Origin: Mycolicibacterium mucogenicum DSM 44124
GTDB lineage: Bacteria; Actinomycetota; Actinomycetes; Mycobacteriales; Mycobacteriaceae
Length of the DNA: 64,000 nt
Direction: 5' to 3'
NCBI RefSeq assembly: GCF_005670685.2
Contig: NZ_CP062008.1
Location: forward strand, 1,550,001 to 1,614,000
Position 1 is the first letter of the stretch. The number at the start of each line of letters is the position of its first letter. The notes beneath the pieces are model-generated. The model ran no database searches. It saw only the letters and a program-made list of their open reading frames with translations, and was not told the origin of the DNA. Shown piece by piece: positions 1 to 64,000 of the stretch. The translations under genes and the position numbers were made by a program.

Positions 1-423
1 CGACCCGACCGACTCGGCGTGGATGTGCCGAAGGACCGGCACCACCGCGGTCTTGCGGTCCGCGCGCTGCGCACACAACGCCGCACACGCCGGCTCCACC
101 TGCTGCAGCGCGGCGCCGACGTCGCCGAGGCTCACCTGGTTCGCGCCGAGAACCAGACCCATGGTGTAGGCCACGTTGCTCGCGCTGGGCCGGTGCACCA
201 CCGAGCCGCCGAGCTTGCCGCGGCGCACGCTGAGCAGGCCCTCGGCGTCCAGGATTCGGATGGCCTCGCGCAGCGAGGGCTTGCTGATCGGAAACTCGGT
301 CAGCAGTTCATCCTCGGTAGGCAGCACGCTGCCGTCGGGGAGGTCACCGCTGAGGATGCGCCGGCGCAACTCGTCGGCCACCTGCTCGGCGAGGCGGCGG
401 AAACGGACGTCGGGCGCGGCCAC
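1..423 (-). CDS. GntR/FadR-family transcriptional regulator, N-terminal part (cut by the window edge)
   Basis: About 141 codons are present; the C-terminus lies outside the window. The N-terminus reads as a winged helix-turn-helix of the GntR family: a helix with RFRRLAEQVADELRRRI, then LPTEDELLTEF, then SKPSLREAIRILDAEGLLSVRRGKLGGSVV, the recognition helix and wing. The following residues begin an FCD-type all-helical ligand domain (the FadR subgroup). Such proteins repress metabolic genes and release DNA when a carboxylic acid or acyl-CoA binds; the ligand cannot be told here. I chose the GTG at 423, which begins just before the conserved helix; no strong ribosome site is visible, so the start is approximate. 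Family call is firm, function unknown. Confidence 0.8.
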   Translation of the reverse strand, partial: MAAPDVRFRRLAEQVADELRRRILSGDLPDGSVLPTEDELLTEFPISKPSLREAIRILDAEGLLSVRRGKLGGSVVHRPSASNVAYTMGLVLGANQVSLGDVGAALQQVEPACAALCAQRADRKTAVVPVLRHIHAESVGS

Positions 424-488
424 GGGTCGAGTGTGCCAGAGCGGGGCGCCGGGGTGGTCGAAGCCGGCGCCCGGTCTATCCGGTGTGG

Positions 489-514
489 CCGGGGTACGAA
501 ACGTCGTACCCCGG
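489..514. terminator. Perfect 11-bp inverted repeat with 4-base loop
   Basis: Arms CCGGGGTACGA and its exact complement enclose AACG. It starts 11 bases past the stop of the acidic-tail gene (minus strand) and lies 66 bases upstream of the GntR start. No T-run follows, so it would be a U-less mycobacterial-type terminator; it could equally be an operator for the GntR regulator. Structure is seen directly, role is inferred. Confidence 0.5.
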
Positions 515-524
515 CGCCGGGGTT

Positions 525-767
525 CTACTCGTCGTCGTCCTCATCGTCTTCGTCGTCGTCTTCGTCGAATTCCAGATCGAGCGGATCCTCACTGTGGGGG
601 TCCACGGAGTACTGCTGCCAGTAGGACGGGCTGAAATAGATGGTGTCCGAGTGGTCGGCGTCTTCGCCGATCTGGACCCAGAGAATCTGGTCCTTCTCGC
701 CATAGCTCAGCGCCTGGGGGTAGCGAATGCTGCTGTCGACAGTGCGGATGTGGATGTTGTGCGTCAC
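525..767 (-). CDS. Small protein with a poly-acidic C-terminal tail, function unknown
   Basis: Eighty residues from the GTG at 767. The body (VTHNIHIRTVDSSIRYPQ, then LSYGEKDQILWVQIGEDAD and a Tyr/Trp-rich stretch IYFSPSYWQQY) looks like a compact fold, and the last 22 residues are almost all Asp and Glu. An upstream ATG at 878 would give 117 residues, but codons between 878 and 767 are poor in third-position G+C while those after 767 are rich, so I place the start at 767, behind AGGTG. The acidic tail could mimic nucleic acid or bind a basic partner; that is a guess. I do not recognise the family. It lies downstream of bcp in the same direction. Confidence 0.6.
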   Translation of the reverse strand: MTHNIHIRTVDSSIRYPQALSYGEKDQILWVQIGEDADHSDTIYFSPSYWQQYSVDPHSEDPLDLEFDEDDDEDDEDDDE

Positions 768-927
768 GCCAAAAGTCTTGCACCTGAACGCATCTGCGGC
801 TGTTCGCGCAACGCCGGTGGAGACAACGATTGGCCGAACGGCCACGCAGCTGTCACACGTGGTTGGGTGGGCCGCCACCCGGTTCCCGGCGCGACCTGCT
901 CAGCCGGGAACCGTGTGGCGCAGATGG

Positions 928-1398
928 TCAGACCGACAGGTCCCGCCGCAGCTTGGCCACGTGGCCCGTGGCCTTGACGTTGTACTGCGCGACCTCGATG
1001 TTGCCCTTCTCGTCCACGAGGAACGTCGAGCGGATGACGCCCTGCACGGTCTTGCCGTACATCGTCTTCTCACCGAAGGCGCCGTAGGCGGTGAGCACCT
1101 TGCGGTCGGGGTCCGATAGCAGCGGGAACGTCAGGCCTTCGTTGTCGCGGAACTTGGCGAGCTTCTCGGGCTTGTCAGGCGAGATGCCGATGACGTCGAG
1201 CCCCGCCTCGTTCAGTTCGGCCAGGCTGTCGCGGAAATCGCAGGCCTGCTTGGTGCAGCCCGGCGTCGAGGCCGCGGGGTAGAAGTACACGATGACCTTG
1301 CGGCCCTTGTAGTCCGACAGCTTCACGGTGTTGCCGTCGGCGTCGGGCAGGCTGAATGCGGGGGCTTTGTCGCCCACTTCGAGTCGCGGGGTCGGTGC
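928..1398 (-). CDS. bcp: Thiol peroxidase Bcp (peroxiredoxin, AhpC/TSA family)
   Basis: A 156-residue cytoplasmic peroxiredoxin that reduces hydrogen peroxide and lipid hydroperoxides at the expense of thioredoxin or similar reductants. The peroxidatic site is visible as STPGCTKQACDFRD, with the resolving cysteine five residues on (Cys-X4-Cys, the Bcp/PrxQ spacing). The N-terminus RLEVGDKAPAFSLPDADGN is typical. I use the GTG at 1398 because a GGGA ribosome site sits about 8 bases upstream and family members start here; the longer reading from 1443 adds 15 atypical residues. Divergent from the DUF3618 gene, so the 94 bases between them carry both promoters. Matches M. tuberculosis Rv2521 in order. 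Confidence 0.92.
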   Translation of the reverse strand, partial: APTPRLEVGDKAPAFSLPDADGNTVKLSDYKGRKVIVYFYPAASTPGCTKQACDFRDSLAELNEAGLDVIGISPDKPEKLAKFRDNEGLTFPLLSDPDRKVLTAYGAFGEKTMYGKTVQGVIRSTFLVDEKGNIEVAQYNVKATGHVAKLRRDLSV

Positions 1399-1492
1399 CA
1401 CCGGGAGGTCCCTTCTGTCGGCCAGGCGTTGCTGTTGCGGCAAGCTGCTCTAGGGTAGAGCGCCTAGGAGCAACGCGAGCTGGAGGGCTGAA

Positions 1493-1717
1493 GTGGCTGA
1501 CCGGAATCCTGACGAGATCAAGCAGGAAATCGATCGTGCACGCGATCAGTTGGCGTTGACGGTGGACGCCCTCGCAGAGCGGGCAAACCCCCAGCGGTTG
1601 GCCGACGACGCCAAGGCCAAGGCCATCGCGATCGCTTCCAAGCCCGCGGTCATCGCAACGTTCGCCGGACTCGGCGTTGTGGTGCTGGTGGTGGTCATCC
1701 GCAAGATCCGCGGATAA
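1493..1717 (+). CDS. DUF3618 small membrane-anchored protein
   Basis: Seventy-four residues. The N-terminal half is a charged amphipathic helix (NPDEIKQEIDRARDQLALTVDALAERANP), the DUF3618 signature, followed by one hydrophobic helix (about residues 50-69, ending in VVVLVVVI) and a short basic tail RKIRG. It should sit in the cytoplasmic membrane with the helix in the cytoplasm. Start GTG at 1493 is fixed by an excellent GGAGG six bases upstream. Orthologue by position of Rv2520c. No biochemical role is known to me; homologues often lie beside stress or envelope genes. Confidence 0.85.
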   Translation: MADRNPDEIKQEIDRARDQLALTVDALAERANPQRLADDAKAKAIAIASKPAVIATFAGLGVVVLVVVIRKIRG

Positions 1718-1726
1718 CCCGACTTT

Positions 1727-1891
1727 CTAGTTCCCGCGGCGCGGTGTCAGCCAGCCTGGCAGCCAGCTGCGTGGGGGATTCGCAACCCGGCCCAGCCGGG
1801 TGCAGTTGTGGACGATGACCAGGGCGTCGTCGACTGCTGCCGCAACGTCGGCACTCGGCGCCGCGTAGGTTGCACCGGCGATGGGTGTCAT
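1727..1891 (-). CDS. Small ORF, 54 residues, unknown
   Basis: Reads MTPIAGATYAAPSADVAAAV, continues DDALVIVHNCTRLGRVANPP and ends RSWLPGWLTPRRGN. A clear AAGGGAG ribosome site lies 7-8 bases before the ATG and an AT-rich stretch lies upstream (1902-1960) with a TATAGGT-like -10, which together support expression. Convergent with the DUF3618 gene, 9 bases between stops. Ala/Val-rich N-terminal helix, no signal peptide, no recognised domain. Codon third positions are G/C-rich, as in real genes here. Confidence 0.55.
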   Translation of the reverse strand: MTPIAGATYAAPSADVAAAVDDALVIVHNCTRLGRVANPPRSWLPGWLTPRRGN

Positions 1892-1957
1892 CAGCTAACT
1901 CCCTTCAGTCGTCGTCACCTATATTTCTACACCATCATACGCCGTTTCAGCTAACTC
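1891..1957. repeat. Direct repeat TCAGCTAACTC (two copies, 56 bp apart)
   Basis: The 11-mer occurs at 1891-1901 and 1947-1957, bracketing the AT-rich leader of the small minus-strand ORF; the first copy begins at its start codon. Could be paired regulator sites or chance; nothing links it to a known family. Confidence 0.5.
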
Positions 1958-2299
1958 TGTTTTTCGGTGGCTCGTCACAAAATTGCAGGTCTATGTGATT
2001 TTTGACAGTTTGCGGCGGCAGACCGCTATTGACGATCATGTGTGTATACAGGGTCTTGACAGGTGTGCATTGGCTACTGTTCGACCGGGATTCGCTGTGG
2101 TGGTGCGGGTTTCGGCCGGCTCAAGTGGTGCGCAGGTGGGCGGTGAGTCCGTCGCGTGTGATGTTGGACACCTCCGAGGCTGTGTGGCGGGTCCATGGGG
2201 CCGTCCGACCCGGTATGGATACCCGCGATCGAGGTCCGGAAACGGCGCTGACCATACGATTTCACCCTGCGGCCATCGGGCTGTTAAGGTCTCTCTCGC
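1892..2299. other. Gene-free stretch before tRNA-Lys
   Basis: No credible coding region. The first 150 bases are clearly AT-richer than the rest of the window (TATATTTCTAC, ATTTTTGACAG), which fits promoter DNA for the minus-strand small ORF. ORFs on both strands lack ribosome sites and codon bias, and two of them run into the tRNA. A likely tRNA promoter lies at the right end. Confidence 0.6.
2261..2290 (+). promoter_or_regulatory. Candidate promoter of tRNA-Lys
   Basis: TTCACC at 2261-2266 and TAAGGT at 2285-2290 are spaced 18 bases apart, and the -10 ends 9 bases before the mature tRNA start. TANNNT is the usual mycobacterial -10 form; the -35 is weak. Confidence 0.35.
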
Positions 2300-2372
<73 letters not shown>

Positions 2373-2689
2373 CAGATGCGAAAGCCCCCTCCTTCGGGAG
2401 GGGGCTTTCGTCGTTTCGGGTTGACCCTGCGGTGTGGGTCTTGGCTACTCGGCTTTCTGCGCCCTAGTCGCAGGGTGAACGCCAGTCTGGTGTTGGTTCT
2501 GCGCTGAGGGCCTGCGTTACTCGGTTTTTCGCGCCGTAGGCCCAGGGTCAACGCCGCGAAGCGCAGGCCGAAGAAGGCGTCGTCGCCGAAAGCCCAAGCG
2601 GCAGAACATCATTACCTGCCAAGTAATCGACTTGCCGCGTTTCGGCCGCCAAGCTTTGAGCTGACCAACCCGACACGAAAGAGGTCAGC
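2373..2689. other. Gene-free stretch between tRNA-Lys and the SnoaL gene
   Basis: Holds the terminator and an imperfect direct repeat of about 43 bp at 2444-2486 and 2516-2558 (72-bp period; both copies contain TACTCGG, TTT, CGCC, CAGGGT and AACGCC blocks). The minus-strand ORF over it is an artefact running into the tRNA. The last 50 bases carry the leader of the next gene. Confidence 0.5.
2380..2409 (+). terminator. Terminator of tRNA-Lys
   Basis: A 13-bp perfect stem (GAAAGCCCCCTCC) closes a TTCG tetraloop eight bases after the tRNA, followed by GTCGTTT. Strong stem, weak U tract. Confidence 0.8.
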
Positions 2690-3043
2690 ATGAACGACAT
2701 CGTCACCGCGTACCTGAAGACCTGGAACGCCACCGACCCGACTGAACGGAAGGCGCTGCTCGACGACCACTGGACGCCCGAGGCGTCCTACACCGATCCG
2801 ATGGCCGACGTCGCGGGTCACGACGCCATCTCCGGCGTGATCGGCGCGGTCCACACCCAATTCCCCGGATTCGTCTTCTCGCTCGTCAGCGGCCCGGACA
2901 GCCACCACAACCAGGCGCGCTTCCAGTGGGGCCTGGGGCCAGCGGGGGAGCAGCCGCCGATCGTCGGATTCGACGTGCTGGCCACGAACGCCGACGGCCG
3001 CATCCGGTCGGTGCACGGCTTCCTGGACCAGGTGCCCGGCTGA
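2690..3043 (+). CDS. SnoaL-like / NTF2-fold protein
   Basis: 117 residues, the usual size of a single NTF2-like alpha+beta cone. Visible features are an N-terminal helix ending AYLKTWNATD, then HWTPEASYTDPMADVAGHDAISGVI, the part that lines the pocket in SnoaL-like proteins, and C-terminal strands VGFDVLATNADGRIRSVHGF. Members are small-molecule isomerases, cyclases or orphan binding proteins; no catalytic set identifies a substrate here. AGAGG ribosome site 6 bases before the ATG. Convergent with the acetyltransferase gene, two bases between stops. Confidence 0.8.
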   Translation: MNDIVTAYLKTWNATDPTERKALLDDHWTPEASYTDPMADVAGHDAISGVIGAVHTQFPGFVFSLVSGPDSHHNQARFQWGLGPAGEQPPIVGFDVLATNADGRIRSVHGFLDQVPG

Positions 3044-3045
3044 CC

Positions 3046-3639
3046 CTAGGAGTCGGCGCGAAGGGCTTCGGTGCGCAGGAACGTGGCCAGCCGAGCGGTC
3101 GCCAGCGCCTGCTCGGCGTCGTACTGCTCGAACGTCGCCACCACACTGAACCCGAGGCGCTCGGCCAAGCGGAGCGAGGCGCGGTTGGCGGTCTGGGTGA
3201 TGATCACGACAGGTTGGTCGTCCAGCTCGCCGGCCGCGTACTCCAGCAGTAGCCGCGCGGCTTCGCTCGCATAGCCCCGACCCCACGCGTGCGGACGGAA
3301 GACGTAGCTCAGCTCGAGCTCGTCGCCGCCGGGGTCCAGATGGCCGGGCACGTCGTTGCGACGGCGACTCAGCGTCACCGTCCCCAGCATCTCGTCGGAA
3401 TCCTTGGCCGTCGCGATGTAGCAGCCGGGGGCTTCCAATAACGTTGCCGCGCCGACCCCTTCGAGCACGGCGCGCACTTCGTGGACAGGGCGCGGTCCGC
3501 CCAGATACCGGCGCACCCGCTCGTCGGTCTGCGTTTCGATCAGGCCCTCGGCGTCCTCGTCGCGCGCCTTGCGAAGGCGAACTCGGGGTCCTTCGAGGCA
3601 GGACGCTCGCAACTCGATCGCATCACCCACGTGCACCAC
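3046..3639 (-). CDS. GNAT-family N-acetyltransferase (RimJ/RimL type)
   Basis: 197 residues. N-terminal LEGPRVRLRKARDEDAEGLIE and the central acetyl-CoA binding motif A (ELSYVFRPHAWGRGYASEAARLLLEYA, with the R-G-x-G-x-A pattern) followed by NRASLRLAERLGFSVV, the hallmark end of RimJ/RimL-type acetyltransferases that act on protein N-termini or small amines. Substrate unknown. Start is the GTG at 3639; a nearby GTG three codons on is equally possible. It follows tRNA-His but is separated from it by a terminator. Confidence 0.85.
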   Translation of the reverse strand: MVHVGDAIELRASCLEGPRVRLRKARDEDAEGLIETQTDERVRRYLGGPRPVHEVRAVLEGVGAATLLEAPGCYIATAKDSDEMLGTVTLSRRRNDVPGHLDPGGDELELSYVFRPHAWGRGYASEAARLLLEYAAGELDDQPVVIITQTANRASLRLAERLGFSVVATFEQYDAEQALATARLATFLRTEALRADS

Positions 3640-3673
3640 TGTGCCAGCCCGGGCGGAGACCCCCGGAAAACAA

Positions 3674-3710
3674 ACATCGCCTCACCCGCTACGCGCAGGT
3701 GAGGCGATGT
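3674..3710 (-). terminator. Terminator of tRNA-His
   Basis: Perfect 13-bp inverted repeat (arms ACATCGCCTCACC and complement, 11-base loop) just past the 3' end of tRNA-His on the minus strand, followed on that strand by TTGTTTTCC. A classic hairpin plus U-rich tail. Confidence 0.85.
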
Positions 3711-3720
3711 TCTACCTCGG

Positions 3721-3794
3721 GGTGGCTGACGGGACTCGAACCCGCGACACCCAGGATCACAACCTGGTGCTCTACCAGCTGAACTACAGCCACC
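3721..3794 (-). tRNA. tRNA-His (anticodon GTG)
   Basis: Acceptor GTGGCTG pairs with CAGCCAC; anticodon loop TTGTGAT gives GTG. An extra G at -1 (complement of 3794) faces the discriminator C (3721), the identity pair of bacterial tRNA-His. T arm GCGGG/CCCGT with TTCGAGT. Confidence 0.95.
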
Positions 3795-3843
3795 ATCGCT
3801 GCTTCTCAGAAGCAGCGTCGTAGATACTAACCGCTTGGGCCCG

Positions 3844-4473
3844 CTAAGCCGAATCGGTCTCCACGGCGTCGTTCGTCGGTGGGCCGAGCTCGCCGGCGAC
3901 GGCAGCGATTTCGCTGGTAGACGGGCCGGGAGCGGGCACGAACGCGGTGCCGCGGTAGTACTTCAACTCACGGATGGATTCGTGGATGTCGGCCAGGGCG
4001 CGGTGTGCCAGCCCCTTGTCGGGCTGCCCGAAATAGATGCGCGGGTACCAGCGGCGGCACAGCTCCTTGATCGAGCTGACGTCGATCATCCGGTAGTGCA
4101 GGAAGTCGTCGAGGCGGGGCATGTCGCGGGCGATGAAGCCGCGATCGGTGGCGATCGAATTGCCGGCCAGGGGAGCGGTTTTCGCCTGCCCGATGTGGCC
4201 GCGGATGTAGTCCAGCACCATCTGCTCGGCCTCTTCGAGGGTGACCGTGGAGGTCCGCACCTCGTTGATCAGGCCCGAGCGGGTGTGCATCTTCATCACC
4301 ACATCAGCCATGCCGTCGAGGGCGGCGTCGTCGGTGTGGATCACCACGTCGACGCCCTCGCCGAGCACGTTCAGGTCGCTGTCAGTGACCAATGCCGCGA
4401 TCTCGATGAGCCGGTCGGACTTGAGATCCAGCCCCGTCATCTCGCAGTCGATCCATACCAGTTCGTCACGCAC
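3844..4473 (-). CDS. orn: Oligoribonuclease
   Basis: Degrades 2-5 nt RNA fragments, including pGpG and pApA from cyclic dinucleotide turnover, to mononucleotides in the cytoplasm. 209 residues, DEDDh exonuclease: ExoI has Asp and Glu in [10 protein letters not shown], ExoII around [12 protein letters not shown], ExoIII has the His and Asp of [28 protein letters not shown] is highly conserved in Orn. Start set at the GTG giving [14 protein letters not shown], where homologues begin; 17 further in-frame codons upstream look non-coding. Divergent from the ATPase gene (80 bases). Confidence 0.93.
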
Positions 4474-4553
4474 GGTGTTCCAGACTATTCCCAGGCGTTC
4501 AACGGGGTGTCCATACCCGGCCACCAGCGACCCGACGAAGTAGGGTCAGGCGC

Positions 4554-6140
4554 ATGACGACCGATTCGAGTGCATCCCCCGCGCAGCAGATCGCCGCTGG
4601 TTACGCCGTCACCGGCCAAGCGCTGAACCTGGGCGCGGTCGTCGTCGACGGGACCGTCGACCCCAGCGCTCAAGTCAAGATTCCGCTGGCCACCATCAAC
4701 CGCCACGGCCTCATCGCGGGCGCGACCGGTACCGGTAAGACGAAGACGCTGCAGGTCATCGCCGAGCAATTGTCGACGGCCGGGGTGCCGGTCGTCATGG
4801 CCGACGTGAAGGGCGACCTGTCGGGGCTCGCGCAGCCCGGCGCGGCGGGCGACAAGACCGCCCAGCGTGCGAAAGACACCGGCGACGACTGGACGCCCAC
4901 CGCCTTCCCGGTCGAGTTCCTGTCACTGGGGACGACGGGCATCGGCGTCCCGGTGCGCGCCACCGTCACCAGCTTCGGGCCCATCCTGCTGTCGAAGGTC
5001 TTGGGGCTCAACCAGACTCAGGAGTCGACGCTCGGGCTGATCTTCCACTGGGCCGACCAGAAGGGCCTGCTCCTCGATGACCTGAAAGATCTGCGCGGCG
5101 TCATCCAGTTCTTGACCAGCGATGAGGGCAAAGAGGAGCTCAAGGCGCTCGGCGCGGTCTCGCCGGCCACCGCGGGCGTGATCCTGCGTGCGCTGATCAA
5201 CCTGGAGGCCGAGGGCGGCGACACGTTCTTCGGATTGCCCGAGCTCAAGCCCGAGGACCTCATGCGTCTGGACCCGCAGGGCCGCGGCATCATCACGCTG
5301 CTGGAGCTGGGCAGCCAGGCCGCGCGGCCGGTGTTGTTCTCGACGTTCCTGATGTGGGTGCTGGCCGACCTGTTCTCGACGCTGCCGGAGATCGGTGACG
5401 CGGACAAGCCGAAGCTGGTCTTCTTCTTCGACGAGGCGCACCTGCTGTTCGCCGACGCGTCGAAGGCGTTCCTGGACCAGGTCGAGCAGACCGTCAAGCT
5501 GATCCGCTCCAAGGGTGTCGGCGTGTTCTTCTGCACCCAGCTGCCCACCGATATTCCCAACGACGTCCTCAGCCAGCTGGGTGCGCGCGTCCAGCACGCG
5601 ATCCGGGCCTTCACCCCGGACGACCAGAAGGCTCTGACGAAGACGGTCCGGACCTACCCGAAGACGTCCGTCTACGACCTGGAGTCGGCGCTGACGTCGC
5701 TCGGGATCGGTGAGGCCGTCGTCACCGTGCTGTCCGAGGTCGGTGCGCCGACGCCGGTGGCGTGGACCCGGCTGCGCGCGCCGCGGTCGCTGATGGGCAC
5801 CATCGGCCCCGACGCCATTGCTGCCGCCGCCAAGGCCAGCCCGTTGCAAGCGACCTACGGCGCGACAGTCGACCGCGACTCGGCCCACGAGCGGCTGTCT
5901 GCGCAGCCGGCGCCGGCCGGTGCGCCGCCTGCGGCTGATGCCGGCACGGCGCCCGCGCCCACCCCGGCCGAAGAGCCCGACCTCACCGCATCCGGTCGCG
6001 TCGAGGTCGAGGCAGAGGGACCCGGCATGGTGTCGGAAGTCCTGCAGAGCACCGCGTTCAAGAGCTTCCTGCGCTCGGCGGCGACCGTGGCAGGCCGCGA
6101 GATCACCCGCAGCCTGTTCGGTACGACGCGCCGGCGGTAA
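4554..6140 (+). CDS. HerA-like helicase/ATPase (DUF853), Rv2510c type
   Basis: 528 residues. Walker A GATGTGKTKT near residue 56 and Walker B KLVFFFDEAHLLF near residue 285 with an adjacent acidic pair, as in the HerA/FtsK superfamily of DUF853 proteins. FFCTQLPTDIPNDVLSQLGARVQHA is the sensor region. The C-terminal 110 residues are Ala/Pro/Glu-rich and probably disordered, ending in a short basic helix ITRSLFGTTRRR. Cytoplasmic. No partner nuclease (NurA) lies nearby, so a role in DNA end processing is not supported; function open. Convergent with the SDR gene across a long palindrome. Confidence 0.88.
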   Translation: MTTDSSASPAQQIAAGYAVTGQALNLGAVVVDGTVDPSAQVKIPLATINRHGLIAGATGTGKTKTLQVIAEQLSTAGVPVVMADVKGDLSGLAQPGAAGDKTAQRAKDTGDDWTPTAFPVEFLSLGTTGIGVPVRATVTSFGPILLSKVLGLNQTQESTLGLIFHWADQKGLLLDDLKDLRGVIQFLTSDEGKEELKALGAVSPATAGVILRALINLEAEGGDTFFGLPELKPEDLMRLDPQGRGIITLLELGSQAARPVLFSTFLMWVLADLFSTLPEIGDADKPKLVFFFDEAHLLFADASKAFLDQVEQTVKLIRSKGVGVFFCTQLPTDIPNDVLSQLGARVQHAIRAFTPDDQKALTKTVRTYPKTSVYDLESALTSLGIGEAVVTVLSEVGAPTPVAWTRLRAPRSLMGTIGPDAIAAAAKASPLQATYGATVDRDSAHERLSAQPAPAGAPPAADAGTAPAPTPAEEPDLTASGRVEVEAEGPGMVSEVLQSTAFKSFLRSAATVAGREITRSLFGTTRRR

Positions 6141-6156
6141 GTCGGTTCAGTTGGGG

Positions 6157-6223
6157 CGCGCCGAGAAGGACCAAATGGTCGTTGCGAAGCCGAATCAGCA
6201 GCCATTTGGTCCTTCTCGGCGCG
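6157..6223. repeat. Long perfect inverted repeat (22-bp arms, 23-base loop)
   Basis: Arms at 6157-6178 and 6202-6223 are exact reverse complements; the core is GAGAAGGACCAAATGG. It fills the 94 bases between two convergent genes. It could end transcription in both directions, but 22 bp is longer than needed and the loop is large, so a mobile palindromic element is also possible. Confidence 0.8.
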
Positions 6224-6234
6224 GCGGCTGGGCC

Positions 6235-7041
6235 TTACGACCCGCCGAGCTTCTTATAGACCGCGCCGACGATCGGCGCGACGATCGCGCGCGGGGCGTA
6301 GCCGCTCGCGGCCGACATGGCCTTGGAGGTCAGGCCGGGCACGACGCGCATCTTGTTCTTCTCGAGGCCGTCCAGCGAAATCCGGGCGGTGTACTCGGTG
6401 TCGATCCACAGGAAGTCGGGGATCAGGCGCTCGACCAGTGACTGCTCGGACGGGTCGGGCAGCTCGGTGCGCACCGGTCCGGGCGCCAGCAGCGTGACGT
6501 TGATGCCGTGCGGCTTGAGCTCGCCGCGCAGCGACTCGCTGAAGGTGTTGGCGAACGCCTTGGACGCGGCGTAGGTCGCGTTGTTCGGGATGGGCGAGTT
6601 GCCCGCGGCCGAACCGGAGATCAGGATGCCGCCGCCCTTGCGCGCGATCATGCCGGGCAGCACGGCGAGCACCAGGTCGTGCACACCCTGCACGTTGAGC
6701 TGCACCTGGGCCTTCTCACCCTCGGCCGGCAGGTCGGCGACGGCACCGAAGGTCGCGGTGCCGGCGTTCGCGCACAGGATGGAGATGTCGCGCTGGGCGA
6801 GCTCGTCGCAGAGCTTGTCGCGGTCGGCCGGGTCGGTCAGGTCGCAGGCCCGGACCTCCACGGTGACGCCGTACTTGTCGGTGATGCGCTTGGCGACCTC
6901 GGCCAGCACCTCGCCGCGGCGCGCCGTGATGATCAGGTGGTGGCCGCGGGCGGCGAGTTCGGTGGCCAGCGCTTCACCGATGTTCTGCGAGGCGCCGGTG
7001 ACGACGGCGCGGGCGTCGGGACTGGGAGCGGGTACGGACAT
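6235..7041 (-). CDS. Short-chain dehydrogenase/reductase (Rv2509 type)
   Basis: 268 residues from the ATG at 7041. Classical SDR: cofactor loop TGASQNIGEALA with Arg in ITARRGEVL (NADP preference), NAG motif CANAGTAT, catalytic Ser in SGSAAGNSPIP and YAASK for Tyr/Lys. C-terminus long, ending KKLGGS. From memory, the M. tuberculosis homologue Rv2509 and corynebacterial CmrA reduce the beta-keto group of newly made mycolates, which would make this the mycolate reductase; that step is essential for mature mycolic acid. The upstream in-frame extension to 7770 is antisense to the MFS gene and is rejected. Divergent from that gene with 33 bases between. Confidence 0.85.
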   Translation of the reverse strand: MSVPAPSPDARAVVTGASQNIGEALATELAARGHHLIITARRGEVLAEVAKRITDKYGVTVEVRACDLTDPADRDKLCDELAQRDISILCANAGTATFGAVADLPAEGEKAQVQLNVQGVHDLVLAVLPGMIARKGGGILISGSAAGNSPIPNNATYAASKAFANTFSESLRGELKPHGINVTLLAPGPVRTELPDPSEQSLVERLIPDFLWIDTEYTARISLDGLEKNKMRVVPGLTSKAMSAASGYAPRAIVAPIVGAVYKKLGGS

Positions 7042-7074
7042 GGGTGCAATCGTAGGGACCAATAGAGTGGCGGC

Positions 7075-8400
7075 ATGAGCGAGGCTTGCCGAGCGAATCG
7101 ACGGGCCTTGGGCAGCCACGTCCCGCCTGTCGGCCGGGGCCGCGTCGCCGCCTGGGCGCTGTGGGACTCCGGTGCCACGGGCGTGAACGCGATCGTGACG
7201 ACCTTCGGTTTCAACATCTATCTCATCTCGGAGGTCGGCAAAGGCCTGCCGGGCCCGACGACGCCCGAGAGCTGGCTGGGGCGCGCGGTGCTGGTGGCGG
7301 GCATCGCGGTGGCGTTGTTGGCCCCGGTGACGGGCGTGATGGTCGACGCCGCGTACCGGCGGCGGCGGGCGCTCGCGGCGCTGACGGGCGCCGTCGTGGT
7401 GCTGACGGCGTCGATGACGTTCATCAAGCCCGACTACCACTACCTGTGGATCGGCCTGGCGTTGTTGGCCTGCACCGCGGCGTGCATGGACCTGGCGACG
7501 GTCCCGTACAACGCGATGCTGCGGCAGTTGTCGACGCCGACGACCTCGGGTCGCATCTCTGGATTCGGCTTGGCGGCAGGGTTTTTCGGCAGCGTCGTAC
7601 TGCTGCTCCTGGTCTTCGTGGGTTTCAAGTCCGGTAGCGGCGACACCCTCGGCCTCCTGGGCATTCCGAACTCGGACGGCAAACCCGACCGGTACGCGGT
7701 CCTGGTGGCCGCGGCGTGGTTCGTCATCTTCGCGCTGCCGTTGCTGCTGACGGTGAAGTCGCCGCCGCACGACGGCACGCCGGCCGTCGGATTCTTCGGC
7801 GCCTACCGCAGGTTGTGGACGGAGGTCGTCGGCGAGTGGCGCCGCGACCGCAACGTCGTCTACTACCTACTCTCCAGCGCCGTCTTCCGCGACGGGCTGA
7901 CGGGCATCTCGATCTTCGGACCGGTGGTGGGGGTCAGCGTCTACGGGCTCGCGCCGACGAGCGTGCCGTTGTTCGGCGCCGGTGCGTTCACCATCGCGGC
8001 ACTGGGCGCGGCGCTCGGCGGCATGCTCGACGACCGGATCGGTTCCAAGCGCGTCATCGTGGGCTCACTGGCCGCGATGGTCGCCGTCGGCATCACGCTG
8101 ATGTTCCTGTCCGGACCGCTCGCGTTCTGGATTTGTGGCCTGACACTGTGCCTGTTCGTCGGCCCCACGCAGTCGGCGTCGCGGAACCTGATGCTCCGCA
8201 TCTCGGCGGACGGCAAGGAGGGCGTGGCCTTCGGGCTCTACACCACCACGGGCCGGGCGGCGCACGTGCTGTCGCCGTGGTTGTTCTCGATGTTCATCGA
8301 CATCTTCGCGACGACGCGGGCGGGCCTGGGCGGCCTGTGCACGGTCCTGGCGATCGGGCTGGTCGGGATGATGCTGGTGAAGGTGCCGGCCCGGCGTTAG
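7075..8400 (+). CDS. MFS transporter of the UMF1/Atg22-like type
   Basis: 441 residues with about 12 hydrophobic helices. The N-terminal VAAWALWDSGATGVNAIVTTFGFNIYL matches the start of Atg22-like (UMF1) permeases, which have a Trp-Asp-Ser/Ala signature before helix 1. The helix 2-3 loop AAYRRRRALAAL is a basic MFS loop. Substrate unknown; the family includes amino-acid exporters. Only 33 bases separate its ATG from the divergent SDR. Its stop overlaps the stop of the next, opposite gene by 4 bases. Equivalent by order to Rv2508c. Confidence 0.82.
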   Translation: MSEACRANRRALGSHVPPVGRGRVAAWALWDSGATGVNAIVTTFGFNIYLISEVGKGLPGPTTPESWLGRAVLVAGIAVALLAPVTGVMVDAAYRRRRALAALTGAVVVLTASMTFIKPDYHYLWIGLALLACTAACMDLATVPYNAMLRQLSTPTTSGRISGFGLAAGFFGSVVLLLLVFVGFKSGSGDTLGLLGIPNSDGKPDRYAVLVAAAWFVIFALPLLLTVKSPPHDGTPAVGFFGAYRRLWTEVVGEWRRDRNVVYYLLSSAVFRDGLTGISIFGPVVGVSVYGLAPTSVPLFGAGAFTIAALGAALGGMLDDRIGSKRVIVGSLAAMVAVGITLMFLSGPLAFWICGLTLCLFVGPTQSASRNLMLRISADGKEGVAFGLYTTTGRAAHVLSPWLFSMFIDIFATTRAGLGGLCTVLAIGLVGMMLVKVPARR

Positions 8401-9059
8401 TGCCCGTGCCCGCGGCCGCGTTTGCCGGACTGCCGGCACACCGTGAGGCCCGCGCCTTCCCGCTGCTGAATCTGGGTGCCGTCGACCGAGATGGTGCACG
8501 CGATGCCGCGTCCGGCGTTGACGATGCTGACGCTGGCCGAGCGCGCGGCCGGCCGGTTCAGCTGCACTTCCTTGGTCCACGGCAGCGGCACGTTGAACTC
8601 CGTCTGCAGCACCCCGCCGGTGTCGACGTACGTGATGCTCACCGCCCGGCCGTTGCCGATCACGGCGTACAGCACGGCTTCGGTGTCGCCGCTCTCGTCG
8701 TCTGGGGGCGCTGCCGCCGCCGGTGGGCTGACGGCTTCGCTGGGCTCGGTGCTCTCGGGCGTCGTGGTGGTCGTCACAGTCGTCGACGACGACATCGGAT
8801 CCTGCGTCGGGACCGGCAGCGGCGGCGGTGCGACCAGGGTCTGTTGTTCGGAACTGTTGACGATGACCAGCGCGATCACGGTGCAGAGAGCCAGGATCAG
8901 TACCGCGCCGGCCAGCGGGAACAGCCACTTGTGGCGGCGGACCTTCGGCGGTGCGGTGACACCGTAGGGATCGGTGAAGGCGTCGGTCTGGTAGCCGGCC
9001 GTCGGCATGGCCGGGAGTTTCTTGGTGGCGTCCAGCCCGTCGTCGCGCGATCCGGTCAT
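8397..9059 (-). CDS. Proline-rich membrane protein with MmpS-like outer domain
   Basis: 220 residues. Cytoplasmic N-terminus of about 45 residues ending KVRRHKW, one membrane helix (LFPLAGAVLILALCTVIALVIV), a Thr/Ser/Pro/Ala-rich spacer (about residues 75-125), then an outer beta domain AVLYAVIGNGRAVSITYVDT ... VPLPWTKEV ... ACTISVDGTQIQQREG ... VCRQ. That last part has the layout of MmpS proteins, including two Cys that could form a disulfide outside the cell. The ATG at 9059 has GAGGTGG just upstream, better than the GTG at 9065. Equivalent to Rv2507. Role likely in the envelope; not known. Confidence 0.75.
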   Translation of the reverse strand: MTGSRDDGLDATKKLPAMPTAGYQTDAFTDPYGVTAPPKVRRHKWLFPLAGAVLILALCTVIALVIVNSSEQQTLVAPPPLPVPTQDPMSSSTTVTTTTTPESTEPSEAVSPPAAAAPPDDESGDTEAVLYAVIGNGRAVSITYVDTGGVLQTEFNVPLPWTKEVQLNRPAARSASVSIVNAGRGIACTISVDGTQIQQREGAGLTVCRQSGKRGRGHGH

Positions 9060-9126
9060 GCCCACCTCATGTTTGCAGGGTACCTGCGGCGCGCGCCGGA
9101 CCGCGGGGACGCTGCGGCGGGTTGGA

Positions 9127-9741
9127 TCAGCGGTGCGGGGCCAGTGCCGCGACGGTCATGGCGCGCAGCACGGCGCGCGAGGATTCCTCCTGCTTGCGGG
9201 CGCCGCCCGCGGTGACACTGTGCGGCGTCGAGTTCAGGAGCCCGAATGCGGCGTGGGCCATGGTGCGGGCGTCGGCTTCGCTGCGGGACGGGTCGAGCCG
9301 GCGCAGGACGTCCACCCAGATTTCCACGTACTGGCGCTGCGAGCGGCGCACCTGCCGTTTGGCGGCGTCGGGGAGGTTGTTGAGGTCGCGGTCCTGGATC
9401 CGGATCAGGTCGGACTCGTTGAGCGCGAAGTCCAGGTGGAACTCGATGAGGCCGTTGAGTGCGTCGGCGGGATCGTCACATTCGGCGACCACGGCGCGTC
9501 CCCCCGCGTGCAGCCGGGCGCTGACACTGACCAGTAGCTCGACCAGGAGCGCTTCCTTGTTGGGGAAGTGCCGGTAGATCGCGGGCCCGCTGATGCCTGC
9601 CGCGGCGCCGATGTCCTCGAGGCGGACCGCCAGGAAGCCACGTTCGGCGATGAGTCGTTCGGCGGCGGCGACGAGTTGGCCGCGCCGGTCGGATTTGGCT
9701 CGGCTGCGCGGTGTTTCGGCGTCTGACACTGATGCCGTCAT
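9127..9741 (-). CDS. bkaR: TetR-family regulator of branched-chain keto-acid genes (BkaR type)
   Basis: 204 residues from the ATG at 9741, behind a good GGAGG. The helix-turn-helix is clear: RLEDIGAAAGISGPAIYRHFPNKEALLVELL. The rest is a helical ligand domain. It is divergent from the methylcrotonyl-CoA carboxylase operon with 92 bases between, and matches the position of Rv2506, which I recall as BkaR, a repressor of the adjacent branched-chain keto-acid operon. Effector probably an acyl-CoA of leucine breakdown (inference). A candidate operator lies at 9772-9787. Confidence 0.85.
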   Translation of the reverse strand: MTASVSDAETPRSRAKSDRRGQLVAAAERLIAERGFLAVRLEDIGAAAGISGPAIYRHFPNKEALLVELLVSVSARLHAGGRAVVAECDDPADALNGLIEFHLDFALNESDLIRIQDRDLNNLPDAAKRQVRRSQRQYVEIWVDVLRRLDPSRSEADARTMAHAAFGLLNSTPHSVTAGGARKQEESSRAVLRAMTVAALAPHR

Positions 9742-9771
9742 CGACACCTCCAACCCGGTCTGGACATCTCA

Positions 9772-9787
9772 GTTAATGAAGACTAAC
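9772..9787. promoter_or_regulatory. Candidate BkaR operator
   Basis: GTTAATGAAGACTAAC is 12/16 self-complementary (arms GTTA/TAAC plus inner T/A matches). It sits midway between the divergent regulator and accD1, 31 bases upstream of the regulator start, where a TetR dimer would block both promoters. Confidence 0.5.
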
Positions 9788-9833
9788 ATCGCGTTCGGTT
9801 ATTCGCCATTAACTCAAGTGAAATGGAGCGACG

Positions 9834-11426
9834 ATGTCGCCGAGCGTTTCCCAACGGGTATCGCATCGCGAGCAGCACCTGGCGCTGGTGGCCGATCTCA
9901 AGGACAGGCTGGCCGTCGCCGCGCTGGGTGGATCGGAGCGCGCCCGCGAGCGCCACGTCGGTCGCGGCAAGCTGCTGCCGCGCGACCGGGTCAACGGGCT
10001 CCTCGATCCGGGCAGCCCGTTCCTGGAGATCGCGCCGCTGGCCGCGGGCGGCATGTACGACGACGAATGCCCGGGCGCCGGCATGATCGCCGGCATCGGC
10101 CGGGTGTCGGGTCGCGAATGCATGATCGTCGCCAACGACGCGACGGTGAAAGGTGGCACGTACTACCCGATCACGGTCAAGAAGCACCTGCGGGCGCAGG
10201 AGATCGCCAGCCAGAACCAGCTGCCGTGCGTGTACCTCGTCGACTCCGGTGGTGCGTTCCTGCCGCGCCAGGACGAGGTGTTCCCCGACCGTGAACACTT
10301 CGGCCGCATCTTCTTCAACCAGGCCAACATGTCGGCGCGGGGTATCCCGCAGATCGCCGCGGTGCTCGGCTCCTGCACCGCCGGCGGCGCGTACGTCCCC
10401 GCGATGAGCGACGAGGCCGTCATCGTCCGCAACCAGGGCACCATCTTCCTGGGCGGCCCGCCGCTGGTGAAAGCCGCGACCGGAGAGGTGGTTTCGGCCG
10501 AGGACCTCGGTGGCGGCGACCTGCACTCCAAGATCTCCGGCGTCACCGACCACCTGGCACACGACGACCGCGACGCGCTGCGCATCGTCCGCCGCATCGC
10601 CTCGACGTTCGGGCCGCGCGCGCAGGCGCCGTGGGACGTCGCCCCGACGGTGGACGCGGTGTGCGACCAGACCGAGCTCTACGACGTCGTGCCGATCGAC
10701 TCCAAGGTGCCGTACGACGTGCACGAGGTGATCACCCGCATCGTCGACGGGCCATTCCCCGGCGCTTCGCTTGCCCAAGGTGGCGAATTCACCGAATTCA
10801 AGGCCGAATACGGCACCACGCTGGTGACCGGCTTCGCCCGCATCCATGGCCACCCGGTGGGCATCATCGCCAACAACGGCGTGCTGTTCGGCGAATCCGC
10901 CCAGAAGGGCGCACATTTCATCGAACTGTGCGACAAGCGGTCGGTGCCCCTGCTGTTCCTGCAGAACATCTCGGGCTTCATGGTGGGCCGCGACTACGAG
11001 GCCGGCGGCATCGCCAAGCACGGCGCCAAGATGGTCACCGCGGTGGCCTGCGCGCGGGTGCCGAAGCTGACCGTCGTCATCGGCGGCTCGTACGGCGCCG
11101 GCAACTACTCGATGTGCGGCCGCGCGTACTCGCCGCGGTTCCTGTGGATGTGGCCCAACGCCCGCATCTCGGTGATGGGCGGCGAGCAGGCCGCCTCGGT
11201 GCTGGCCACCGTGCGCGGTGACCTGACGCCGGAGGAGGAAGAGGCCATCAAGGCCCCGATCCGCCAGCAGTACGAGGATCAGGGCAACCCGTACTACTCG
11301 ACGGCCCGGCTCTGGGACGACGGCGTCATCGACCCGGCGGACACCAGAACCGTGGTGGGACTGGCTCTTTCAGTTGTCGCGCAGGCTCCGCTCGAGCCTG
11401 TGTCCTACGGCGTTTTCAGGATGTGA
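9834..11426 (+). CDS. accD1: Methylcrotonyl-CoA carboxylase, carboxyltransferase subunit
   Basis: Transfers the carboxyl group from biotin to 3-methylcrotonyl-CoA in leucine catabolism, acting with the biotin subunit encoded next. 530 residues, two crotonase-fold halves: N-terminal [29 protein letters not shown] and [40 protein letters not shown] are characteristic of the methylcrotonyl/geranyl-CoA group; the C-terminal half has [20 protein letters not shown] and [34 protein letters not shown]. First gene of a five-gene operon; only one base separates it from accA1. In M. tuberculosis fadD35-scoA-scoB lie between the regulator and this gene; they are absent here. Confidence 0.92.
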
Positions 11427-11427
11427 G

Positions 11428-13407
11428 ATGAAGACTTTCGATACGGTCCTGGTCGCCAACCGCGGCGAGATCGCGGTCCGCGTCATCCGGACGTTGCGGG
11501 CCATGGGGATTCGTTCGGTCGCGGTGTTCAGCGACGCCGATGCCGGTGCCCGGCATGTGCTCGAGGCCGACGTGGCGGTGAACATCGGCCCGGCCCCGGC
11601 CCGGCAGAGCTACCTGAGCATCGACGCCATCGTGAGCGCGGCGCGGCGCACCGGCGCGCAGGCCGTGCATCCGGGCTATGGATTCCTTTCCGAGAACGCC
11701 GAATTCGCCGCCGCACTGCACGATGCGGGCATCGTCTTCATCGGGCCGCCGGCCAAGGCCATCTGCACCATGGGCGACAAGATCACCGCCAAGGCGGCGG
11801 TGTCGGCCTTCGGGGTGCCGGTGGTTCCCGGTATCTCGCGTCCGGGTCTCACCGACGACGAGCTCATCACCGGCGCCCCCGAGGTGGGCTTCCCGGTGTT
11901 GGTGAAGCCGTCCGCCGGCGGTGGCGGCAAGGGTATGCGCGTGGTGCATTCGGCTGCCGAGCTACCCGCCGCGCTGGCCTCGGCCCGCCGCGAGGCCGCC
12001 TCGGCATTCGGTGACGACACCCTGTTCCTGGAACGATTCGTGTTGAACCCCAGGCACATCGAGGTCCAGGTCGTCGCGGACAGTCACGGCAACGTCGTGC
12101 ATCTCGGTGAGCGCGAGTGCAGCCTGCAGCGCCGGCACCAGAAGGTCATCGAAGAGGCCCCGTCACCCGTGCTGGACGAGGCGACCCGGGCCCGTATCGG
12201 TGCGGCCGCGTGCGACACCGCCCGCAGCGTCGACTACCGCGGCGCCGGCACCGTCGAGTTCATCGTTTCCGCCGACCGGCCCGACGAGTTCTTCTTCATG
12301 GAGATGAACACCCGCCTGCAGGTGGAACACCCGGTGACGGAACTGGTCACGGGCATCGACCTGGTGGAGTTGCAGGTGCGGGTAGCCGCTGGCGAGGCAC
12401 TGCCGGTGGCACAGGACGACATCACGATGACGGGCCACGCCATCGAAGCCCGCGTGTACGCCGAGGACCCGGCGCACGACTTCCTGCCCACGGGCGGCAC
12501 CGTGCTGGCGCTGGCCGAGCCCGCCGACGCCCGCGTGGATTCCGGTATCCGGGCCGGCTCGGTGATCGGCAGCGACTACGACCCGATGCTGTCGAAAATC
12601 ATTGCGTACGGGCCGGATCGGGAGTCGGCGCGGCGTGGCCTGGACCGGGCGCTGGCCGATACCGCCGTGTTGGGTGTCGGCACCAACCTCGACTTCCTGC
12701 GTTTCCTGCTGGCTGACGAGGACGTCATCGCCGGACGCCTCGACACCGGGCTGCTGGACCGCCGCACGGGCGACTACGTCGCGGCGCAGGCCGGCGACGA
12801 CGAGTTCATCGCCGCCGCCGCGTACCGCTGGCTGCACAGCTGGGCGGACGCCGGCGAACTGTGGGCCACCCCGACGGGCTGGCGGGTGGGGGAGCACGCG
12901 CCGACCACCATCCGGCTGCGGGCCGGTGACCGGACCGACCACGTCCACCTCACCGGAACGCCCGCGGCCGCCACGGCACGCATCGAAGACGGCGAACCAC
13001 GCAGCGTGACAGCGTCGTTGGACGGTGACCGGCTGATCGTCACGGTGGACGGCCTGCGCACCGAATACCTGACCGCCGTCGAGGACCACCGGCTGTGGCT
13101 GGCCGGTGCCGGCCGTACCACCGTCGTCGAGGACGTACGTGAGGCGCCGGTCCGCGCCGACGACGAACACAGTGGTGACGCCGAGATCGTCAGCCCGATG
13201 CCGGGATCCGTTGTCGCCGTGGGCGTCGAGGACGGGTCGACGGTGAGTAGTGGTGACGTCGTCGTCACCGTCGAGGCCATGAAAATGGAACACGCGTTGT
13301 CGTCGCCGGTCGACGGCACCGTGGAATTGCTTGTCGCCGTGGGCGATCAGGTCAAAGTGGGCCAGCCGCTGGCCCGGATTACCGCAGCAACCGAGGAGAC
13401 CAAATGA
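11428..13407 (+). CDS. accA1: Methylcrotonyl-CoA carboxylase, biotin carboxylase/biotin carrier subunit
   Basis: 659 residues from the ATG at 11428 (the earlier ATG at 11374 lies within accD1). Domains in order: biotin carboxylase ([21 protein letters not shown] at the start, Gly-rich ATP lid [13 protein letters not shown], catalytic stretch [18 protein letters not shown] near residue 300), a linking beta/BT-type domain, then a C-terminal biotinyl domain with the modified Lys in [10 protein letters not shown]. It carboxylates biotin with ATP and bicarbonate and hands it to AccD1. Overlaps fadE19 by 4 bases (ATGA), so the genes are translationally coupled. Confidence 0.93.
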
Positions 13408-14567
13408 GCGACTTCATTTCGACCGGCACCCTGCCGGACCACTACGCCGAGCTGGCCAAGACGGTTCGGGAATTCGCGCAGACGGTCGTCGCGCCGGTGG
13501 CCGCCCAGCACGACAAGGACCACACCTTCCCGTACAAGGTCATCGACGGGATGGCCGAGATGGGCCTGTTCGGCCTGCCCTTCCCCGAGGAGTACGGCGG
13601 CATGGGCGGCGACTACTTCGCCCTGTGCCTGGCCCTGGAAGAACTCGGCAAGGTGGACCAGAGCGTCGCCATCACGCTGGAGGCCGGCGTCGGCCTGGGT
13701 GCCATGCCGGTGTACCGCTTCGGCACCGAGGCACAGAAGCAGGAATGGCTGCCGCAGCTCGCCAGCGGAAAGGCCTTGGGCGCCTTCGGTTTGACCGAGG
13801 CCGGTGGCGGCAGTGATGCCGGTGCCACCAAGACCACCGCCAAGCTGGACGGCGACAGCTGGGTGATCAACGGCTCCAAGCAGTTCATCACCAACTCCGG
13901 CACCGACATCACCAAGCTGGTGACCGTGACGGCTGTGACAGGCGAACTGCCCGGTGGGCACAAGGAGATCTCGTCGATCCTGGTTCCGGTGCCGACGCCG
14001 GGCTTCACCGCCGAACCCGCCTACGACAAGGTCGGCTGGAATGCCTCGGACACCCACCCGTTGAGCTTCGACGACGTGCGGGTGCCGGCCGAGAACCTGC
14101 TCGGTGACCGTGGCCGCGGCTACGCCAACTTCGTGCGCATCCTCGACGAGGGTCGCATCGCCATCGCCGCGCTGTCGGTCGGTGTCGCGCAGGGCTGCGT
14201 CGACGAGTGCGTGAAGTACTCGAAGGAACGGGAAGCGTTCGGGCGCAAGATCGGTGGCTACCAGGCCATCGCCTTCAAGATCGCCCGGATGGAGGCCCGC
14301 GCCCACGTCGCCCGCACCGCGTACTACGACGCCGCCGCATTGATGCTGGCGGGCAAGCCGTTCAAGAAGGCGGCCTGTATCGCCAAGATGATCGCCAGCG
14401 AGGCCGCGATGGACAACGCCCGCGACGCCACCCAGGTGTTCGGCGGCTATGGCTTCATGAACGAGTACCCGGTGGCCCGGCACTACCGCGATTCGAAGAT
14501 CCTCGAAATCGGTGAGGGCACAACGGAAGTTCAGCTGATGCTGATCGCGCGTGAGGCCGGGCTGTGA
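13404..14567 (+). CDS. fadE19: Acyl-CoA dehydrogenase
   Basis: 387 residues, complete ACAD fold with FAD: N-terminal helices, [19 protein letters not shown] (FAD/substrate motif), [17 protein letters not shown] and C-terminal [18 protein letters not shown]. The Glu in IGEGTTE is at the medium-chain type catalytic position, whereas true isovaleryl-CoA dehydrogenases carry Gly/Ala there and use another Glu; a 2-methylbutyryl-CoA or short-chain role may therefore fit better. The operon context still points to branched-chain acyl-CoA oxidation, the step before methylcrotonyl-CoA carboxylase. Overlaps both neighbours by 4 bases. Confidence 0.88.
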
Positions 14568-15055
14568 CCGAGAAGCGGATCATCGAGCAGCGCGGGCTCT
14601 GGTACGAGGAGTTCCAGCCGGGCGTCATCTACCAGCACCGGCCCGGCCGCACCATCACCGAAGCCGACAACGTCCTGTTCACCACGCTGACCATGAACAC
14701 GCAGGCGCTGCATCTGGACGCCGCGTTCTCCGACGCGTTGCCGCCGTTCCATGCGCGGCTGGTGAATTCGATGTTCACGCTGTCCACGCTCGTCGGGCTG
14801 TCGGTCGCCCAGCTGACGCAGGGCACGATCGTCGGAAACCTCGGTTTCTCCGACATCGCTTTCCCCAGGCCGCTTTTCCACGGCGACACGCTGTACGCGG
14901 AGTCCGAGGTGATCGAGAAGCGCGAGTCCAAGAGCCGGCCGGGGGAGGGCATCGTCACGTTCGCCCATACCGGTCGCAACCAGCACGGTGACATCGTCGC
15001 CACGGCGACGCGCAAGACCATGGTGCGCAAGCGTCCTGCGGAGCAGCCGTCATGA
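14564..15055 (+). CDS. MaoC-like hotdog hydratase (Rv2499c type)
   Basis: 163 residues, single MaoC/hotdog domain. N-terminal RGLWYEEFQPGVIYQHRPGRTITEADNVLFTTLTMNTQALHLD carries the D/N-x-x-x-x-H active-site layout of R-hydratases, and FPRPLFHGDTLYAESEV is the strand that closes the acyl pocket. By position between the carboxylase/dehydrogenase and the HMG-CoA lyase, it may hydrate 3-methylglutaconyl-CoA, the one step otherwise missing from the operon; that is inference. Starts with GTG overlapping the fadE19 stop by 4 bases. Confidence 0.82.
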   Translation: MTEKRIIEQRGLWYEEFQPGVIYQHRPGRTITEADNVLFTTLTMNTQALHLDAAFSDALPPFHARLVNSMFTLSTLVGLSVAQLTQGTIVGNLGFSDIAFPRPLFHGDTLYAESEVIEKRESKSRPGEGIVTFAHTGRNQHGDIVATATRKTMVRKRPAEQPS

Positions 15056-15858
15056 GCTTGACTGCGCCGGGCCCGGGCTGGCTGTTCTGCCCGGCGGACC
15101 GTCCTGAGCGGTTCGAAAAGGCCGCCGCCGCAGCCGATGTGGTGATCCTCGACGTGGAAGACGGCTGCGCCGCGAAGGACCGGCCGGCGGCTCGCCAGGC
15201 GTTGATCGACACCCCGCTGGACCCGGCGCGCACGGTGGTGCGGCTGAACCCGTCGGACACCGCTGATCATCCGCTGGACCTGGAAGCGCTGGCGAAGACG
15301 CCGTACACCACGGTGATGCTCGCGAAAACCGAGTCAGCCGAACAAGTTCGGGCACTGGCGCCGCTCGACGTGGTGGTGCTGGTGGAGACGCCGCTCGGCG
15401 CGCTCGCCGTCACCGATACCGCACGGGTCGACAACACGTACGCCGTCATGTGGGGCGCCGAGGACCTGTTCGCGGTGCTCGGCGGCACCGCCAACCGCTG
15501 GCCCGACGGCAGCTACCGCGATGTCGCCAAGCACGTCCGATCACAGTCGTTGTTGGCGGCCAAGGCTTTCGGCAAACTCGCGCTGGACTCGGTGTACCTG
15601 GACATCAAGAACCTCGACGGCCTGCGGGCCGAGGTCGACGACGCCGTGGCCGTCGGTTTCGACGCCAAGGTGGCCATCCACCCGACCCAGGTCGCGGTCA
15701 TCCGGAACGGCTACGCGCCGACCGAGAAGGAGATCGCCTGGGCGCGTGCGGTACTCGATGCCGCGACCCGCGAGCGTGGCGTGTTCCAGTACGACGGTCT
15801 CATGGTCGACATGCCGGTGCTGCGCCGCGCCGAGCGGATCGTCGCCCTGGCGCCGTAA
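15052..15858 (+). CDS. citE: CitE-like beta-hydroxyacyl-CoA lyase
   Basis: 268 residues, HpcH/HpaI TIM-barrel. WLFCPADRPERFEKAAAAADVVILDVEDGCA holds the metal/phosphate binding entry and the acidic DVED; VETPLGAL and WGAEDLFAVLGG hold the Mg-binding Glu and Asp; KVAIHPTQV closes the barrel. No citrate lyase alpha/gamma subunits are nearby. From memory, the M. tuberculosis orthologue Rv2498c cleaves (R)-HMG-CoA and (S)-citramalyl-CoA, linking leucine and itaconate breakdown, which fits this operon exactly. Last gene of the operon, 4-base overlap with the MaoC gene, and convergent with the M23 gene (2 bases apart). Confidence 0.9.
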   Translation: MSLTAPGPGWLFCPADRPERFEKAAAAADVVILDVEDGCAAKDRPAARQALIDTPLDPARTVVRLNPSDTADHPLDLEALAKTPYTTVMLAKTESAEQVRALAPLDVVVLVETPLGALAVTDTARVDNTYAVMWGAEDLFAVLGGTANRWPDGSYRDVAKHVRSQSLLAAKAFGKLALDSVYLDIKNLDGLRAEVDDAVAVGFDAKVAIHPTQVAVIRNGYAPTEKEIAWARAVLDAATRERGVFQYDGLMVDMPVLRRAERIVALAP

Positions 15859-15860
15859 GA

Positions 15861-16757
15861 TCAGCCCAGATACGGCCCGGGGTCGACGCGTCCGGCGAAA
15901 CCGTTCCCGAAGTCGGGGCGCAGCGGCAGGACTTCGAAGTGCAGGTGGGGGCCGTCAGCGTCACCGGTCTGACCCGTATGCCCGATGAGCTGGCCCTTGG
16001 TCACGTGCTGGCCCTTGTTGATGACCGTGTCGCTCAGATGCGCATAGCCGGTGTACACATTGCTGTTCTTGATGAGAATGCAGATGCCGGCCGGCGTGGT
16101 CATCCATGGATGGTTCTGGCCCCACCCTTCGAACTCGATGACGCCGTCGCCGGCCGCGTAGACGGGCGTACCCGGTGACGCAGCCAGGTCGATACCGTTG
16201 TGCCCGTTCTGCCCGTACTTCCGGTAGAAGTCGGGGCGTGCGCCGAAGCCTTGATTCACATTCACCGCGTCGAGTGGCCAACGGAGCCCGGCGGATTGGG
16301 CAGCGGGCGCCGGGCTGCCGGCCTCCGGCTTGACTGCGCCGCAGTCGGCTGTCACGTCGTTCAGGGTGCCGGTCTCGATGTCGACATCGGCGACGTAGTT
16401 GTTGTCGGACGTCCGGTACCAGAGGTTGTCCCAGCCGCCGTTGGGGATGTTGAAACTGAAGAAGCCCTTGACCGCCTGGCCGCGCTTGGAGCACACCAGA
16501 GTGACCTTGTCGCCGGGGTTGTACCAACCGTTCTGCTGCGCGCTCAGACTGGCGTCGGACATGCGCTGCGTGCGGGCTTTCACCGTGGCAACGGGGTCGG
16601 CATGAGCGGGTGTAGCGAAGATCAGCGACGGCAGCGCGAGTCCGGCGACCACTCCGCACGTCAGTTTGCTGAATAGCCGTGATGGTGTCGATGAGGTCTT
16701 GCCAGTCTGGCTGGGAGTCGCCAAATATCCGGCAGCAACGTCTTTCTGGCAGCTCAT
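15861..16757 (-). CDS. Secreted M23 (LytM-type) peptidoglycan endopeptidase
   Basis: 298 residues from the ATG at 16757, behind GAGGAA. Long n-region of about 30 residues, hydrophobic core KLTCGVVAGLALPSLIFATP and AHA-D cleavage near residue 53. Mature protein: an SH3-like or novel binding domain (about residues 60-150: WYNPGDKVTLVCSKRGQAVKGFF, two Cys) then M23 domain with zinc ligands His and Asp in GHNGIDLAASPGTPVYA and the HLHFE motif near the end. It should cleave cross-link peptides outside the membrane. Not present at this place in M. tuberculosis, where citE and bkdA are adjacent. Its upstream DNA matches that of the kinase gene. Confidence 0.88.
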   Translation of the reverse strand: MSCQKDVAAGYLATPSQTGKTSSTPSRLFSKLTCGVVAGLALPSLIFATPAHADPVATVKARTQRMSDASLSAQQNGWYNPGDKVTLVCSKRGQAVKGFFSFNIPNGGWDNLWYRTSDNNYVADVDIETGTLNDVTADCGAVKPEAGSPAPAAQSAGLRWPLDAVNVNQGFGARPDFYRKYGQNGHNGIDLAASPGTPVYAAGDGVIEFEGWGQNHPWMTTPAGICILIKNSNVYTGYAHLSDTVINKGQHVTKGQLIGHTGQTGDADGPHLHFEVLPLRPDFGNGFAGRVDPGPYLG

Positions 16758-16798
16758 CGATTCCTCACTTCGGACATTAGAACTTTGCTGGTGGCAAT

Positions 16799-16878
16799 GT
16801 TCTAGCACGCCTGGATCGTCGGTGCTGGCAAAGTGGAGGAGTTATGGGTGAACGTCGAATCAAATTCGTACGTTCGGG
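16799..16878 (-). promoter_or_regulatory. Promoter cassette copy A (upstream of M23 gene)
   Basis: On the minus strand: distal box CCCGAACGTACGAATT (16878-16863), then GCGTGCTAGAAC starting at 16810, whose TAGAAC (16804-16799) is a plausible -10. The start codon follows 42 bases after the -10 end. No good -35 precedes TAGAAC, so an activator at the distal box is likely. The same two blocks with identical spacing occur upstream of the kinase gene. Confidence 0.6.
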
Positions 16879-16913
16879 GGACGGCGGCAGGCCCGCTGGG
16901 CGGCAGTGACGGC

Positions 16914-17591
16914 TTACAGGTCCTCGACGCTGAGGATGCCGTCTTGCACGGCACGGGCGACGAGTTGGGCCTTGGTGGCCGCCGGCCGCCCCGCGGCGGC
17001 GTACTTGGCGCGGACACGTTGCAAGTGGGTCCGGACGGTGGTCGGGGCGAGATGTAACCGCTTGGCGACGATGTCCTTGCTCTCGGTCTGGAACCAGGCC
17101 TTGAGCACTTCGCGTTCGCGCTGGGTGAGTCCGGGCCGGCCGGAGTCGGTGTCCGAGCAGATGGCCGCGGCCATGCGGGGGCCGACGTACGGCTCGTGGG
17201 TGCTGGCCGCGCGGATGGCCTCGATGAGGTGGCCCTGGCCTTCGCTCTTGGCCAGATAGGTGACCACCCCGATGGCCAGGCACCGCAGGATGACCTCGGC
17301 GTTCTCGAGGTGCGAGTAGACGATCACCGCGTGTCCCGCGTCCACGATGGCGGCGACCGCATCGAAATCAGGCTGGCGACTGCGCAGTTCGAGGTCCAGG
17401 ATGACCGCGGCCAGCTGGTGGTCAGCCTTGGGGTAGACGGCCAGGAACGATTCGGCGTCGAGGTGGTCGGATGCGACGCGGATGGGTGGATCGGCCTGAG
17501 CGCACCATGCCGAGACGCCGGTGTGGATGACGTCGTGGTCATCGACAACGGCGATGGCCAGGGGCTCAGATCGGTTGGCCGGCGCGGACAT
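16914..17591 (-). CDS. NarL/LuxR-type response regulator
   Basis: 225 residues from the ATG at 17591. Receiver domain: acidic pocket in AVVDDHD, phospho-acceptor Asp in VILDLELRS, Thr/Ser-equivalent in VIVYSHLE and Lys in YLAKSEGQ. C-terminal LuxR helix-turn-helix LTQREREVLKAWFQTESKDIVAKRLHLAPTTVRTHLQRVRAKY. Cytoplasmic, DNA-binding when phosphorylated by the partner kinase. Its start overlaps the kinase 3' end by 26 bases, so the two are co-translated. Receiver has an atypical insertion between the Asp and the next strand (RSRQPDFDAVAAIVDAGHA). A likely target box is described at 16863-16878 and 20005-20020. Confidence 0.88.
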   Translation of the reverse strand: MSAPANRSEPLAIAVVDDHDVIHTGVSAWCAQADPPIRVASDHLDAESFLAVYPKADHQLAAVILDLELRSRQPDFDAVAAIVDAGHAVIVYSHLENAEVILRCLAIGVVTYLAKSEGQGHLIEAIRAASTHEPYVGPRMAAAICSDTDSGRPGLTQREREVLKAWFQTESKDIVAKRLHLAPTTVRTHLQRVRAKYAAAGRPAATKAQLVARAVQDGILSVEDL

Positions 17592-19812
17592 GTTCGGTCG
17601 ATCTTTCTGGGAGTGGGTGGCGCACGGTGATCCACACCGTGTCATCGAGGGTGGTCAGGTCGAATTCATCTTCGTCGTCGACACTGGATTTCGTCGGCAA
17701 ATCGGCGTGCTGCGCGCGCTGACACATGACGCTGAGTTCGACTGCGGCCGATTCGGCCGTGACGGTGATGCGGGCCGGTGACGCGGCCGCCTGGAGAACC
17801 TGGTCGACGAGCCGGGCCAGTCGGCGGGCGGTGGGCACATCCATGGCCGGCAGCGTGCCCTGGACGTCCACGGAAATGGCGAGGCCGCGATTCTGGGCCG
17901 CGTCGATGCGTGGGCGTAATTCGCGGAGCAGGACGTGCTCGAAGCTCGCGGACTGGTCGAAAAGGGTACGCAGCCGCTGGTATTCGAGTTGTGCGCGGCG
18001 CCGCGTCTCGGCGTCGACCGGTTTTCCGTCCGCGAGGGTGCACAGCAGCGGCTGGATGGTGGCGGCGAGGTCCGCGTAGCGGCGGTCGTATTCCTCCTGC
18101 ACGGCGTCGGCGATGTGTGCCGCGGCGGTCAGGCGCATGTGACTCTCGGTCTCGGCGGAAGCGGCTGCGGCAGAACGCCGGATCATGTCAGCTACGACCA
18201 GGGCGCACAGTTGGGCGACGAGCACACTCGCCGTGTCGTATCCGAGGTCGACGACGGTGTGGACCGACGGATTCCGGATGATCGCGTAGATGGCGGGAAC
18301 GACCCAGCACCACACCAGAACGCCCACGGCGTAGCTGAGCCGCACGCTGAGCAGCAGCGGCAGCACACACCAGCCGATCGCGCCTTCGGCCCACTGCCAC
18401 CGGGGGTCGAGGTCGTTGATCGGCATCGAGATCGACTGCACCAGAGCCACAATGACGAGCGCCATGATGCCGAAACGTGCCCGGGGATAGGTCCGGCCCA
18501 TCACCCGGGGGATCGCCGACAGCGCCGCTGCCGTCGTCACGACGATGAGGGTCCATTGCAGATACGGGTACGCCGCGAACCTCAGGGATGCGGGCACCGT
18601 CACCAGCAGGTTCGCCAGCCCGTAGGCAACCAGCGCCAGTCCGTATCCCATGTGTGCCCGCTCGATGAGCCGCTCCGGGTCAGGCGCTGGGCCGGCATTG
18701 GCCGGTATTGCCGTGGGCCAACACAACTCGACCGTGGTGCCCTGCCCGGGCTGCGTGATGATCTCTGCGACGCCGCCGAGCTGCTGCATGCGGGCGATGA
18801 TCGAGTCGGCGATGCCGTGTCCCCGCGTCGGTCGGGTGGGATCGAATCCGCGCCCGTCGTCGGTGATCTGGATTCGCCCGAGCTGCACGGTGATGGTGAC
18901 CGCGGCGGCGCCGGAATGCCGGTCGACGTTGGTGAGGGCCTCGCGCGCGGCGGCCGCGATGGGCGCCGCCGTCGCCCCGTCCACCCACATCGCCGAGACA
19001 CCGGCATAGCTCACGGGCGTCGTGGTGTGGGCGGCGTGATCACGCAGGGCGGCAACGAGATCGGCCGGCGGCGCGGGGGCGTGGGACGTCTCGGTGAACA
19101 CGCGAAGGTCGCGGCGCGCCTGGGCGGCGACACGCTCGGGCGACAACGCGGCCCCGGTCCCCACCATCAGCAGGGTGGAGGCGACGGTGTCATGTAGCAG
19201 CCGCGTCTGCTCGCGGTCGTAATCGCGCACCGCGGCGTTGACTTTCTGGCGGAGCTCGACGGCGAGCCGCTCGGCGCGCGCCGCATCGACTTTCTCGGCC
19301 ACGCGCACCGTCAAGATGCGGATCAACGTCGACGCCACCCACAGCAAGGCGAAGTAGTAGACGTTGACCCACTGGTCGGTGTCGTGCACACCGCCGACCG
19401 GCGCCGCGCCGGCCGCGACCGCGGCCACGACGCCCGCGGCCATCGCCGCGTTCAGTAGCGGTTCGAACACCGTGAAGCTCGCGATGGCCGTACCGCCGAT
19501 CGCGATCGGCGCGCAGGTCGGCGGACACACCTGGTCGTCGGCTGCCGCGAGGGGGAGGACCAGGCAGGCGGCGATCGTGACGGCGTAGTCGATCGCGATG
19601 ATGCGCGGCGTCGCGGAGCGAGTCAGCAGCCGGTACAGCGACCAGGCGCCCGCCAGGCCGGCGAAGGCGACGCCGGCCAGGCTGATGCGCGGCGCCGAGA
19701 CCAGCACCACGGCGTACACCACCAATGCCCCGCCGTGCCGCATGAACAGGCTGATGAGCATCGTGTGCGCGAGGAAGTTGCGACGTGCTGCGCCTGTGCC
19801 GGTGTCGAACAT
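17566..19812 (-). CDS. Two-lobed membrane histidine kinase
   Basis: 748 residues, about twice the size of a normal NarL-type sensor. Lobe 1: about five membrane helices (residues 18-165), a HisKA_3-like helix REQTRLLHDTVASTLLMVG with the phospho-His near 207, and a HATPase domain with N box EALTNVDRHSGA, G1 DDGRGFDP and G2 GHGIADS. Lobe 2: a second membrane block (about 390-560) and a second cytoplasmic helical pair (QEEYDRRYADLAATIQPLL) plus a remnant ATPase-like fold lacking His, N and G boxes. Acidic stretch SVDDEDEFD near the C-terminus. Lobe 2 may be a pseudokinase regulator. Start at ATG 19812 is uncertain: an in-frame upstream ATG at 19899 is cut off by a TGA. Confidence 0.82.
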   Translation of the reverse strand: MFDTGTGAARRNFLAHTMLISLFMRHGGALVVYAVVLVSAPRISLAGVAFAGLAGAWSLYRLLTRSATPRIIAIDYAVTIAACLVLPLAAADDQVCPPTCAPIAIGGTAIASFTVFEPLLNAAMAAGVVAAVAAGAAPVGGVHDTDQWVNVYYFALLWVASTLIRILTVRVAEKVDAARAERLAVELRQKVNAAVRDYDREQTRLLHDTVASTLLMVGTGAALSPERVAAQARRDLRVFTETSHAPAPPADLVAALRDHAAHTTTPVSYAGVSAMWVDGATAAPIAAAAREALTNVDRHSGAAAVTITVQLGRIQITDDGRGFDPTRPTRGHGIADSIIARMQQLGGVAEIITQPGQGTTVELCWPTAIPANAGPAPDPERLIERAHMGYGLALVAYGLANLLVTVPASLRFAAYPYLQWTLIVVTTAAALSAIPRVMGRTYPRARFGIMALVIVALVQSISMPINDLDPRWQWAEGAIGWCVLPLLLSVRLSYAVGVLVWCWVVPAIYAIIRNPSVHTVVDLGYDTASVLVAQLCALVVADMIRRSAAAASAETESHMRLTAAAHIADAVQEEYDRRYADLAATIQPLLCTLADGKPVDAETRRRAQLEYQRLRTLFDQSASFEHVLLRELRPRIDAAQNRGLAISVDVQGTLPAMDVPTARRLARLVDQVLQAAASPARITVTAESAAVELSVMCQRAQHADLPTKSSVDDEDEFDLTTLDDTVWITVRHPLPERSTEHVRAGQPI

Positions 19813-19836
19813 GATGAGACTGACGTACGCGTGTGG

Positions 19837-19899
19837 TCAGGGGGCGGGCACGGATGACGCTCGGGCGACGTTGGGGCCGGCGCGGTTCGGACGTCTCAT
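19837..19899 (-). CDS. Leader ORF of 20 codons ahead of the kinase gene
   Basis: ATG at 19899 sits at exactly the same distance from cassette B as the M23 start codon does from cassette A, with the flanking bases conserved (GAAG-GAG-AA-CGATGAG pattern). It reads MRRPNRAGPNVARASSVPAP and stops at TGA (19837-19839). It is in frame with the kinase, whose ATG lies 8 codons after the stop. It may be a true leader peptide or the former kinase N-terminus after a nonsense change. Confidence 0.4.
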   Translation of the reverse strand: MRRPNRAGPNVARASSVPAP

Positions 19900-19940
19900 C
19901 GGTTTCTCGCTTCTGGCACTGCCACGTTGATGATGCGATG

Positions 19941-20020
19941 GTTTTAGCACGCGGCAACGACAGACTCCGGGCCGATTCGCGTGTCACCAGCGCAAATAAC
20001 AATGAATTCATACGTTCGGG
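19941..20020 (-). promoter_or_regulatory. Promoter cassette copy B (upstream of kinase-regulator operon)
   Basis: Distal box CCCGAACGTATGAATT (20020-20005) and GCGTGCTAAAAC starting at 19952, with TAAAAC as -10. The start-to-start distance of the two blocks (68 bases) is identical to copy A. The 56 bases ending in GCGTGC align ungapped between copies with 39 matches. Confidence 0.6.
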
Positions 20021-20288
20021 CTACAAGTTGGCCGTATTGCCGCCGACTGTGCCGGCTGGCCCGACACGTCTTCAGTCTGTTACCTGCGATAACCGCGGCC
20101 GGATGGCCTTCGAGCGCATAATGGCGGTGATGCCCCAGCACTGCGGCGAGCAGAGCGGATCATCCGACTGGTGCCACACCCCGGCATCGGCCGGCGACCC
20201 TCACCACCTGAGGGGTTGCCCTGGTCGCCACCGCGCTGAGCTTCTCGCGGACTGACGGCCGAACATGCCGTCACCGAAAGGAGGCGGT

Positions 20289-21386
20289 ATGGCTGACGTG
20301 ACGGTCCTCGGCCTGGACAACTGGGTGGACCTTGAACCCGTGCAACTCGTCGCGCCCGACGGCGCGGCCACCTCCGACGTGCGCTATCGCCGCGACCTGC
20401 CGCCCGAAACGCTGGGCTGGCTGTACGAGGAGATGGTTGTCACCCGCGACCTCGACGTCGAATTCGTGAATCTGCAGCGGCAGGGTGAACTCGCGCTGTT
20501 CGCCTCGTGCCGCGGCCAGGAAGCCGCACAGGTGGGCGCGGCAGCCTGTCTGCGCAAGACCGACTGGCTGTTCCCGCAGTACCGGGAACTCGGCGCCCTG
20601 CTGGTTCGCGGCATCACGCCGGCTCAGATCAGCGCGGTGTGGCGGGGCCGCTGGCACGGTGGCCTCGGATTCACCGAAAAACACTGTGCGCCATTGTCGA
20701 TCGATATCGGCTCACATGGCCTGCACGCGGTCGGCGCGGCGATGGCGGCGCAGCGGCTCGGGGAGGACTCGGTGACCGTGGCGTTCATCGGCGATGGCGG
20801 CACGTCCGAAGGTGACATGCACGAAGCGCTCAACTTCGCGGCCGTCACGTCGGCGCCGTGTGTGTTCTTCGTCCAGAACAATCAGTGGGCCATCTCGGTA
20901 CCGGTGCGCCATCAGCAGGCGGGACCGTCGATCGCGCACCGCGCCATCGGCTACGGCATGCCCGGCATCCGGGTCGACGGCAACGACGTGCTGGCCTGCT
21001 ACGCGGTGATGTCCGAGGCGGCGCAGCGCGCCCGCGGGGGCGACGGGCCGACGCTGATCGAGGCCGTCACCTACCGGATGGGGCCGCACACCACGTCCGA
21101 TGATCCGACCCGCTACCGCGACCCGGATGAGCTGAAGCACTGGGAGGCACGCGATCCCATCACGCGCTACCGGACGTACCTGGAGCAGACCGGGGTGTGG
21201 ACGCCCCGGCTGCAGCAGCACGTCGAGAACCGCTCCCGGCGGCTCCGCGCCGAACTGCGCGAGACGGTGCTGACGGCGCCGGATTTCGACGTCGCGGACA
21301 TGTTCGACAACGTCTACGCCGACATCACACCCGAGCTGGCCCGGCAGCGTGACGCGTTGCTGGCCGAATTGGATTGGGAGGGTTGA
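20289..21386 (+). CDS. bkdA: Branched-chain keto-acid dehydrogenase E1 alpha subunit
   Basis: 365 residues from the ATG at 20289, behind a perfect AAAGGAGG; the upstream GTG-type start at 20265 is rejected. Thiamine diphosphate motif GDGGTSEGDMHEALNFAAV ... NN, entry loop SIDIGSHGLHAVGAA and E1-alpha C-terminus RTYLEQTGVW. With BkdB it decarboxylates 2-keto acids from Leu, Ile and Val and transfers the acyl group to lipoyl E2. First gene of the bkdABC operon, one base before bkdB. In M. tuberculosis this is Rv2497c, first annotated as pdhA. Confidence 0.92.
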   Translation: MADVTVLGLDNWVDLEPVQLVAPDGAATSDVRYRRDLPPETLGWLYEEMVVTRDLDVEFVNLQRQGELALFASCRGQEAAQVGAAACLRKTDWLFPQYRELGALLVRGITPAQISAVWRGRWHGGLGFTEKHCAPLSIDIGSHGLHAVGAAMAAQRLGEDSVTVAFIGDGGTSEGDMHEALNFAAVTSAPCVFFVQNNQWAISVPVRHQQAGPSIAHRAIGYGMPGIRVDGNDVLACYAVMSEAAQRARGGDGPTLIEAVTYRMGPHTTSDDPTRYRDPDELKHWEARDPITRYRTYLEQTGVWTPRLQQHVENRSRRLRAELRETVLTAPDFDVADMFDNVYADITPELARQRDALLAELDWEG

Positions 21387-21387
21387 C

Positions 21388-22443
21388 ATGACGCAGCTCA
21401 TCGAGCGACCGCCGTGGTCCGGCGACGCGGAGCCCGACGAGCCGGGACGGCCGGCGGGGGAAGTCGCCACGGTCACCACAGTGTCGATGGTGCAGGCCAT
21501 CAACCGCGCGCTCCGTGACGCGATGGCGGCCGACGACCGGGTGCTGGTGTTCGGTGAGGACGTCGCGCAGCTGGGCGGGGTCTTCCGCGTCACCGACGGC
21601 CTGCATGAAACCTTCGGGGAAGCAAGGTGTTTCGATACACCGCTGGCGGAGTCGGCCATCGTCGGCATCGCGATCGGCATGGCGATCCGTGGCCTGGTGC
21701 CGGTACCCGAGATTCAGTTCGACGGATTCGCGGCCCCGGCGTTCGACCAGATCGTCAGCCACCTCGCGAAGTACCGGATGCGTACCCATGGCGATGTCGA
21801 CATGCCGGTGACCATCCGCATCCCGTCGTTCGGCGGTATCGGTGCGGTGGAACATCATTCGGAGTCGACCGAGTCGTACTGGCTGCACACCGCCGGGCTG
21901 AAGGTCGTCATCCCGTCGACGCCGTCGGACGCGTATTGGCTGCTGCGTGAGGCCATCTCGTCCCGTGACCCGGTGATCTTCCTGGAGCCCAAACGCCGGT
22001 ACTGGACCAAGGGCGAGCTGGACACCAGCGTGCCCGCGTTGCCCATCGGTCGGGCCGTGGTGCGGCGCAGCGGGCGCGACGTCACCGTCGTCACCTACGG
22101 CTCGCTGGTCGACACCGCATTGGCCGCGGCGGATCTCGCGGACGGCCACGACCTGGAGGTCATCGACCTGCGGTCGCTGAACCCGCTCGACTTCGACACC
22201 GTCGCGGCGTCGATCCGCAAGACCGGACGCGCGGTGATCATGCACGAGGGGCCGCGCACCCTGGGGTTCGGCGCCGAACTGGCCGCCCGGATCTCCGAAG
22301 AACTCTTCTATGACCTGGAGGCACCCGTGTTGCGCGCCACCGGCTTTGACACGCCCTATCCGCCCGCCCGGCTGGAGAAACTCTGGCTGCCCGGTGTCGA
22401 CCGCCTGCTCGACTGCGTGCAAAAGGCGATGAGCCAGCCATGA
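21388..22443 (+). CDS. bkdB: Branched-chain keto-acid dehydrogenase E1 beta subunit
   Basis: 351 residues from the ATG at 21388 (GGGAGG upstream). Transketolase-like pyrimidine domain [42 protein letters not shown], with the Glu of GED contacting the cofactor, and C-terminal domain [34 protein letters not shown]. Forms an alpha2-beta2 heterotetramer with BkdA. Overlaps bkdC by 4 bases, so subunit ratios are set by coupled translation. Confidence 0.92.
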
Positions 22444-23642
22444 CCGCGGCACACGACTTCCTGGTCCCCGACCTGGGTGAGGGATTGGAAGACGCCACCA
22501 TCACGTCGTGGGCCGTGGCGGTGGGAGACACCGTCGAACTCAATCAGGTGTTGTGCACCGTCGAGACCAACAAGGCGGCCGTGGAGATTCCCAGCCCGTA
22601 CGCCGGCGTGGTGACCGAACTCGGTGGGACAGAAGGGCAGACGCTCGCGGTGGGTGCCGTGCTGGTCCGCATCGCCACCGACGCCCCGGCGGCGGCAGAA
22701 CCCGCCGAGCCGAAAGTCGAAGAGCCGAAAGCTGGGCAGCCGCATGCTGACGAGCCGAAACGCAAACCCGTGCTCGTGGGGTACGGCGCGGACGCCGATC
22801 TCGATACCACCCGCCGCCGGCCCCGGGCCAAACCGCGGGTGCGCAAACTCGCGGCCGACCTGAACGTCGACTTGACCGGGATGGCGCCGTCGGGCCCGAA
22901 CGGCATCGTCACGCGCCAGGACGTGCTGGCCTCGGCGCACCAGACCGGCGACACCGACCTCGTTCCCGTCAGCGGCGTGCAGGCCGAGATGGCGCGCCGG
23001 ATGTCGGTGTCACGCAAGGAGATACCGGACGCACACGCGTCGGTTCAGGTGGACTGCGCCGAGTTGCTCCGGGTACGCGACACCCTGGCCGGGGCCGACG
23101 CCACCGTCACGCCGTTCGTGCTGACGCTGCGGCTGCTGACCATCGCGCTGCGGCACCACCGAGAGTTCAACGCCACCTGGGTGCCCGCCGAACACGGCGC
23201 GAGCGTTCACCTCCACGAATCGGTGCACCTCGGCATCGGCGTCGCGACATCGCGTGGGCTGCTGGTGCCGGTGGTCCGGGACGCCGAGCGCCTCTCCACC
23301 CGGGACCTGGCCTGGGCGGTGGACGGGCTGATTCGCTCCGCCCGGGACGGCACGCTGAAACCCGTTGAACTGCACGGCTCGACGTTCACCGTGTCGAACT
23401 TCGGGGCGCTGGGCCTCGACGAGGGCGTCCCCGTCATCAACTATCCGGAGGCGGCGATCCTCGGGATGGGCACACTCAAACCCCGGGCCGTCGTGCGCGA
23501 CGGCGAGGTGGTGGCACGGCCGACCATGACACTCACCTGCGCCTTCGACCACCGCATCGCCGACGGCGCCGGGGCGGCCGCTTTCCTCGGCGAACTGCGG
23601 GCGCTCATCGAGGCGCCCGAACTGGCGCTGCTCGACGCGTAG
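22440..23642 (+). CDS. bkdC: Dihydrolipoamide acyltransferase E2 of the keto-acid dehydrogenase
   Basis: 400 residues. One lipoyl domain with the modified Lys in [16 protein letters not shown] (about residue 43), a Glu/Pro/Lys-rich linker, a peripheral-subunit-binding domain [20 protein letters not shown] ... GIVTRQDVL, and a catalytic domain ending [20 protein letters not shown] with the active His and Asp of DHRxxDG. It forms the core of the complex. No E3 follows; mycobacteria use a shared Lpd from elsewhere. Convergent with the enoyl-CoA hydratase gene, 3 bases apart. Confidence 0.92.
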
Positions 23643-23645
23643 TGG

Positions 23646-24401
23646 TCAGCGCTGCTTGGCAGCGGCCAGTCGGGCGGCGAATTCCGGTGACTCGATCGAC
23701 GCGGCCTGCGGGACGATCTCGATGTCGACCGCCTTGGCGTGCTGCTCCTTGTCCAGAACACCGGGATGGTCGGTCGCGCGCATCGATGCCTTGGTCGCCA
23801 ACACCACCTCGCGGGGCGCCGCGGCGGGACCGGCGGCCAGTGCCAATGCCGCGGCGACGGGGTCGTCGGCAACCTCCAGCGCCAGGCCGTGCCGGACGGC
23901 GGCGTCGGCGTCGAACTTCATGCCGAACAACAGCGCCGCGCGCGCCGCCTGCGGGCCGATGGCGCGCTGCAGCATCCAGGTCGCGCCGCCGCCCGGGTGA
24001 ATCCCGAGCTTCTGGAACCGTGGGTCGAAGACCGCTCCGGGTCCGGCGATCCGGACGTCGGCGGCGAGCGCGAGGTTGAGCCCCGCCCCGACGGCCGGGC
24101 CGTTCACCGCGGCGATGGTCGGCAGCGTGCAGTCGGCCACCGCGAGGAAACCGTCGTAGATGACTCGCAGTCCGTTGACCGTCGCGGCACCGAGCGCGGT
24201 CAGGTCGGCGCCCGCGCAGAACGCCTTGCCTGCGCCGGTCACGACCACGGCGTGCACGCTGTGATCGGCCTCAGCGGCGTTGATCGCGGCCCGCAGGCCG
24301 GCGGACATCTCGGCTGTCACCGCGTTGCGGCGGTCGGGATCGTTCACCGTGATGAGTGCGACGCGGTCGATGACCTGCGTCAGTACGAGATCGGACACCA
24401 C
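23646..24401 (-). CDS. echA14: Enoyl-CoA hydratase/isomerase family protein
   Basis: 251 residues, crotonase fold. Oxyanion-hole segments [16 protein letters not shown] and [22 protein letters not shown] are clear. The two catalytic acidic residues of true hydratases are not obvious: the first position falls in [11 protein letters not shown] and the second in [20 protein letters not shown], where Gly/His replace the usual Glu. A hydratase activity is therefore not assured. Position matches Rv2486 (echA14). Faces the bkd operon tail to tail. Confidence 0.82.
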
Positions 24402-24517
24402 CTCAGCCTATGGCTTGTGTTTCGACTCACGTGAGTCAAAACCTTTACCCGAGGTCGTATCTGCGAAACAACTGTGTGATTCCTTTGGCTGTGCATGTTG
24501 AGAGGCGTTCGGAGTTC

Positions 24518-25183
24518 ATGTTGAAGCGTTTTGCTGTGGTTGCTGCTGTGGGCATGTTGCTCCCGTTCGGGGCAGCGACCGCTGCGTACGCCGACCCCGC
24601 GCCCGCCGGTGACGAGGGCCCGCCGCCGGACACCGGCATCGTGGCCTCGGAAGAACCGGCGACGGTCACGACGCCCGACGGCTGGACTCTCACCGTGGTG
24701 GCCAAGAATGAGACCGAACTGCCCGTCGCACCACTCACGACCGCGGTCAGCTCGCGTGAATACCTGGTGGGCGGCACGTTCACCGGGACGGTGACGGGCA
24801 AGGGCAAGACCACCCTCAACGGCGGCACACTCGAGGCCGGCTACCAGATCGGCTGCGGCATCGAGCTGGGCCAGGTGCGTCTGGTCGGGTCGATCGGTAT
24901 CGCCACGTCGGGGTCGACGCTGGCCGGCCTGCTGCCCACGGGCGTGAGCGTCCCGATGTCGGGCACCGTGGAAATCCACCCGAAGCCGGGCACCGTGACC
25001 CAGGTGCCCGTCGACAAGAAGTCCTTCAAGTCGGCCCCGGTGCGCATCACGCTCAAGGACACGCACGTCAAGGTCGACGGTTGCGTCGGCCAGTCGTTCC
25101 TGCGGTCGTACGCCGTGCTGACCAGCTCCACCACCGACACCGACGACATCGTCGCCTACTACGGCGTCACGAAGTCCGTCTGA
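24518..25183 (+). CDS. MspA-family porin-like secreted protein
   Basis: 221 residues from the ATG at 24518. Signal peptide MLKRFAVVAAVGMLLPFG ending AYA-DPAP. The mature part aligns in pattern with MspA: WTLTVVAKNET, SREYLVGGTFTGTVTG, LEAGYQIGCGIELGQV and C-terminal VGQSFLRSYAVLTSSTTDTDD...YYG (compare the R-P/S-A-x-L-x-x-S-T-x-D end of MspA). MspA is an octameric outer-membrane pore for small hydrophilic solutes. Here two Cys (GCG and GCV) may form a disulfide, unlike MspA. The start has GGAG only three bases away, with GAGGCG further up. Call is family-level. Confidence 0.75.
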   Translation: MLKRFAVVAAVGMLLPFGAATAAYADPAPAGDEGPPPDTGIVASEEPATVTTPDGWTLTVVAKNETELPVAPLTTAVSSREYLVGGTFTGTVTGKGKTTLNGGTLEAGYQIGCGIELGQVRLVGSIGIATSGSTLAGLLPTGVSVPMSGTVEIHPKPGTVTQVPVDKKSFKSAPVRITLKDTHVKVDGCVGQSFLRSYAVLTSSTTDTDDIVAYYGVTKSV

Positions 25184-25258
25184 TCCGAGCCGCACGCCGT
25201 TTCGGCGCGCGGAGCACCCCCGACCGGGCACAATGCCCGGGTCCGTAGAAGGGGGAGC

Positions 25259-26197
25259 ATGAGCGACGACGCCGAATCGCCGGCAATGCGGCAGCGCGTC
25301 GAAGACCGCTACCGGCAGCTGGCCGAGCTGCGCCAGCTGCGGCCCATCGTCGCCGTCGTGAACCGCTTCAACGAGATCGACGGCGGCACGCTGGGCACGG
25401 TGGTGTCGGTGCAGCTGTTCACCACGGTCATCCCGCTGGCGATCATCGGGTTCAGCTACCTCACCGGGTTCGCCGACAGCGCCAGCCCCGGGGTCGTGGT
25501 GAGCCGGCAGCTCGGTCTGGCGTCTCCGCTGACCGACCATGTCCGCGCCGCGTTCGGCCGGGCGTCGGGTCTGCGGTCCAACTGGACGTTCTTCGGCGTC
25601 GCGAGCTTCCTGGTGTGGGGCATCCCGATGTCGATGACCATCGCCGGCATCTTTGCCAAGGCCTGGCGCCGCGAGCCGTTCGGCTGGGGCGGCAAGCTGT
25701 GGCGCGGGGTTACGTGGTTCGTCCTGTATCTGACGATGATCGGAGTCCGCGAACGGATCGCGTTCGGCGCTGAGCACCACGGGTGGAGCCAGATCCTGCT
25801 CTTCGCGGTGTCGCTGATCCCGGTCTGGATCTTCTGGACGATCACCCCCGCGCTCCTGGTTCGCGACGGCGGCCGCGCCTGGCGCGCGCTCTTGCTCGCG
25901 GGCTTGGCGGGCGTCGTCATCGAGGGCACCATCCTGCCGCTGGCGGCCCGGATGATCTTCCCGCCGCTGCTGCGCGGGTGGGATGACTTCGGGCCCATCG
26001 GCGTCGCGATGGCGCTGCTCACTTGGTGCGGGATCAGTGGCGCCGGCTGGGTGGTGACGGCGTGCGTCGGCGCGGTCCTGTGGGAGCGGACGGCACCGTC
26101 GCAGACGGTCATCGAGGCCGAGACGGACGCAGACGACGAGCTGGTGCGGCCGCACCAGCAAAAAGCGCCCCCGGCAGGAATCGAACCTGCGACCTAG
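25259..26197 (+). CDS. YihY/BrkB-like inner membrane protein
   Basis: 312 residues, about six membrane helices. N-terminal VNRFNEIDGGTLGTVVSVQLFTTVIPLAIIGFSYLTGF follows the YihY/virulence factor BrkB pattern (helix after a D-G-x-x-x-A/G motif). No enzyme motif. The last ten codons (QKAPPAGIEPAT and stop) lie inside tRNA-Arg on the other strand, so the true protein simply reads into the tRNA for lack of an earlier stop. Function of the family is not known; transport or membrane organisation is suspected. Confidence 0.75.
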   Translation: MSDDAESPAMRQRVEDRYRQLAELRQLRPIVAVVNRFNEIDGGTLGTVVSVQLFTTVIPLAIIGFSYLTGFADSASPGVVVSRQLGLASPLTDHVRAAFGRASGLRSNWTFFGVASFLVWGIPMSMTIAGIFAKAWRREPFGWGGKLWRGVTWFVLYLTMIGVRERIAFGAEHHGWSQILLFAVSLIPVWIFWTITPALLVRDGGRAWRALLLAGLAGVVIEGTILPLAARMIFPPLLRGWDDFGPIGVAMALLTWCGISGAGWVVTACVGAVLWERTAPSQTVIEAETDADDELVRPHQQKAPPAGIEPAT

Positions 26198-26239
26198 AGA
26201 TTAGAAGGCTCTTGCTCTATCCAACTGAGCTACGGAGGC
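26166..26239 (-). tRNA. tRNA-Arg (anticodon TCT)
   Basis: 74 bases. Acceptor GCCTCCG/CGGGGGC (one T-G pair), D arm GCTC/GAGC, anticodon loop CTTCTAA giving TCT, T arm GCAGG/CCTGC with TTCGATT, discriminator G. The fifth anticodon-stem pair is C-T, a mismatch. Overlaps the 3' end of the YihY-like gene in antisense. Confidence 0.93.
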
Positions 26240-26369
26240 AACGCGCTGGAAGTCTATCCCGAGGCCTTAGCCGAGTGGCCATGGCAACAGCCGTATTGCC
26301 CGCGCTGTGTCCGGCGGCGGACTAGCGTTAGGGTCCAGCGCTGGGCAACGACGGAGGAGAGCGACAGCC

Positions 26370-27851
26370 ATGAGCGACGTGCCGGACTTTGACACGGCCG
26401 GGTTGCCCGAAGAGTTGAGTGCGGTTGATCAGTTGATGCATCGCGGGGAGGCCAATCCGCGCACCCGGTCCGGCATCATGGGCGTCGAACTGTTGGACGT
26501 CACCCCCGACTGGGAGCGGTACCGCGCGGGGTTCGAGCAGGCGTCCCGCAAGGCCATCCGCCTGCGGCAGAAGGTCGTGATGCCGAGCCTGCCGACGGCG
26601 GCGGCGCGCTGGGTCGTCGACCCCGACTTCAATCTGGATTTCCACGTGCGGCGCGTGCGTGCGCCCGGTGCGGGAACGCTGCGTGAGGTCTTCGACTTCG
26701 CCGAGCTGGCGCTGCAGTCGCCGCTCGACATCTCGCGGCCGCTGTGGACGGCGACGTTGGTCGAAGGGCTGGCGGGCGGCGGCGCTGCGAACATCGTGCA
26801 CATGAGCCACGCCGTGACCGACGGTGTCGGCAGCATGGAGATGTTCGCGAACCTCTACGACCTCGAGCGCGATCCCGCGCCGCGGCCCTCGGCGCCGTTG
26901 CCGATCCCCGAGGATCTGTCGCCGAACGACCTTGCCCGCCAAGGCATCAACGCGTTACCCAAGGGCATCGCCAACAACGTGCTCGACGTGACGCGCGGTG
27001 CGGCCGGGCTGCTCGGGCGCATGATGCGCGATCCGGCCGACGCCGTCGGCGGGGTCGTCGACTACGTGCGGTCGAGTCGACGGGTGATGACGCCCGCGGC
27101 GCCGCCCTCGCCGGTGCTGCGCCGCCGTGGTCTGGCGTCGCGGAGCGAGGCGATCGACATCAAGTTCAGCGATCTGCACAAGGCGTCCAAGGCCGCCGAG
27201 GGCTCCATCAACGATGCCTATCTCGCCGCGCTGTGCGGCGCGCTGCGCCTCTACCACGAGGCCAAGGGCATCCCGGTGGCGTCGCTGCCCATGGCGGTGC
27301 CGGTGAATGTGCGCTCCGACTCGGACCCCGCGGGTGGCAACAGGTTTGCGGGGGTGAACATCGCCGCGCCCATCGGCGTCGTCGACCCGCGCAAGCGCAT
27401 CCAGAAGGTGCGCGCCCAGATGACCCGCAAGCGCGAGGAACGCGCCATCGAGGTGGTGGGCGTCGTCGCGCCGCTGCTGAACCTCGTGCCGGACCCCCTG
27501 CTGGAGTCCATGGCCGGCTCGGTGGTCAATTCCGATGTGCAGGCCAGCAACGTGCCCGGCCCGCCGATGGACACGTACATCGCCGGCGCAAAGGTGGTGC
27601 GGCACTACGGAATCGGGCCCCTGCCCGGCGTCGCGATGATGGCGGTGCTCATCTCGCGCAGCGGCTGGGTCACCATCAGCACCCGCTACGACCGGGCGTC
27701 GATCAACGATCCCGAGCTGTGGGCCCGCTGCCTGCTCGACGGATTCAACGAGGTGCTGGCCCTGGGTGGGGACGGCCGGGCCATTCCGGCGTCGTTCGCG
27801 CTGGCGGACGAACAGGCCGAGCCGGCAGTGAACGGGGGTGCCGCACAATGA
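26370..27851 (+). CDS. Wax ester synthase/diacylglycerol acyltransferase family protein (Rv2484c type)
   Basis: 493 residues from the ATG at 26370 (GGAGGAG about 10 bases upstream). WES/DGAT signature: N-terminal LSAVDQLMHRGE, then VHMSHAVTDGVGSMEMFANLYDL around residue 150, and C-terminal NVRSDSDPAGGNRFAGVNIAAPIG and SNVPGPPMDTYIAGAKV. The active-site HHxxxDG reads SHAVTDG: the first His is Ser, the second, catalytic His is kept. It should join an acyl-CoA to a glycerolipid or alcohol at the membrane. First of three overlapping lipid genes with the HAD-acyltransferase and PlsB2. Confidence 0.86.
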   Translation: MSDVPDFDTAGLPEELSAVDQLMHRGEANPRTRSGIMGVELLDVTPDWERYRAGFEQASRKAIRLRQKVVMPSLPTAAARWVVDPDFNLDFHVRRVRAPGAGTLREVFDFAELALQSPLDISRPLWTATLVEGLAGGGAANIVHMSHAVTDGVGSMEMFANLYDLERDPAPRPSAPLPIPEDLSPNDLARQGINALPKGIANNVLDVTRGAAGLLGRMMRDPADAVGGVVDYVRSSRRVMTPAAPPSPVLRRRGLASRSEAIDIKFSDLHKASKAAEGSINDAYLAALCGALRLYHEAKGIPVASLPMAVPVNVRSDSDPAGGNRFAGVNIAAPIGVVDPRKRIQKVRAQMTRKREERAIEVVGVVAPLLNLVPDPLLESMAGSVVNSDVQASNVPGPPMDTYIAGAKVVRHYGIGPLPGVAMMAVLISRSGWVTISTRYDRASINDPELWARCLLDGFNEVLALGGDGRAIPASFALADEQAEPAVNGGAAQ

Positions 27852-29422
27852 GTTCGGACGACGACTACGCGGGCGAGTTCCGCAACGCCCGGCTGCCGGG
27901 CTCGGTGGCGGAGATTCTGGCCAGCGCCGAGGGGCCGGAGGTCGGCGCGTTCTTCGACATGGACGGCACCCTGGTGGCCGGGTTCACCGGCGTGATCATG
28001 ACGCAGGACCGGTTGCGCCGCCGCCAGATGGGCGTCGGTGAGTTCATCGGCATGGTGCAGGCCGCGGTGAACCACCAACTGGGACGAGCCGAGTTCGAGG
28101 ACCTGATCGGCCGGGGCGCGCGGATGCTGAACGGCAACTCGCTCAGTGACCTCGACGAGCTGGGGGAGCGGCTGTTCATCCAGCACATCAAGAAGCGGAT
28201 CTACCCCGAGATGCGCGAGCTCGTCCGCGCGCACCAGGCGCGCGGGCACACCGTCGTGCTGAGCTCGTCGGCGCTGACGGTCCAGGTCGAACCGGTGGCG
28301 AACTTCCTCGGCATCAAGAACGTGCTGTGCAACAAGTTCGAGACGGACGAGGACGGACTCATCACCGGTGAGGTGGTCAGGCCGGTGCTGTGGGGGCCCG
28401 GAAAGGCCAACGCCGCACAGCATTTCGCGGCGAACAACGGTGTCGATCTGGCGAAGAGTTACTTCTACGCCGACGGTGACGAAGACGTCGCCCTGATGTA
28501 CCTGGTCGGCAATCCACGGCCCACCAATCCGGCTGCCAAGCTGGAATCCGTGGCCGCCAAGCGTGGTTGGCCGGTGCTGAAGTTCTCCAGTCGCAGTGGC
28601 AGCAGCCCCATCGCACAGCTGCGGACCTTCGCCGGTATCGCGTCGCTGGCCCCGGTCGCCGCCGGTGCTCTCGGCCTCGGTCTGTTGACCGGCAACCGGC
28701 GCACGGGCGTCAACTTCTTCACGTCGGCGTGGAGCAAGGCATTGATGGCGACGCTCGGCATCGACCTGAACGTGCTCGGCGCGGAAAACCTGCGGGCGCA
28801 GCGGCCTGCGGTGTTCATCTTCAACCACCGCAACCAGGCCGACCCGATGATCGCCGGCGCGCTGGTGAGCGACAACTTCACCTCGGTGGGCAAGAAGGAG
28901 CTCGAGAGCAACCCGATCATGGGCACCATCGGCAAGGTGATGGACGCGGCGTTCATCGACCGCGATGATCCCGCGTCGGCCATCGAGAGCCTGCACAAGA
29001 TGGAAGAGCTTGCCCGTAAAGGCCTTTCGATCCTCATCGCACCCGAGGGCACCCGCCTGGACACCACCGAGGTCGGCGAGTTCAAGAAGGGTCCGTTCCG
29101 CATGGCCATGGCCGCCGGTATCCCTGTCGTGCCGATCGTGATCCGCAACGCGGAGGTGATCGCCGCGCGCGATTCGTCGACCTTCCACGCGGGCAAGGTC
29201 GACGTCGTCGTGTACCCGCCGATCTCGGTCGAGGACTGGACCCTGGAGGACCTGTCGGAGCGTATCGCGGAGGTGCGTCAGCTCTATCTCGACACCCTCC
29301 GAAAATGGCCACATGACAAGGTGCCCGACAACGCGCTGTACCACCGGACCGCGCCTGCAGCACAACCTGATTCGCCCGACGACAGCGGCGATGCGCCGCG
29401 CAGCGCCAAGGGCCGACGGTGA
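27848..29422 (+). CDS. plsC: Fusion of HAD phosphatase and 1-acylglycerol-3-phosphate acyltransferase
   Basis: 524 residues. N-terminal half is a HAD-IB hydrolase (nucleophile in [16 protein letters not shown] motif II, Asp pair in [10 protein letters not shown]); C-terminal half is an LPLAT acyltransferase with [13 protein letters not shown] (catalytic H-X4-D) and [11 protein letters not shown], preceded by a membrane-associated hydrophobic stretch [20 protein letters not shown]. It can acylate lysophosphatidate and might dephosphorylate the product or a related phosphate; the phosphatase substrate is not known. Starts inside the stop of the wax ester synthase gene (ATGA) and overlaps plsB2 by 4 bases. 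Equivalent to Rv2483c. The longer upstream reading is antisense-like low-complexity and rejected. Confidence 0.9.
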
Positions 29423-31785
29423 AACACACCGCTGACGACCTCGCCAGCTTCGACCCGACGGACGACGCCCTGGTGCTGACCGCCGTCGGCTCCGCTGCCG
29501 AATGGGACCTGCTCAACGACTGGCTGGCGCACCAACGCAAGCAGCACCCGGATACCCGCCTCGAGGTGCTCCGGCTGCCGACCGATGGCGAGCCCTCGCC
29601 CGGCACGCTGGCCCGCCTGGTGGAACTGCTCGGCGCCGATGAGGGCCGTTCGGTGGTACCCGTGCGGGTGTTCTGGGTGCCCGCGGGGCTGCCGACGCGC
29701 TCGAAGATCGTCGGGTTGATCTCCGGCCGCGACCGGTACCGGCCACCGGAGGTGCTGCAGCGCCGCATCCTGCGCAAGGACCCGCTGCGCGCCCGGGTGG
29801 TGGCCGGTGAGCCCGCCACCGTGGGGCAGTTGCGGCAGCAGTGGAAGGACACCACGACCGCCGAAAACCCAAGGGAATTCGCCCGTTTCGTCCTGCGCCG
29901 GGCGCAGCTCGCCATCGAGCGGGTGGAGCTGCGGCTGCTCGGGCCCGAATACAAGTCACCCCGGCTGGTCAAGCCGGAGGTGCTGGCGTCGGCGCGGTTC
30001 CGGCAGGGCCTGGAGAAAATCCCCGGCGCGACGGTCGAGAAGGCCGGCGAGATGCTCGACGAGCTGTCGACGGGCTGGAGCCGCTTCTCCGTCGACTTCA
30101 TCCCCAAGATCGGGCGCGCCATCTTCAGCCGCGGTTTCGACCCCAACGTGGACTACGACCGCGAGCAGGTCGAGGCCATGCGGCACGCGCTGGAGCTGCA
30201 CCCCGCCGTCCTGCTGTTCTCGCACCGGTCCTACCTCGACGGCGTGATCGTGCCGGTCGCGATGCAGGAGAACCGCCTGCCGCCGGTGCACACGTTCGCC
30301 GGCATCAACCTGGCCTTCGGCCTGATGGGGCCGATCTTCCGGCACTCCGGCGTCATCTTCATCCGGCGCAACATCGCGGGCGACCCGCTCTACAAGTACG
30401 TGCTCAAGGAGTACGTCGGGTACATCGTGGAGAAGCGCTTCAACCTCAACTGGTCCATCGAGGGCACCCGCTCCCGGACCGGAAAGATGTTGCCGCCCAA
30501 GCTCGGTCTGCTCGCCTACGTCGCCGACGCCTACCTCGACGGCCGCAGCGAGGACATCCTGCTGCAGCCCGTCTCCATCAGTTTCGACCAGCTGCACGAG
30601 ACGGCCGAGTACGCCGCCTACGCGCGCGGCGGCGAGAAGACGCCCGAAGGCCTGAGTTGGCTGTACCACTACATCAAGGCGCAGGGCGACCGGAACTTCG
30701 GCAAGATCTACGTGCGCTTCCCCGAAGCGGTGTCGATGCGCGAACAGCTGGGGCCACCTGACGGGCCGGTGGCCACCGACCCCGCGGCCAAGCGTCTCGC
30801 ACTGCAGAAGATGGCGTTCGAGGTGGCCTGGCGCATCCTGCGAGCCACCCCGATCAACGCCACGGCGCTGGTGTCGGCGTTGCTGCTGACCACCCGCGGT
30901 CTGGCGCTGACGCTGGACCAGCTGCACCACACTCTGCAGGACGCGTTGGATTACCTTGAGCGCAAACAGATTCCGATGACCAACTCGGTGCTCCGGCTCC
31001 GTACCCCCGAGGGGGTCCGGGCCGCGCTCGACGCGATGTCCGGTGGGCACCCGGTGACCGCGGTGAACAGCGGCCGGCAGCCGGTCTGGTACATCGCGCC
31101 GCAGGACGAGCACGAGGCCGCGTTCTACCGCAACACGACCATCGACGCGTTCCTGGAGACCGCCATCGTCGAGCTGGCCATGGCGCATGCGGCCAAGGCG
31201 GAATCCGACCCGGTGGAGGCGTTCTGGTCGCAGGTGATGCGGCTGCGCGACCTGCTCAAGTTCGAGTTCTACTTCGCCGACTCGGCATCGTTCCGCGCCC
31301 ACATCGTGGAGGAGATGTCGTGGCAGGCCAACTGCGAGCAGCAGCTGGCCGAGGGTGGCGAGGCCATCTACGCGATGCTGCGGGCCAAGCGCCCGATCAT
31401 CGCCGGCGCGATGCTGCGGCCGTTCCTGGAGGCCTACGAACTGGTCGCCGACGTGTTGCGCGGTACGCCGCCCGACATCAGTGAGAAGGACCTGACGAAG
31501 CGGGCACTCGGTGTCGGCCGGCAGTACGTCGCACAGGGCCGGATTCGCAGCAACGAGTCGGTGTCGGCGCTGCTGTTCACGACGGCGCGGCAGGTGGTGG
31601 CCGACCAGAAGCTGCTCGAAGCGGCCCCTGATCTGGAGGAGCGGCGCACGGCGTTCCTCGCCGAACTGCGGGCGATCCTGGCGGACCTGGCGACAGTGGA
31701 CTCGATCGGCTGGATCAAGTTCGACGTCCGGGAGCTGCAGCGGCGCAAGGCCAAGAAGGCCATCGACGTCATCGAGGCCGAGTAA
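29419..31785 (+). CDS. plsB2: Glycerol-3-phosphate acyltransferase
   Basis: 788 residues, the size of bacterial PlsB. Acyltransferase blocks: [17 protein letters not shown] (H-X4-D), [70 protein letters not shown]. It puts the first acyl chain on glycerol-3-phosphate at the membrane, feeding the preceding acyltransferase and the wax ester synthase; the three overlap in one operon. GTG start inside the previous stop (GTGA). A strong terminator follows at 31824. Confidence 0.92.
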
Positions 31786-31797
31786 CCCGCCCCCGGG

Positions 31798-31824
31798 TTA
31801 TCCACAGTTCGCGATTCATCCACA
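31798..31824 (+). promoter_or_regulatory. Pair of DnaA-box-like 9-mers
   Basis: TTATCCACA at 31798-31806 equals the E. coli consensus box and TCATCCACA at 31816-31824 is one to two bases off the mycobacterial form, 18 bases apart in the same orientation. They lie between the plsB2 stop and its terminator. Could titrate DnaA or be chance. Confidence 0.35.
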
Positions 31825-31859
31825 ACCGGCGCCGTCCCGAGGGCGGCGCCGGTTCTTTT
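31824..31859 (+). terminator. Intrinsic terminator of the plsB2 operon
   Basis: Perfect 11-bp stem AACCGGCGCCG/CGGCGCCGGTT with a 9-base loop, followed by CTTTTG. One of few in the window with a U tract. Confidence 0.88.
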
Positions 31860-31933
31860 GTCGGTGCCTGACGGGTCAATGGACGCACAGGCCGACGAGA
31901 ACGCCGGCAACACCGAAATGGATGGAGAAGCAC

Positions 31934-32383
31934 ATGTTCGAGACACCCATCACCGTCGTCGGGAACGTCGTCACCGATGTCGTGTCACGCCGCGCCGGCG
32001 AGACCAATCTCGTGACGTTCCGGGTGGCGAGCAATTCGCGGAAGAAGACCGACGACGGTTGGGAGCCGGGCAACTCGTTGTACGTGACAGTGAACTGCTG
32101 GGGCCGGGTGGCCGACGGGGTCGCGGGCCGGTTGTTCAAGGGCGACCCGGTGGTGGTCGTCGGCCACATCTTCACCAACGAGTACCTGGACAAAGAGGGC
32201 AACCGCCGGTCCTCGATGGAGGTGAAGGCGACATCTGTCGGTCCGGACATGGGCCGGTGCCAGGTCAAGGTCGATCCCCGGCGGCCGAACCCGATCGAAC
32301 TCGAGCCGCCGCAGGTCGAGCCCGAGGCCGCCTCCGAATCGCCCGATGCTGAGAATTCCGGCGCGCTGGTGCTGTCGGCGTAG
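31934..32383 (+). CDS. ssbB: Second single-stranded DNA-binding protein (SsbB type)
   Basis: 149 residues. OB fold: MFETPITVVGNVVTDVV, VTFRVASNSRKK, LYVTVNCWGRVADGVAGRLFKGDPVVVVGHIFTNEYLDKEGNRRSSMEVKATSVGPD. The acidic DDxPF-type tail that recruits repair proteins is missing; the protein ends GALVLSA. So it is the paralogue rather than the replicative SSB, which in mycobacteria sits beside rpsF/rpsR. ATG at 31934 has GGAG 8 bases upstream. Position matches Rv2478c. Followed by its own hairpin. Confidence 0.9.
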   Translation: MFETPITVVGNVVTDVVSRRAGETNLVTFRVASNSRKKTDDGWEPGNSLYVTVNCWGRVADGVAGRLFKGDPVVVVGHIFTNEYLDKEGNRRSSMEVKATSVGPDMGRCQVKVDPRRPNPIELEPPQVEPEAASESPDAENSGALVLSA

Positions 32384-32387
32384 AAAT

Positions 32388-32429
32388 GTCGGGGCGCCTC
32401 ACGAAGCCCGGCGCGGGGGGCGCCCCGAC
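32388..32429 (+). terminator. Hairpin after ssbB
   Basis: Perfect 11-bp arms GTCGGGGCGCC/GGCGCCCCGAC, 20-base loop, 5 bases past the stop, no U tract. A U-less terminator is likely. Confidence 0.65.
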
Positions 32430-32563
32430 CGCGCCATCGGGCGATTTGGCGGCTTGCCTAGGATGGTCAGCGAGTTTTCGCGGGACCGCGCCCGACCCAG
32501 TGAGCCGGGGCGCGCGCTACGAGAACGCTACGACGAACAGCCAACGAAAGGCATGACGACGGC

Positions 32564-34237
<1,674 letters not shown>

Positions 34238-34241
34238 CGTC

Positions 34242-34275
34242 GCATCTACGTGCTCGGATCGGGGCACGTAGGTGC
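34242..34275 (+). terminator. 12-bp hairpin between ettA and gdh
   Basis: Arms GCATCTACGTGC and GCACGTAGGTGC pair fully (one T-G), with a 10-base loop. It lies 5 bases past the ettA stop and 20 bases before the gdh start, with the gdh ribosome site AGGAG just after it. No U tract. Terminator or gdh leader structure. Confidence 0.6.
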
Positions 34276-34294
34276 AACGTCAGGAGCAAGTCGG

Positions 34295-37200
34295 ATGACG
34301 GAAAATCGGGGCGGACTCAGCAGCACGCGGTCCGCCGGCGCGGACGGTAACGCTGGTCTCGCACGGGCATACCTGCAGACCTACCGCGGCCCCAACGATG
34401 GCTCACCGGCCGACGGTGGGGTCACCGCCCCGATCGACGCGGCCCTGGCAACCCGGGTCTCCCCGGAGTTGCTGGCCGCGCATTATCGCCTCGGTCATCG
34501 CCGGTCGACGGGGGAGACGCTGGTCGCGATCTACCCCGCCGACGATCCGGGGCGTTTCGGTCCCGCGCTGCAGATCGTGACCGATCACAGCGCGCTGCTG
34601 ATGGACTCGGTGATGGTGCTGCTGCACCGCATCGGCGTCGCCTACACCGCGATCATGAGTCCCGAGTTCCGGGTGCGGCGTGACTCGGCGGGTGAGGTCG
34701 TCGCGATGGGCCCGGCGGGTGACCCCAGCGCTCCGCCCGACGGCATCGACGAGACCTGGATCCATGTGCAGCTGGCGACCATGGGTGACGGCAAGGCCGT
34801 CGCCGAGGCGGCCGCCGTGCTGCCGCATGCCCTGACCGACACCCGTGCGGTGGAGCTCGATACGCCCGCGATGAACGCCGCGCTCGTCGGGCTGGCCAAC
34901 GCGCTCGACGCCGACCACAACGGCCGGTTCCCCGGCTACGACCGGCGCGACGTCGCGGCCCTGCTGCGCTGGCTGGCCGACGGGCACTTCGTCCTGCTGG
35001 GCTACCAGCAGTGCACCATCGAGAACGGGCAGGCCCAGGTGGACCCGGCCACCCGGCTCGGCGTGGCCAAGCTGCGCACCGACGTGCTGCCACCGCTCGC
35101 CGGCGACGACGAACTGCTTGCGGTGGCCCAGGCCACCATGCCGAGTTACCTGCGCTACGGCGCCTACCCGTACATCGTGGTGGTCCGCGAGAGCGCGGGA
35201 CCGAACGGGCCTGCGCGTGAGCACCGGTTCATCGGTCAGTTCACGGTGACCGCGGGCAACGCCAATGTGCTCGAGATTCCCCTGATCTCGCGGCGGGTCA
35301 ACGAGGCGCTGGCGTTGTCCCAGGGAGATCCGAGCCGGCCCGGCCAGCTGATGCTGGACATCATCCAGACCGTGCCGCGGTCCGAGCTGTTCTCCCTGAC
35401 CGCACGCGACCTCGTCGAGATGGGCAAGTCCGTCATCGACCTGGGCTCGCGGCGACGCGCGCTGCTGTTCCTGCGGGCCGACAAGCTGGCCCACTTCGTA
35501 TCGTGCCTGGTGTACCTGCCGCGTGACCGCTACACCACCGATGTGCGGCTGGCCATGCAGGACATCCTGGTGCGCGAACTCGGCGGCGAGAGCATCGAGT
35601 ACACCGCCAGGGTCAGTGAATCACCCTGGGCCGTCGTGCATTTCACCGTCCGGTTGGGCGAGTCCGCGAGCCCCGCGACGATCGACACGTCGGCCGCCAA
35701 CGAAACCCGGATCCAGGGTCTGCTGACCGAGGCCGCCCGGACCTGGGGCGACCGCCTGATCGGCGCCGTCACACCGGGCACCATCACCCGCGCCGAGGCC
35801 GAGCACTACGCGGTGGCGTTCCCCGAGGTGTACAAGCAGGCCTTCACGCCGACCGGTGCCATCGAGGGCATCAGCATCATCGACCAGCTGCAGGACGACA
35901 GCGTCAAACTGGTGCTGGACTATCCCGAAGCCGGTGCCGACGATGACGGCACCGCCCAACTCACGTGGTACCTGGCCGGCCGGTCCGCCTCGCTGAGTGA
36001 GCTGCTGCCGATGCTGCAGTCCATGGGCGTGGTGGTGCTGGAGGAGCAGCCGTTCAACGTCGTGCGCGCCGACGGCATGCCGGTGTGGATCTACCAGTTC
36101 AAGATTTCCCGGCACCACTCCACCGTCGACGCCCCGGAAGCCGAACGCGAAGTCATCGCCACCCGTTTCGCCGACGCGGTCACCGCCATCTGGCAGGGCA
36201 AGGTGGAGATCGACCGGTTCAACGAGCTGGTGCTGGGCGCGGGACTGACCTGGCAGCAGGTGACGATCCTGCGGGCCTACGCGAAATACCTGCGGCAGGC
36301 CGGTTTTCCCTACAGCCAGTACCACATCGAGACGGTGCTGCGGGACAACCCGGCCACCGCGAAGTCGCTCGTCGATCTCTTCGAGGCGGTGTTCGACCCG
36401 ACCGGGGCCGACGCGGCAGACCGTGCCCAAACCGCCGCGGCCGCCGTCGCCGCGGACATCGATGCCCTCGTGAGCCTGGACACCGACCGCGTGCTGCGGG
36501 CGTTCGCGGCGCTCGTGCAGGCCACGCTCCGCACCAACTACTACGTGACGGCGCCGGGCTCGGCGCGGCAGCGAAACGCGTTGTCGTTCAAGCTCAATCC
36601 CCAGCTCATCGACGAATTGCCGCTGCCCAGGCCGAAATACGAGATCTTCGTGTACTCGCCGCGGGTCGAGGGCGTGCACCTGCGGTTCGGCAACGTGGCC
36701 CGCGGCGGCCTGCGCTGGTCGGACCGGCGGGAGGACTTCCGCACCGAGATCCTGGGCCTGGTCAAGGCGCAGGCGGTGAAGAACGCCGTCATCGTCCCCG
36801 TCGGCGCCAAGGGCGGCTTCGTGCTGAAGTCGCCGCCGGCGCCCACCGGTGACGCGGCCGCCGATCGTGATGCCCTGCGCAACGAAGGCGTCGCCTGCTA
36901 CCGGCTGTTCATCGCCGGTCTGCTCGACGTCACCGACAACGTCGAGACGGCGACCGGCGCCGTGGTGCCGCCGCCGCAGGTGGTGCGTCGCGACGGCGAC
37001 GACGCCTACCTGGTGGTCGCCGCCGACAAGGGCACCGCGACGTTCTCCGACATCGCGAACGATGTCGCCAAGTCGTACGGCTTCTGGCTGGGCGATGCGT
37101 TCGCGTCCGGCGGTTCGGTGGGCTACGACCACAAGGCGATGGGCATCACCGCCAAGGGCGCCTGGGAGTCGGTCAAGCGGCACTTCCGCGAGATGGGGCA

Positions 37201-39151
37201 CGACACCCAGACGCAGGACTTCACCGTCGTCGGCGTCGGCGATATGAGCGGTGACGTGTTCGGCAACGGCATGTTGCTGTCCAAGCACATTCGCCTCGTG
37301 GCGGCCTTCGACCACCGGCACATCTTCCTGGACCCGAACCCTGATGCGGCCCGCTCGTGGATCGAACGCGACCGGATGTTCAAGCTGCCGCGGTCGAGTT
37401 GGGACGACTACGACAAATCGCTCATCAGCGAGGGCGGCGGCGTCTACAGCCGCGACCAGAAGTCGATCCCGATCAGCCCGCAGGTGCGGGCGGCGCTGGG
37501 CCTGGCGGCCGACGTCACCGAGCTGACCCCGCCGGCGTTGATGAAGTCGATCCTGCTGGCGCCTGTCGACCTGTTCTGGAACGGCGGTATCGGCACCTAC
37601 ATCAAGGCCGAGACCGAGTCGGATGCCGACGTCGGTGACCGCGCCAACGACGCCATCCGGGTCAACGGAAATCAGGTGCGCGCCAAGGTGGTCGGCGAAG
37701 GTGGCAACCTCGGTGTGACGCAGCGCGGCCGCATCGAATTCGATCTGGCCGGCGGCCACATCAACACCGACGCGATGGACAACTCGGCGGGTGTGGACTG
37801 CTCCGACCACGAGGTCAATATCAAGATTCTGGTCGACGCCCTGGTGACCTCGGGCAAGGTCGCGGCCGCCGAGCGCACCGACCTGCTGATGTCGATGACC
37901 GACGAGGTGGGCCGGCTCGTGCTGGCCGACAACATCTCTCAGAACGATCTGATGGGCACCAGCCGCGCCAACGCGGCCAGCCTGCTGCCGGTGCACGCCG
38001 CCCAGATTCGCAATCTGGCCGCCGAACGCGGCCTGAATCGTGAGCTGGAAGCGCTGCCGTCGGACAAGGAGATCCGCCGGCGGATGGAGACCGGGCTGGG
38101 GCTGACCTCACCGGAGCTGGCGACGCTGATGGCGCACGTCAAGCTGGCGCTCAAAGAGGATGTGCTGGGCAGCGATCTGCCCGATCAGGAGGTGTTCGCC
38201 GGACGACTGCCGGACTACTTCCCGGAGGAGCTGCGGGACCGGTTCGGCGCAGACATCCGGTCGCACCAGCTGCGCCGGGAGATCATCACCACGATGCTGG
38301 TGAACGACCTCGTCGACACCGCAGGCATCACCTACGCCTACCGGGTCGCCGAAGACGTCGGCGTGGGGCCGGTCGACGCGGTCCGCAGCTACGTCGCGGT
38401 GGACAAGATCTTCCGGGTCGGCGAGGTGTGGCGGAACATCCGGGCGGCCGGCCTGGCCGGTGTCCCGGTGGATGTCACCGACCGCATGACGCTGGATCTG
38501 CGCCGGCTGATCGACCGGGCCGGCCGCTGGCTGCTGAACTACCGGCCCCAGCCGCTGGCGGTCGGCGCCGAGGCCAACCGGTTCGCGGCGAAGGTCGCCG
38601 AGCTCACCCCGGAGATGGCGCAGTGGCTGCGTGGCGACGACAAGGCCATCGCCGAGACCGATGCGGCGCAGTTCGTGGCCGCGGGCGTCTCGAAGGAGCT
38701 GGCCTACATGGTGGCGACCGGGCTGTACCAGTACAGCCTGCTGGACGTCATCGACATCGCCGACATCGCCGAGCGTGAGCCCGCCGAGGTGGCCGACACG
38801 TACTTCGCGCTGACCGACAACCTGGGCATCGACAACCTGCTCACCGCGGTGTCGGAACTGAGCCGCAATGACCGCTGGCATTCGTTGGCGCGCTTGGCGA
38901 TTCGCGATGACATCTACGGATCGATCCGGGCGCTGTGCATCGATGTGATGGCGGTCGGCGAACCCGACGAGACCGGTGAACAGAAGATTCACGAGTGGGC
39001 GTCGACGAACAGTTCGCGGGTCATGCGGGCCCGCCGGACCCTGACCGAGATTCTGGGCGACGAGGTGCGTGACCTGGCGACGCTGTCGGTGGCCGCGCGG
39101 CAACTGCGCAGCATGACCACGCGGACGACAGGAACGGGCAATCAGGGATGA
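34295..39151 (+). CDS. gdh: NAD-specific glutamate dehydrogenase, 180-kDa class
   Basis: 1618 residues. N-terminal half carries ACT-like and other regulatory modules ([50 protein letters not shown]). The catalytic domain spans about residues 780-1280: [42 protein letters not shown] with the substrate Lys, then [18 protein letters not shown], and the NAD domain [25 protein letters not shown]. The C-terminal helical part is typical of the class. Oxidatively deaminates glutamate to 2-oxoglutarate in the cytoplasm. In mycobacteria it is inhibited by unphosphorylated GarA (known). ATG at 34295 has AGGAG 10 bases upstream. Confidence 0.94.
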
Positions 39152-39158
39152 TGGGCGG

Positions 39159-39572
39159 GTGACAGAGCGATTCACGACGCCGGTGCCGGTGCGCTGGTCA
39201 GACATCGACATGTATCAGCATGTCAACCACGCCACCATGGTGACCATCCTCGAGGAGGCGCGGGTCCCGTTCCTCACCGAGCCCTTCGCCGAGGACGTCG
39301 CCACCACCGGCCTGCTGATCGCCGAGGTCAACGTGAAGTACAAGGACCAACTGCGCCTTGTCGATTCACCGCTGCAGGTGACCATCTGGACCAACCGGCT
39401 GCGTGCCTGCGACTTCACGCTGGGCTATGAGGTGCGGTCGGCGCAGGCCGACCCGGATTCCAAGCCCGCGGTGATCGGGGAGACCCAGCTGGCCACCTTC
39501 AACATCGAGCGACAGATGCTGGTGCGCATCGCCCCGCATCAGCGGGAGTACCTGCAGCGTTTCGCGCGATGA
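39159..39572 (+). CDS. Hotdog-fold acyl-CoA thioesterase (4HBT type)
   Basis: 137 residues. PVRWSDIDMYQHVNHATMVTILEEARVPFL is the 4-hydroxybenzoyl-CoA thioesterase signature with the catalytic Asp in W-S-D-I-D. LLIAEVNVKYKDQLRL and the basic C-terminus complete one hotdog domain; it should work as a dimer or tetramer on acyl-CoA. GTG start 7 bases after gdh, no strong ribosome site, probably coupled to gdh. Matches Rv2475c. Confidence 0.86.
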   Translation: MTERFTTPVPVRWSDIDMYQHVNHATMVTILEEARVPFLTEPFAEDVATTGLLIAEVNVKYKDQLRLVDSPLQVTIWTNRLRACDFTLGYEVRSAQADPDSKPAVIGETQLATFNIERQMLVRIAPHQREYLQRFAR

Positions 39573-39600
39573 GCGCCTGCGCGAAGAACAGGGTGCAACG

Positions 39601-40236
39601 ATGAGCGAGCGGGGCATCTGGCTCGCCGACGCCGCGCAGGCGCAGAACCTGGCCACCTTTGTCGAGCGCGTGCTGCGCCTCGACGAGGCGGCCGTGGTGC
39701 GGTTGCGGGCGCGCGGCGAGGGCGTCGTCGTTGCCTGGGCGGCAACAGGTTTCGAGGTGCTGGCCGCACGTGTGGTGAACGGGCGAGTGTCGCCATCCGA
39801 TCTCAGCGCCGGGGCCGACGCGTTGAATCGCGAGCTGCCCGGCTCAGGCCGGATCGACCCGGGATTCGCGATGGACTCGGCGTGGCGTGGTGCGTTGCCG
39901 CCCGACGACGGCTTCAGCCACCTCGACGATGTGCCGGCGGCCGCGGTGCTTGAGCTGTTCCAGCGCGGCGTCGAATTGGCCCGGGAACACAGCGGCCCGC
40001 AGGGCCCGCCGCCGTCACTGCTGGACCAGGACGTCCTCACCGTCAGCTCCGGCGACATCGAGGTCGGCATCCCGATGCGTTGTGTATTCGCTTTGACCGC
40101 CATGGGTTTCGTGCCCGATCCGCTGCCGGAGAACGAGGTGGTCCGGGTTCGGGTGCATCCGACGTGGCTGCGCATCGACGCGCGGTTCGGGTCGGTGTAC
40201 CGCCGCCGTGGTGGCCCGATCCTGCTGTCGCCCTAG
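39601..40236 (+). CDS. Conserved actinobacterial protein (Rv2474c type)
   Basis: 211 residues, soluble, no signal or helix in the membrane. ERGIWLADAAQAQNLATFVERVLRLDEAAVVRLRARGEGVVVAWAATGFEVLAARVV forms an alpha/beta start and PMRCVFALTAMGFVPDPLPENEVVRVRVHPTWLRIDARFGSVYRRRG a C-terminal domain. I recognise it only by position after the thioesterase; no function is known to me. Start ATG at 39601, 28 bases after the thioesterase stop, same operon. Confidence 0.8.
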   Translation: MSERGIWLADAAQAQNLATFVERVLRLDEAAVVRLRARGEGVVVAWAATGFEVLAARVVNGRVSPSDLSAGADALNRELPGSGRIDPGFAMDSAWRGALPPDDGFSHLDDVPAAAVLELFQRGVELAREHSGPQGPPPSLLDQDVLTVSSGDIEVGIPMRCVFALTAMGFVPDPLPENEVVRVRVHPTWLRIDARFGSVYRRRGGPILLSP

Positions 40237-40263
40237 GAGTCTGCCGAGGCTGAGAGGCTGCTC

Positions 40264-40294
40264 GCGCGGCGGATGTGAACTTCACCCGCCGCGC
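40264..40294. terminator. Strong bidirectional hairpin
   Basis: GCGCGGCGG pairs with CCGCCGCGC and, inside, GTGAA with TTCAC around a single C, with a two-base AT bulge. Lies between convergent genes, 28 bases past the Rv2474c-type stop and 71 bases past the DUF222 stop. Confidence 0.75.
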
Positions 40295-40364
40295 CAGCAT
40301 GAGTGCCCGGAACACTGTTGAGTTTTCAAGGTGCGCAATAGGTTTCAGACCGCGCTTGACGTGA

Positions 40365-41606
40365 CTATGCGGCAGCGTTGTCGAGGTGCATGGTGCGGCG
40401 GTTGTGGGCGGGTATGGGTGTTCGGTGTGGGTCGACGGTGGCGGGTGGGATGAGCCAGGGGTGTTTGTCCATTCCCATGGCGACGTCCCAGCCGTCGTGG
40501 TGGATGTTGGCGTGGCAGGCCGGGCACAGCAGGCACCCGTTGCCTAGTGATGTTTCGCCGCCGTGGGTCCAGTGCACGATGTGATGCGCATGCGTACGCC
40601 CGGGCGGTGCGCCGCATTTGATGCAGCCACCATCGCGCAGATACAGAGCTTTGCGCAGATGCGGCGGGAACAGCCGCTTCTCCCGACCCATATCCAGCGG
40701 TACCTGTTCGCCGTCGACGATCATCGTGGTGACGTTGGTGTCGCAGGTGAGCCGGTCCAGGGTCATGGTGCTGATCGCTCCGATGAATTCCAGGGTGGCC
40801 AGGTCCGGGGTGTCAGCGGGCACCGACAGCAGCAGTTGGGTGCGCGGCGCCGAAGCGACATTGCCACCGCGGGCAGCGATATCCAGGATTGTCTCCAGGG
40901 CGTCGGCCCGCCGCCGCGAGGCGGTGCGCACGTCCGGCGAACCGTCGGGTTCTGGACGGGGTGCGGACAGTTCTTCGGACGCTGCGAGGTATTTGGCGCC
41001 GACTTCGGCATCCAGATCCGCGCGTATCCGCACCCGCCCGTCGCTGGTCACGACGTAGTCCACGGTGTTGATCGACCGGTCCTCGGCAGCTGGCAACCCA
41101 CCCTCGGCAGCGGCCACCCGGTTCCCGAGTCGTCGGGCGCGGTCTGTGATCTCGGTGGGGGTGGCCCCGGAGAAGAACTGGCCCAGCAGATCGGTGACTT
41201 GTGCGTACCGGGCTGCGTCGTCGACCTCACCGGGTGCGCGGGCCTGGATGTGGTTGACGCCCTTGACGATCGTATCGACATGCTCGCCGGAGATCGCCCC
41301 GTCGGCAGCGTGCGCTGCCAGGGTGGGCAACGCCGGAAGCGCGGCACCAATACGGACCAGCCGCTGCGCGACCGACGGTGCGCACCCCACCGCCATCAAT
41401 AGTTCCCGGACGCTGCGTCCCTGCGCGGCGGCCACCCCGCAGCGGTCCAGTGCTCCGGCCAGCATTGCCGCCAGATGATCGACCACGCCGCGCAACCGCA
41501 GCACACCCCGTATCGCCTCCAGCGCGTCATCCCCGGTCAGGTCGTCGGGGACGACGATGTCCCGAACGGTATCGATGCTGGTGCTGAGTTCCCCGGTGAT
41601 CCCCAT
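40365..41606 (-). CDS. DUF222 / HNH endonuclease protein (13E12 repeat family)
   Basis: 413 residues. Long helical DUF222 part (residues 1-300: ALEAIRGVLRLRGVVDHLAAMLAGALDRCG, TPTEITDRARRLGNRV) and a C-terminal HNH domain with CIKCGAPPGRTHAHHIVHWTHGGETSLGNGCLLCPACHANIHHDGW, holding the two CxxC zinc pairs and H-H...N...H. The family is found in many near copies in mycobacteria (REP13E12 in M. tuberculosis) and in some strains hosts prophage insertion. A perfect LexA box lies 12 bases upstream and a -10 (TACAAT) ends 5 bases before the ATG, so the mRNA is probably leaderless and DNA-damage induced. Confidence 0.88.
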   Translation of the reverse strand: MGITGELSTSIDTVRDIVVPDDLTGDDALEAIRGVLRLRGVVDHLAAMLAGALDRCGVAAAQGRSVRELLMAVGCAPSVAQRLVRIGAALPALPTLAAHAADGAISGEHVDTIVKGVNHIQARAPGEVDDAARYAQVTDLLGQFFSGATPTEITDRARRLGNRVAAAEGGLPAAEDRSINTVDYVVTSDGRVRIRADLDAEVGAKYLAASEELSAPRPEPDGSPDVRTASRRRADALETILDIAARGGNVASAPRTQLLLSVPADTPDLATLEFIGAISTMTLDRLTCDTNVTTMIVDGEQVPLDMGREKRLFPPHLRKALYLRDGGCIKCGAPPGRTHAHHIVHWTHGGETSLGNGCLLCPACHANIHHDGWDVAMGMDKHPWLIPPATVDPHRTPIPAHNRRTMHLDNAAA

Positions 41607-41611
41607 ATCTC

Positions 41612-41633
41612 ATTGTATCGAACAAATGTTCGA
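41612..41633 (-). promoter_or_regulatory. LexA (SOS) box and -10 of the DUF222/HNH gene
   Basis: TCGAACAAATGTTCGA at 41618-41633 is the full mycobacterial SOS box TCGAAC-N4-GTTCGA. On the minus strand TACAAT (41617-41612) abuts it and ends 5 bases before the start codon. LexA would cover the promoter spacer. Confidence 0.9.
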
Positions 41634-41836
41634 ACAGCAAGGAGTTTCCAGCTGTATCAGGACATCGGTGACAGTTGGTGTATGGGGACAGCGACGACGT
41701 TTCCTCTGGGTTGGGTCGCACCGCGATGGCCTGCTCTTTGGCCTCATCACCGAGTGTCGATGGGACTCGACTTCGGCTGCGGGTATTCGGTTCGCACCGG
41801 GTCTGTGCCGGTTCGGTTGTTCGAAAGTTGCGCCGG

Positions 41837-42328
41837 TCAGTGCTTGCGGACGACGTGCTCGGCTTTGCCGGGCTTCCACACCGTGATGTCGAGGTGTCCG
41901 TCCTCCACCTCGACCGCGGACGCCCCGACCAGGTCGGCGCGATAGCAGTGCTCGAACTCCTGGCCGCGGATGTCGAAGCCGGTCTGTTCGTACAGCGCCT
42001 CGGCGAACCGTCGATGAAGGGCCTTGTCCTGCACGTCCTCCACGACGCCCCAGAGTTTCGCATCGCCGTCGCCGACGTGGGTGTCGACGGTTGCGGTGTG
42101 CAGACAGAAGCGCGGGTCGCGGGCGAGGTCGTCGAATTTCGTGGTGTGCGGCATGCCCGAGATCCACAGTTCGTCTTCGAAGAATCGTGGCTCCATGGGG
42201 CTGATGCGGGGAAATCCGTCCGAGCGCAGCGTGCCCAGCATGCACAGGTTTCCGGTGGCGGTGTGTCGGCGGACGAAGGTGGTTGCGATTCGCGGTGCGA
42301 CGTCCGCGAACTCTTTCCAACTGGTCAT
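41837..42328 (-). CDS. Pyridoxamine 5'-phosphate oxidase-like (FMN/F420 split-barrel) protein
   Basis: 163 residues. Split barrel pattern GNLCMLGTLRSDGFPRISPMEPRFFEDELWISGMPHTTKFDDLARDPRFCLHTATVD, the pocket strands of PPOX-like proteins. It is near the size of FMN- or F420-binding members; the cofactor cannot be assigned. No PNPOx substrate motif. Same strand as the cyclase gene upstream (48 bases apart), possibly one unit. Confidence 0.75.
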   Translation of the reverse strand: MTSWKEFADVAPRIATTFVRRHTATGNLCMLGTLRSDGFPRISPMEPRFFEDELWISGMPHTTKFDDLARDPRFCLHTATVDTHVGDGDAKLWGVVEDVQDKALHRRFAEALYEQTGFDIRGQEFEHCYRADLVGASAVEVEDGHLDITVWKPGKAEHVVRKH

Positions 42329-42376
42329 GTTCGCGACGGTAGTCCGCGGCGTGCGGCGTGGAAACCTCCCGTGGGC

Positions 42377-43042
42377 TCAGTCCGGGATGGTCGCGTATGC
42401 CCGGACGGGGAAGGTGCCGAATCCTTCGATCCGCGGCGGGGCGGCGGTGAAGCGTGCACCCCGGGCCGGTAGCGCCGCCAGGTTGGTCAGGTGCTCGACG
42501 ACGTGAATCCCGTTGCCCAAGAGCACGGTATGGATGGGCCGCCGTCCGGCGGCTGCCGGGCCGGCATCGTCGATGTTGACCGAGTCGATCCCGACGAGAG
42601 CGACCCCACGGCTCACGAGGAGCTCGGCCGCGGCCTCGGACAGGAACGGTGCGTCGACGGCGTAGGCCTCGGTGCCGAAATGCCGGTCCCACCCGGTATC
42701 GATCAGTACCGCACAGCCGGCTTCGATGTCATCGGGCAGTTCGGCGGCATCGACGGCGCGTGCCGTGACGTCGCGACGGTGAACGACGATCGTGGGCAGG
42801 TCCACCAAGGTGTTCAGATCGAGGCCGGCCAGGTCGGCACCGTCCTCGTAGCGGTGAAACGGGGAGTCGAGGTAGGTGCCCGTGTTGCCGACCATCGTGA
42901 TCGCGCCGATCGCGAACTCGGTGCCGGCGGCGTAGACGTCGCGGGACGCCGCACGGGTGAGGTGGTCGCTGATCGACGGTGCCGGCAGCCCGGGGTAGGT
43001 CACCAGCCCCGCACGAATCGTGTGGGACAGATCGACGAGCAT
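42377..43042 (-). CDS. Cyclase/kynurenine formamidase-like protein with altered metal motif
   Basis: 221 residues. LVDLSHTIRAGLVTYPGLPAP is the usual start and VGIDSVNIDD ... VLLGNGIHVVEHLTNLAALP the usual end of the family. The metal motif HxGTHxDxPxH reads NTGTYLDSPFH, so both His that bind metal at its start are Asn and Tyr; Asp, Pro and the last His remain. Activity as a formamidase is doubtful. ATG has GGAG 6 bases upstream. Between the PPOX and SnoaL genes on the same strand. Confidence 0.78.
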   Translation of the reverse strand: MLVDLSHTIRAGLVTYPGLPAPSISDHLTRAASRDVYAAGTEFAIGAITMVGNTGTYLDSPFHRYEDGADLAGLDLNTLVDLPTIVVHRRDVTARAVDAAELPDDIEAGCAVLIDTGWDRHFGTEAYAVDAPFLSEAAAELLVSRGVALVGIDSVNIDDAGPAAAGRRPIHTVLLGNGIHVVEHLTNLAALPARGARFTAAPPRIEGFGTFPVRAYATIPD

Positions 43043-43091
43043 CGCGACTCCGTTCAGATTGGCGGCGGCTGAGTGAAGAACTCTAGCCGCG

Positions 43092-43508
43092 TCAGCCCGC
43101 GGCCAGCGCGTCGTGCCATGGCTTGGTGTCGGTGATCTGGGTCAGTGCGGCGATCTTCCCGTCGCGAACGGTGATGTCGTGGGCGAACGCGGCCGTATAG
43201 CGGCGTCCGGTGGTCCGGCACCGCCCGCGGTAGTAGCCGAGCACGATGACCCGGTTCTCACCGGCGATGACGTATTCGTCTGGGTGCGGTGCTATTTCGT
43301 AGTGCTTGGACGCGCCGCCCCAGACATCGCGCAGCATCTGTTCGGGGCTGTGCACGGTGCCGCCGAGGCCGAACGGCATGCCCTCGCTGACCCGGCCGGT
43401 GAAGTCGGGATGCAGCAGTGCGGCCAAGGCGGTGCGGTCGTGTGTGCCGAAAGCGGCGTAGGGGCGCGTGGCGACCTCGGTTGCCGGGGTGGTGTCGGGT
43501 GTGGTCAT
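43092..43508 (-). CDS. SnoaL-like polyketide-cyclase-fold protein
   Basis: 138 residues, NTF2 fold: ATEVATRPYAAFGTHDRTALAALLHPDFTGRVSEGMPFGLGGTVHSPEQMLRDVWG followed by strands EYVIAGENRVIVLGYYRGRCRTTGRRYTAAFAHDITVRDGKIAALTQITDT. Good GAGGAAG ribosome site. Its promoter is overlaid by the large operator 43524-43555, so it is probably the main target of the divergent TetR. Substrate unknown; such genes under a TetR often handle a xenobiotic or a stress product. Confidence 0.8.
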   Translation of the reverse strand: MTTPDTTPATEVATRPYAAFGTHDRTALAALLHPDFTGRVSEGMPFGLGGTVHSPEQMLRDVWGGASKHYEIAPHPDEYVIAGENRVIVLGYYRGRCRTTGRRYTAAFAHDITVRDGKIAALTQITDTKPWHDALAAG

Positions 43509-43523
43509 CGGTCTTCCTCTCGA

Positions 43524-43572
43524 TACTTTATTAGAGGGTTATCTCTAATAAAGTAGTAGAGCATAGTCTCTA
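43524..43572. promoter_or_regulatory. Double operator for the TetR regulator
   Basis: A 32-bp site with perfect 13-bp arms (43524-43536 and 43543-43555, core TTAGAG-N6-CTCTAA) is followed by a second TAGAG-N6-CTCTA at 43557-43572. The centres are 25 bp apart. The first overlies the SnoaL promoter, the second ends 4 bases before the TetR start. Confidence 0.85.
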
Positions 43573-43576
43573 GATC

Positions 43577-44167
43577 ATGGGTAGACCTCCACGGCACACG
43601 GCCGACGATTTTCTGGACGCGGCCGCGCGCCTGTTCGTCGCCGGGGGAGCACGCGCGCTGACGATGAACGCGGTCGCGCGGGAGGTCGGGGCGCCGAGTG
43701 GGTCGATCTACCATCGCTTTCCCGACCGGGCCGCGTTGTTGGCCGCCTTGTGGCTGCGCACCACGGCGGGCTTTCAACGCGATTACCTGGACGTCCTCGG
43801 GGAACAACCGACGCCGGACACCGCCGTCCGTGCGGCCACGTGGCTGGTCGACTGGTGCCGCGATCATCTGCCGGCGGCCGTGGTGCTGCAGGCCGGCGTG
43901 CGGTCATTCGAGCCCGACGAATGGAGCGCGGTCGCCCGGACCGAACTGGCTGTCGCTGAAGACGATTCGCGGCGGCGCCTCGACAAAGCCGTGCGAACCC
44001 TGGCGAGACAAACCGGACGTCCCGCGGATCAGATCGCCTTCGCCCTCCTGGATCTGCCGCTGGCCGCGGTGCGGCGGCACCTTCTCGCGGGTGAGCCGCC
44101 ACCGAAACGGGTCACCGTGCTCGTCAGGAGCATGGTGGGCCTCGTCCTGGGCGTGCCCGCCGACTAG
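43577..44167 (+). CDS. TetR-family regulator
   Basis: 196 residues. Helix-turn-helix LTMNAVAREVGAPSGSIYHRFPDRAALLAALW, helical C-terminal domain with a Trp-rich ligand region WLVDWCRDHLPAAVVLQAGVRSFEPDEW. It begins 5 bases after the second operator, so its mRNA is short-leadered or leaderless and it represses itself. Divergent from the SnoaL gene, which it likely controls. Convergent with the SDR operon downstream. Confidence 0.86.
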   Translation: MGRPPRHTADDFLDAAARLFVAGGARALTMNAVAREVGAPSGSIYHRFPDRAALLAALWLRTTAGFQRDYLDVLGEQPTPDTAVRAATWLVDWCRDHLPAAVVLQAGVRSFEPDEWSAVARTELAVAEDDSRRRLDKAVRTLARQTGRPADQIAFALLDLPLAAVRRHLLAGEPPPKRVTVLVRSMVGLVLGVPAD

Positions 44168-44180
44168 CGCAGAGCGACCG

Positions 44181-45110
44181 TCAGACGCGAGCCATCGGTT
44201 CCGTGGTGGTCGTGGTGGTCGACGGCGCCAACCGGTCGAGTAACGGACCGGCCAGTTTCTCGAGCAGATCGAACGAGAAGGGCTGTGTCATACGGCGATT
44301 GACGCCCGGTGCGAGGCGGTGCATGACATAGCCGAGCCACGCCTCGGCCCGCACGGGTACCACCGCGAGGTCGTAGCTGACCGCCCGCACCACGGCGCGC
44401 GCCACGAGGTCGGGGCTCATCGGCGAGAACGGCAGCTTTTCGGTGAACTCCTGAAGCTGCCTGGTGAGACGCTGGGCCTGCGCGACGAGCGCAGGGTCCA
44501 CGCCGACGGTCACCGCGCGGTCGCCGATGTTCGTGTTGATGACGCCGGGACAGATGGCACTGACCCCGATGCCGTACGGCTTGAGCTCGAGGCGCAGGCA
44601 TTCGCTGAGCATCTTCACCCCCGCCTTGGACACCGAGTACGGCGCCATGACCGGTGTCGGCGTGAAGGCCGCCGCCGAGGCGATGTTGACGATGTGACCA
44701 CCCCGGCCGCGCTCGGCCATCTGCGCACCGAAGACCCGGCAGCCGTGCACCACGCCCATCAGGTTGACGCTCAGCTGCTTGTCCCAGTCCGCCGCGGACA
44801 GTTCGAGGAAAGGCCCACCGACGACGATGCCGGCGTTGTTGACGACGACGTCGGGCACCCCGTGCTCGGTGCGTACGTCATATGCGAAAGCCTCCCAGTC
44901 CTCCGGGTCGGTGACGTCCAGCCGGGCGGCCGAGGCGCGGCGGCCGGCGCCCTTGATCATGGCGGCGGTCGCTTGCGCCGAGTCGAGGTCGATGTCGGAG
45001 ACCACCACGTGCGCACCCCCTTTGGCGAAGCGGATCGCGGTGGCGCGCCCGATGCCGCTGCCGGCGCCGGTGACGACCACGAGCTGTGGGTCCAGGCTGT
45101 TCATCTTCAT
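44181..45110 (-). CDS. Short-chain dehydrogenase/reductase
   Basis: 309 residues, SDR fold. Cofactor loop VTGAGSGIGRATAIRFA with Asp in VVSDIDLD (NAD preference), NNAG motif VVNNAGIVVGG, catalytic Ser in NIASAAAFTPTP and YSVSK for Tyr/Lys. C-terminus extended with PFSFDLLEKLAGPLLDRLAPS and six Thr. Starts inside the stop of the monooxygenase gene (ATGA), so it is coupled: it may supply the ketone substrate or oxidise the alcohol product. Same pairing occurs in the mymA operon of M. tuberculosis (known). Confidence 0.86.
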   Translation of the reverse strand: MKMNSLDPQLVVVTGAGSGIGRATAIRFAKGGAHVVVSDIDLDSAQATAAMIKGAGRRASAARLDVTDPEDWEAFAYDVRTEHGVPDVVVNNAGIVVGGPFLELSAADWDKQLSVNLMGVVHGCRVFGAQMAERGRGGHIVNIASAAAFTPTPVMAPYSVSKAGVKMLSECLRLELKPYGIGVSAICPGVINTNIGDRAVTVGVDPALVAQAQRLTRQLQEFTEKLPFSPMSPDLVARAVVRAVSYDLAVVPVRAEAWLGYVMHRLAPGVNRRMTQPFSFDLLEKLAGPLLDRLAPSTTTTTTEPMARV

Positions 45111-46684
45111 CCGGCTTCCTTCGCAGTAGCGGCTACTTCGTGGGCATTGGCGGTGCCGGGCCCGTACCGGTATACGTCGAGGTCGTAATGGCGGTTCTGC
45201 CAGTACATCTCGCCGTGCGTGGTCGGCCGGAACGGGGAATCGCCGTGGTAGTCGATGTAGTACGTGTTGGACCCGGCGCAGGTCGGCGTGAACAGGACAT
45301 TCCGCGCCTGCCGCCGGAGGCAGTACTGGAAATAGGCGTCATGGACTTCGCGCCGGATCTCGACCTCCCGCGCGCCGCGGCGCTTGGCTTCGGCGATCGC
45401 GCGGCTCAGGTGGGCCGCGGTGGCCTCGATCATCCACAGATAAGACCCGAGCACGAAGCCGTAGGGGCCGGTGATCATGAACATGTTCGGGAAGCCGGGT
45501 ACGGACACACCCTGATAGGCCTGAAAGCGATTGACCGCCCAGAACTCCGCGGCGTCGAGTCCGTCCCGGCCGACGACGGGGAACGGCGGTACCGAATCCC
45601 GTTCCCACAGCTTGAATCCGGTCGCGCAGATGAGGACGTCGACCTCGTGCTCGACGCCGTCGGCGGTCACCACGCCGGTCTCGGTGATGCGCTCGATGGC
45701 GTCGGTCACCAGGCTCACGTCGCTCCGGTTGAACGTCTTGAGGTAGTCGTTGGACATCGACGGGCGCTTGCAGCCCAGGCCGTAGCGGGGGATCAATTTC
45801 TCCCGGACCGCCGGGTCGGTGATCTGGCTGCGCATCCACGCCCGCACGGGTGCCTCGGCGAGCTTGCGCGTCGCCTCGACCATCCAGCTCGGCCCGGTGA
45901 GCATGCCGCCCATCCCGATCTCGGTCGCGACGGTGCCGACGGCGCGCAGCGCCGACCGCACCTGGCCGACCTCGAGCACCGCGCGGGTGAGGCCGTGAAT
46001 CTTGCTGTCGGGCTTGGGAAAAACCCAGATCGGTGTGCGCTGGAAGACCGTGAGGTGCGCCACCTCGTCGACGATCGCCGGGACCAGCTGCAGCGACGTC
46101 GCGCCCGTGCCGATGACCGCGACCCGCTTACCGGCCAACTCGACGTCGTGATCCCACAGTGCGGTGTGCATGAGAACCCCGCCGAAATCCTGCAGCCCGG
46201 GAATGTCCGGCAGCTTCGGCCGCTCGAGCCCGCCGACCGCCATCACCACGTGGCGGCCGGTCATCTCGGCACCACCATCGAACGTCAAGCGCCACACGCT
46301 GTTCTGCTCGTCGAACGTCGCAGCGGTCACGGTCGTGTTCAGCTGCAGTTTGTCGCGCAGGCCGTACTTGTCCACCATGTCGTCGGCGTAGTCCCGCAAC
46401 TCGCTGCCGGGTGCGAAGACCCGCGACCAGCCGCCGCGCTGCTCGTAGGAGAAGCTGTAGATCACGGACGGGATATCCACTGCCACACCGGGATAGGTGT
46501 TCGCGTGCCACGTGCCGCCGACATGATCCCACTTGTCGACGATGACGAAGTCATGGATCCCCTTGCGCTGGAGCGCGATACCGGCGCCGATGCCGCCGAA
46601 CCCGGCGCCGACGATCACCACCTCGTGATCGGGATCGTGTCGCTCCGCCGTGGTCGGCCGCGCAGCCTTAGCGCTCGTGGTCAT
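45107..46684 (-). CDS. Type I Baeyer-Villiger monooxygenase
   Basis: 525 residues. Two dinucleotide motifs: FAD VVIVGAGFGGIGAGIAL and NADPH RVAVIGTGATSLQLVPAI. Between them is the Baeyer-Villiger fingerprint FGGVLMHTALWD (F-x-G-x-x-x-H-x-x-x-W-D/P). GGTWHANTYPGVAVDIPS is the conserved FAD-site block. Inserts oxygen beside a ketone, or oxidises S/N groups, using NADPH and O2. Third gene of an operon with two diiron-like hydrolases before it and an SDR after it. Natural substrate unknown; a fatty or steroid ketone is plausible. Confidence 0.9.
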   Translation of the reverse strand: MTTSAKAARPTTAERHDPDHEVVIVGAGFGGIGAGIALQRKGIHDFVIVDKWDHVGGTWHANTYPGVAVDIPSVIYSFSYEQRGGWSRVFAPGSELRDYADDMVDKYGLRDKLQLNTTVTAATFDEQNSVWRLTFDGGAEMTGRHVVMAVGGLERPKLPDIPGLQDFGGVLMHTALWDHDVELAGKRVAVIGTGATSLQLVPAIVDEVAHLTVFQRTPIWVFPKPDSKIHGLTRAVLEVGQVRSALRAVGTVATEIGMGGMLTGPSWMVEATRKLAEAPVRAWMRSQITDPAVREKLIPRYGLGCKRPSMSNDYLKTFNRSDVSLVTDAIERITETGVVTADGVEHEVDVLICATGFKLWERDSVPPFPVVGRDGLDAAEFWAVNRFQAYQGVSVPGFPNMFMITGPYGFVLGSYLWMIEATAAHLSRAIAEAKRRGAREVEIRREVHDAYFQYCLRRQARNVLFTPTCAGSNTYYIDYHGDSPFRPTTHGEMYWQNRHYDLDVYRYGPGTANAHEVAATAKEAG

Positions 46685-46696
46685 ATCTGTGCCCGA

Positions 46697-47578
46697 CTAC
46701 CGGACGTAGCCGACGAGTTCGCCGTCGGCGCCGAACAAGTCGTGCTGCCAGCGGGCCAGGAGCTCCTCGGTGGGCACGTCGTCGGGGTGGAAGCCGGGCC
46801 GTAGATATTCGGCGATCTCCCCGAGGATGCCGCGCACCAGCGGCCCGCGGAAGACGCCGTAGGTCTGGCGGAGCACCGTGATCGGTCGCGGCCATGCCGT
46901 CGGGTCCAGCAGGATCGACAACGCCACCGCGGCGGTGACGACCGGGATGGTCAGGAAGTACATGAACCACATGACCGCGATGCGGGTGCGCTCGGAACCG
47001 CCCACCGACCGGTAGACGTCGAAGGCGACGGATTTGTGCTCCAGTTCCTCCATGGCGTGCCAGTTCAACAGGCGCCAGACCTCGGGATCGCCTGGGATCG
47101 CCTGGATTTCGTCGTTCGACAGCACCCGTGCGCCCAGCACCGCGGTGTAGTGCTCGGCGGCGGCCGTCATCGCCAGGTGCACCTTCGCCGGGATCAGCTT
47201 CTCGATGCGGAGCACGACCTTCTGGCGCACGCTCGTCGGGGCGAACAGCAGGAGCCGGACGAGGGGATAGCCCATGTCGGCGAGCTGGGTGTTCAACTTG
47301 CGGTGCTCCTGACCGTGCACGGACTCCTGGCCGATGAAGCCGGCGACCCGTCGCTTGAGATCGGGATCGGTGATCTGGTCGGAGAAGCGGCGAACGGACC
47401 GGATGAACGACTCCTCGCCGGGTGGGAAGGAACCGGACAACACCGCCACCAGGTGGCTGAACACGATGTCGCCCTCGACGAAATGCCGGTGCAGCGGTTC
47501 GGGTTCCCCGAACCGGAACCGCATCCGGCGGACCTTGGGAAACGCGACCGCATGCGCGGTGATGGGGTCAGCACTCAT
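46697..47578 (-). CDS. Predicted metal-dependent hydrolase (COG3687, ferritin-like helical)
   Basis: 293 residues. Family motifs: FVEGDIVFSHLVAVLSGSFPPGEESFIRSVR, GFIGQESVHGQEHRKLN, TAAAEHYTAVL, WHAMEELEHKSVAFDVY. The repeated E-x-x-H/E-H pattern on four helices is that of a carboxylate-bridged diiron or similar metal site. One to two membrane-like helices in the C-terminal third (IAVMWFMYFLTIPVVTAAVALSILL) suggest membrane association. About 60 percent identical by eye to the next gene. Function unknown. GGAAGGA ribosome site. Confidence 0.8.
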   Translation of the reverse strand: MSADPITAHAVAFPKVRRMRFRFGEPEPLHRHFVEGDIVFSHLVAVLSGSFPPGEESFIRSVRRFSDQITDPDLKRRVAGFIGQESVHGQEHRKLNTQLADMGYPLVRLLLFAPTSVRQKVVLRIEKLIPAKVHLAMTAAAEHYTAVLGARVLSNDEIQAIPGDPEVWRLLNWHAMEELEHKSVAFDVYRSVGGSERTRIAVMWFMYFLTIPVVTAAVALSILLDPTAWPRPITVLRQTYGVFRGPLVRGILGEIAEYLRPGFHPDDVPTEELLARWQHDLFGADGELVGYVR

Positions 47579-47602
47579 GATCGATTCCTTCCGTTCTGCC
47601 GG

Positions 47603-48493
47603 CTATCTGAGGTGGTCGACGAGGACGCCGTCGGCGCCGAAGAGGGTGTCGCGCCACTGCTGGGCCAGTGCGCTGGTGTCGACGTCGTCCGGATGGAATC
47701 CGGGACGCAGGTAGACCGCGAGGTCGGGTAACAGGCCCTTGAATATCGGGCCGGTGAACAGTTCGTACGTCTCGCGTACCAGGCGGTCGGGCCGGCGCCG
47801 TGCCACGGGATCGGACCCGACCGAGACGGCGAGCGAGATGAGCGTCACCGGCAGCAGCAGGGCACACGCCGCCACCATGACCGCGATGCGGGTGCGCTCG
47901 GTGCCGCCGACGGCGCGGTAGACGTCGAAGGCCACCGATTTGTGCTCGAGTTCTTCCAGCGCATGCCAATTCAGCAGATGCCACACCTCGGGATCGGCCG
48001 GGATCGCCTGCAGCTCGTCGCTCGAGAGCACCCGCTCGGCCAGCACCGCGGTGTAGTGCTCGGCGGCGGCCGTCAATGCCAGATGGACATGCGCGGGCAA
48101 CCGGTCTTCGAACCGAATCCGCTTGTCTTTGAAGGATTCTGAATCCCACCACGCGATGGGGTAGCCCATCGCGACCAGCTTCTCGTTGAGGTGCCGGTGC
48201 TCCTGCCCGTGCATGGACTCCTGGCCGATGAAGCCGGCGACCCGTTTCTTGAGGCCGGGATCGGTGATCCGGTCGGCGAATCGGCGGACCGATCGGATGA
48301 AGCCCTCCTCGCCGGGCGGAAATGCGCCCGAGAGACCGGCGACGAAATGGCTGAACACCATGTCGCCGGCGACGAAGTACTTCCGGCTCGCCTCCTCGGC
48401 GAATCGGAAGCGGATTCGCCGGGTCCGGGGATAGGGCGCCTGGGAGCTGGGCTCCGGCGGCGCCGTCGGGTGTTGCCTGCTGCGTACGGCCAT
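47603..48493 (-). CDS. Predicted metal-dependent hydrolase (COG3687), tandem paralogue
   Basis: 296 residues, same motifs in the same order as the following copy: FSHFVAGLSGAFPPGEEGFIRSVRRFADRITDP, GQESMHGQEHRHLN, AEHYTAVLAERVLS, WHALEELEHKSVAFDVYRAVGG. It differs in the N-terminus and in the region WWDSESFKDKRIRFEDRLPAH. First gene of the operon with the paralogue, the monooxygenase and the SDR; GAGGAAAG ribosome site. An inverted repeat at 48523-48543 lies 30 bases upstream. Confidence 0.8.
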   Translation of the reverse strand: MAVRSRQHPTAPPEPSSQAPYPRTRRIRFRFAEEASRKYFVAGDMVFSHFVAGLSGAFPPGEEGFIRSVRRFADRITDPGLKKRVAGFIGQESMHGQEHRHLNEKLVAMGYPIAWWDSESFKDKRIRFEDRLPAHVHLALTAAAEHYTAVLAERVLSSDELQAIPADPEVWHLLNWHALEELEHKSVAFDVYRAVGGTERTRIAVMVAACALLLPVTLISLAVSVGSDPVARRRPDRLVRETYELFTGPIFKGLLPDLAVYLRPGFHPDDVDTSALAQQWRDTLFGADGVLVDHLR

Positions 48494-48522
48494 GCCGCCA
48501 GCCTTTCCTCGAACAATCAGTA

Positions 48523-48543
48523 ACTAGTACCGCGAGTTCTAGT
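48523..48543. promoter_or_regulatory. Inverted repeat ACTAGTAC-N5-GTTCTAGT, candidate operator
   Basis: Arms match at 7 of 8 positions. It lies 30 bases upstream of the hydrolase operon and 98 bases downstream of the TetR stop. The half-site GTTCTAGT resembles half-sites of the cholesterol regulator KstR (recalled), but spacing differs. Confidence 0.5.
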
Positions 48544-48640
48544 AGTTCGAAGTTACGACGGCATGCGCCATTGCGCAAGGGTTTTGGATAACGACGTTTT
48601 CTGAGCTGCCCGTGTGCAGGTCAGGAGGACCGGCCGTGGC

Positions 48641-49348
48641 TCAGTCGGTGGTGCCGAACAACGCCATCTGCTCGTCGGGTGCGATGACGACACCGCGGGC
48701 AGCGGCCGCCGCTGACACCGCACCCCAGATCACGGGGGTCAACTGGGCGATGAGTTCGTCTTTGCCGATCGTCGGTTCGTTGAGCCAGCGCAGCACGCCG
48801 AGCGCCACGGAGCCGAGGATCGCGTCGGCCGTGTATTCGAGATGATCGCCGTCGCCGCCGTGGGCCCGCACCATCGCCGCGAGGACCTCGGTCATCGCGC
48901 TGGACAGGTTGCGGCCGTTCTCGAGCAGCTTGGTCCGGGAATGGTCGTCGCTGAAATGGGAGCCGACGACGAACCGAAAGAGGTTGGGGCGCTCGGCCAC
49001 CAGGTCGACATAGCCGGTCAGCGCAGAACTCACCAGCTCCAGCGCCGTCGCGGTGACGTGGAAGCACGGCATCACGCGCTGCACGATCAGCTCCTGCATG
49101 CGCTCACCGACCGCGGCGAACAGCGTCTCCTTGTCGGTGAAGAAGCGATAGAGCTTCGGCCGCGGGACGCCGGCGGTTTTCACCACGTCGTCGATCGACA
49201 GGTCGGGCCCGTACTCGTCGATCGCCCGCAGGGTCGCCTCGATCAGGTCGGCCTTCACCGTCGCGCGGTGCGCCCGCCAGCGGTCGGCCCGCGCGTCACC
49301 GGTCGGTGCGGACATCCGCACCGCGACACGGGTGGCATCCACGGGCAT
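48641..49348 (-). CDS. TetR-family regulator (position of Rv2472)
   Basis: 235 residues. Helix-turn-helix LSIDDVVKTAGVPRPKLYRFFTDKETLFAAVGERM and helical ligand domain with a long C-terminal helix EPTIGKDELIAQLTPVIWG. Its ATG at 49348 lies 3 bases after the aglA stop, so glbO-aglA-tetR form one unit; a second candidate start is the ATG at 49315. It may control the hydrolase operon that follows on the same strand (inference). Confidence 0.82.
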   Translation of the reverse strand: MPVDATRVAVRMSAPTGDARADRWRAHRATVKADLIEATLRAIDEYGPDLSIDDVVKTAGVPRPKLYRFFTDKETLFAAVGERMQELIVQRVMPCFHVTATALELVSSALTGYVDLVAERPNLFRFVVGSHFSDDHSRTKLLENGRNLSSAMTEVLAAMVRAHGGDGDHLEYTADAILGSVALGVLRWLNEPTIGKDELIAQLTPVIWGAVSAAAAARGVVIAPDEQMALFGTTD

Positions 49349-49351
49349 GGG

Positions 49352-50920
49352 CTAATCGTAAGTCAGCCAGAGGGCCGTGTCGGGTGGGATTTGCCCGTTG
49401 GGCAGTGGCCCGCTGGCGAGCACCACCCGGCCGGCGGGGACGTCGACCGCGGTGCTGCCCGCATTCAGCAGGCATACCAACCCGTCCTCGCACCGGAATG
49501 CCAGCAGCTCCGGCGCGGTCGGCAGCCACCGCACCGAGCGGCCCAAAACTGTTCGGCCCCGGCGTAATTCGATGGCGCGCCGGAAGAGCGACAACGTCGA
49601 ATCCGGTTCGTCGGTCTGCGCGGCGACGGTCAACGGCCCCCAGCCGTCGGGCATGGGGAGCCAGGTGTGCGCGGTCGCCGAGAACCCGTACGGCGCGCGG
49701 TCTCCGGACCAGGGCAGTGGCACCCGGCAGCCGTCGCGGCCCCGCTCGGTGTGGCCGGACCGTTCCCAGACGGGGTCCTGCAGGACGTCGTCGGGCAACT
49801 CGACGTTGGGTAGTCCGAGTTCTTCGCCGTTGTAGACGAACACCGCGCCCGGCAGTGCCAGCATCACCAGCGCCATCGCCCGGGCGCGCGAAAGTCCCTG
49901 TACGCCATCGCCGTAACGGGTGACCTCGCGTTCGACGTCGTGGTTGGACAGTGTCCAGGTGGGCGGTGAGTCGGCCAGTGCGGCGGCGGCCAGGGAATTC
50001 TCGATCGCCTCGCGGACGGCGGTCGCGGTGAAATCGGCTCGTACCAAACGGAAATTGAAGCCCAGATGCAGCTCGTCGGGCCGGAGGTACTTGGCGAAAT
50101 CCTCGTTGTCGAAAACCCAGACCTCGCCGACGGTGGCCGCGTCGGGGTAGTCGTCGAGCACCGTCCGGATACCGCGGTGGATGGCGTGCACACCGTCGTT
50201 GTTGAACCGCGGGTCGTCGGCCCGGGTGGCCAGCATGGTGCCGTCAGGATCGGCCATGTCCGGCAGGTCGGCCGGTTTCGCCATCCCGTGCGCGACGTCG
50301 ATCCGGAATCCGGCGACGCCGCGGTCCAGCCAGAACCGCAGCGTCCGTTCCAGATCCGCGGCGATCTCCGGGTTGTCCCAATTCAGGTCCGGCTGCGCGG
50401 CGTCGAACAGATGCAGATACCACTGGCCGGGCCGGCCGTCGGGTTCGATGACCCGGGTCCACGCCGGCCCGCCGAACACCGACGTCCAATTGTTGGGTGG
50501 CAGAACGCCGTCCGGCCCGCGGCCGTCGCGGAACAGGTAGCGGTCCCGTTCGGGACTGCCGGGCGGTGACGTCAGCGCCGCCCGGAACCACGGATGCGCC
50601 GAGCTGGTGTGGTTGGGGACCAGGTCCATGGTGACCTTGATGCCCGCCGCGTCGGCGGCGGCGATCAATCGATCGAGGGCCGCCATGCCGCCGAACAGGG
50701 GATCGACGTCACGCGGGTCGGCGACGTCGTACCCGTGATCGACCATGGGGGAGACCATCACCGGGTTGAGCCACAGCGCGTCGACACCGAGTGCGCGCAG
50801 ATGGTCCAGGTGCGCGGTCACGCCGTCGAGATCGCCGACACCGTCACCGTCGCTGTCGGCGAAAGAACGCGGGTAGAGCTGATAGAAGACCGCGCGTGAC
50901 CACCACCGCGGATCTGTCAT
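49352..50920 (-). CDS. aglA: Alpha-glucosidase (GH13)
   Basis: 522 residues from the ATG at 50920, which overlaps the glbO stop by one base (TGATG); the longer upstream reading is antisense to glbO. GH13 regions: I VDLVPNHTS-type (MDLVPNHTSSAHPW), II GFRIDVAHG with the nucleophile Asp, III VGEVWVF with the acid Glu, IV LSNHDVERE with the transition-state Asp. N-terminal WWSRAVFYQLYPRSFADSDGDGVGDLDGV is typical of oligo-1,6- or alpha-glucosidases. Cytoplasmic, hydrolyses alpha-glucosides or trehalose-related sugars. Matches Rv2471. Confidence 0.92.
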   Translation of the reverse strand: MTDPRWWSRAVFYQLYPRSFADSDGDGVGDLDGVTAHLDHLRALGVDALWLNPVMVSPMVDHGYDVADPRDVDPLFGGMAALDRLIAAADAAGIKVTMDLVPNHTSSAHPWFRAALTSPPGSPERDRYLFRDGRGPDGVLPPNNWTSVFGGPAWTRVIEPDGRPGQWYLHLFDAAQPDLNWDNPEIAADLERTLRFWLDRGVAGFRIDVAHGMAKPADLPDMADPDGTMLATRADDPRFNNDGVHAIHRGIRTVLDDYPDAATVGEVWVFDNEDFAKYLRPDELHLGFNFRLVRADFTATAVREAIENSLAAAALADSPPTWTLSNHDVEREVTRYGDGVQGLSRARAMALVMLALPGAVFVYNGEELGLPNVELPDDVLQDPVWERSGHTERGRDGCRVPLPWSGDRAPYGFSATAHTWLPMPDGWGPLTVAAQTDEPDSTLSLFRRAIELRRGRTVLGRSVRWLPTAPELLAFRCEDGLVCLLNAGSTAVDVPAGRVVLASGPLPNGQIPPDTALWLTYD

Positions 50921-51324
50921 CAGAACGCCGAGTTGACCATGTGCTGGGCGGCCATGTCGAAGTAGTCGAGCAGCGCCTGCCGGTGCGCGTCGTCGATGGT
51001 CTCGGGCCCGATCGAGGCGAGCGCGCTGTGCATGCACCGCAGCCAGGCGTCGCGCTCGAGGTAGCCGATCCGGAACGGGGCGTGCCGCATCCGCAGCCGG
51101 GGGTGGCCGCGTTCCTGGCCGTAGGTGCGGGGGCCGCCCCAATACTGCTCGAGGAACATCCGCAGCCGGTGCTCGGCGCCGTCGAGGTCGTCCTCCGGAT
51201 ACAGCGGGCGCAGGATTTCGTCGTCGCGGACCAGTTGGTAGAACCGCGACACCAGGAGCCCGAAGGTCTCCGCCCCACCGACTTCGTCGTAGAACGACCG
51301 CTGCGCCTCTGTCACGGTCGCCAT
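50920..51324 (-). CDS. glbO: Group II truncated hemoglobin
   Basis: 134 residues from the ATG at 51324; an ATG at 51354 is also possible but adds residues absent from M. tuberculosis Glb[41 protein letters not shown], then [28 protein letters not shown] with the proximal His, and [13 protein letters not shown] with the group II Trp G8. Binds O2 tightly and may work with terminal oxidases or detoxify nitric oxide. Genes for oxidase-associated proteins lie 0.8 kb away. Confidence 0.93.
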
Positions 51325-51456
51325 TGTCCACGAGGACGCGATGACGCGTTCCATGCGGGACTCGTCACGCGAAGTTCATCGAATGGTCCAGCTAAGACGT
51401 CAGAATTCTCGTGCGTTGTCTGTCGATCCGTGGTGAACTGTCAGCACGGAGGACGT

Positions 51457-52098
51457 ATGTCGCAACGGAGGAAGGTCCGCGGCCACAGACTTCACGGCGC
51501 CGCGGCGGGTTCGCCTGTGTCGAGCCCGGCACTGTCATCACCCCTGCACGCAGTCGAATCAAGTCCCGCCGACGGTTCACTCTGGGGCCGCCGCCGCGTC
51601 CTGCTGCTGAATTCGACCTACGAACCGTTGACCGCGCTGCCCATGCGGCGCGCCGTGATCATGGTGCTGTGCGGCAAGGCCGATGTGGTGCACGCCGATC
51701 CGTCCGGGCCGGTCATACACTCGGCGACCCGCGCGGTCGCCGTCCCGTCGGTCATCCGGCTGCGTAGTTATGTGCGGGTCCCATATCGGGCCCGCATTCC
51801 CATGACGCGGGCCGCGTTGATGCACCGGGACCGGTTCCGCTGTGCGTACTGCGGCGGCAAGGCCGACACCGTCGACCACGTCGTGCCGCGCAGCCGCGGT
51901 GGCGAGCACTCCTGGGAGAACTGCGTCGCGGCGTGCGGTCCGTGCAATCACCGCAAGGCCGACCGGCTGCTGACCGAACTCGGCTGGACCCTGCACGCGG
52001 TGCCGCTGCCGCCCAAAGGACAGCATTGGCGGCTGCTCTCGGCGGTCAAGGAGCTCGATCCGGCCTGGGTGCGGTACCTCGGCGAAGGCGCCGCCTGA
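51457..52098 (+). CDS. HNH endonuclease family protein (Rv2469c type)
   Basis: 213 residues. Basic, Ser/Pro-rich N-terminus of about 50 residues, then a conserved N-terminal block VLLLNSTYEPLTALPMRRAVIMVLCGKADVV and an HNH domain DRFRCAYCGGKADTVDHVVPRSRGGEHSWENCVAACGPCNHRKADRLL with CxxC pairs and D-H...N...H. This HNH subtype is chromosomal and widely conserved in actinobacteria; unlike the DUF222 protein it is not repeated. Nucleic acid target unknown. GGAGG 5 bases before the ATG. Confidence 0.88.
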   Translation: MSQRRKVRGHRLHGAAAGSPVSSPALSSPLHAVESSPADGSLWGRRRVLLLNSTYEPLTALPMRRAVIMVLCGKADVVHADPSGPVIHSATRAVAVPSVIRLRSYVRVPYRARIPMTRAALMHRDRFRCAYCGGKADTVDHVVPRSRGGEHSWENCVAACGPCNHRKADRLLTELGWTLHAVPLPPKGQHWRLLSAVKELDPAWVRYLGEGAA

Positions 52099-52149
52099 CA
52101 TCCGCGGCCGGATTGCCCCTGTCCTCAGCGTGAGCGGTGTACGTACTGA

Positions 52150-52155
52150 TACGGT
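52150..52155 (+). promoter_or_regulatory. Candidate -10 (TACGGT) of a leaderless transcript
   Basis: TANNNT hexamer ending 6 bases before the GTG at 52162, with no ribosome site between. This is the usual layout of leaderless mycobacterial mRNAs. Confidence 0.45.
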
Positions 52156-52161
52156 TTGCGC

Positions 52162-52392
52162 GTGAGCATTGCACTTACTCATTCGCTGCTCGGTGGCGTG
52201 CCGCTGGCGCTGCTGCTGGTGCTTGGCGCGCTGTTCTTGCTGCGCAAGAGTCCGCATCCGGACACCTACAAGATGACCGACAAGTGGACCCACGCCCCGA
52301 TCCTGTGGGCGGCCGAGGAACCGGCGGATCACGGCCACGGTGGCCATGACTCGCACCTGACTGTGGGAGGTGGCGCAAGTGGCAAGTGGTAG
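52162..52392 (+). CDS. Small single-helix membrane protein, likely cytochrome oxidase-associated subunit
   Basis: 76 residues. One membrane helix ([19 protein letters not shown]) near the N-terminus and a His-rich soluble tail with [10 protein letters not shown]. By gene order (glbO, HNH, this, next) it corresponds to M. smegmatis MSMEG_4693, which I recall as a subunit of the aa3 oxidase in the bcc-aa3 supercomplex structures. The mapping from order is inference. Start GTG at 52162 fits a leaderless mRNA. It overlaps the next gene by 14 bases. Confidence 0.7.
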
Positions 52393-52855
52393 CCAGACCG
52401 AGGTCGCAAACATCGATCCGGCCAACCTGCCGTACGGCTACGCCGTCACGTACAGCGGCCGTATCTCCGGCGTCACCGAGCCCGGTGAGCTGTCGGTGCA
52501 CTACCCGTTCCCGGTCAAGGACCTGGTGTTCCTCGACGACGCCCTGAAGTACGGTTCGCGCGCCGCCGGCGCCCGCTTCGCCGTCTACATCGGCGACCTG
52601 GGTGCGGACACCGCCGCCACCGCGCGTGAGGTGCTGGCCACCGTGCCGACGCCGAACAACGCAGTGCTGCTGGCCGTCTCGCCGAACCAGAAGGCCATCG
52701 AGGTCGTCTACGGCGCCGAGGTCCGCGGCCGCGGTATCGAAGAGGCCGCTCCGCTGGGTGTCTCCGCGGCGGCGGCGTCGTTCAAGCAGGGCAACCTGAT
52801 GGACGGCCTCATCAGCGCGGTCCGCGTGCTGAGCGCCGGCGTCTCGCCCGCCTGA
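52379..52855 (+). CDS. DUF5130/TPM-like protein, likely supercomplex-associated
   Basis: 158 residues. The GTG at 52379 is chosen because GGAGG (52365-52369) is 9 bases upstream; the in-frame GTG at 52370 would abut it. [57 protein letters not shown] ... [19 protein letters not shown] resembles the TPM-domain (Psb32/YgcG) alpha/beta fold. It corresponds by order to MSMEG_4692, recalled as a peripheral protein of the bcc-aa3 supercomplex. No signal peptide. Orthologue position Rv2468c. Coupled to the small membrane protein. Confidence 0.72.
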
Positions 52856-52862
52856 TTTCGTT

Positions 52863-52905
52863 CACTCTGCCGGGTGCGAACCACTGGTTCGCACCCGGCA
52901 GAGTG
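52863..52905. terminator. Twenty-bp perfect hairpin
   Basis: Arms of 20 bp around ACT begin 8 bases after the stop of the DUF5130-type gene. No U tract. Serves both this gene and possibly the convergent AlkB gene, whose stop is 92 bases further. Confidence 0.8.
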
Positions 52906-52996
52906 CTATCCGGGGTTCGGTTGACCTGGCGCGGAGGGAGTCGCGCACTCGCGCGAACGCGCCGTCGCCGCAGAATCAGCGTGGCGCGCAGCGGGT

Positions 52997-54295
52997 TCAG
53001 CGTGCGGCGGGGTAGCGCTTGCGCAGGCGGGCCTCATAGCCCGGCTGCAACGCGGTGCGGCTGATGTCGCCGTCGTAGTGCGCCAGCACGCGGGGATCCA
53101 TCACCCGGCGCCACAACGGCGGGCAGATGGCCAGCAGCAGCATGGTGCCGTAACCGCCCGGCAGCTGCGGCGCCTCATCGGCATGGCACAGCGCCTGGTA
53201 CCGACGCATGGGGTTGGCGTGGTGATCGGAGTGCCGCTGCAGGTGGAACAGGAAGACGTTGGCGATCACGGTGTTGCTGTTCCAGCTGTGCCCGGCGCGC
53301 ACCCGCTCGTACCGGCCGTTGGGCAGTTTCTGCCGCCGCAGGCCGTAGTGCTCGAGGTAGTTGACGGTCTCCAGCAGGAAGATGCCGATCACGGCCTGGC
53401 CGAACAGCCACGGCAGGACGGCGACGCCGAACCAGGCCACCAGGATGACAAACAGGATGACGCTCAGCAGCCAGGCGTTGAGGACCTCGTTGTGCAGCGA
53501 CCACTTGGACTTGTGCACGCGGGCGAGTCGCTCGGATTCCAGCTTCCAGGCCGACCGCAGGCTGCCGATGACCGATCGGGCGATGAAGGCATACAGGCTC
53601 TCGCCGAGGCGCGAGCTGGCCGGATCCTCCGGCGTCGCCACCCGCACATGGTGACCGCGGTTGTGCTCGACGAAGAAGTGGCCGTAGCAGGTCTGGGCCA
53701 GGGCGATCTTGGAGAGCCGGCGCTCGGACATGCCGCGCTTGTGGCCGAGTTCGTGGGCGGCGTTGATCGCGATACCGCCGACGGTCCCGACGGCGGCCAT
53801 CAGGCCGAGCTTGTCGGCCAGCGACATGGTCACCCAGCCGCCGCCGGCCCACAGCCAGCAGGCGAAGATCAGCGACAGATACTGCGCCGGCAGGAAGAGG
53901 TGCGTGGCGATCCGGTAGAACGGGTCGTCCTCCAGGCTGCGCAGGTCGCCGGGGGCTTGTTCGGCCTCGGGGCCGACGATGTGATCGAGCAGGGGAACCA
54001 GCCCGAACGTCAGCAGCGATCCGGTCCACCAGAACGCGTCCATGCCGGTGAGCCAGACCAGCAGCCACGACAGGCCGACCATTCCGGGGGTGATGGGACC
54101 CAGCAGCCACACGTAGCGCTTGGAATCGCGCCATTTGGACTTGGCGGCGGGTGCGTCGGGCGCCTCGGGCGCGTGAGGTTGCGACGCCTCCTGGCCCGCG
54201 CGCAATGCCGACAACACCCCGTATTCGTACCCGCATTCGGCCGTTTGCGCAAATACAAGTCGGTTGCCAGAGCCAGTTCCTGTCCGTTTTCTCAT
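52997..54295 (-). CDS. alkB: AlkB-type integral membrane alkane hydroxylase
   Basis: 432 residues from the ATG at 54295; the start is uncertain because no strong ribosome site is seen, and later starts (e.g. near LSALRAG) are possible. Histidine motifs: HELGHK, EHNRGHHVR, LQRHSDHHANP plus NYLEHYGLRRQ, the full AlkB signature binding two irons. Six membrane helices. Hydroxylates terminal carbons of alkanes, with rubredoxin as donor; no rubredoxin genes follow, so electrons must come from elsewhere. Not at this place in M. tuberculosis. Divergent from the cholesterol oxidase. Confidence 0.9.
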   Translation of the reverse strand: MRKRTGTGSGNRLVFAQTAECGYEYGVLSALRAGQEASQPHAPEAPDAPAAKSKWRDSKRYVWLLGPITPGMVGLSWLLVWLTGMDAFWWTGSLLTFGLVPLLDHIVGPEAEQAPGDLRSLEDDPFYRIATHLFLPAQYLSLIFACWLWAGGGWVTMSLADKLGLMAAVGTVGGIAINAAHELGHKRGMSERRLSKIALAQTCYGHFFVEHNRGHHVRVATPEDPASSRLGESLYAFIARSVIGSLRSAWKLESERLARVHKSKWSLHNEVLNAWLLSVILFVILVAWFGVAVLPWLFGQAVIGIFLLETVNYLEHYGLRRQKLPNGRYERVRAGHSWNSNTVIANVFLFHLQRHSDHHANPMRRYQALCHADEAPQLPGGYGTMLLLAICPPLWRRVMDPRVLAHYDGDISRTALQPGYEARLRKRYPAAR

Positions 54296-54677
54296 CGTTA
54301 TCCAGCAAATTGTTTGAGGCGTCAGCACTCAGGGGTATTCGGGATGGTCGCCCGGCCTCGGTCCCGACAGGTGGGCAGCTGTCGCCGGTTCGGCGTCATT
54401 GCCACCAAACTTGCAGGTAGAGTGCCGTACACGCATATGGGTGACGTACGACATACCGGGCGTCGTACGGGTTGGGCGACGCGGTGAGGGTCGGATCTCG
54501 CGCAGCGGCGGAAACTCAGCGGCATCGTGTAATTTTTGAGATGAATCCGTTATTCGGGAGCTGGTACGCGAGCGGCTTCGGGTTAGCTGGGCGGTTAGGC
54601 GGAAGGACGATCTTGGCAGTGATGCACGGCCGGCATCGACACGTCCGGTGCTGGGGCGCGGCCGCGGCAGGTCACCG
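54296..54677. other. Regulatory stretch between alkB and cholesterol oxidase
   Basis: No credible gene. Contains a perfect inverted repeat with arms CGTACGAC/GTCGTACG and 9-base spacer (54445-54469), and an AT-richer patch TGTAATTTTTGAGATG (54527-54542). Both divergent promoters should be here. Confidence 0.6.
54445..54469. promoter_or_regulatory. Inverted repeat CGTACGAC-N9-GTCGTACG
   Basis: Perfect 8-bp arms, midway between the divergent alkB and cholesterol oxidase genes. Spacing fits a dimeric regulator that could control both. No regulator gene is adjacent. Confidence 0.5.
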
Positions 54678-56300
54678 ATGAGCCCGATCAGCCGGCGCCA
54701 GTTTCTCGGCGGTGCGGCGGTGGTGGGCGTCGCGGGCGCGGCGGGTATCGGGGCGCTCGTCGAAAGATCGCGCGACCGCACCGAGGCCCGGAAGCATTTC
54801 TCGGCCATCGTCATCGGTAGTGGTTACGGCGGGGGAGTCTCTGCGCTGCGGCTGGGGCAGGCCGGTGTCGAGACGCTGGTCATCGAACAGGGCCGGCTCT
54901 GGGACAAGCCCGACGACGACGGCAAGCGGTTCTCCAAGATGCTGCCCGCCGACACCCGCGCCGGTTGGTTCACGAAAATTCCGCCGAGCCTGGTCACCTC
55001 CTTCGGCGGCTTCACCGTCGAGCAGGTGGCCGAGCACGCGCCGTCGCCCCAGCCGATCCAGGCCGGCATCTGCCAGAAGGTGACGCACGGCGCCCACGAC
55101 GTCTTCCGGGGCCTGGCCGTCGGTGGCGGCTCGATGATCAACGCCGGCATCGCCGCCATCCCGACGCCGCGCCAGGTCGCCAAGGCGTTCCCCGACATCG
55201 GCACCGATGAGTTCCTGCGCACCTATGTCGAACGCGCCAAGTCGTCGCTCAAGATCAGTTATCGCGACATGGCCTGGTTCGAGCAGACCCCGTGCTTCCA
55301 GTACGCGCGCGCCGGCCGCAAGTACGCGGCGGCGGCCGGCTACAAGGTCGACTACAACGGCAGTTCCTACTCGTTCGACTATCTGGTCAAGGAGGCGGCC
55401 GGTCAGGTGCCGCAGTCGTCGCTGGCGTTCGAGCAGCAGTTCGGCAGCAATTACGGCCGGTTCGGCAGTGTCGACCAGACCTACCTCGCCGACGCGCTCA
55501 AGACCGGTCACGTCACGCTGCGGCCGCTGACCGAGGTCATCTCGATCCGCCAGGAGCGTTCGGGTGAGTTCGTGGTGTCCACCCGCGAGATCGACCGCTG
55601 GGGCAAAGAGCTGTCCAAGACCGAATTCGGTTGTGACCAGCTGTATCTGGCGGCCGGTGTGCTCGGCACCACCAAGCTCCTGCTGAAGGCGCGGGAGACC
55701 GGGGACCTGGCCCACCTCAACGATCAGATCGGCAAGGGCTACGGCAACAACGGCGACGTGATGGTCGGGCACAACCTGGCCAAGAGCGATCCGGCCGGCA
55801 CCACACAGTCCCTCATGGGCATGATCAACATCGACGGTCGCGACGACCCGGACAACCCGGTGTACGCCAGCATGTTCTCCATGCCGTTGCCGGTGGAGAC
55901 CTACCTGCTCGGGTACTACGTCATGGTCGACACCGGAGACCGCGCCGACATCACCTACGACCGCCAGTCCGACACCGCGACGATCCAGTGGACCGACGCC
56001 TTCGCGGCGAACAACGAGGCCAGGGCCAAACAGGTTTTCGACAAGATCCTGAAGGCCAACAAGGTCGACTACCGCAACGACCTGTTCAGTGGAAAAGTCT
56101 TCGCGCCCAACACCGTTCACCCGCTGGGCGGATGCGTGCGGGGCAAGGCCACGGACGCGTTCGGGCGGGTGAACGGCCACCGCAACCTGTTCGTCAACGA
56201 TGCGTCGCTGATACCCGGGTACGTGGGCTGCAACCCGTACATGACCATCACCGCGCTCGCCGAGCGCAACATCGAAGGCATCCTGCAGGGCCGCACCTAG
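54678..56300 (+). CDS. Cholesterol oxidase (GMC oxidoreductase), Tat-exported
   Basis: 540 residues from the ATG at 54678. N-terminal SRRQFLGGAAVVGVAGAAG is a twin-arginine signal. FAD loop AIVIGSGYGGGVSALRLGQAG, GMC block FRGLAVGGGSMINAGIAAIP, and C-terminal HPLGGCVRGKATDAFGRVNGHRNLFVNDASLIPGYVGCNPYMTITALAERN with the conserved His and Asn of non-covalent FAD cholesterol oxidases (ChoA/Streptomyces type). Converts cholesterol to cholest-4-en-3-one with O2 outside the membrane. This is not the ChoD type of M. tuberculosis. ATG chosen over earlier starts because it begins the Tat signal. Confidence 0.88.
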   Translation: MSPISRRQFLGGAAVVGVAGAAGIGALVERSRDRTEARKHFSAIVIGSGYGGGVSALRLGQAGVETLVIEQGRLWDKPDDDGKRFSKMLPADTRAGWFTKIPPSLVTSFGGFTVEQVAEHAPSPQPIQAGICQKVTHGAHDVFRGLAVGGGSMINAGIAAIPTPRQVAKAFPDIGTDEFLRTYVERAKSSLKISYRDMAWFEQTPCFQYARAGRKYAAAAGYKVDYNGSSYSFDYLVKEAAGQVPQSSLAFEQQFGSNYGRFGSVDQTYLADALKTGHVTLRPLTEVISIRQERSGEFVVSTREIDRWGKELSKTEFGCDQLYLAAGVLGTTKLLLKARETGDLAHLNDQIGKGYGNNGDVMVGHNLAKSDPAGTTQSLMGMINIDGRDDPDNPVYASMFSMPLPVETYLLGYYVMVDTGDRADITYDRQSDTATIQWTDAFAANNEARAKQVFDKILKANKVDYRNDLFSGKVFAPNTVHPLGGCVRGKATDAFGRVNGHRNLFVNDASLIPGYVGCNPYMTITALAERNIEGILQGRT

Positions 56301-56331
56301 CTGGTGGCCAGGTGCGGCACCCGCAGTCGCG

Positions 56332-58905
<2,574 letters not shown>

Positions 58906-59007
58906 GTCACCAACTTAGGGGACAACCGGTTGCCGTGACCGGGAACATAGGGACGCCGGGCATAGTTGTTGGCAACGAGATCTGTACCGACTCAGTAAGG
59001 ACGAGCA

Positions 59008-59646
59008 ATGGCCGACGCCACCGCCACGAAAGACCCAGCCGTCAAGAAGGATGTCGCGGGGTTCTGGTTCGACCCGCTGTGCCCGTGGGCCTGGATCACC
59101 TCCCGCTGGATTCTCGAGGTCCAGAAGGTCCGCGATATCGACATCGAGTTCCACGTCATGAGCCTGGCGGTGCTGAACGAGGGCCGCGACCTGCCCGAGC
59201 AGTACCAGGAAATGATGAAGAAGGCCTGGGGTCCGGTCCGCGTCGCCATCGCGGCGGAGGAAGCCGTCGGCTCCGAGGTGCTGGCGCCGCTGTACACCGC
59301 GATGGGCACGCGGATTCACAACCAGGGCAACAAGGATTTCGCTGTGGTCATCGCCGAGTCCCTCGAAGAACTCGGCCTGCCGGCCGAGCTCGCGGAGGCA
59401 GCCACCAGCGACAAGTACGACGAGGCGCTGCGCAAGAGCCACCACGCCGGCATGGACGCTGTCGGCCCCGATGTGGGCACCCCGACCATCCACGTCAACG
59501 GCGTCGCGTTCTTCGGTCCGGTGCTGTCGCGCATCCCGCGCGGCGAAGAGGCCGGCAAGCTGTGGGACGCGTCGGTGATTTTCGCCTCGTACCCGCACTT
59601 CTGGGAGCTCAAGCGCTCCCGCAACGAGGCGCCTGAATTCGACTGA
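59008..59646 (+). CDS. DsbA-like mycothiol-dependent reductase (mycoredoxin-2 type), CPWA variant
   Basis: 212 residues. DsbA/nitroreductase-like thioredoxin fold with helical insertion. Active site [22 protein letters not shown]: first Cys of the expected CPWC is present, the second is Ala. cis-Pro motif [17 protein letters not shown]. In M. tuberculosis Rv2466c the motif is recalled as CPWC. A single Cys can still work through a mycothiol mixed disulfide. Other Cys are absent from the protein. AGGA ribosome site 8 bases upstream. Confidence 0.88.
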
Positions 59647-59671
59647 CCGCAATCACCCGCTAGTCACGCTC

Positions 59672-59689
59672 ACCTGGGTCGGCCCAGGT
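59672..59689 (+). terminator. Short hairpin after the mycoredoxin gene
   Basis: ACCTGGG-TCGG-CCCAGGT, 7-bp arms, 26 bases past the stop. No U tract. Confidence 0.45.
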
Positions 59690-59840
59690 AATCTCGTCGG
59701 CGTTCCGCAAGGAACGTCTGGATGCGGTTACCGTGGCCAGACACATCCGAAACATGAGCCACAACGATGCAACTGGTGGGGAGCGACGTGCCGACGGACA
59801 GTTTCGTCCTTCGACGTGCGGGTTTGAGTAGGATGCGCTG

Positions 59841-62057
<2,217 letters not shown>

Positions 62058-62128
62058 GCCGGCGAGTGCGCCGGGCCGGCTGAGCCACTGATTCTGTCCC
62101 GGGCCGCTGTTCTGCCAGAATGTGCGCC

Positions 62129-62608
62129 ATGCGCGTATATCTCGGAGCCGACCACGCCGGATACGAACTCAAGCAGGCCCTGCTCGACCATCTGACCGCG
62201 GCCGGCCACCAGGCCGTCGACTGCGGTGCCTTCGCCTACGACGCGGAGGACGACTACCCGGCGTTCTGCATCGACGCCGCCAAGCGCACCGTCGAGGACC
62301 CGGGCAGCCTGGGCATCGTCATCGGCGGCTCCGGCAACGGCGAGCAGATCGCGGCCAACAAGGTGCCGGGCGTGCGCTGTGCGCTGGCGTGGAGCGTCGA
62401 GACCGCGCAGCTGGCCCGCGAGCACAACAACGCGCAGGTGATGGGCATCGGTGGCCGTATGCACAGCACCGAAGAGGCCTTCGCCATCGTCGACGCCTTC
62501 CTGGCCGCCGAATGGTCGCAGGCCGAGCGGCACCAGCGCCGCATCGACATCCTGGCCGAGTACGAGAAGACGCACGTGGCACCTGAGGTTCCGGGCGCTC
62601 CCGCCTGA
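62129..62608 (+). CDS. rpiB: Ribose-5-phosphate isomerase B
   Basis: 159 residues from the ATG at 62129 (the GTG at 62120 adds three residues and is less likely). MRVYLGADHAGYELKQALLDHL and IVIGGSGNGEQIAANKVPGVRCAL, where Ser-x-x-x-Glu replaces the catalytic Cys of E. coli RpiB, as in the actinobacterial group. Interconverts ribose-5-P and ribulose-5-P in the pentose pathway. Followed 16 bases later by nei1, as in M. tuberculosis. Confidence 0.94.
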   Translation: MRVYLGADHAGYELKQALLDHLTAAGHQAVDCGAFAYDAEDDYPAFCIDAAKRTVEDPGSLGIVIGGSGNGEQIAANKVPGVRCALAWSVETAQLAREHNNAQVMGIGGRMHSTEEAFAIVDAFLAAEWSQAERHQRRIDILAEYEKTHVAPEVPGAPA

Positions 62609-62624
62609 TCGCAAGGCCTGACAC

Positions 62625-63419
62625 GTGCCGGAGGGACATACCCTCCACCGGCTGGCCCGCCTGCACCAGCAGCGTTTCGGGCGGGCGCCGGTGGTCGTCA
62701 GCAGTCCGCAGGGCCGGTTCGCCGATGCCGCGGCCGCGGTGAGCGGCCGGGTGCTGCGTAAGGCCGACGCCTGGGGCAAGCATCTGTTCCACCACTACGA
62801 CGGTGGTGCGGTCGTGCACGTCCATCTCGGGCTGTACGGCACGTTCACCGAGCAGCCGCTGCCGATGACAGCGCCTGTCGGGCAGGTGCGCATGCGCATG
62901 GTCGGGGCCGAATTCGGGACCGACCTGCGCGGCCCGACGGTGTGTGAGCTGATCGACGAGGGCGGCGTCGACGATGTCGTGGCCCGGCTCGGTGCCGATC
63001 CGCTGCGCCGCGACGCCGACCCGGGATCGGCCTGGGCGCGAATCAGTAAGTCCCGCAGGACAATCGGATCGATGCTGATGGACCAGACGGTGATCGCCGG
63101 GGTCGGCAACGTCTACCGCAGCGAGGTGCTGTACCGGCACCGGATCGACCCGCACCGTCCCGGCACGCAGCTGACCGAGGCCGAATTCGCGGAGCTGTGG
63201 ACCGATCTCGTCGCTCTCATGAAGGTCGGGGTGCGCCGCGGCAAGATTGTCGTGGTGCGTCCGGAAGACGACCACGGTGCACCGTCCTACGCCGCCGACC
63301 GGCCGCGCACCTATGTGTACCGGCGGGCGGGCGAGGCGTGCCGCGTGTGCGGCGCCACCATCCGCACCGAGGTCATGGAGGGGCGAAACCTGTTCTGGTG
63401 CCCCGATTGTCAGGTGTGA
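62625..63419 (+). CDS. nei: Endonuclease VIII-type DNA glycosylase (Nei1)
   Basis: 264 residues. PEGHTLHRLARLHQQ carries the catalytic Pro1 and Glu2; Met is removed. KADAWGKHLFHHYDGGAVVHVHLGLYG holds the conserved Lys; the H2TH region is VIAGVGNVYRSEVLYRHRIDP and the zinc finger CRVCGATIRTEVMEGRNLFWCPDCQ. It excises oxidised pyrimidines and nicks the site. GTG start at 62625. Matches Rv2464c. Confidence 0.92.
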   Translation: MPEGHTLHRLARLHQQRFGRAPVVVSSPQGRFADAAAAVSGRVLRKADAWGKHLFHHYDGGAVVHVHLGLYGTFTEQPLPMTAPVGQVRMRMVGAEFGTDLRGPTVCELIDEGGVDDVVARLGADPLRRDADPGSAWARISKSRRTIGSMLMDQTVIAGVGNVYRSEVLYRHRIDPHRPGTQLTEAEFAELWTDLVALMKVGVRRGKIVVVRPEDDHGAPSYAADRPRTYVYRRAGEACRVCGATIRTEVMEGRNLFWCPDCQV

Positions 63420-63422
63420 CGG

Positions 63423-63983
63423 CTAGTCGCCGCCACCGCCGCAGCCGCCACCGCAACCACCGCCGCCACAGCTGCTGCCGCCACCGCCGCAGCTGCTACC
63501 CGAGTCGCTGCTGCCGGAGTCCCAACTGCCGCTGCCGGCATCCCAACCGTTGTTGTCGTTCCAGCTGACGTCCTGGCCCTGGCCGGCGTCGAGGCCCTGC
63601 TGGTAACCCTGGTCGAATCCCGAGCCGTATCCGGACTCGAAACCCGATGCGCCGTAACTGACTCCGTGCATGCCGTCGAACAGTGCGTCGAACAACAGCA
63701 CCGAGCCGACGCCCCACGCGCCGGCGACCAGAGCCGGCTTCCACCACGGCTCGGAGTACCAGCCCTCGGGCACCGGGCGCCCGGCGACGCGGCCGCCGGG
63801 GTAGTAGTTCGGCGTGGCGGCAGTCGGACCCGGTGAGGCCTGAATCTGCCTGCCGTCGAACTGGATTCGGCGATCTTCGGTGACCGAACCCGCACCGCGC
63901 TGGCCGGCCAGCTCCTGCAGCGGGGGACCGGGGTCGATGCCCATGGCGGTCCGCGCGGCCCGTACGTAGTACAGCCCTTCCAT
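63423..63983 (-). CDS. Membrane protein with Gly/Cys-rich C-terminal tail (possibly 5'-partial)
   Basis: 186 residues from the ATG at 63983; the frame stays open to the window edge (AKQSA before the Met), so the true start may lie outside. MEGLYYVRAARTAMGIDPGPPLQELAGQRG looks helical, then RIQFDGRQIQASPG, one membrane-like stretch KPALVAGAWGVGSVLLFDALF, and a low-complexity tail: Gln/Gly/Asp-rich (FDQGYQQGLDAGQGQ), Ser/Asp-rich, then GGGGSSCGGGGCGGGCGGGG with four Cys. Such tails occur in several actinobacterial membrane proteins of unknown role. Convergent with nei, 3 bases apart. Confidence 0.65.
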   Translation of the reverse strand: MEGLYYVRAARTAMGIDPGPPLQELAGQRGAGSVTEDRRIQFDGRQIQASPGPTAATPNYYPGGRVAGRPVPEGWYSEPWWKPALVAGAWGVGSVLLFDALFDGMHGVSYGASGFESGYGSGFDQGYQQGLDAGQGQDVSWNDNNGWDAGSGSWDSGSSDSGSSCGGGGSSCGGGGCGGGCGGGGD

Positions 63984-64000
63984 CGCGCTCTGTTTCGCGA

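Follow-up and report, generated by a model that had tools for sequence, protein, structure and literature searches.

A NarL-type response regulator of a soil-type mycobacterium has its putative binding site before two neighbouring promoters, and we propose, with a probability of about 0.72, that it binds this box and activates both its own kinase-regulator operon and the gene for a secreted SH3b-M23 endopeptidase next door. The kinase-regulator pair would probably switch on itself and the M23 enzyme together, because the same two-part control sequence is found at both and is repeated before similar genes in relatives. Judged from sequence comparison, the regulatory layout appears real and recurring and the proposed two-component circuit well supported. 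In the circuit as we picture it, the membrane kinase would respond to a signal by phosphorylating the regulator, which would then bind the box GTNNNYCGAACGNAYGAAT approximately 75-80 bp upstream of the transcription start and activate two promoters whose common core, CGTGCTA and a poor -10, is weak. Activation of the kinase-regulator operon would amount to positive autoregulation, and the second target would be the endopeptidase gene, whose product may cut peptidoglycan outside the membrane, with the wall of either the producing cell or a neighbour as its target.

Two promoters with a shared layout

The window analysed here, 64,000 nucleotides in all, corresponds to positions 1550001-1614000 in a genome of 6.1 Mb. 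It holds a minus-strand block of three genes, encoding the M23 endopeptidase (15861..16757), the NarL/LuxR-type regulator (16914..17591) and the sensor kinase (17566..19812), which is flanked by the plus-strand genes of a citE-like protein (15052-15858) on one side and an E1-alpha subunit (20265-21386) on the other. An MspA-family porin gene is located at 24410-25183, 4.6 kb from the kinase start.

Alignment of the two upstream regions, together with a genome scan, delimits a candidate regulator box before the M23 gene (GTCCCCCGAACGTACGAATT, 16863..16882, minus strand) and a second before the kinase operon (GTAGCCCGAACGTATGAATT, 20005..20024, minus strand). An earlier note on this DNA had described the pair in a 16-base form, and we recovered it as described, with 15 of 16 bases identical between 16863-16878 and 20005-20020. 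The remaining geometry was likewise reproduced: at both promoters 68 bases separate the start of the box from the start of GCGTGCTA(G/A)AAC and 124 bp lie between the box start and the end of an ATG, while the proximal blocks agree at 39/56 positions and the diverged middle at 15/52, which is the chance level. The promoter-proximal element that begins at this 68-base distance reads GCGTGCTAGAAC before the M23 gene (16799..16810, minus strand) and GCGTGCTAAAAC before the kinase operon (19941..19952, minus strand), and in each case a gap of 41 bases separates it from the ATG. A GT four bases upstream of each box was absent from the earlier description.

On the kinase side the 124-bp distance holds, but the ATG in question opens a 20-codon leader ORF (19837..19899, minus strand; A of the ATG at 19899, TGA at 19839-19837) and the kinase itself starts at 19812. 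The leader ORF is preceded by a ribosome-site-like sequence and its start and stop are kept in 4/4 loci, comprising the window and three orthologues. A conserved peptide product is weakly indicated, as conservation among the four loci is confined to the first 8 residues. We also considered the leader ATG as the true kinase start by way of read-through; this was rejected on the length from leader stop to kinase start, which differs by +1 base in L065 and -1 base in L066, two of these orthologues.

Both blocks are short, and nothing else favours a chance similarity of the two promoter regions. Random 56-mers drawn from the window reached 39 matches to the M23 proximal block in 3 of 200,000 cases, with a maximum of 56 matches, meaning that the draws include the M23 block itself. 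In the 6.1 Mb genome, GCGTGCTANAAC occurs exactly at the two window promoters only, as does the 20-letter box GTCNNCCGAACGTAYGAATT when up to two mismatches are allowed; for the 16-letter box, a tolerance of 2 mismatches adds one match, at 652049. This rarity and the recurrence of the elements in other species rule chance out, and we regard it as having a vanishingly small probability. The extended box GTNNNYCGAACGNAYGAAT is also found exactly at 2311890, with 2 mismatches against the GTM form. This third box-like site (2311890-2311908) spans the start of a gene for a siderophore-interacting protein, and the same gene carries a site in the related genome G429, so that coding conservation is probably its explanation.

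The element GCGTGCTAGAAC at 16799..16810 probably contains the -10 region, either as TAGAAC or as AACATT 3 bases on. In Mycobacterium smegmatis the -10 follows a TANNNT rule (PMC6448022), from which TARAAC departs, making it a poor -10. In another reading CGTGCTANAAC would be a further site bound by this regulator or by a different one, with the real -10 lying beyond it. The element does resemble part of the box (CGTGCTARAA as against CGTAYGAA), and by eye an ANNNT is seen 3 bases beyond TARAAC in the M23 and kinase promoters and in that of a hydrolase gene in G429; however, TGCTARAAC is shaped like an extended -10 and the 41 bases to the ATG fit a short leader, and we consider a second site clearly the less likely of the two, with a substantial minority chance of being right.

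Whichever -10 serves, the box would lie approximately 75-80 bp upstream of the likely transcription start, which would suit an activator contacting polymerase from upstream. The regulator could instead repress both promoters through the box, with the signal de-repressing M23. The sign of control is not fixed by sequence, and in several relatives the box is in the opposite orientation or lies past the regulator stop. Nonetheless, a box so far upstream would be unusual for a repressor and a poor core promoter is what would be expected of an activated one, and we find repression unlikely.

Kinase, regulator and peptidase

The sensor histidine kinase (748 aa) was assigned from a Pfam HATPase_c match and alignment, and it is built of two modules. 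The first comprises an N-terminal membrane part, an HDTVAST phospho-acceptor motif and an ATPase; the second has another membrane part and a kinase-like part without a phospho-acceptor histidine. In the kinase alignment the phospho-acceptor H is present in 34/34 rows with a residue there, and the second module of the window kinase has an A at the place aligned with it. Profile comparison of the two halves gave a probability of 32 percent (E 4.7e-4), a weak result that is consistent with duplication. Relatives of the kinase, taken as a group, align across both halves.

The regulator gene overlaps the end of the kinase gene, and an in-frame ATG 18 codons upstream makes its start codon uncertain. 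The predicted protein ends in a LuxR-type (GerE) helix-turn-helix scoring 39.3 bits against a Pfam cut-off of 23.5, and this part is strongly conserved in 33 aligned sequences, window included. Its Response_reg match spans the whole model at 30.1 bits, just below the cut-off of 30.2. An OmpR-type winged helix was not found in the regulator, for which the Pfam matches are GerE, Response_reg and a sub-cut-off Sigma70_r4_2.

The product of the M23 gene is a predicted secreted peptidoglycan endopeptidase with a signal sequence, an SH3b-like domain at approximately residues 50-140 and an M23 domain at approximately 155-297. With GAGG upstream and the signal sequence downstream, the ATG at 16757 appears to be the genuine start codon. 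The M23 assignment is clear from profile and model alike: Pfam Peptidase_M23 scores 89.3 bits (cut-off 28.7), the closest solved relative by profile against the PDB is zoocin A (1.5e-50), and for the predicted structure (mean pLDDT 81) zoocin A ranks 2 by fold among the best 50 of 341 fold matches. Among the HxxxD and HxH zinc ligands, D190, H271 and H273 are invariant in 31 aligned sequences and H186 nearly so. The SH3b assignment of the N-terminal domain is a weak one, resting on a weak profile match to the SH3b protein 8b2h in the PDB (5.1e-7), and an SH3 protein is absent from the best 50 of the 341 fold matches. This domain is common to other predicted secreted proteins, several of which are CHAP hydrolases.

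Conservation and distribution of the box

Among the relatives found, those with names are Mycobacterium and Mycolicibacterium strains. Three loci are orthologous: L064 from Mycobacterium sp. ST-F2 (kinase 89 percent identical), L065 from Mycolicibacterium sp. CBMA 226 (84 percent) and L066 from Mycolicibacterium sp. lyk4-40-TYG-92 (84 percent; its genome is G429). All three keep the kinase-operon box at 20/20 bases and the leader ORF, and the proximal element is GCGTGCTAMAAC in the window and in each of them; L065 and L066 have kept both blocks while the sequence separating them has diverged. An M23 relative was not found in the 18-kb loci of the three orthologues, where the stop codons of regulator and citE either overlap or are separated by a few bases; the window has a clean extra segment of 1,055 bp in this place (15859..16913, from regulator stop to citE stop) containing the box, the promoter and the M23 gene. 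Gain of this segment in the window lineage would be the simplest explanation, since L064, the closest orthologue, is also without it. The earlier note had set the conservation of the boxes in gene-keeping relatives as a test in advance, and it applies to one half only: the kinase promoter is kept in 3/3 orthologues, but these have no M23 gene beside it.

The box follows the two-component system inside the genus. Taking a kinase match at E up to 1e-30 as the definition of kinase-bearing, 27/198 genus genomes qualify. The extended box GTNNNYCGAACGNAYGAAT is exact in 18/198 genus genomes, 11/27 with the kinase and 7/171 without, and the reversed pattern in 0/198 (Fisher 6.7e-7; 3.0e-6 with the own genome left out), although this comparison, like the counts given below for 29 kinase loci (up to 3 mismatches) and for 30 genomes (up to 2 mismatches), is partly circular, because kinase loci contributed to the longer pattern. 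The exact extended box is absent from 16/27 kinase-bearing genus genomes. The core GAACGTANGAA, derived from the window only, is free of this circularity and gave 5 matches in 28 kinase loci with the own locus and orthologue excluded (two of the five matching loci, L011 and L012, look closely related), as against a mean of 0.1 and a maximum of 1 in 60 replicates of Markov sequences. Allowing up to 3 mismatches, 25 sites were found in 29 kinase loci (535.6 kb; a few loci share a genome), where 200 permuted patterns averaged 0.34 with at most 5 and the reversed pattern gave 1; 10/29 loci have a site no more than 450 bp from an end of a kinase or regulator match.

In whole genomes, with up to 2 mismatches, 37 sites were found in 30 genomes (the 27 kinase-bearing plus G073, G189 and G011), 34 of them in 18/27 kinase-bearing genomes and none with the reversed pattern. 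The GTM form with up to 3 mismatches gave 5, 8, 11, 11 and 15 sites in five kinase-bearing genomes and 2 in one kinase-less genome, as against 0-1 per genome for the reversed pattern; chance will account for some of the sites found. In G073, one of the 7 box-bearing genomes without the kinase, a regulator homologue lies approximately 1 kb from the box. A box that is a genus-wide feature independent of the system is excluded inside the genus by 11/27 versus 7/171. Outside it the link fails: among 251 family genomes the exact box was found in 0/6 kinase-bearing genomes of other genera. The connection between box and adjacent system drawn in the earlier note therefore appears to hold inside the genus only.

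These distributions bear on a further reading, in which the kinase promoter was duplicated, a copy coming with the M23 gene to its place behind the regulator, and the box is bound by another regulator or forms part of a sigma-specific promoter. The 39/56 identities of the proximal blocks do resemble common descent, the three orthologues lack the M23 segment, and the exact box is found in 19/244 kinase-less family genomes. This reading sits poorly, however, with a middle at chance level between two kept blocks, with boxes that lack the proximal block at kinase and regulator genes of distant species, and with a box that follows the kinase inside the genus. We judge it improbable, even more so than repression, and retain binding by the neighbouring regulator as the preferred one.

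Genes adjoining the sites include those of the kinase and regulator, an Ig/cadherin-repeat protein, a PGRS-like protein whose Pfam match is below the cut-off, and an esterase, as well as WXG100 protein, VWA, PP2C and kinase-like genes. VWA, PP2C, kinase-like, WXG100, FtsK/SpoIIIE and DUF7937 genes are found close to boxes or to relatives of the system at three loci, L131, L134 and L158. At eight distant loci (L125, L128, L129, L130, L133, L137, L138 and L139) a box lies 25-92 bp past the regulator match end, in most of them just after the regulator stop codon. Large predicted secreted proteins are encoded downstream of boxes at L236, L237, L239, L240 and L121. Of these, the L236 protein (as L103) was domain-tested for Ig/cadherin repeats in its first 450 residues, the L240 protein (as L108) has a PGRS match that falls below cut-off, and the proteins of L237, L239 and L121 were judged by their N-termini. 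One genome, G149, has three copies of the system (L120, L121 and L122), with one kinase match in separate pieces.

Wall hydrolases recur among the genes behind boxes. In 21 M23-related loci examined, a box with up to 4 mismatches lies within 600 bp upstream in 3/7 from kinase-bearing genomes (the own gene, an M23 gene of G121 and a CHAP gene of G149) and in 0/14 from kinase-less genomes. Three loci (L070, L073 and L074) were matched by the C-terminal domain alone, so that the 600-bp range misses the promoter; with these excluded the counts are 3/6 and 0/12. The G429 hydrolase has an SH3b part that is 77 percent identical and a one-mismatch site upstream; its CHAP match of 21.1 bits is below the cut-off of 26, and we hence call it CHAP-like. 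No box was found at a second G429 hydrolase, one G121 CHAP gene, a G055 gene (within 600 bp) and a broken-looking G149 fragment (L259). Together G121, G149 and G429 have five intact genes for SH3b hydrolases, two of which are without a box. The G043 hydrolase has none within 600 bp and a 3-mismatch site farther upstream. In G428, the genome of L064, an SH3b-domain relative was not found at E up to 1e-8.

The two-block spacing that the earlier note had described survives in relatives as a property of some promoters. Among 87 unique sites with up to 3 mismatches in the fetched loci, 7 have an exact CGTGCTA within approximately 140 bases downstream, and all 7 have it at 67-69: the two window promoters and the three kinase orthologues, to which are added the hydrolase of G429, at 69, and a gene of G121, at 67, with a product predicted from its N-terminus to be secreted. 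The spacing thus recurs before two non-kinase genes in two other kinase-bearing species, but a fixed 68-bp layout for all boxes is ruled out by the 80/87 sites without an exact CGTGCTA, and the two-block layout belongs to a subset of promoters. With one mismatch allowed in CGTGCTA there are 19 matches, 9 of them at 66-69, and in G428 a kinase paralogue is preceded by a one-mismatch copy that a count by eye places at 67. From the observed frequency of CGTGCTA, 0.0034 spaced cases would be expected by chance in 80 sites; the two outside the kinase orthologue group have a Poisson probability of 5.8e-6, with a one-base tolerance that was chosen afterwards.

Relation to known systems and significance

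Circuits in which a two-component system drives both itself and a wall hydrolase are of a familiar kind. In Firmicutes, WalRK (VicRK) exerts two-component control over secreted wall hydrolases via a box, and VicRK reportedly regulates Spr1875. WalR is an OmpR-type regulator, whereas the window regulator has a LuxR-type helix-turn-helix. MtrAB of mycobacteria acts on wall hydrolase genes and is also of the OmpR type; it is known from across the genus, in contrast to the window kinase type, present in 27/198 sampled genus genomes. A bacteriolytic M23 endopeptidase is known from Streptococcus zooepidemicus in zoocin A; its M23 domain and that of the window enzyme are alike by sequence and fold, and the window enzyme differs in its N-terminal SH3b-like domain. 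Zoocin A reportedly has an immunity factor, zif (cited in PMC8269130). In MacRS of Streptomyces coelicolor, membrane and lipoprotein genes are controlled by a NarL-type regulator for which a consensus has been validated (PMC9739842). The likeness lies in the NarL-type regulator and in MacR targets being surface proteins, and MacS is the best NCBIfam match of the window kinase at 76.7 bits, far under the cut-off of 300; the window kinase differs in carrying a second membrane module.

A description of the window two-component system or of its box was not found in the open-licence literature, an absence that is weak as subscription papers were outside the search. The present analysis would offer a specific DNA site and a set of targets for a two-component system without description in the literature searched, and would connect a signal with secreted wall hydrolases in mycobacteria of the environment. 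More broadly, and with somewhat less than even confidence, we put forward that an undescribed mycobacterial two-component family, with a tandem-module kinase, a LuxR-type regulator and a box of 19-20 bp, may, depending on the species, run envelope or competition regulons comprising SH3b-M23 and CHAP hydrolases, giant surface proteins of the Ig/cadherin-repeat and PGRS-like kinds, and WXG100, FtsK and VWA-PP2C-kinase clusters, which hydrolases would join by means of a ready-made box-promoter cassette. The arrangement in the window suggests that its hydrolase gene entered the regulon in this way, as a compact unit of box, promoter and gene.
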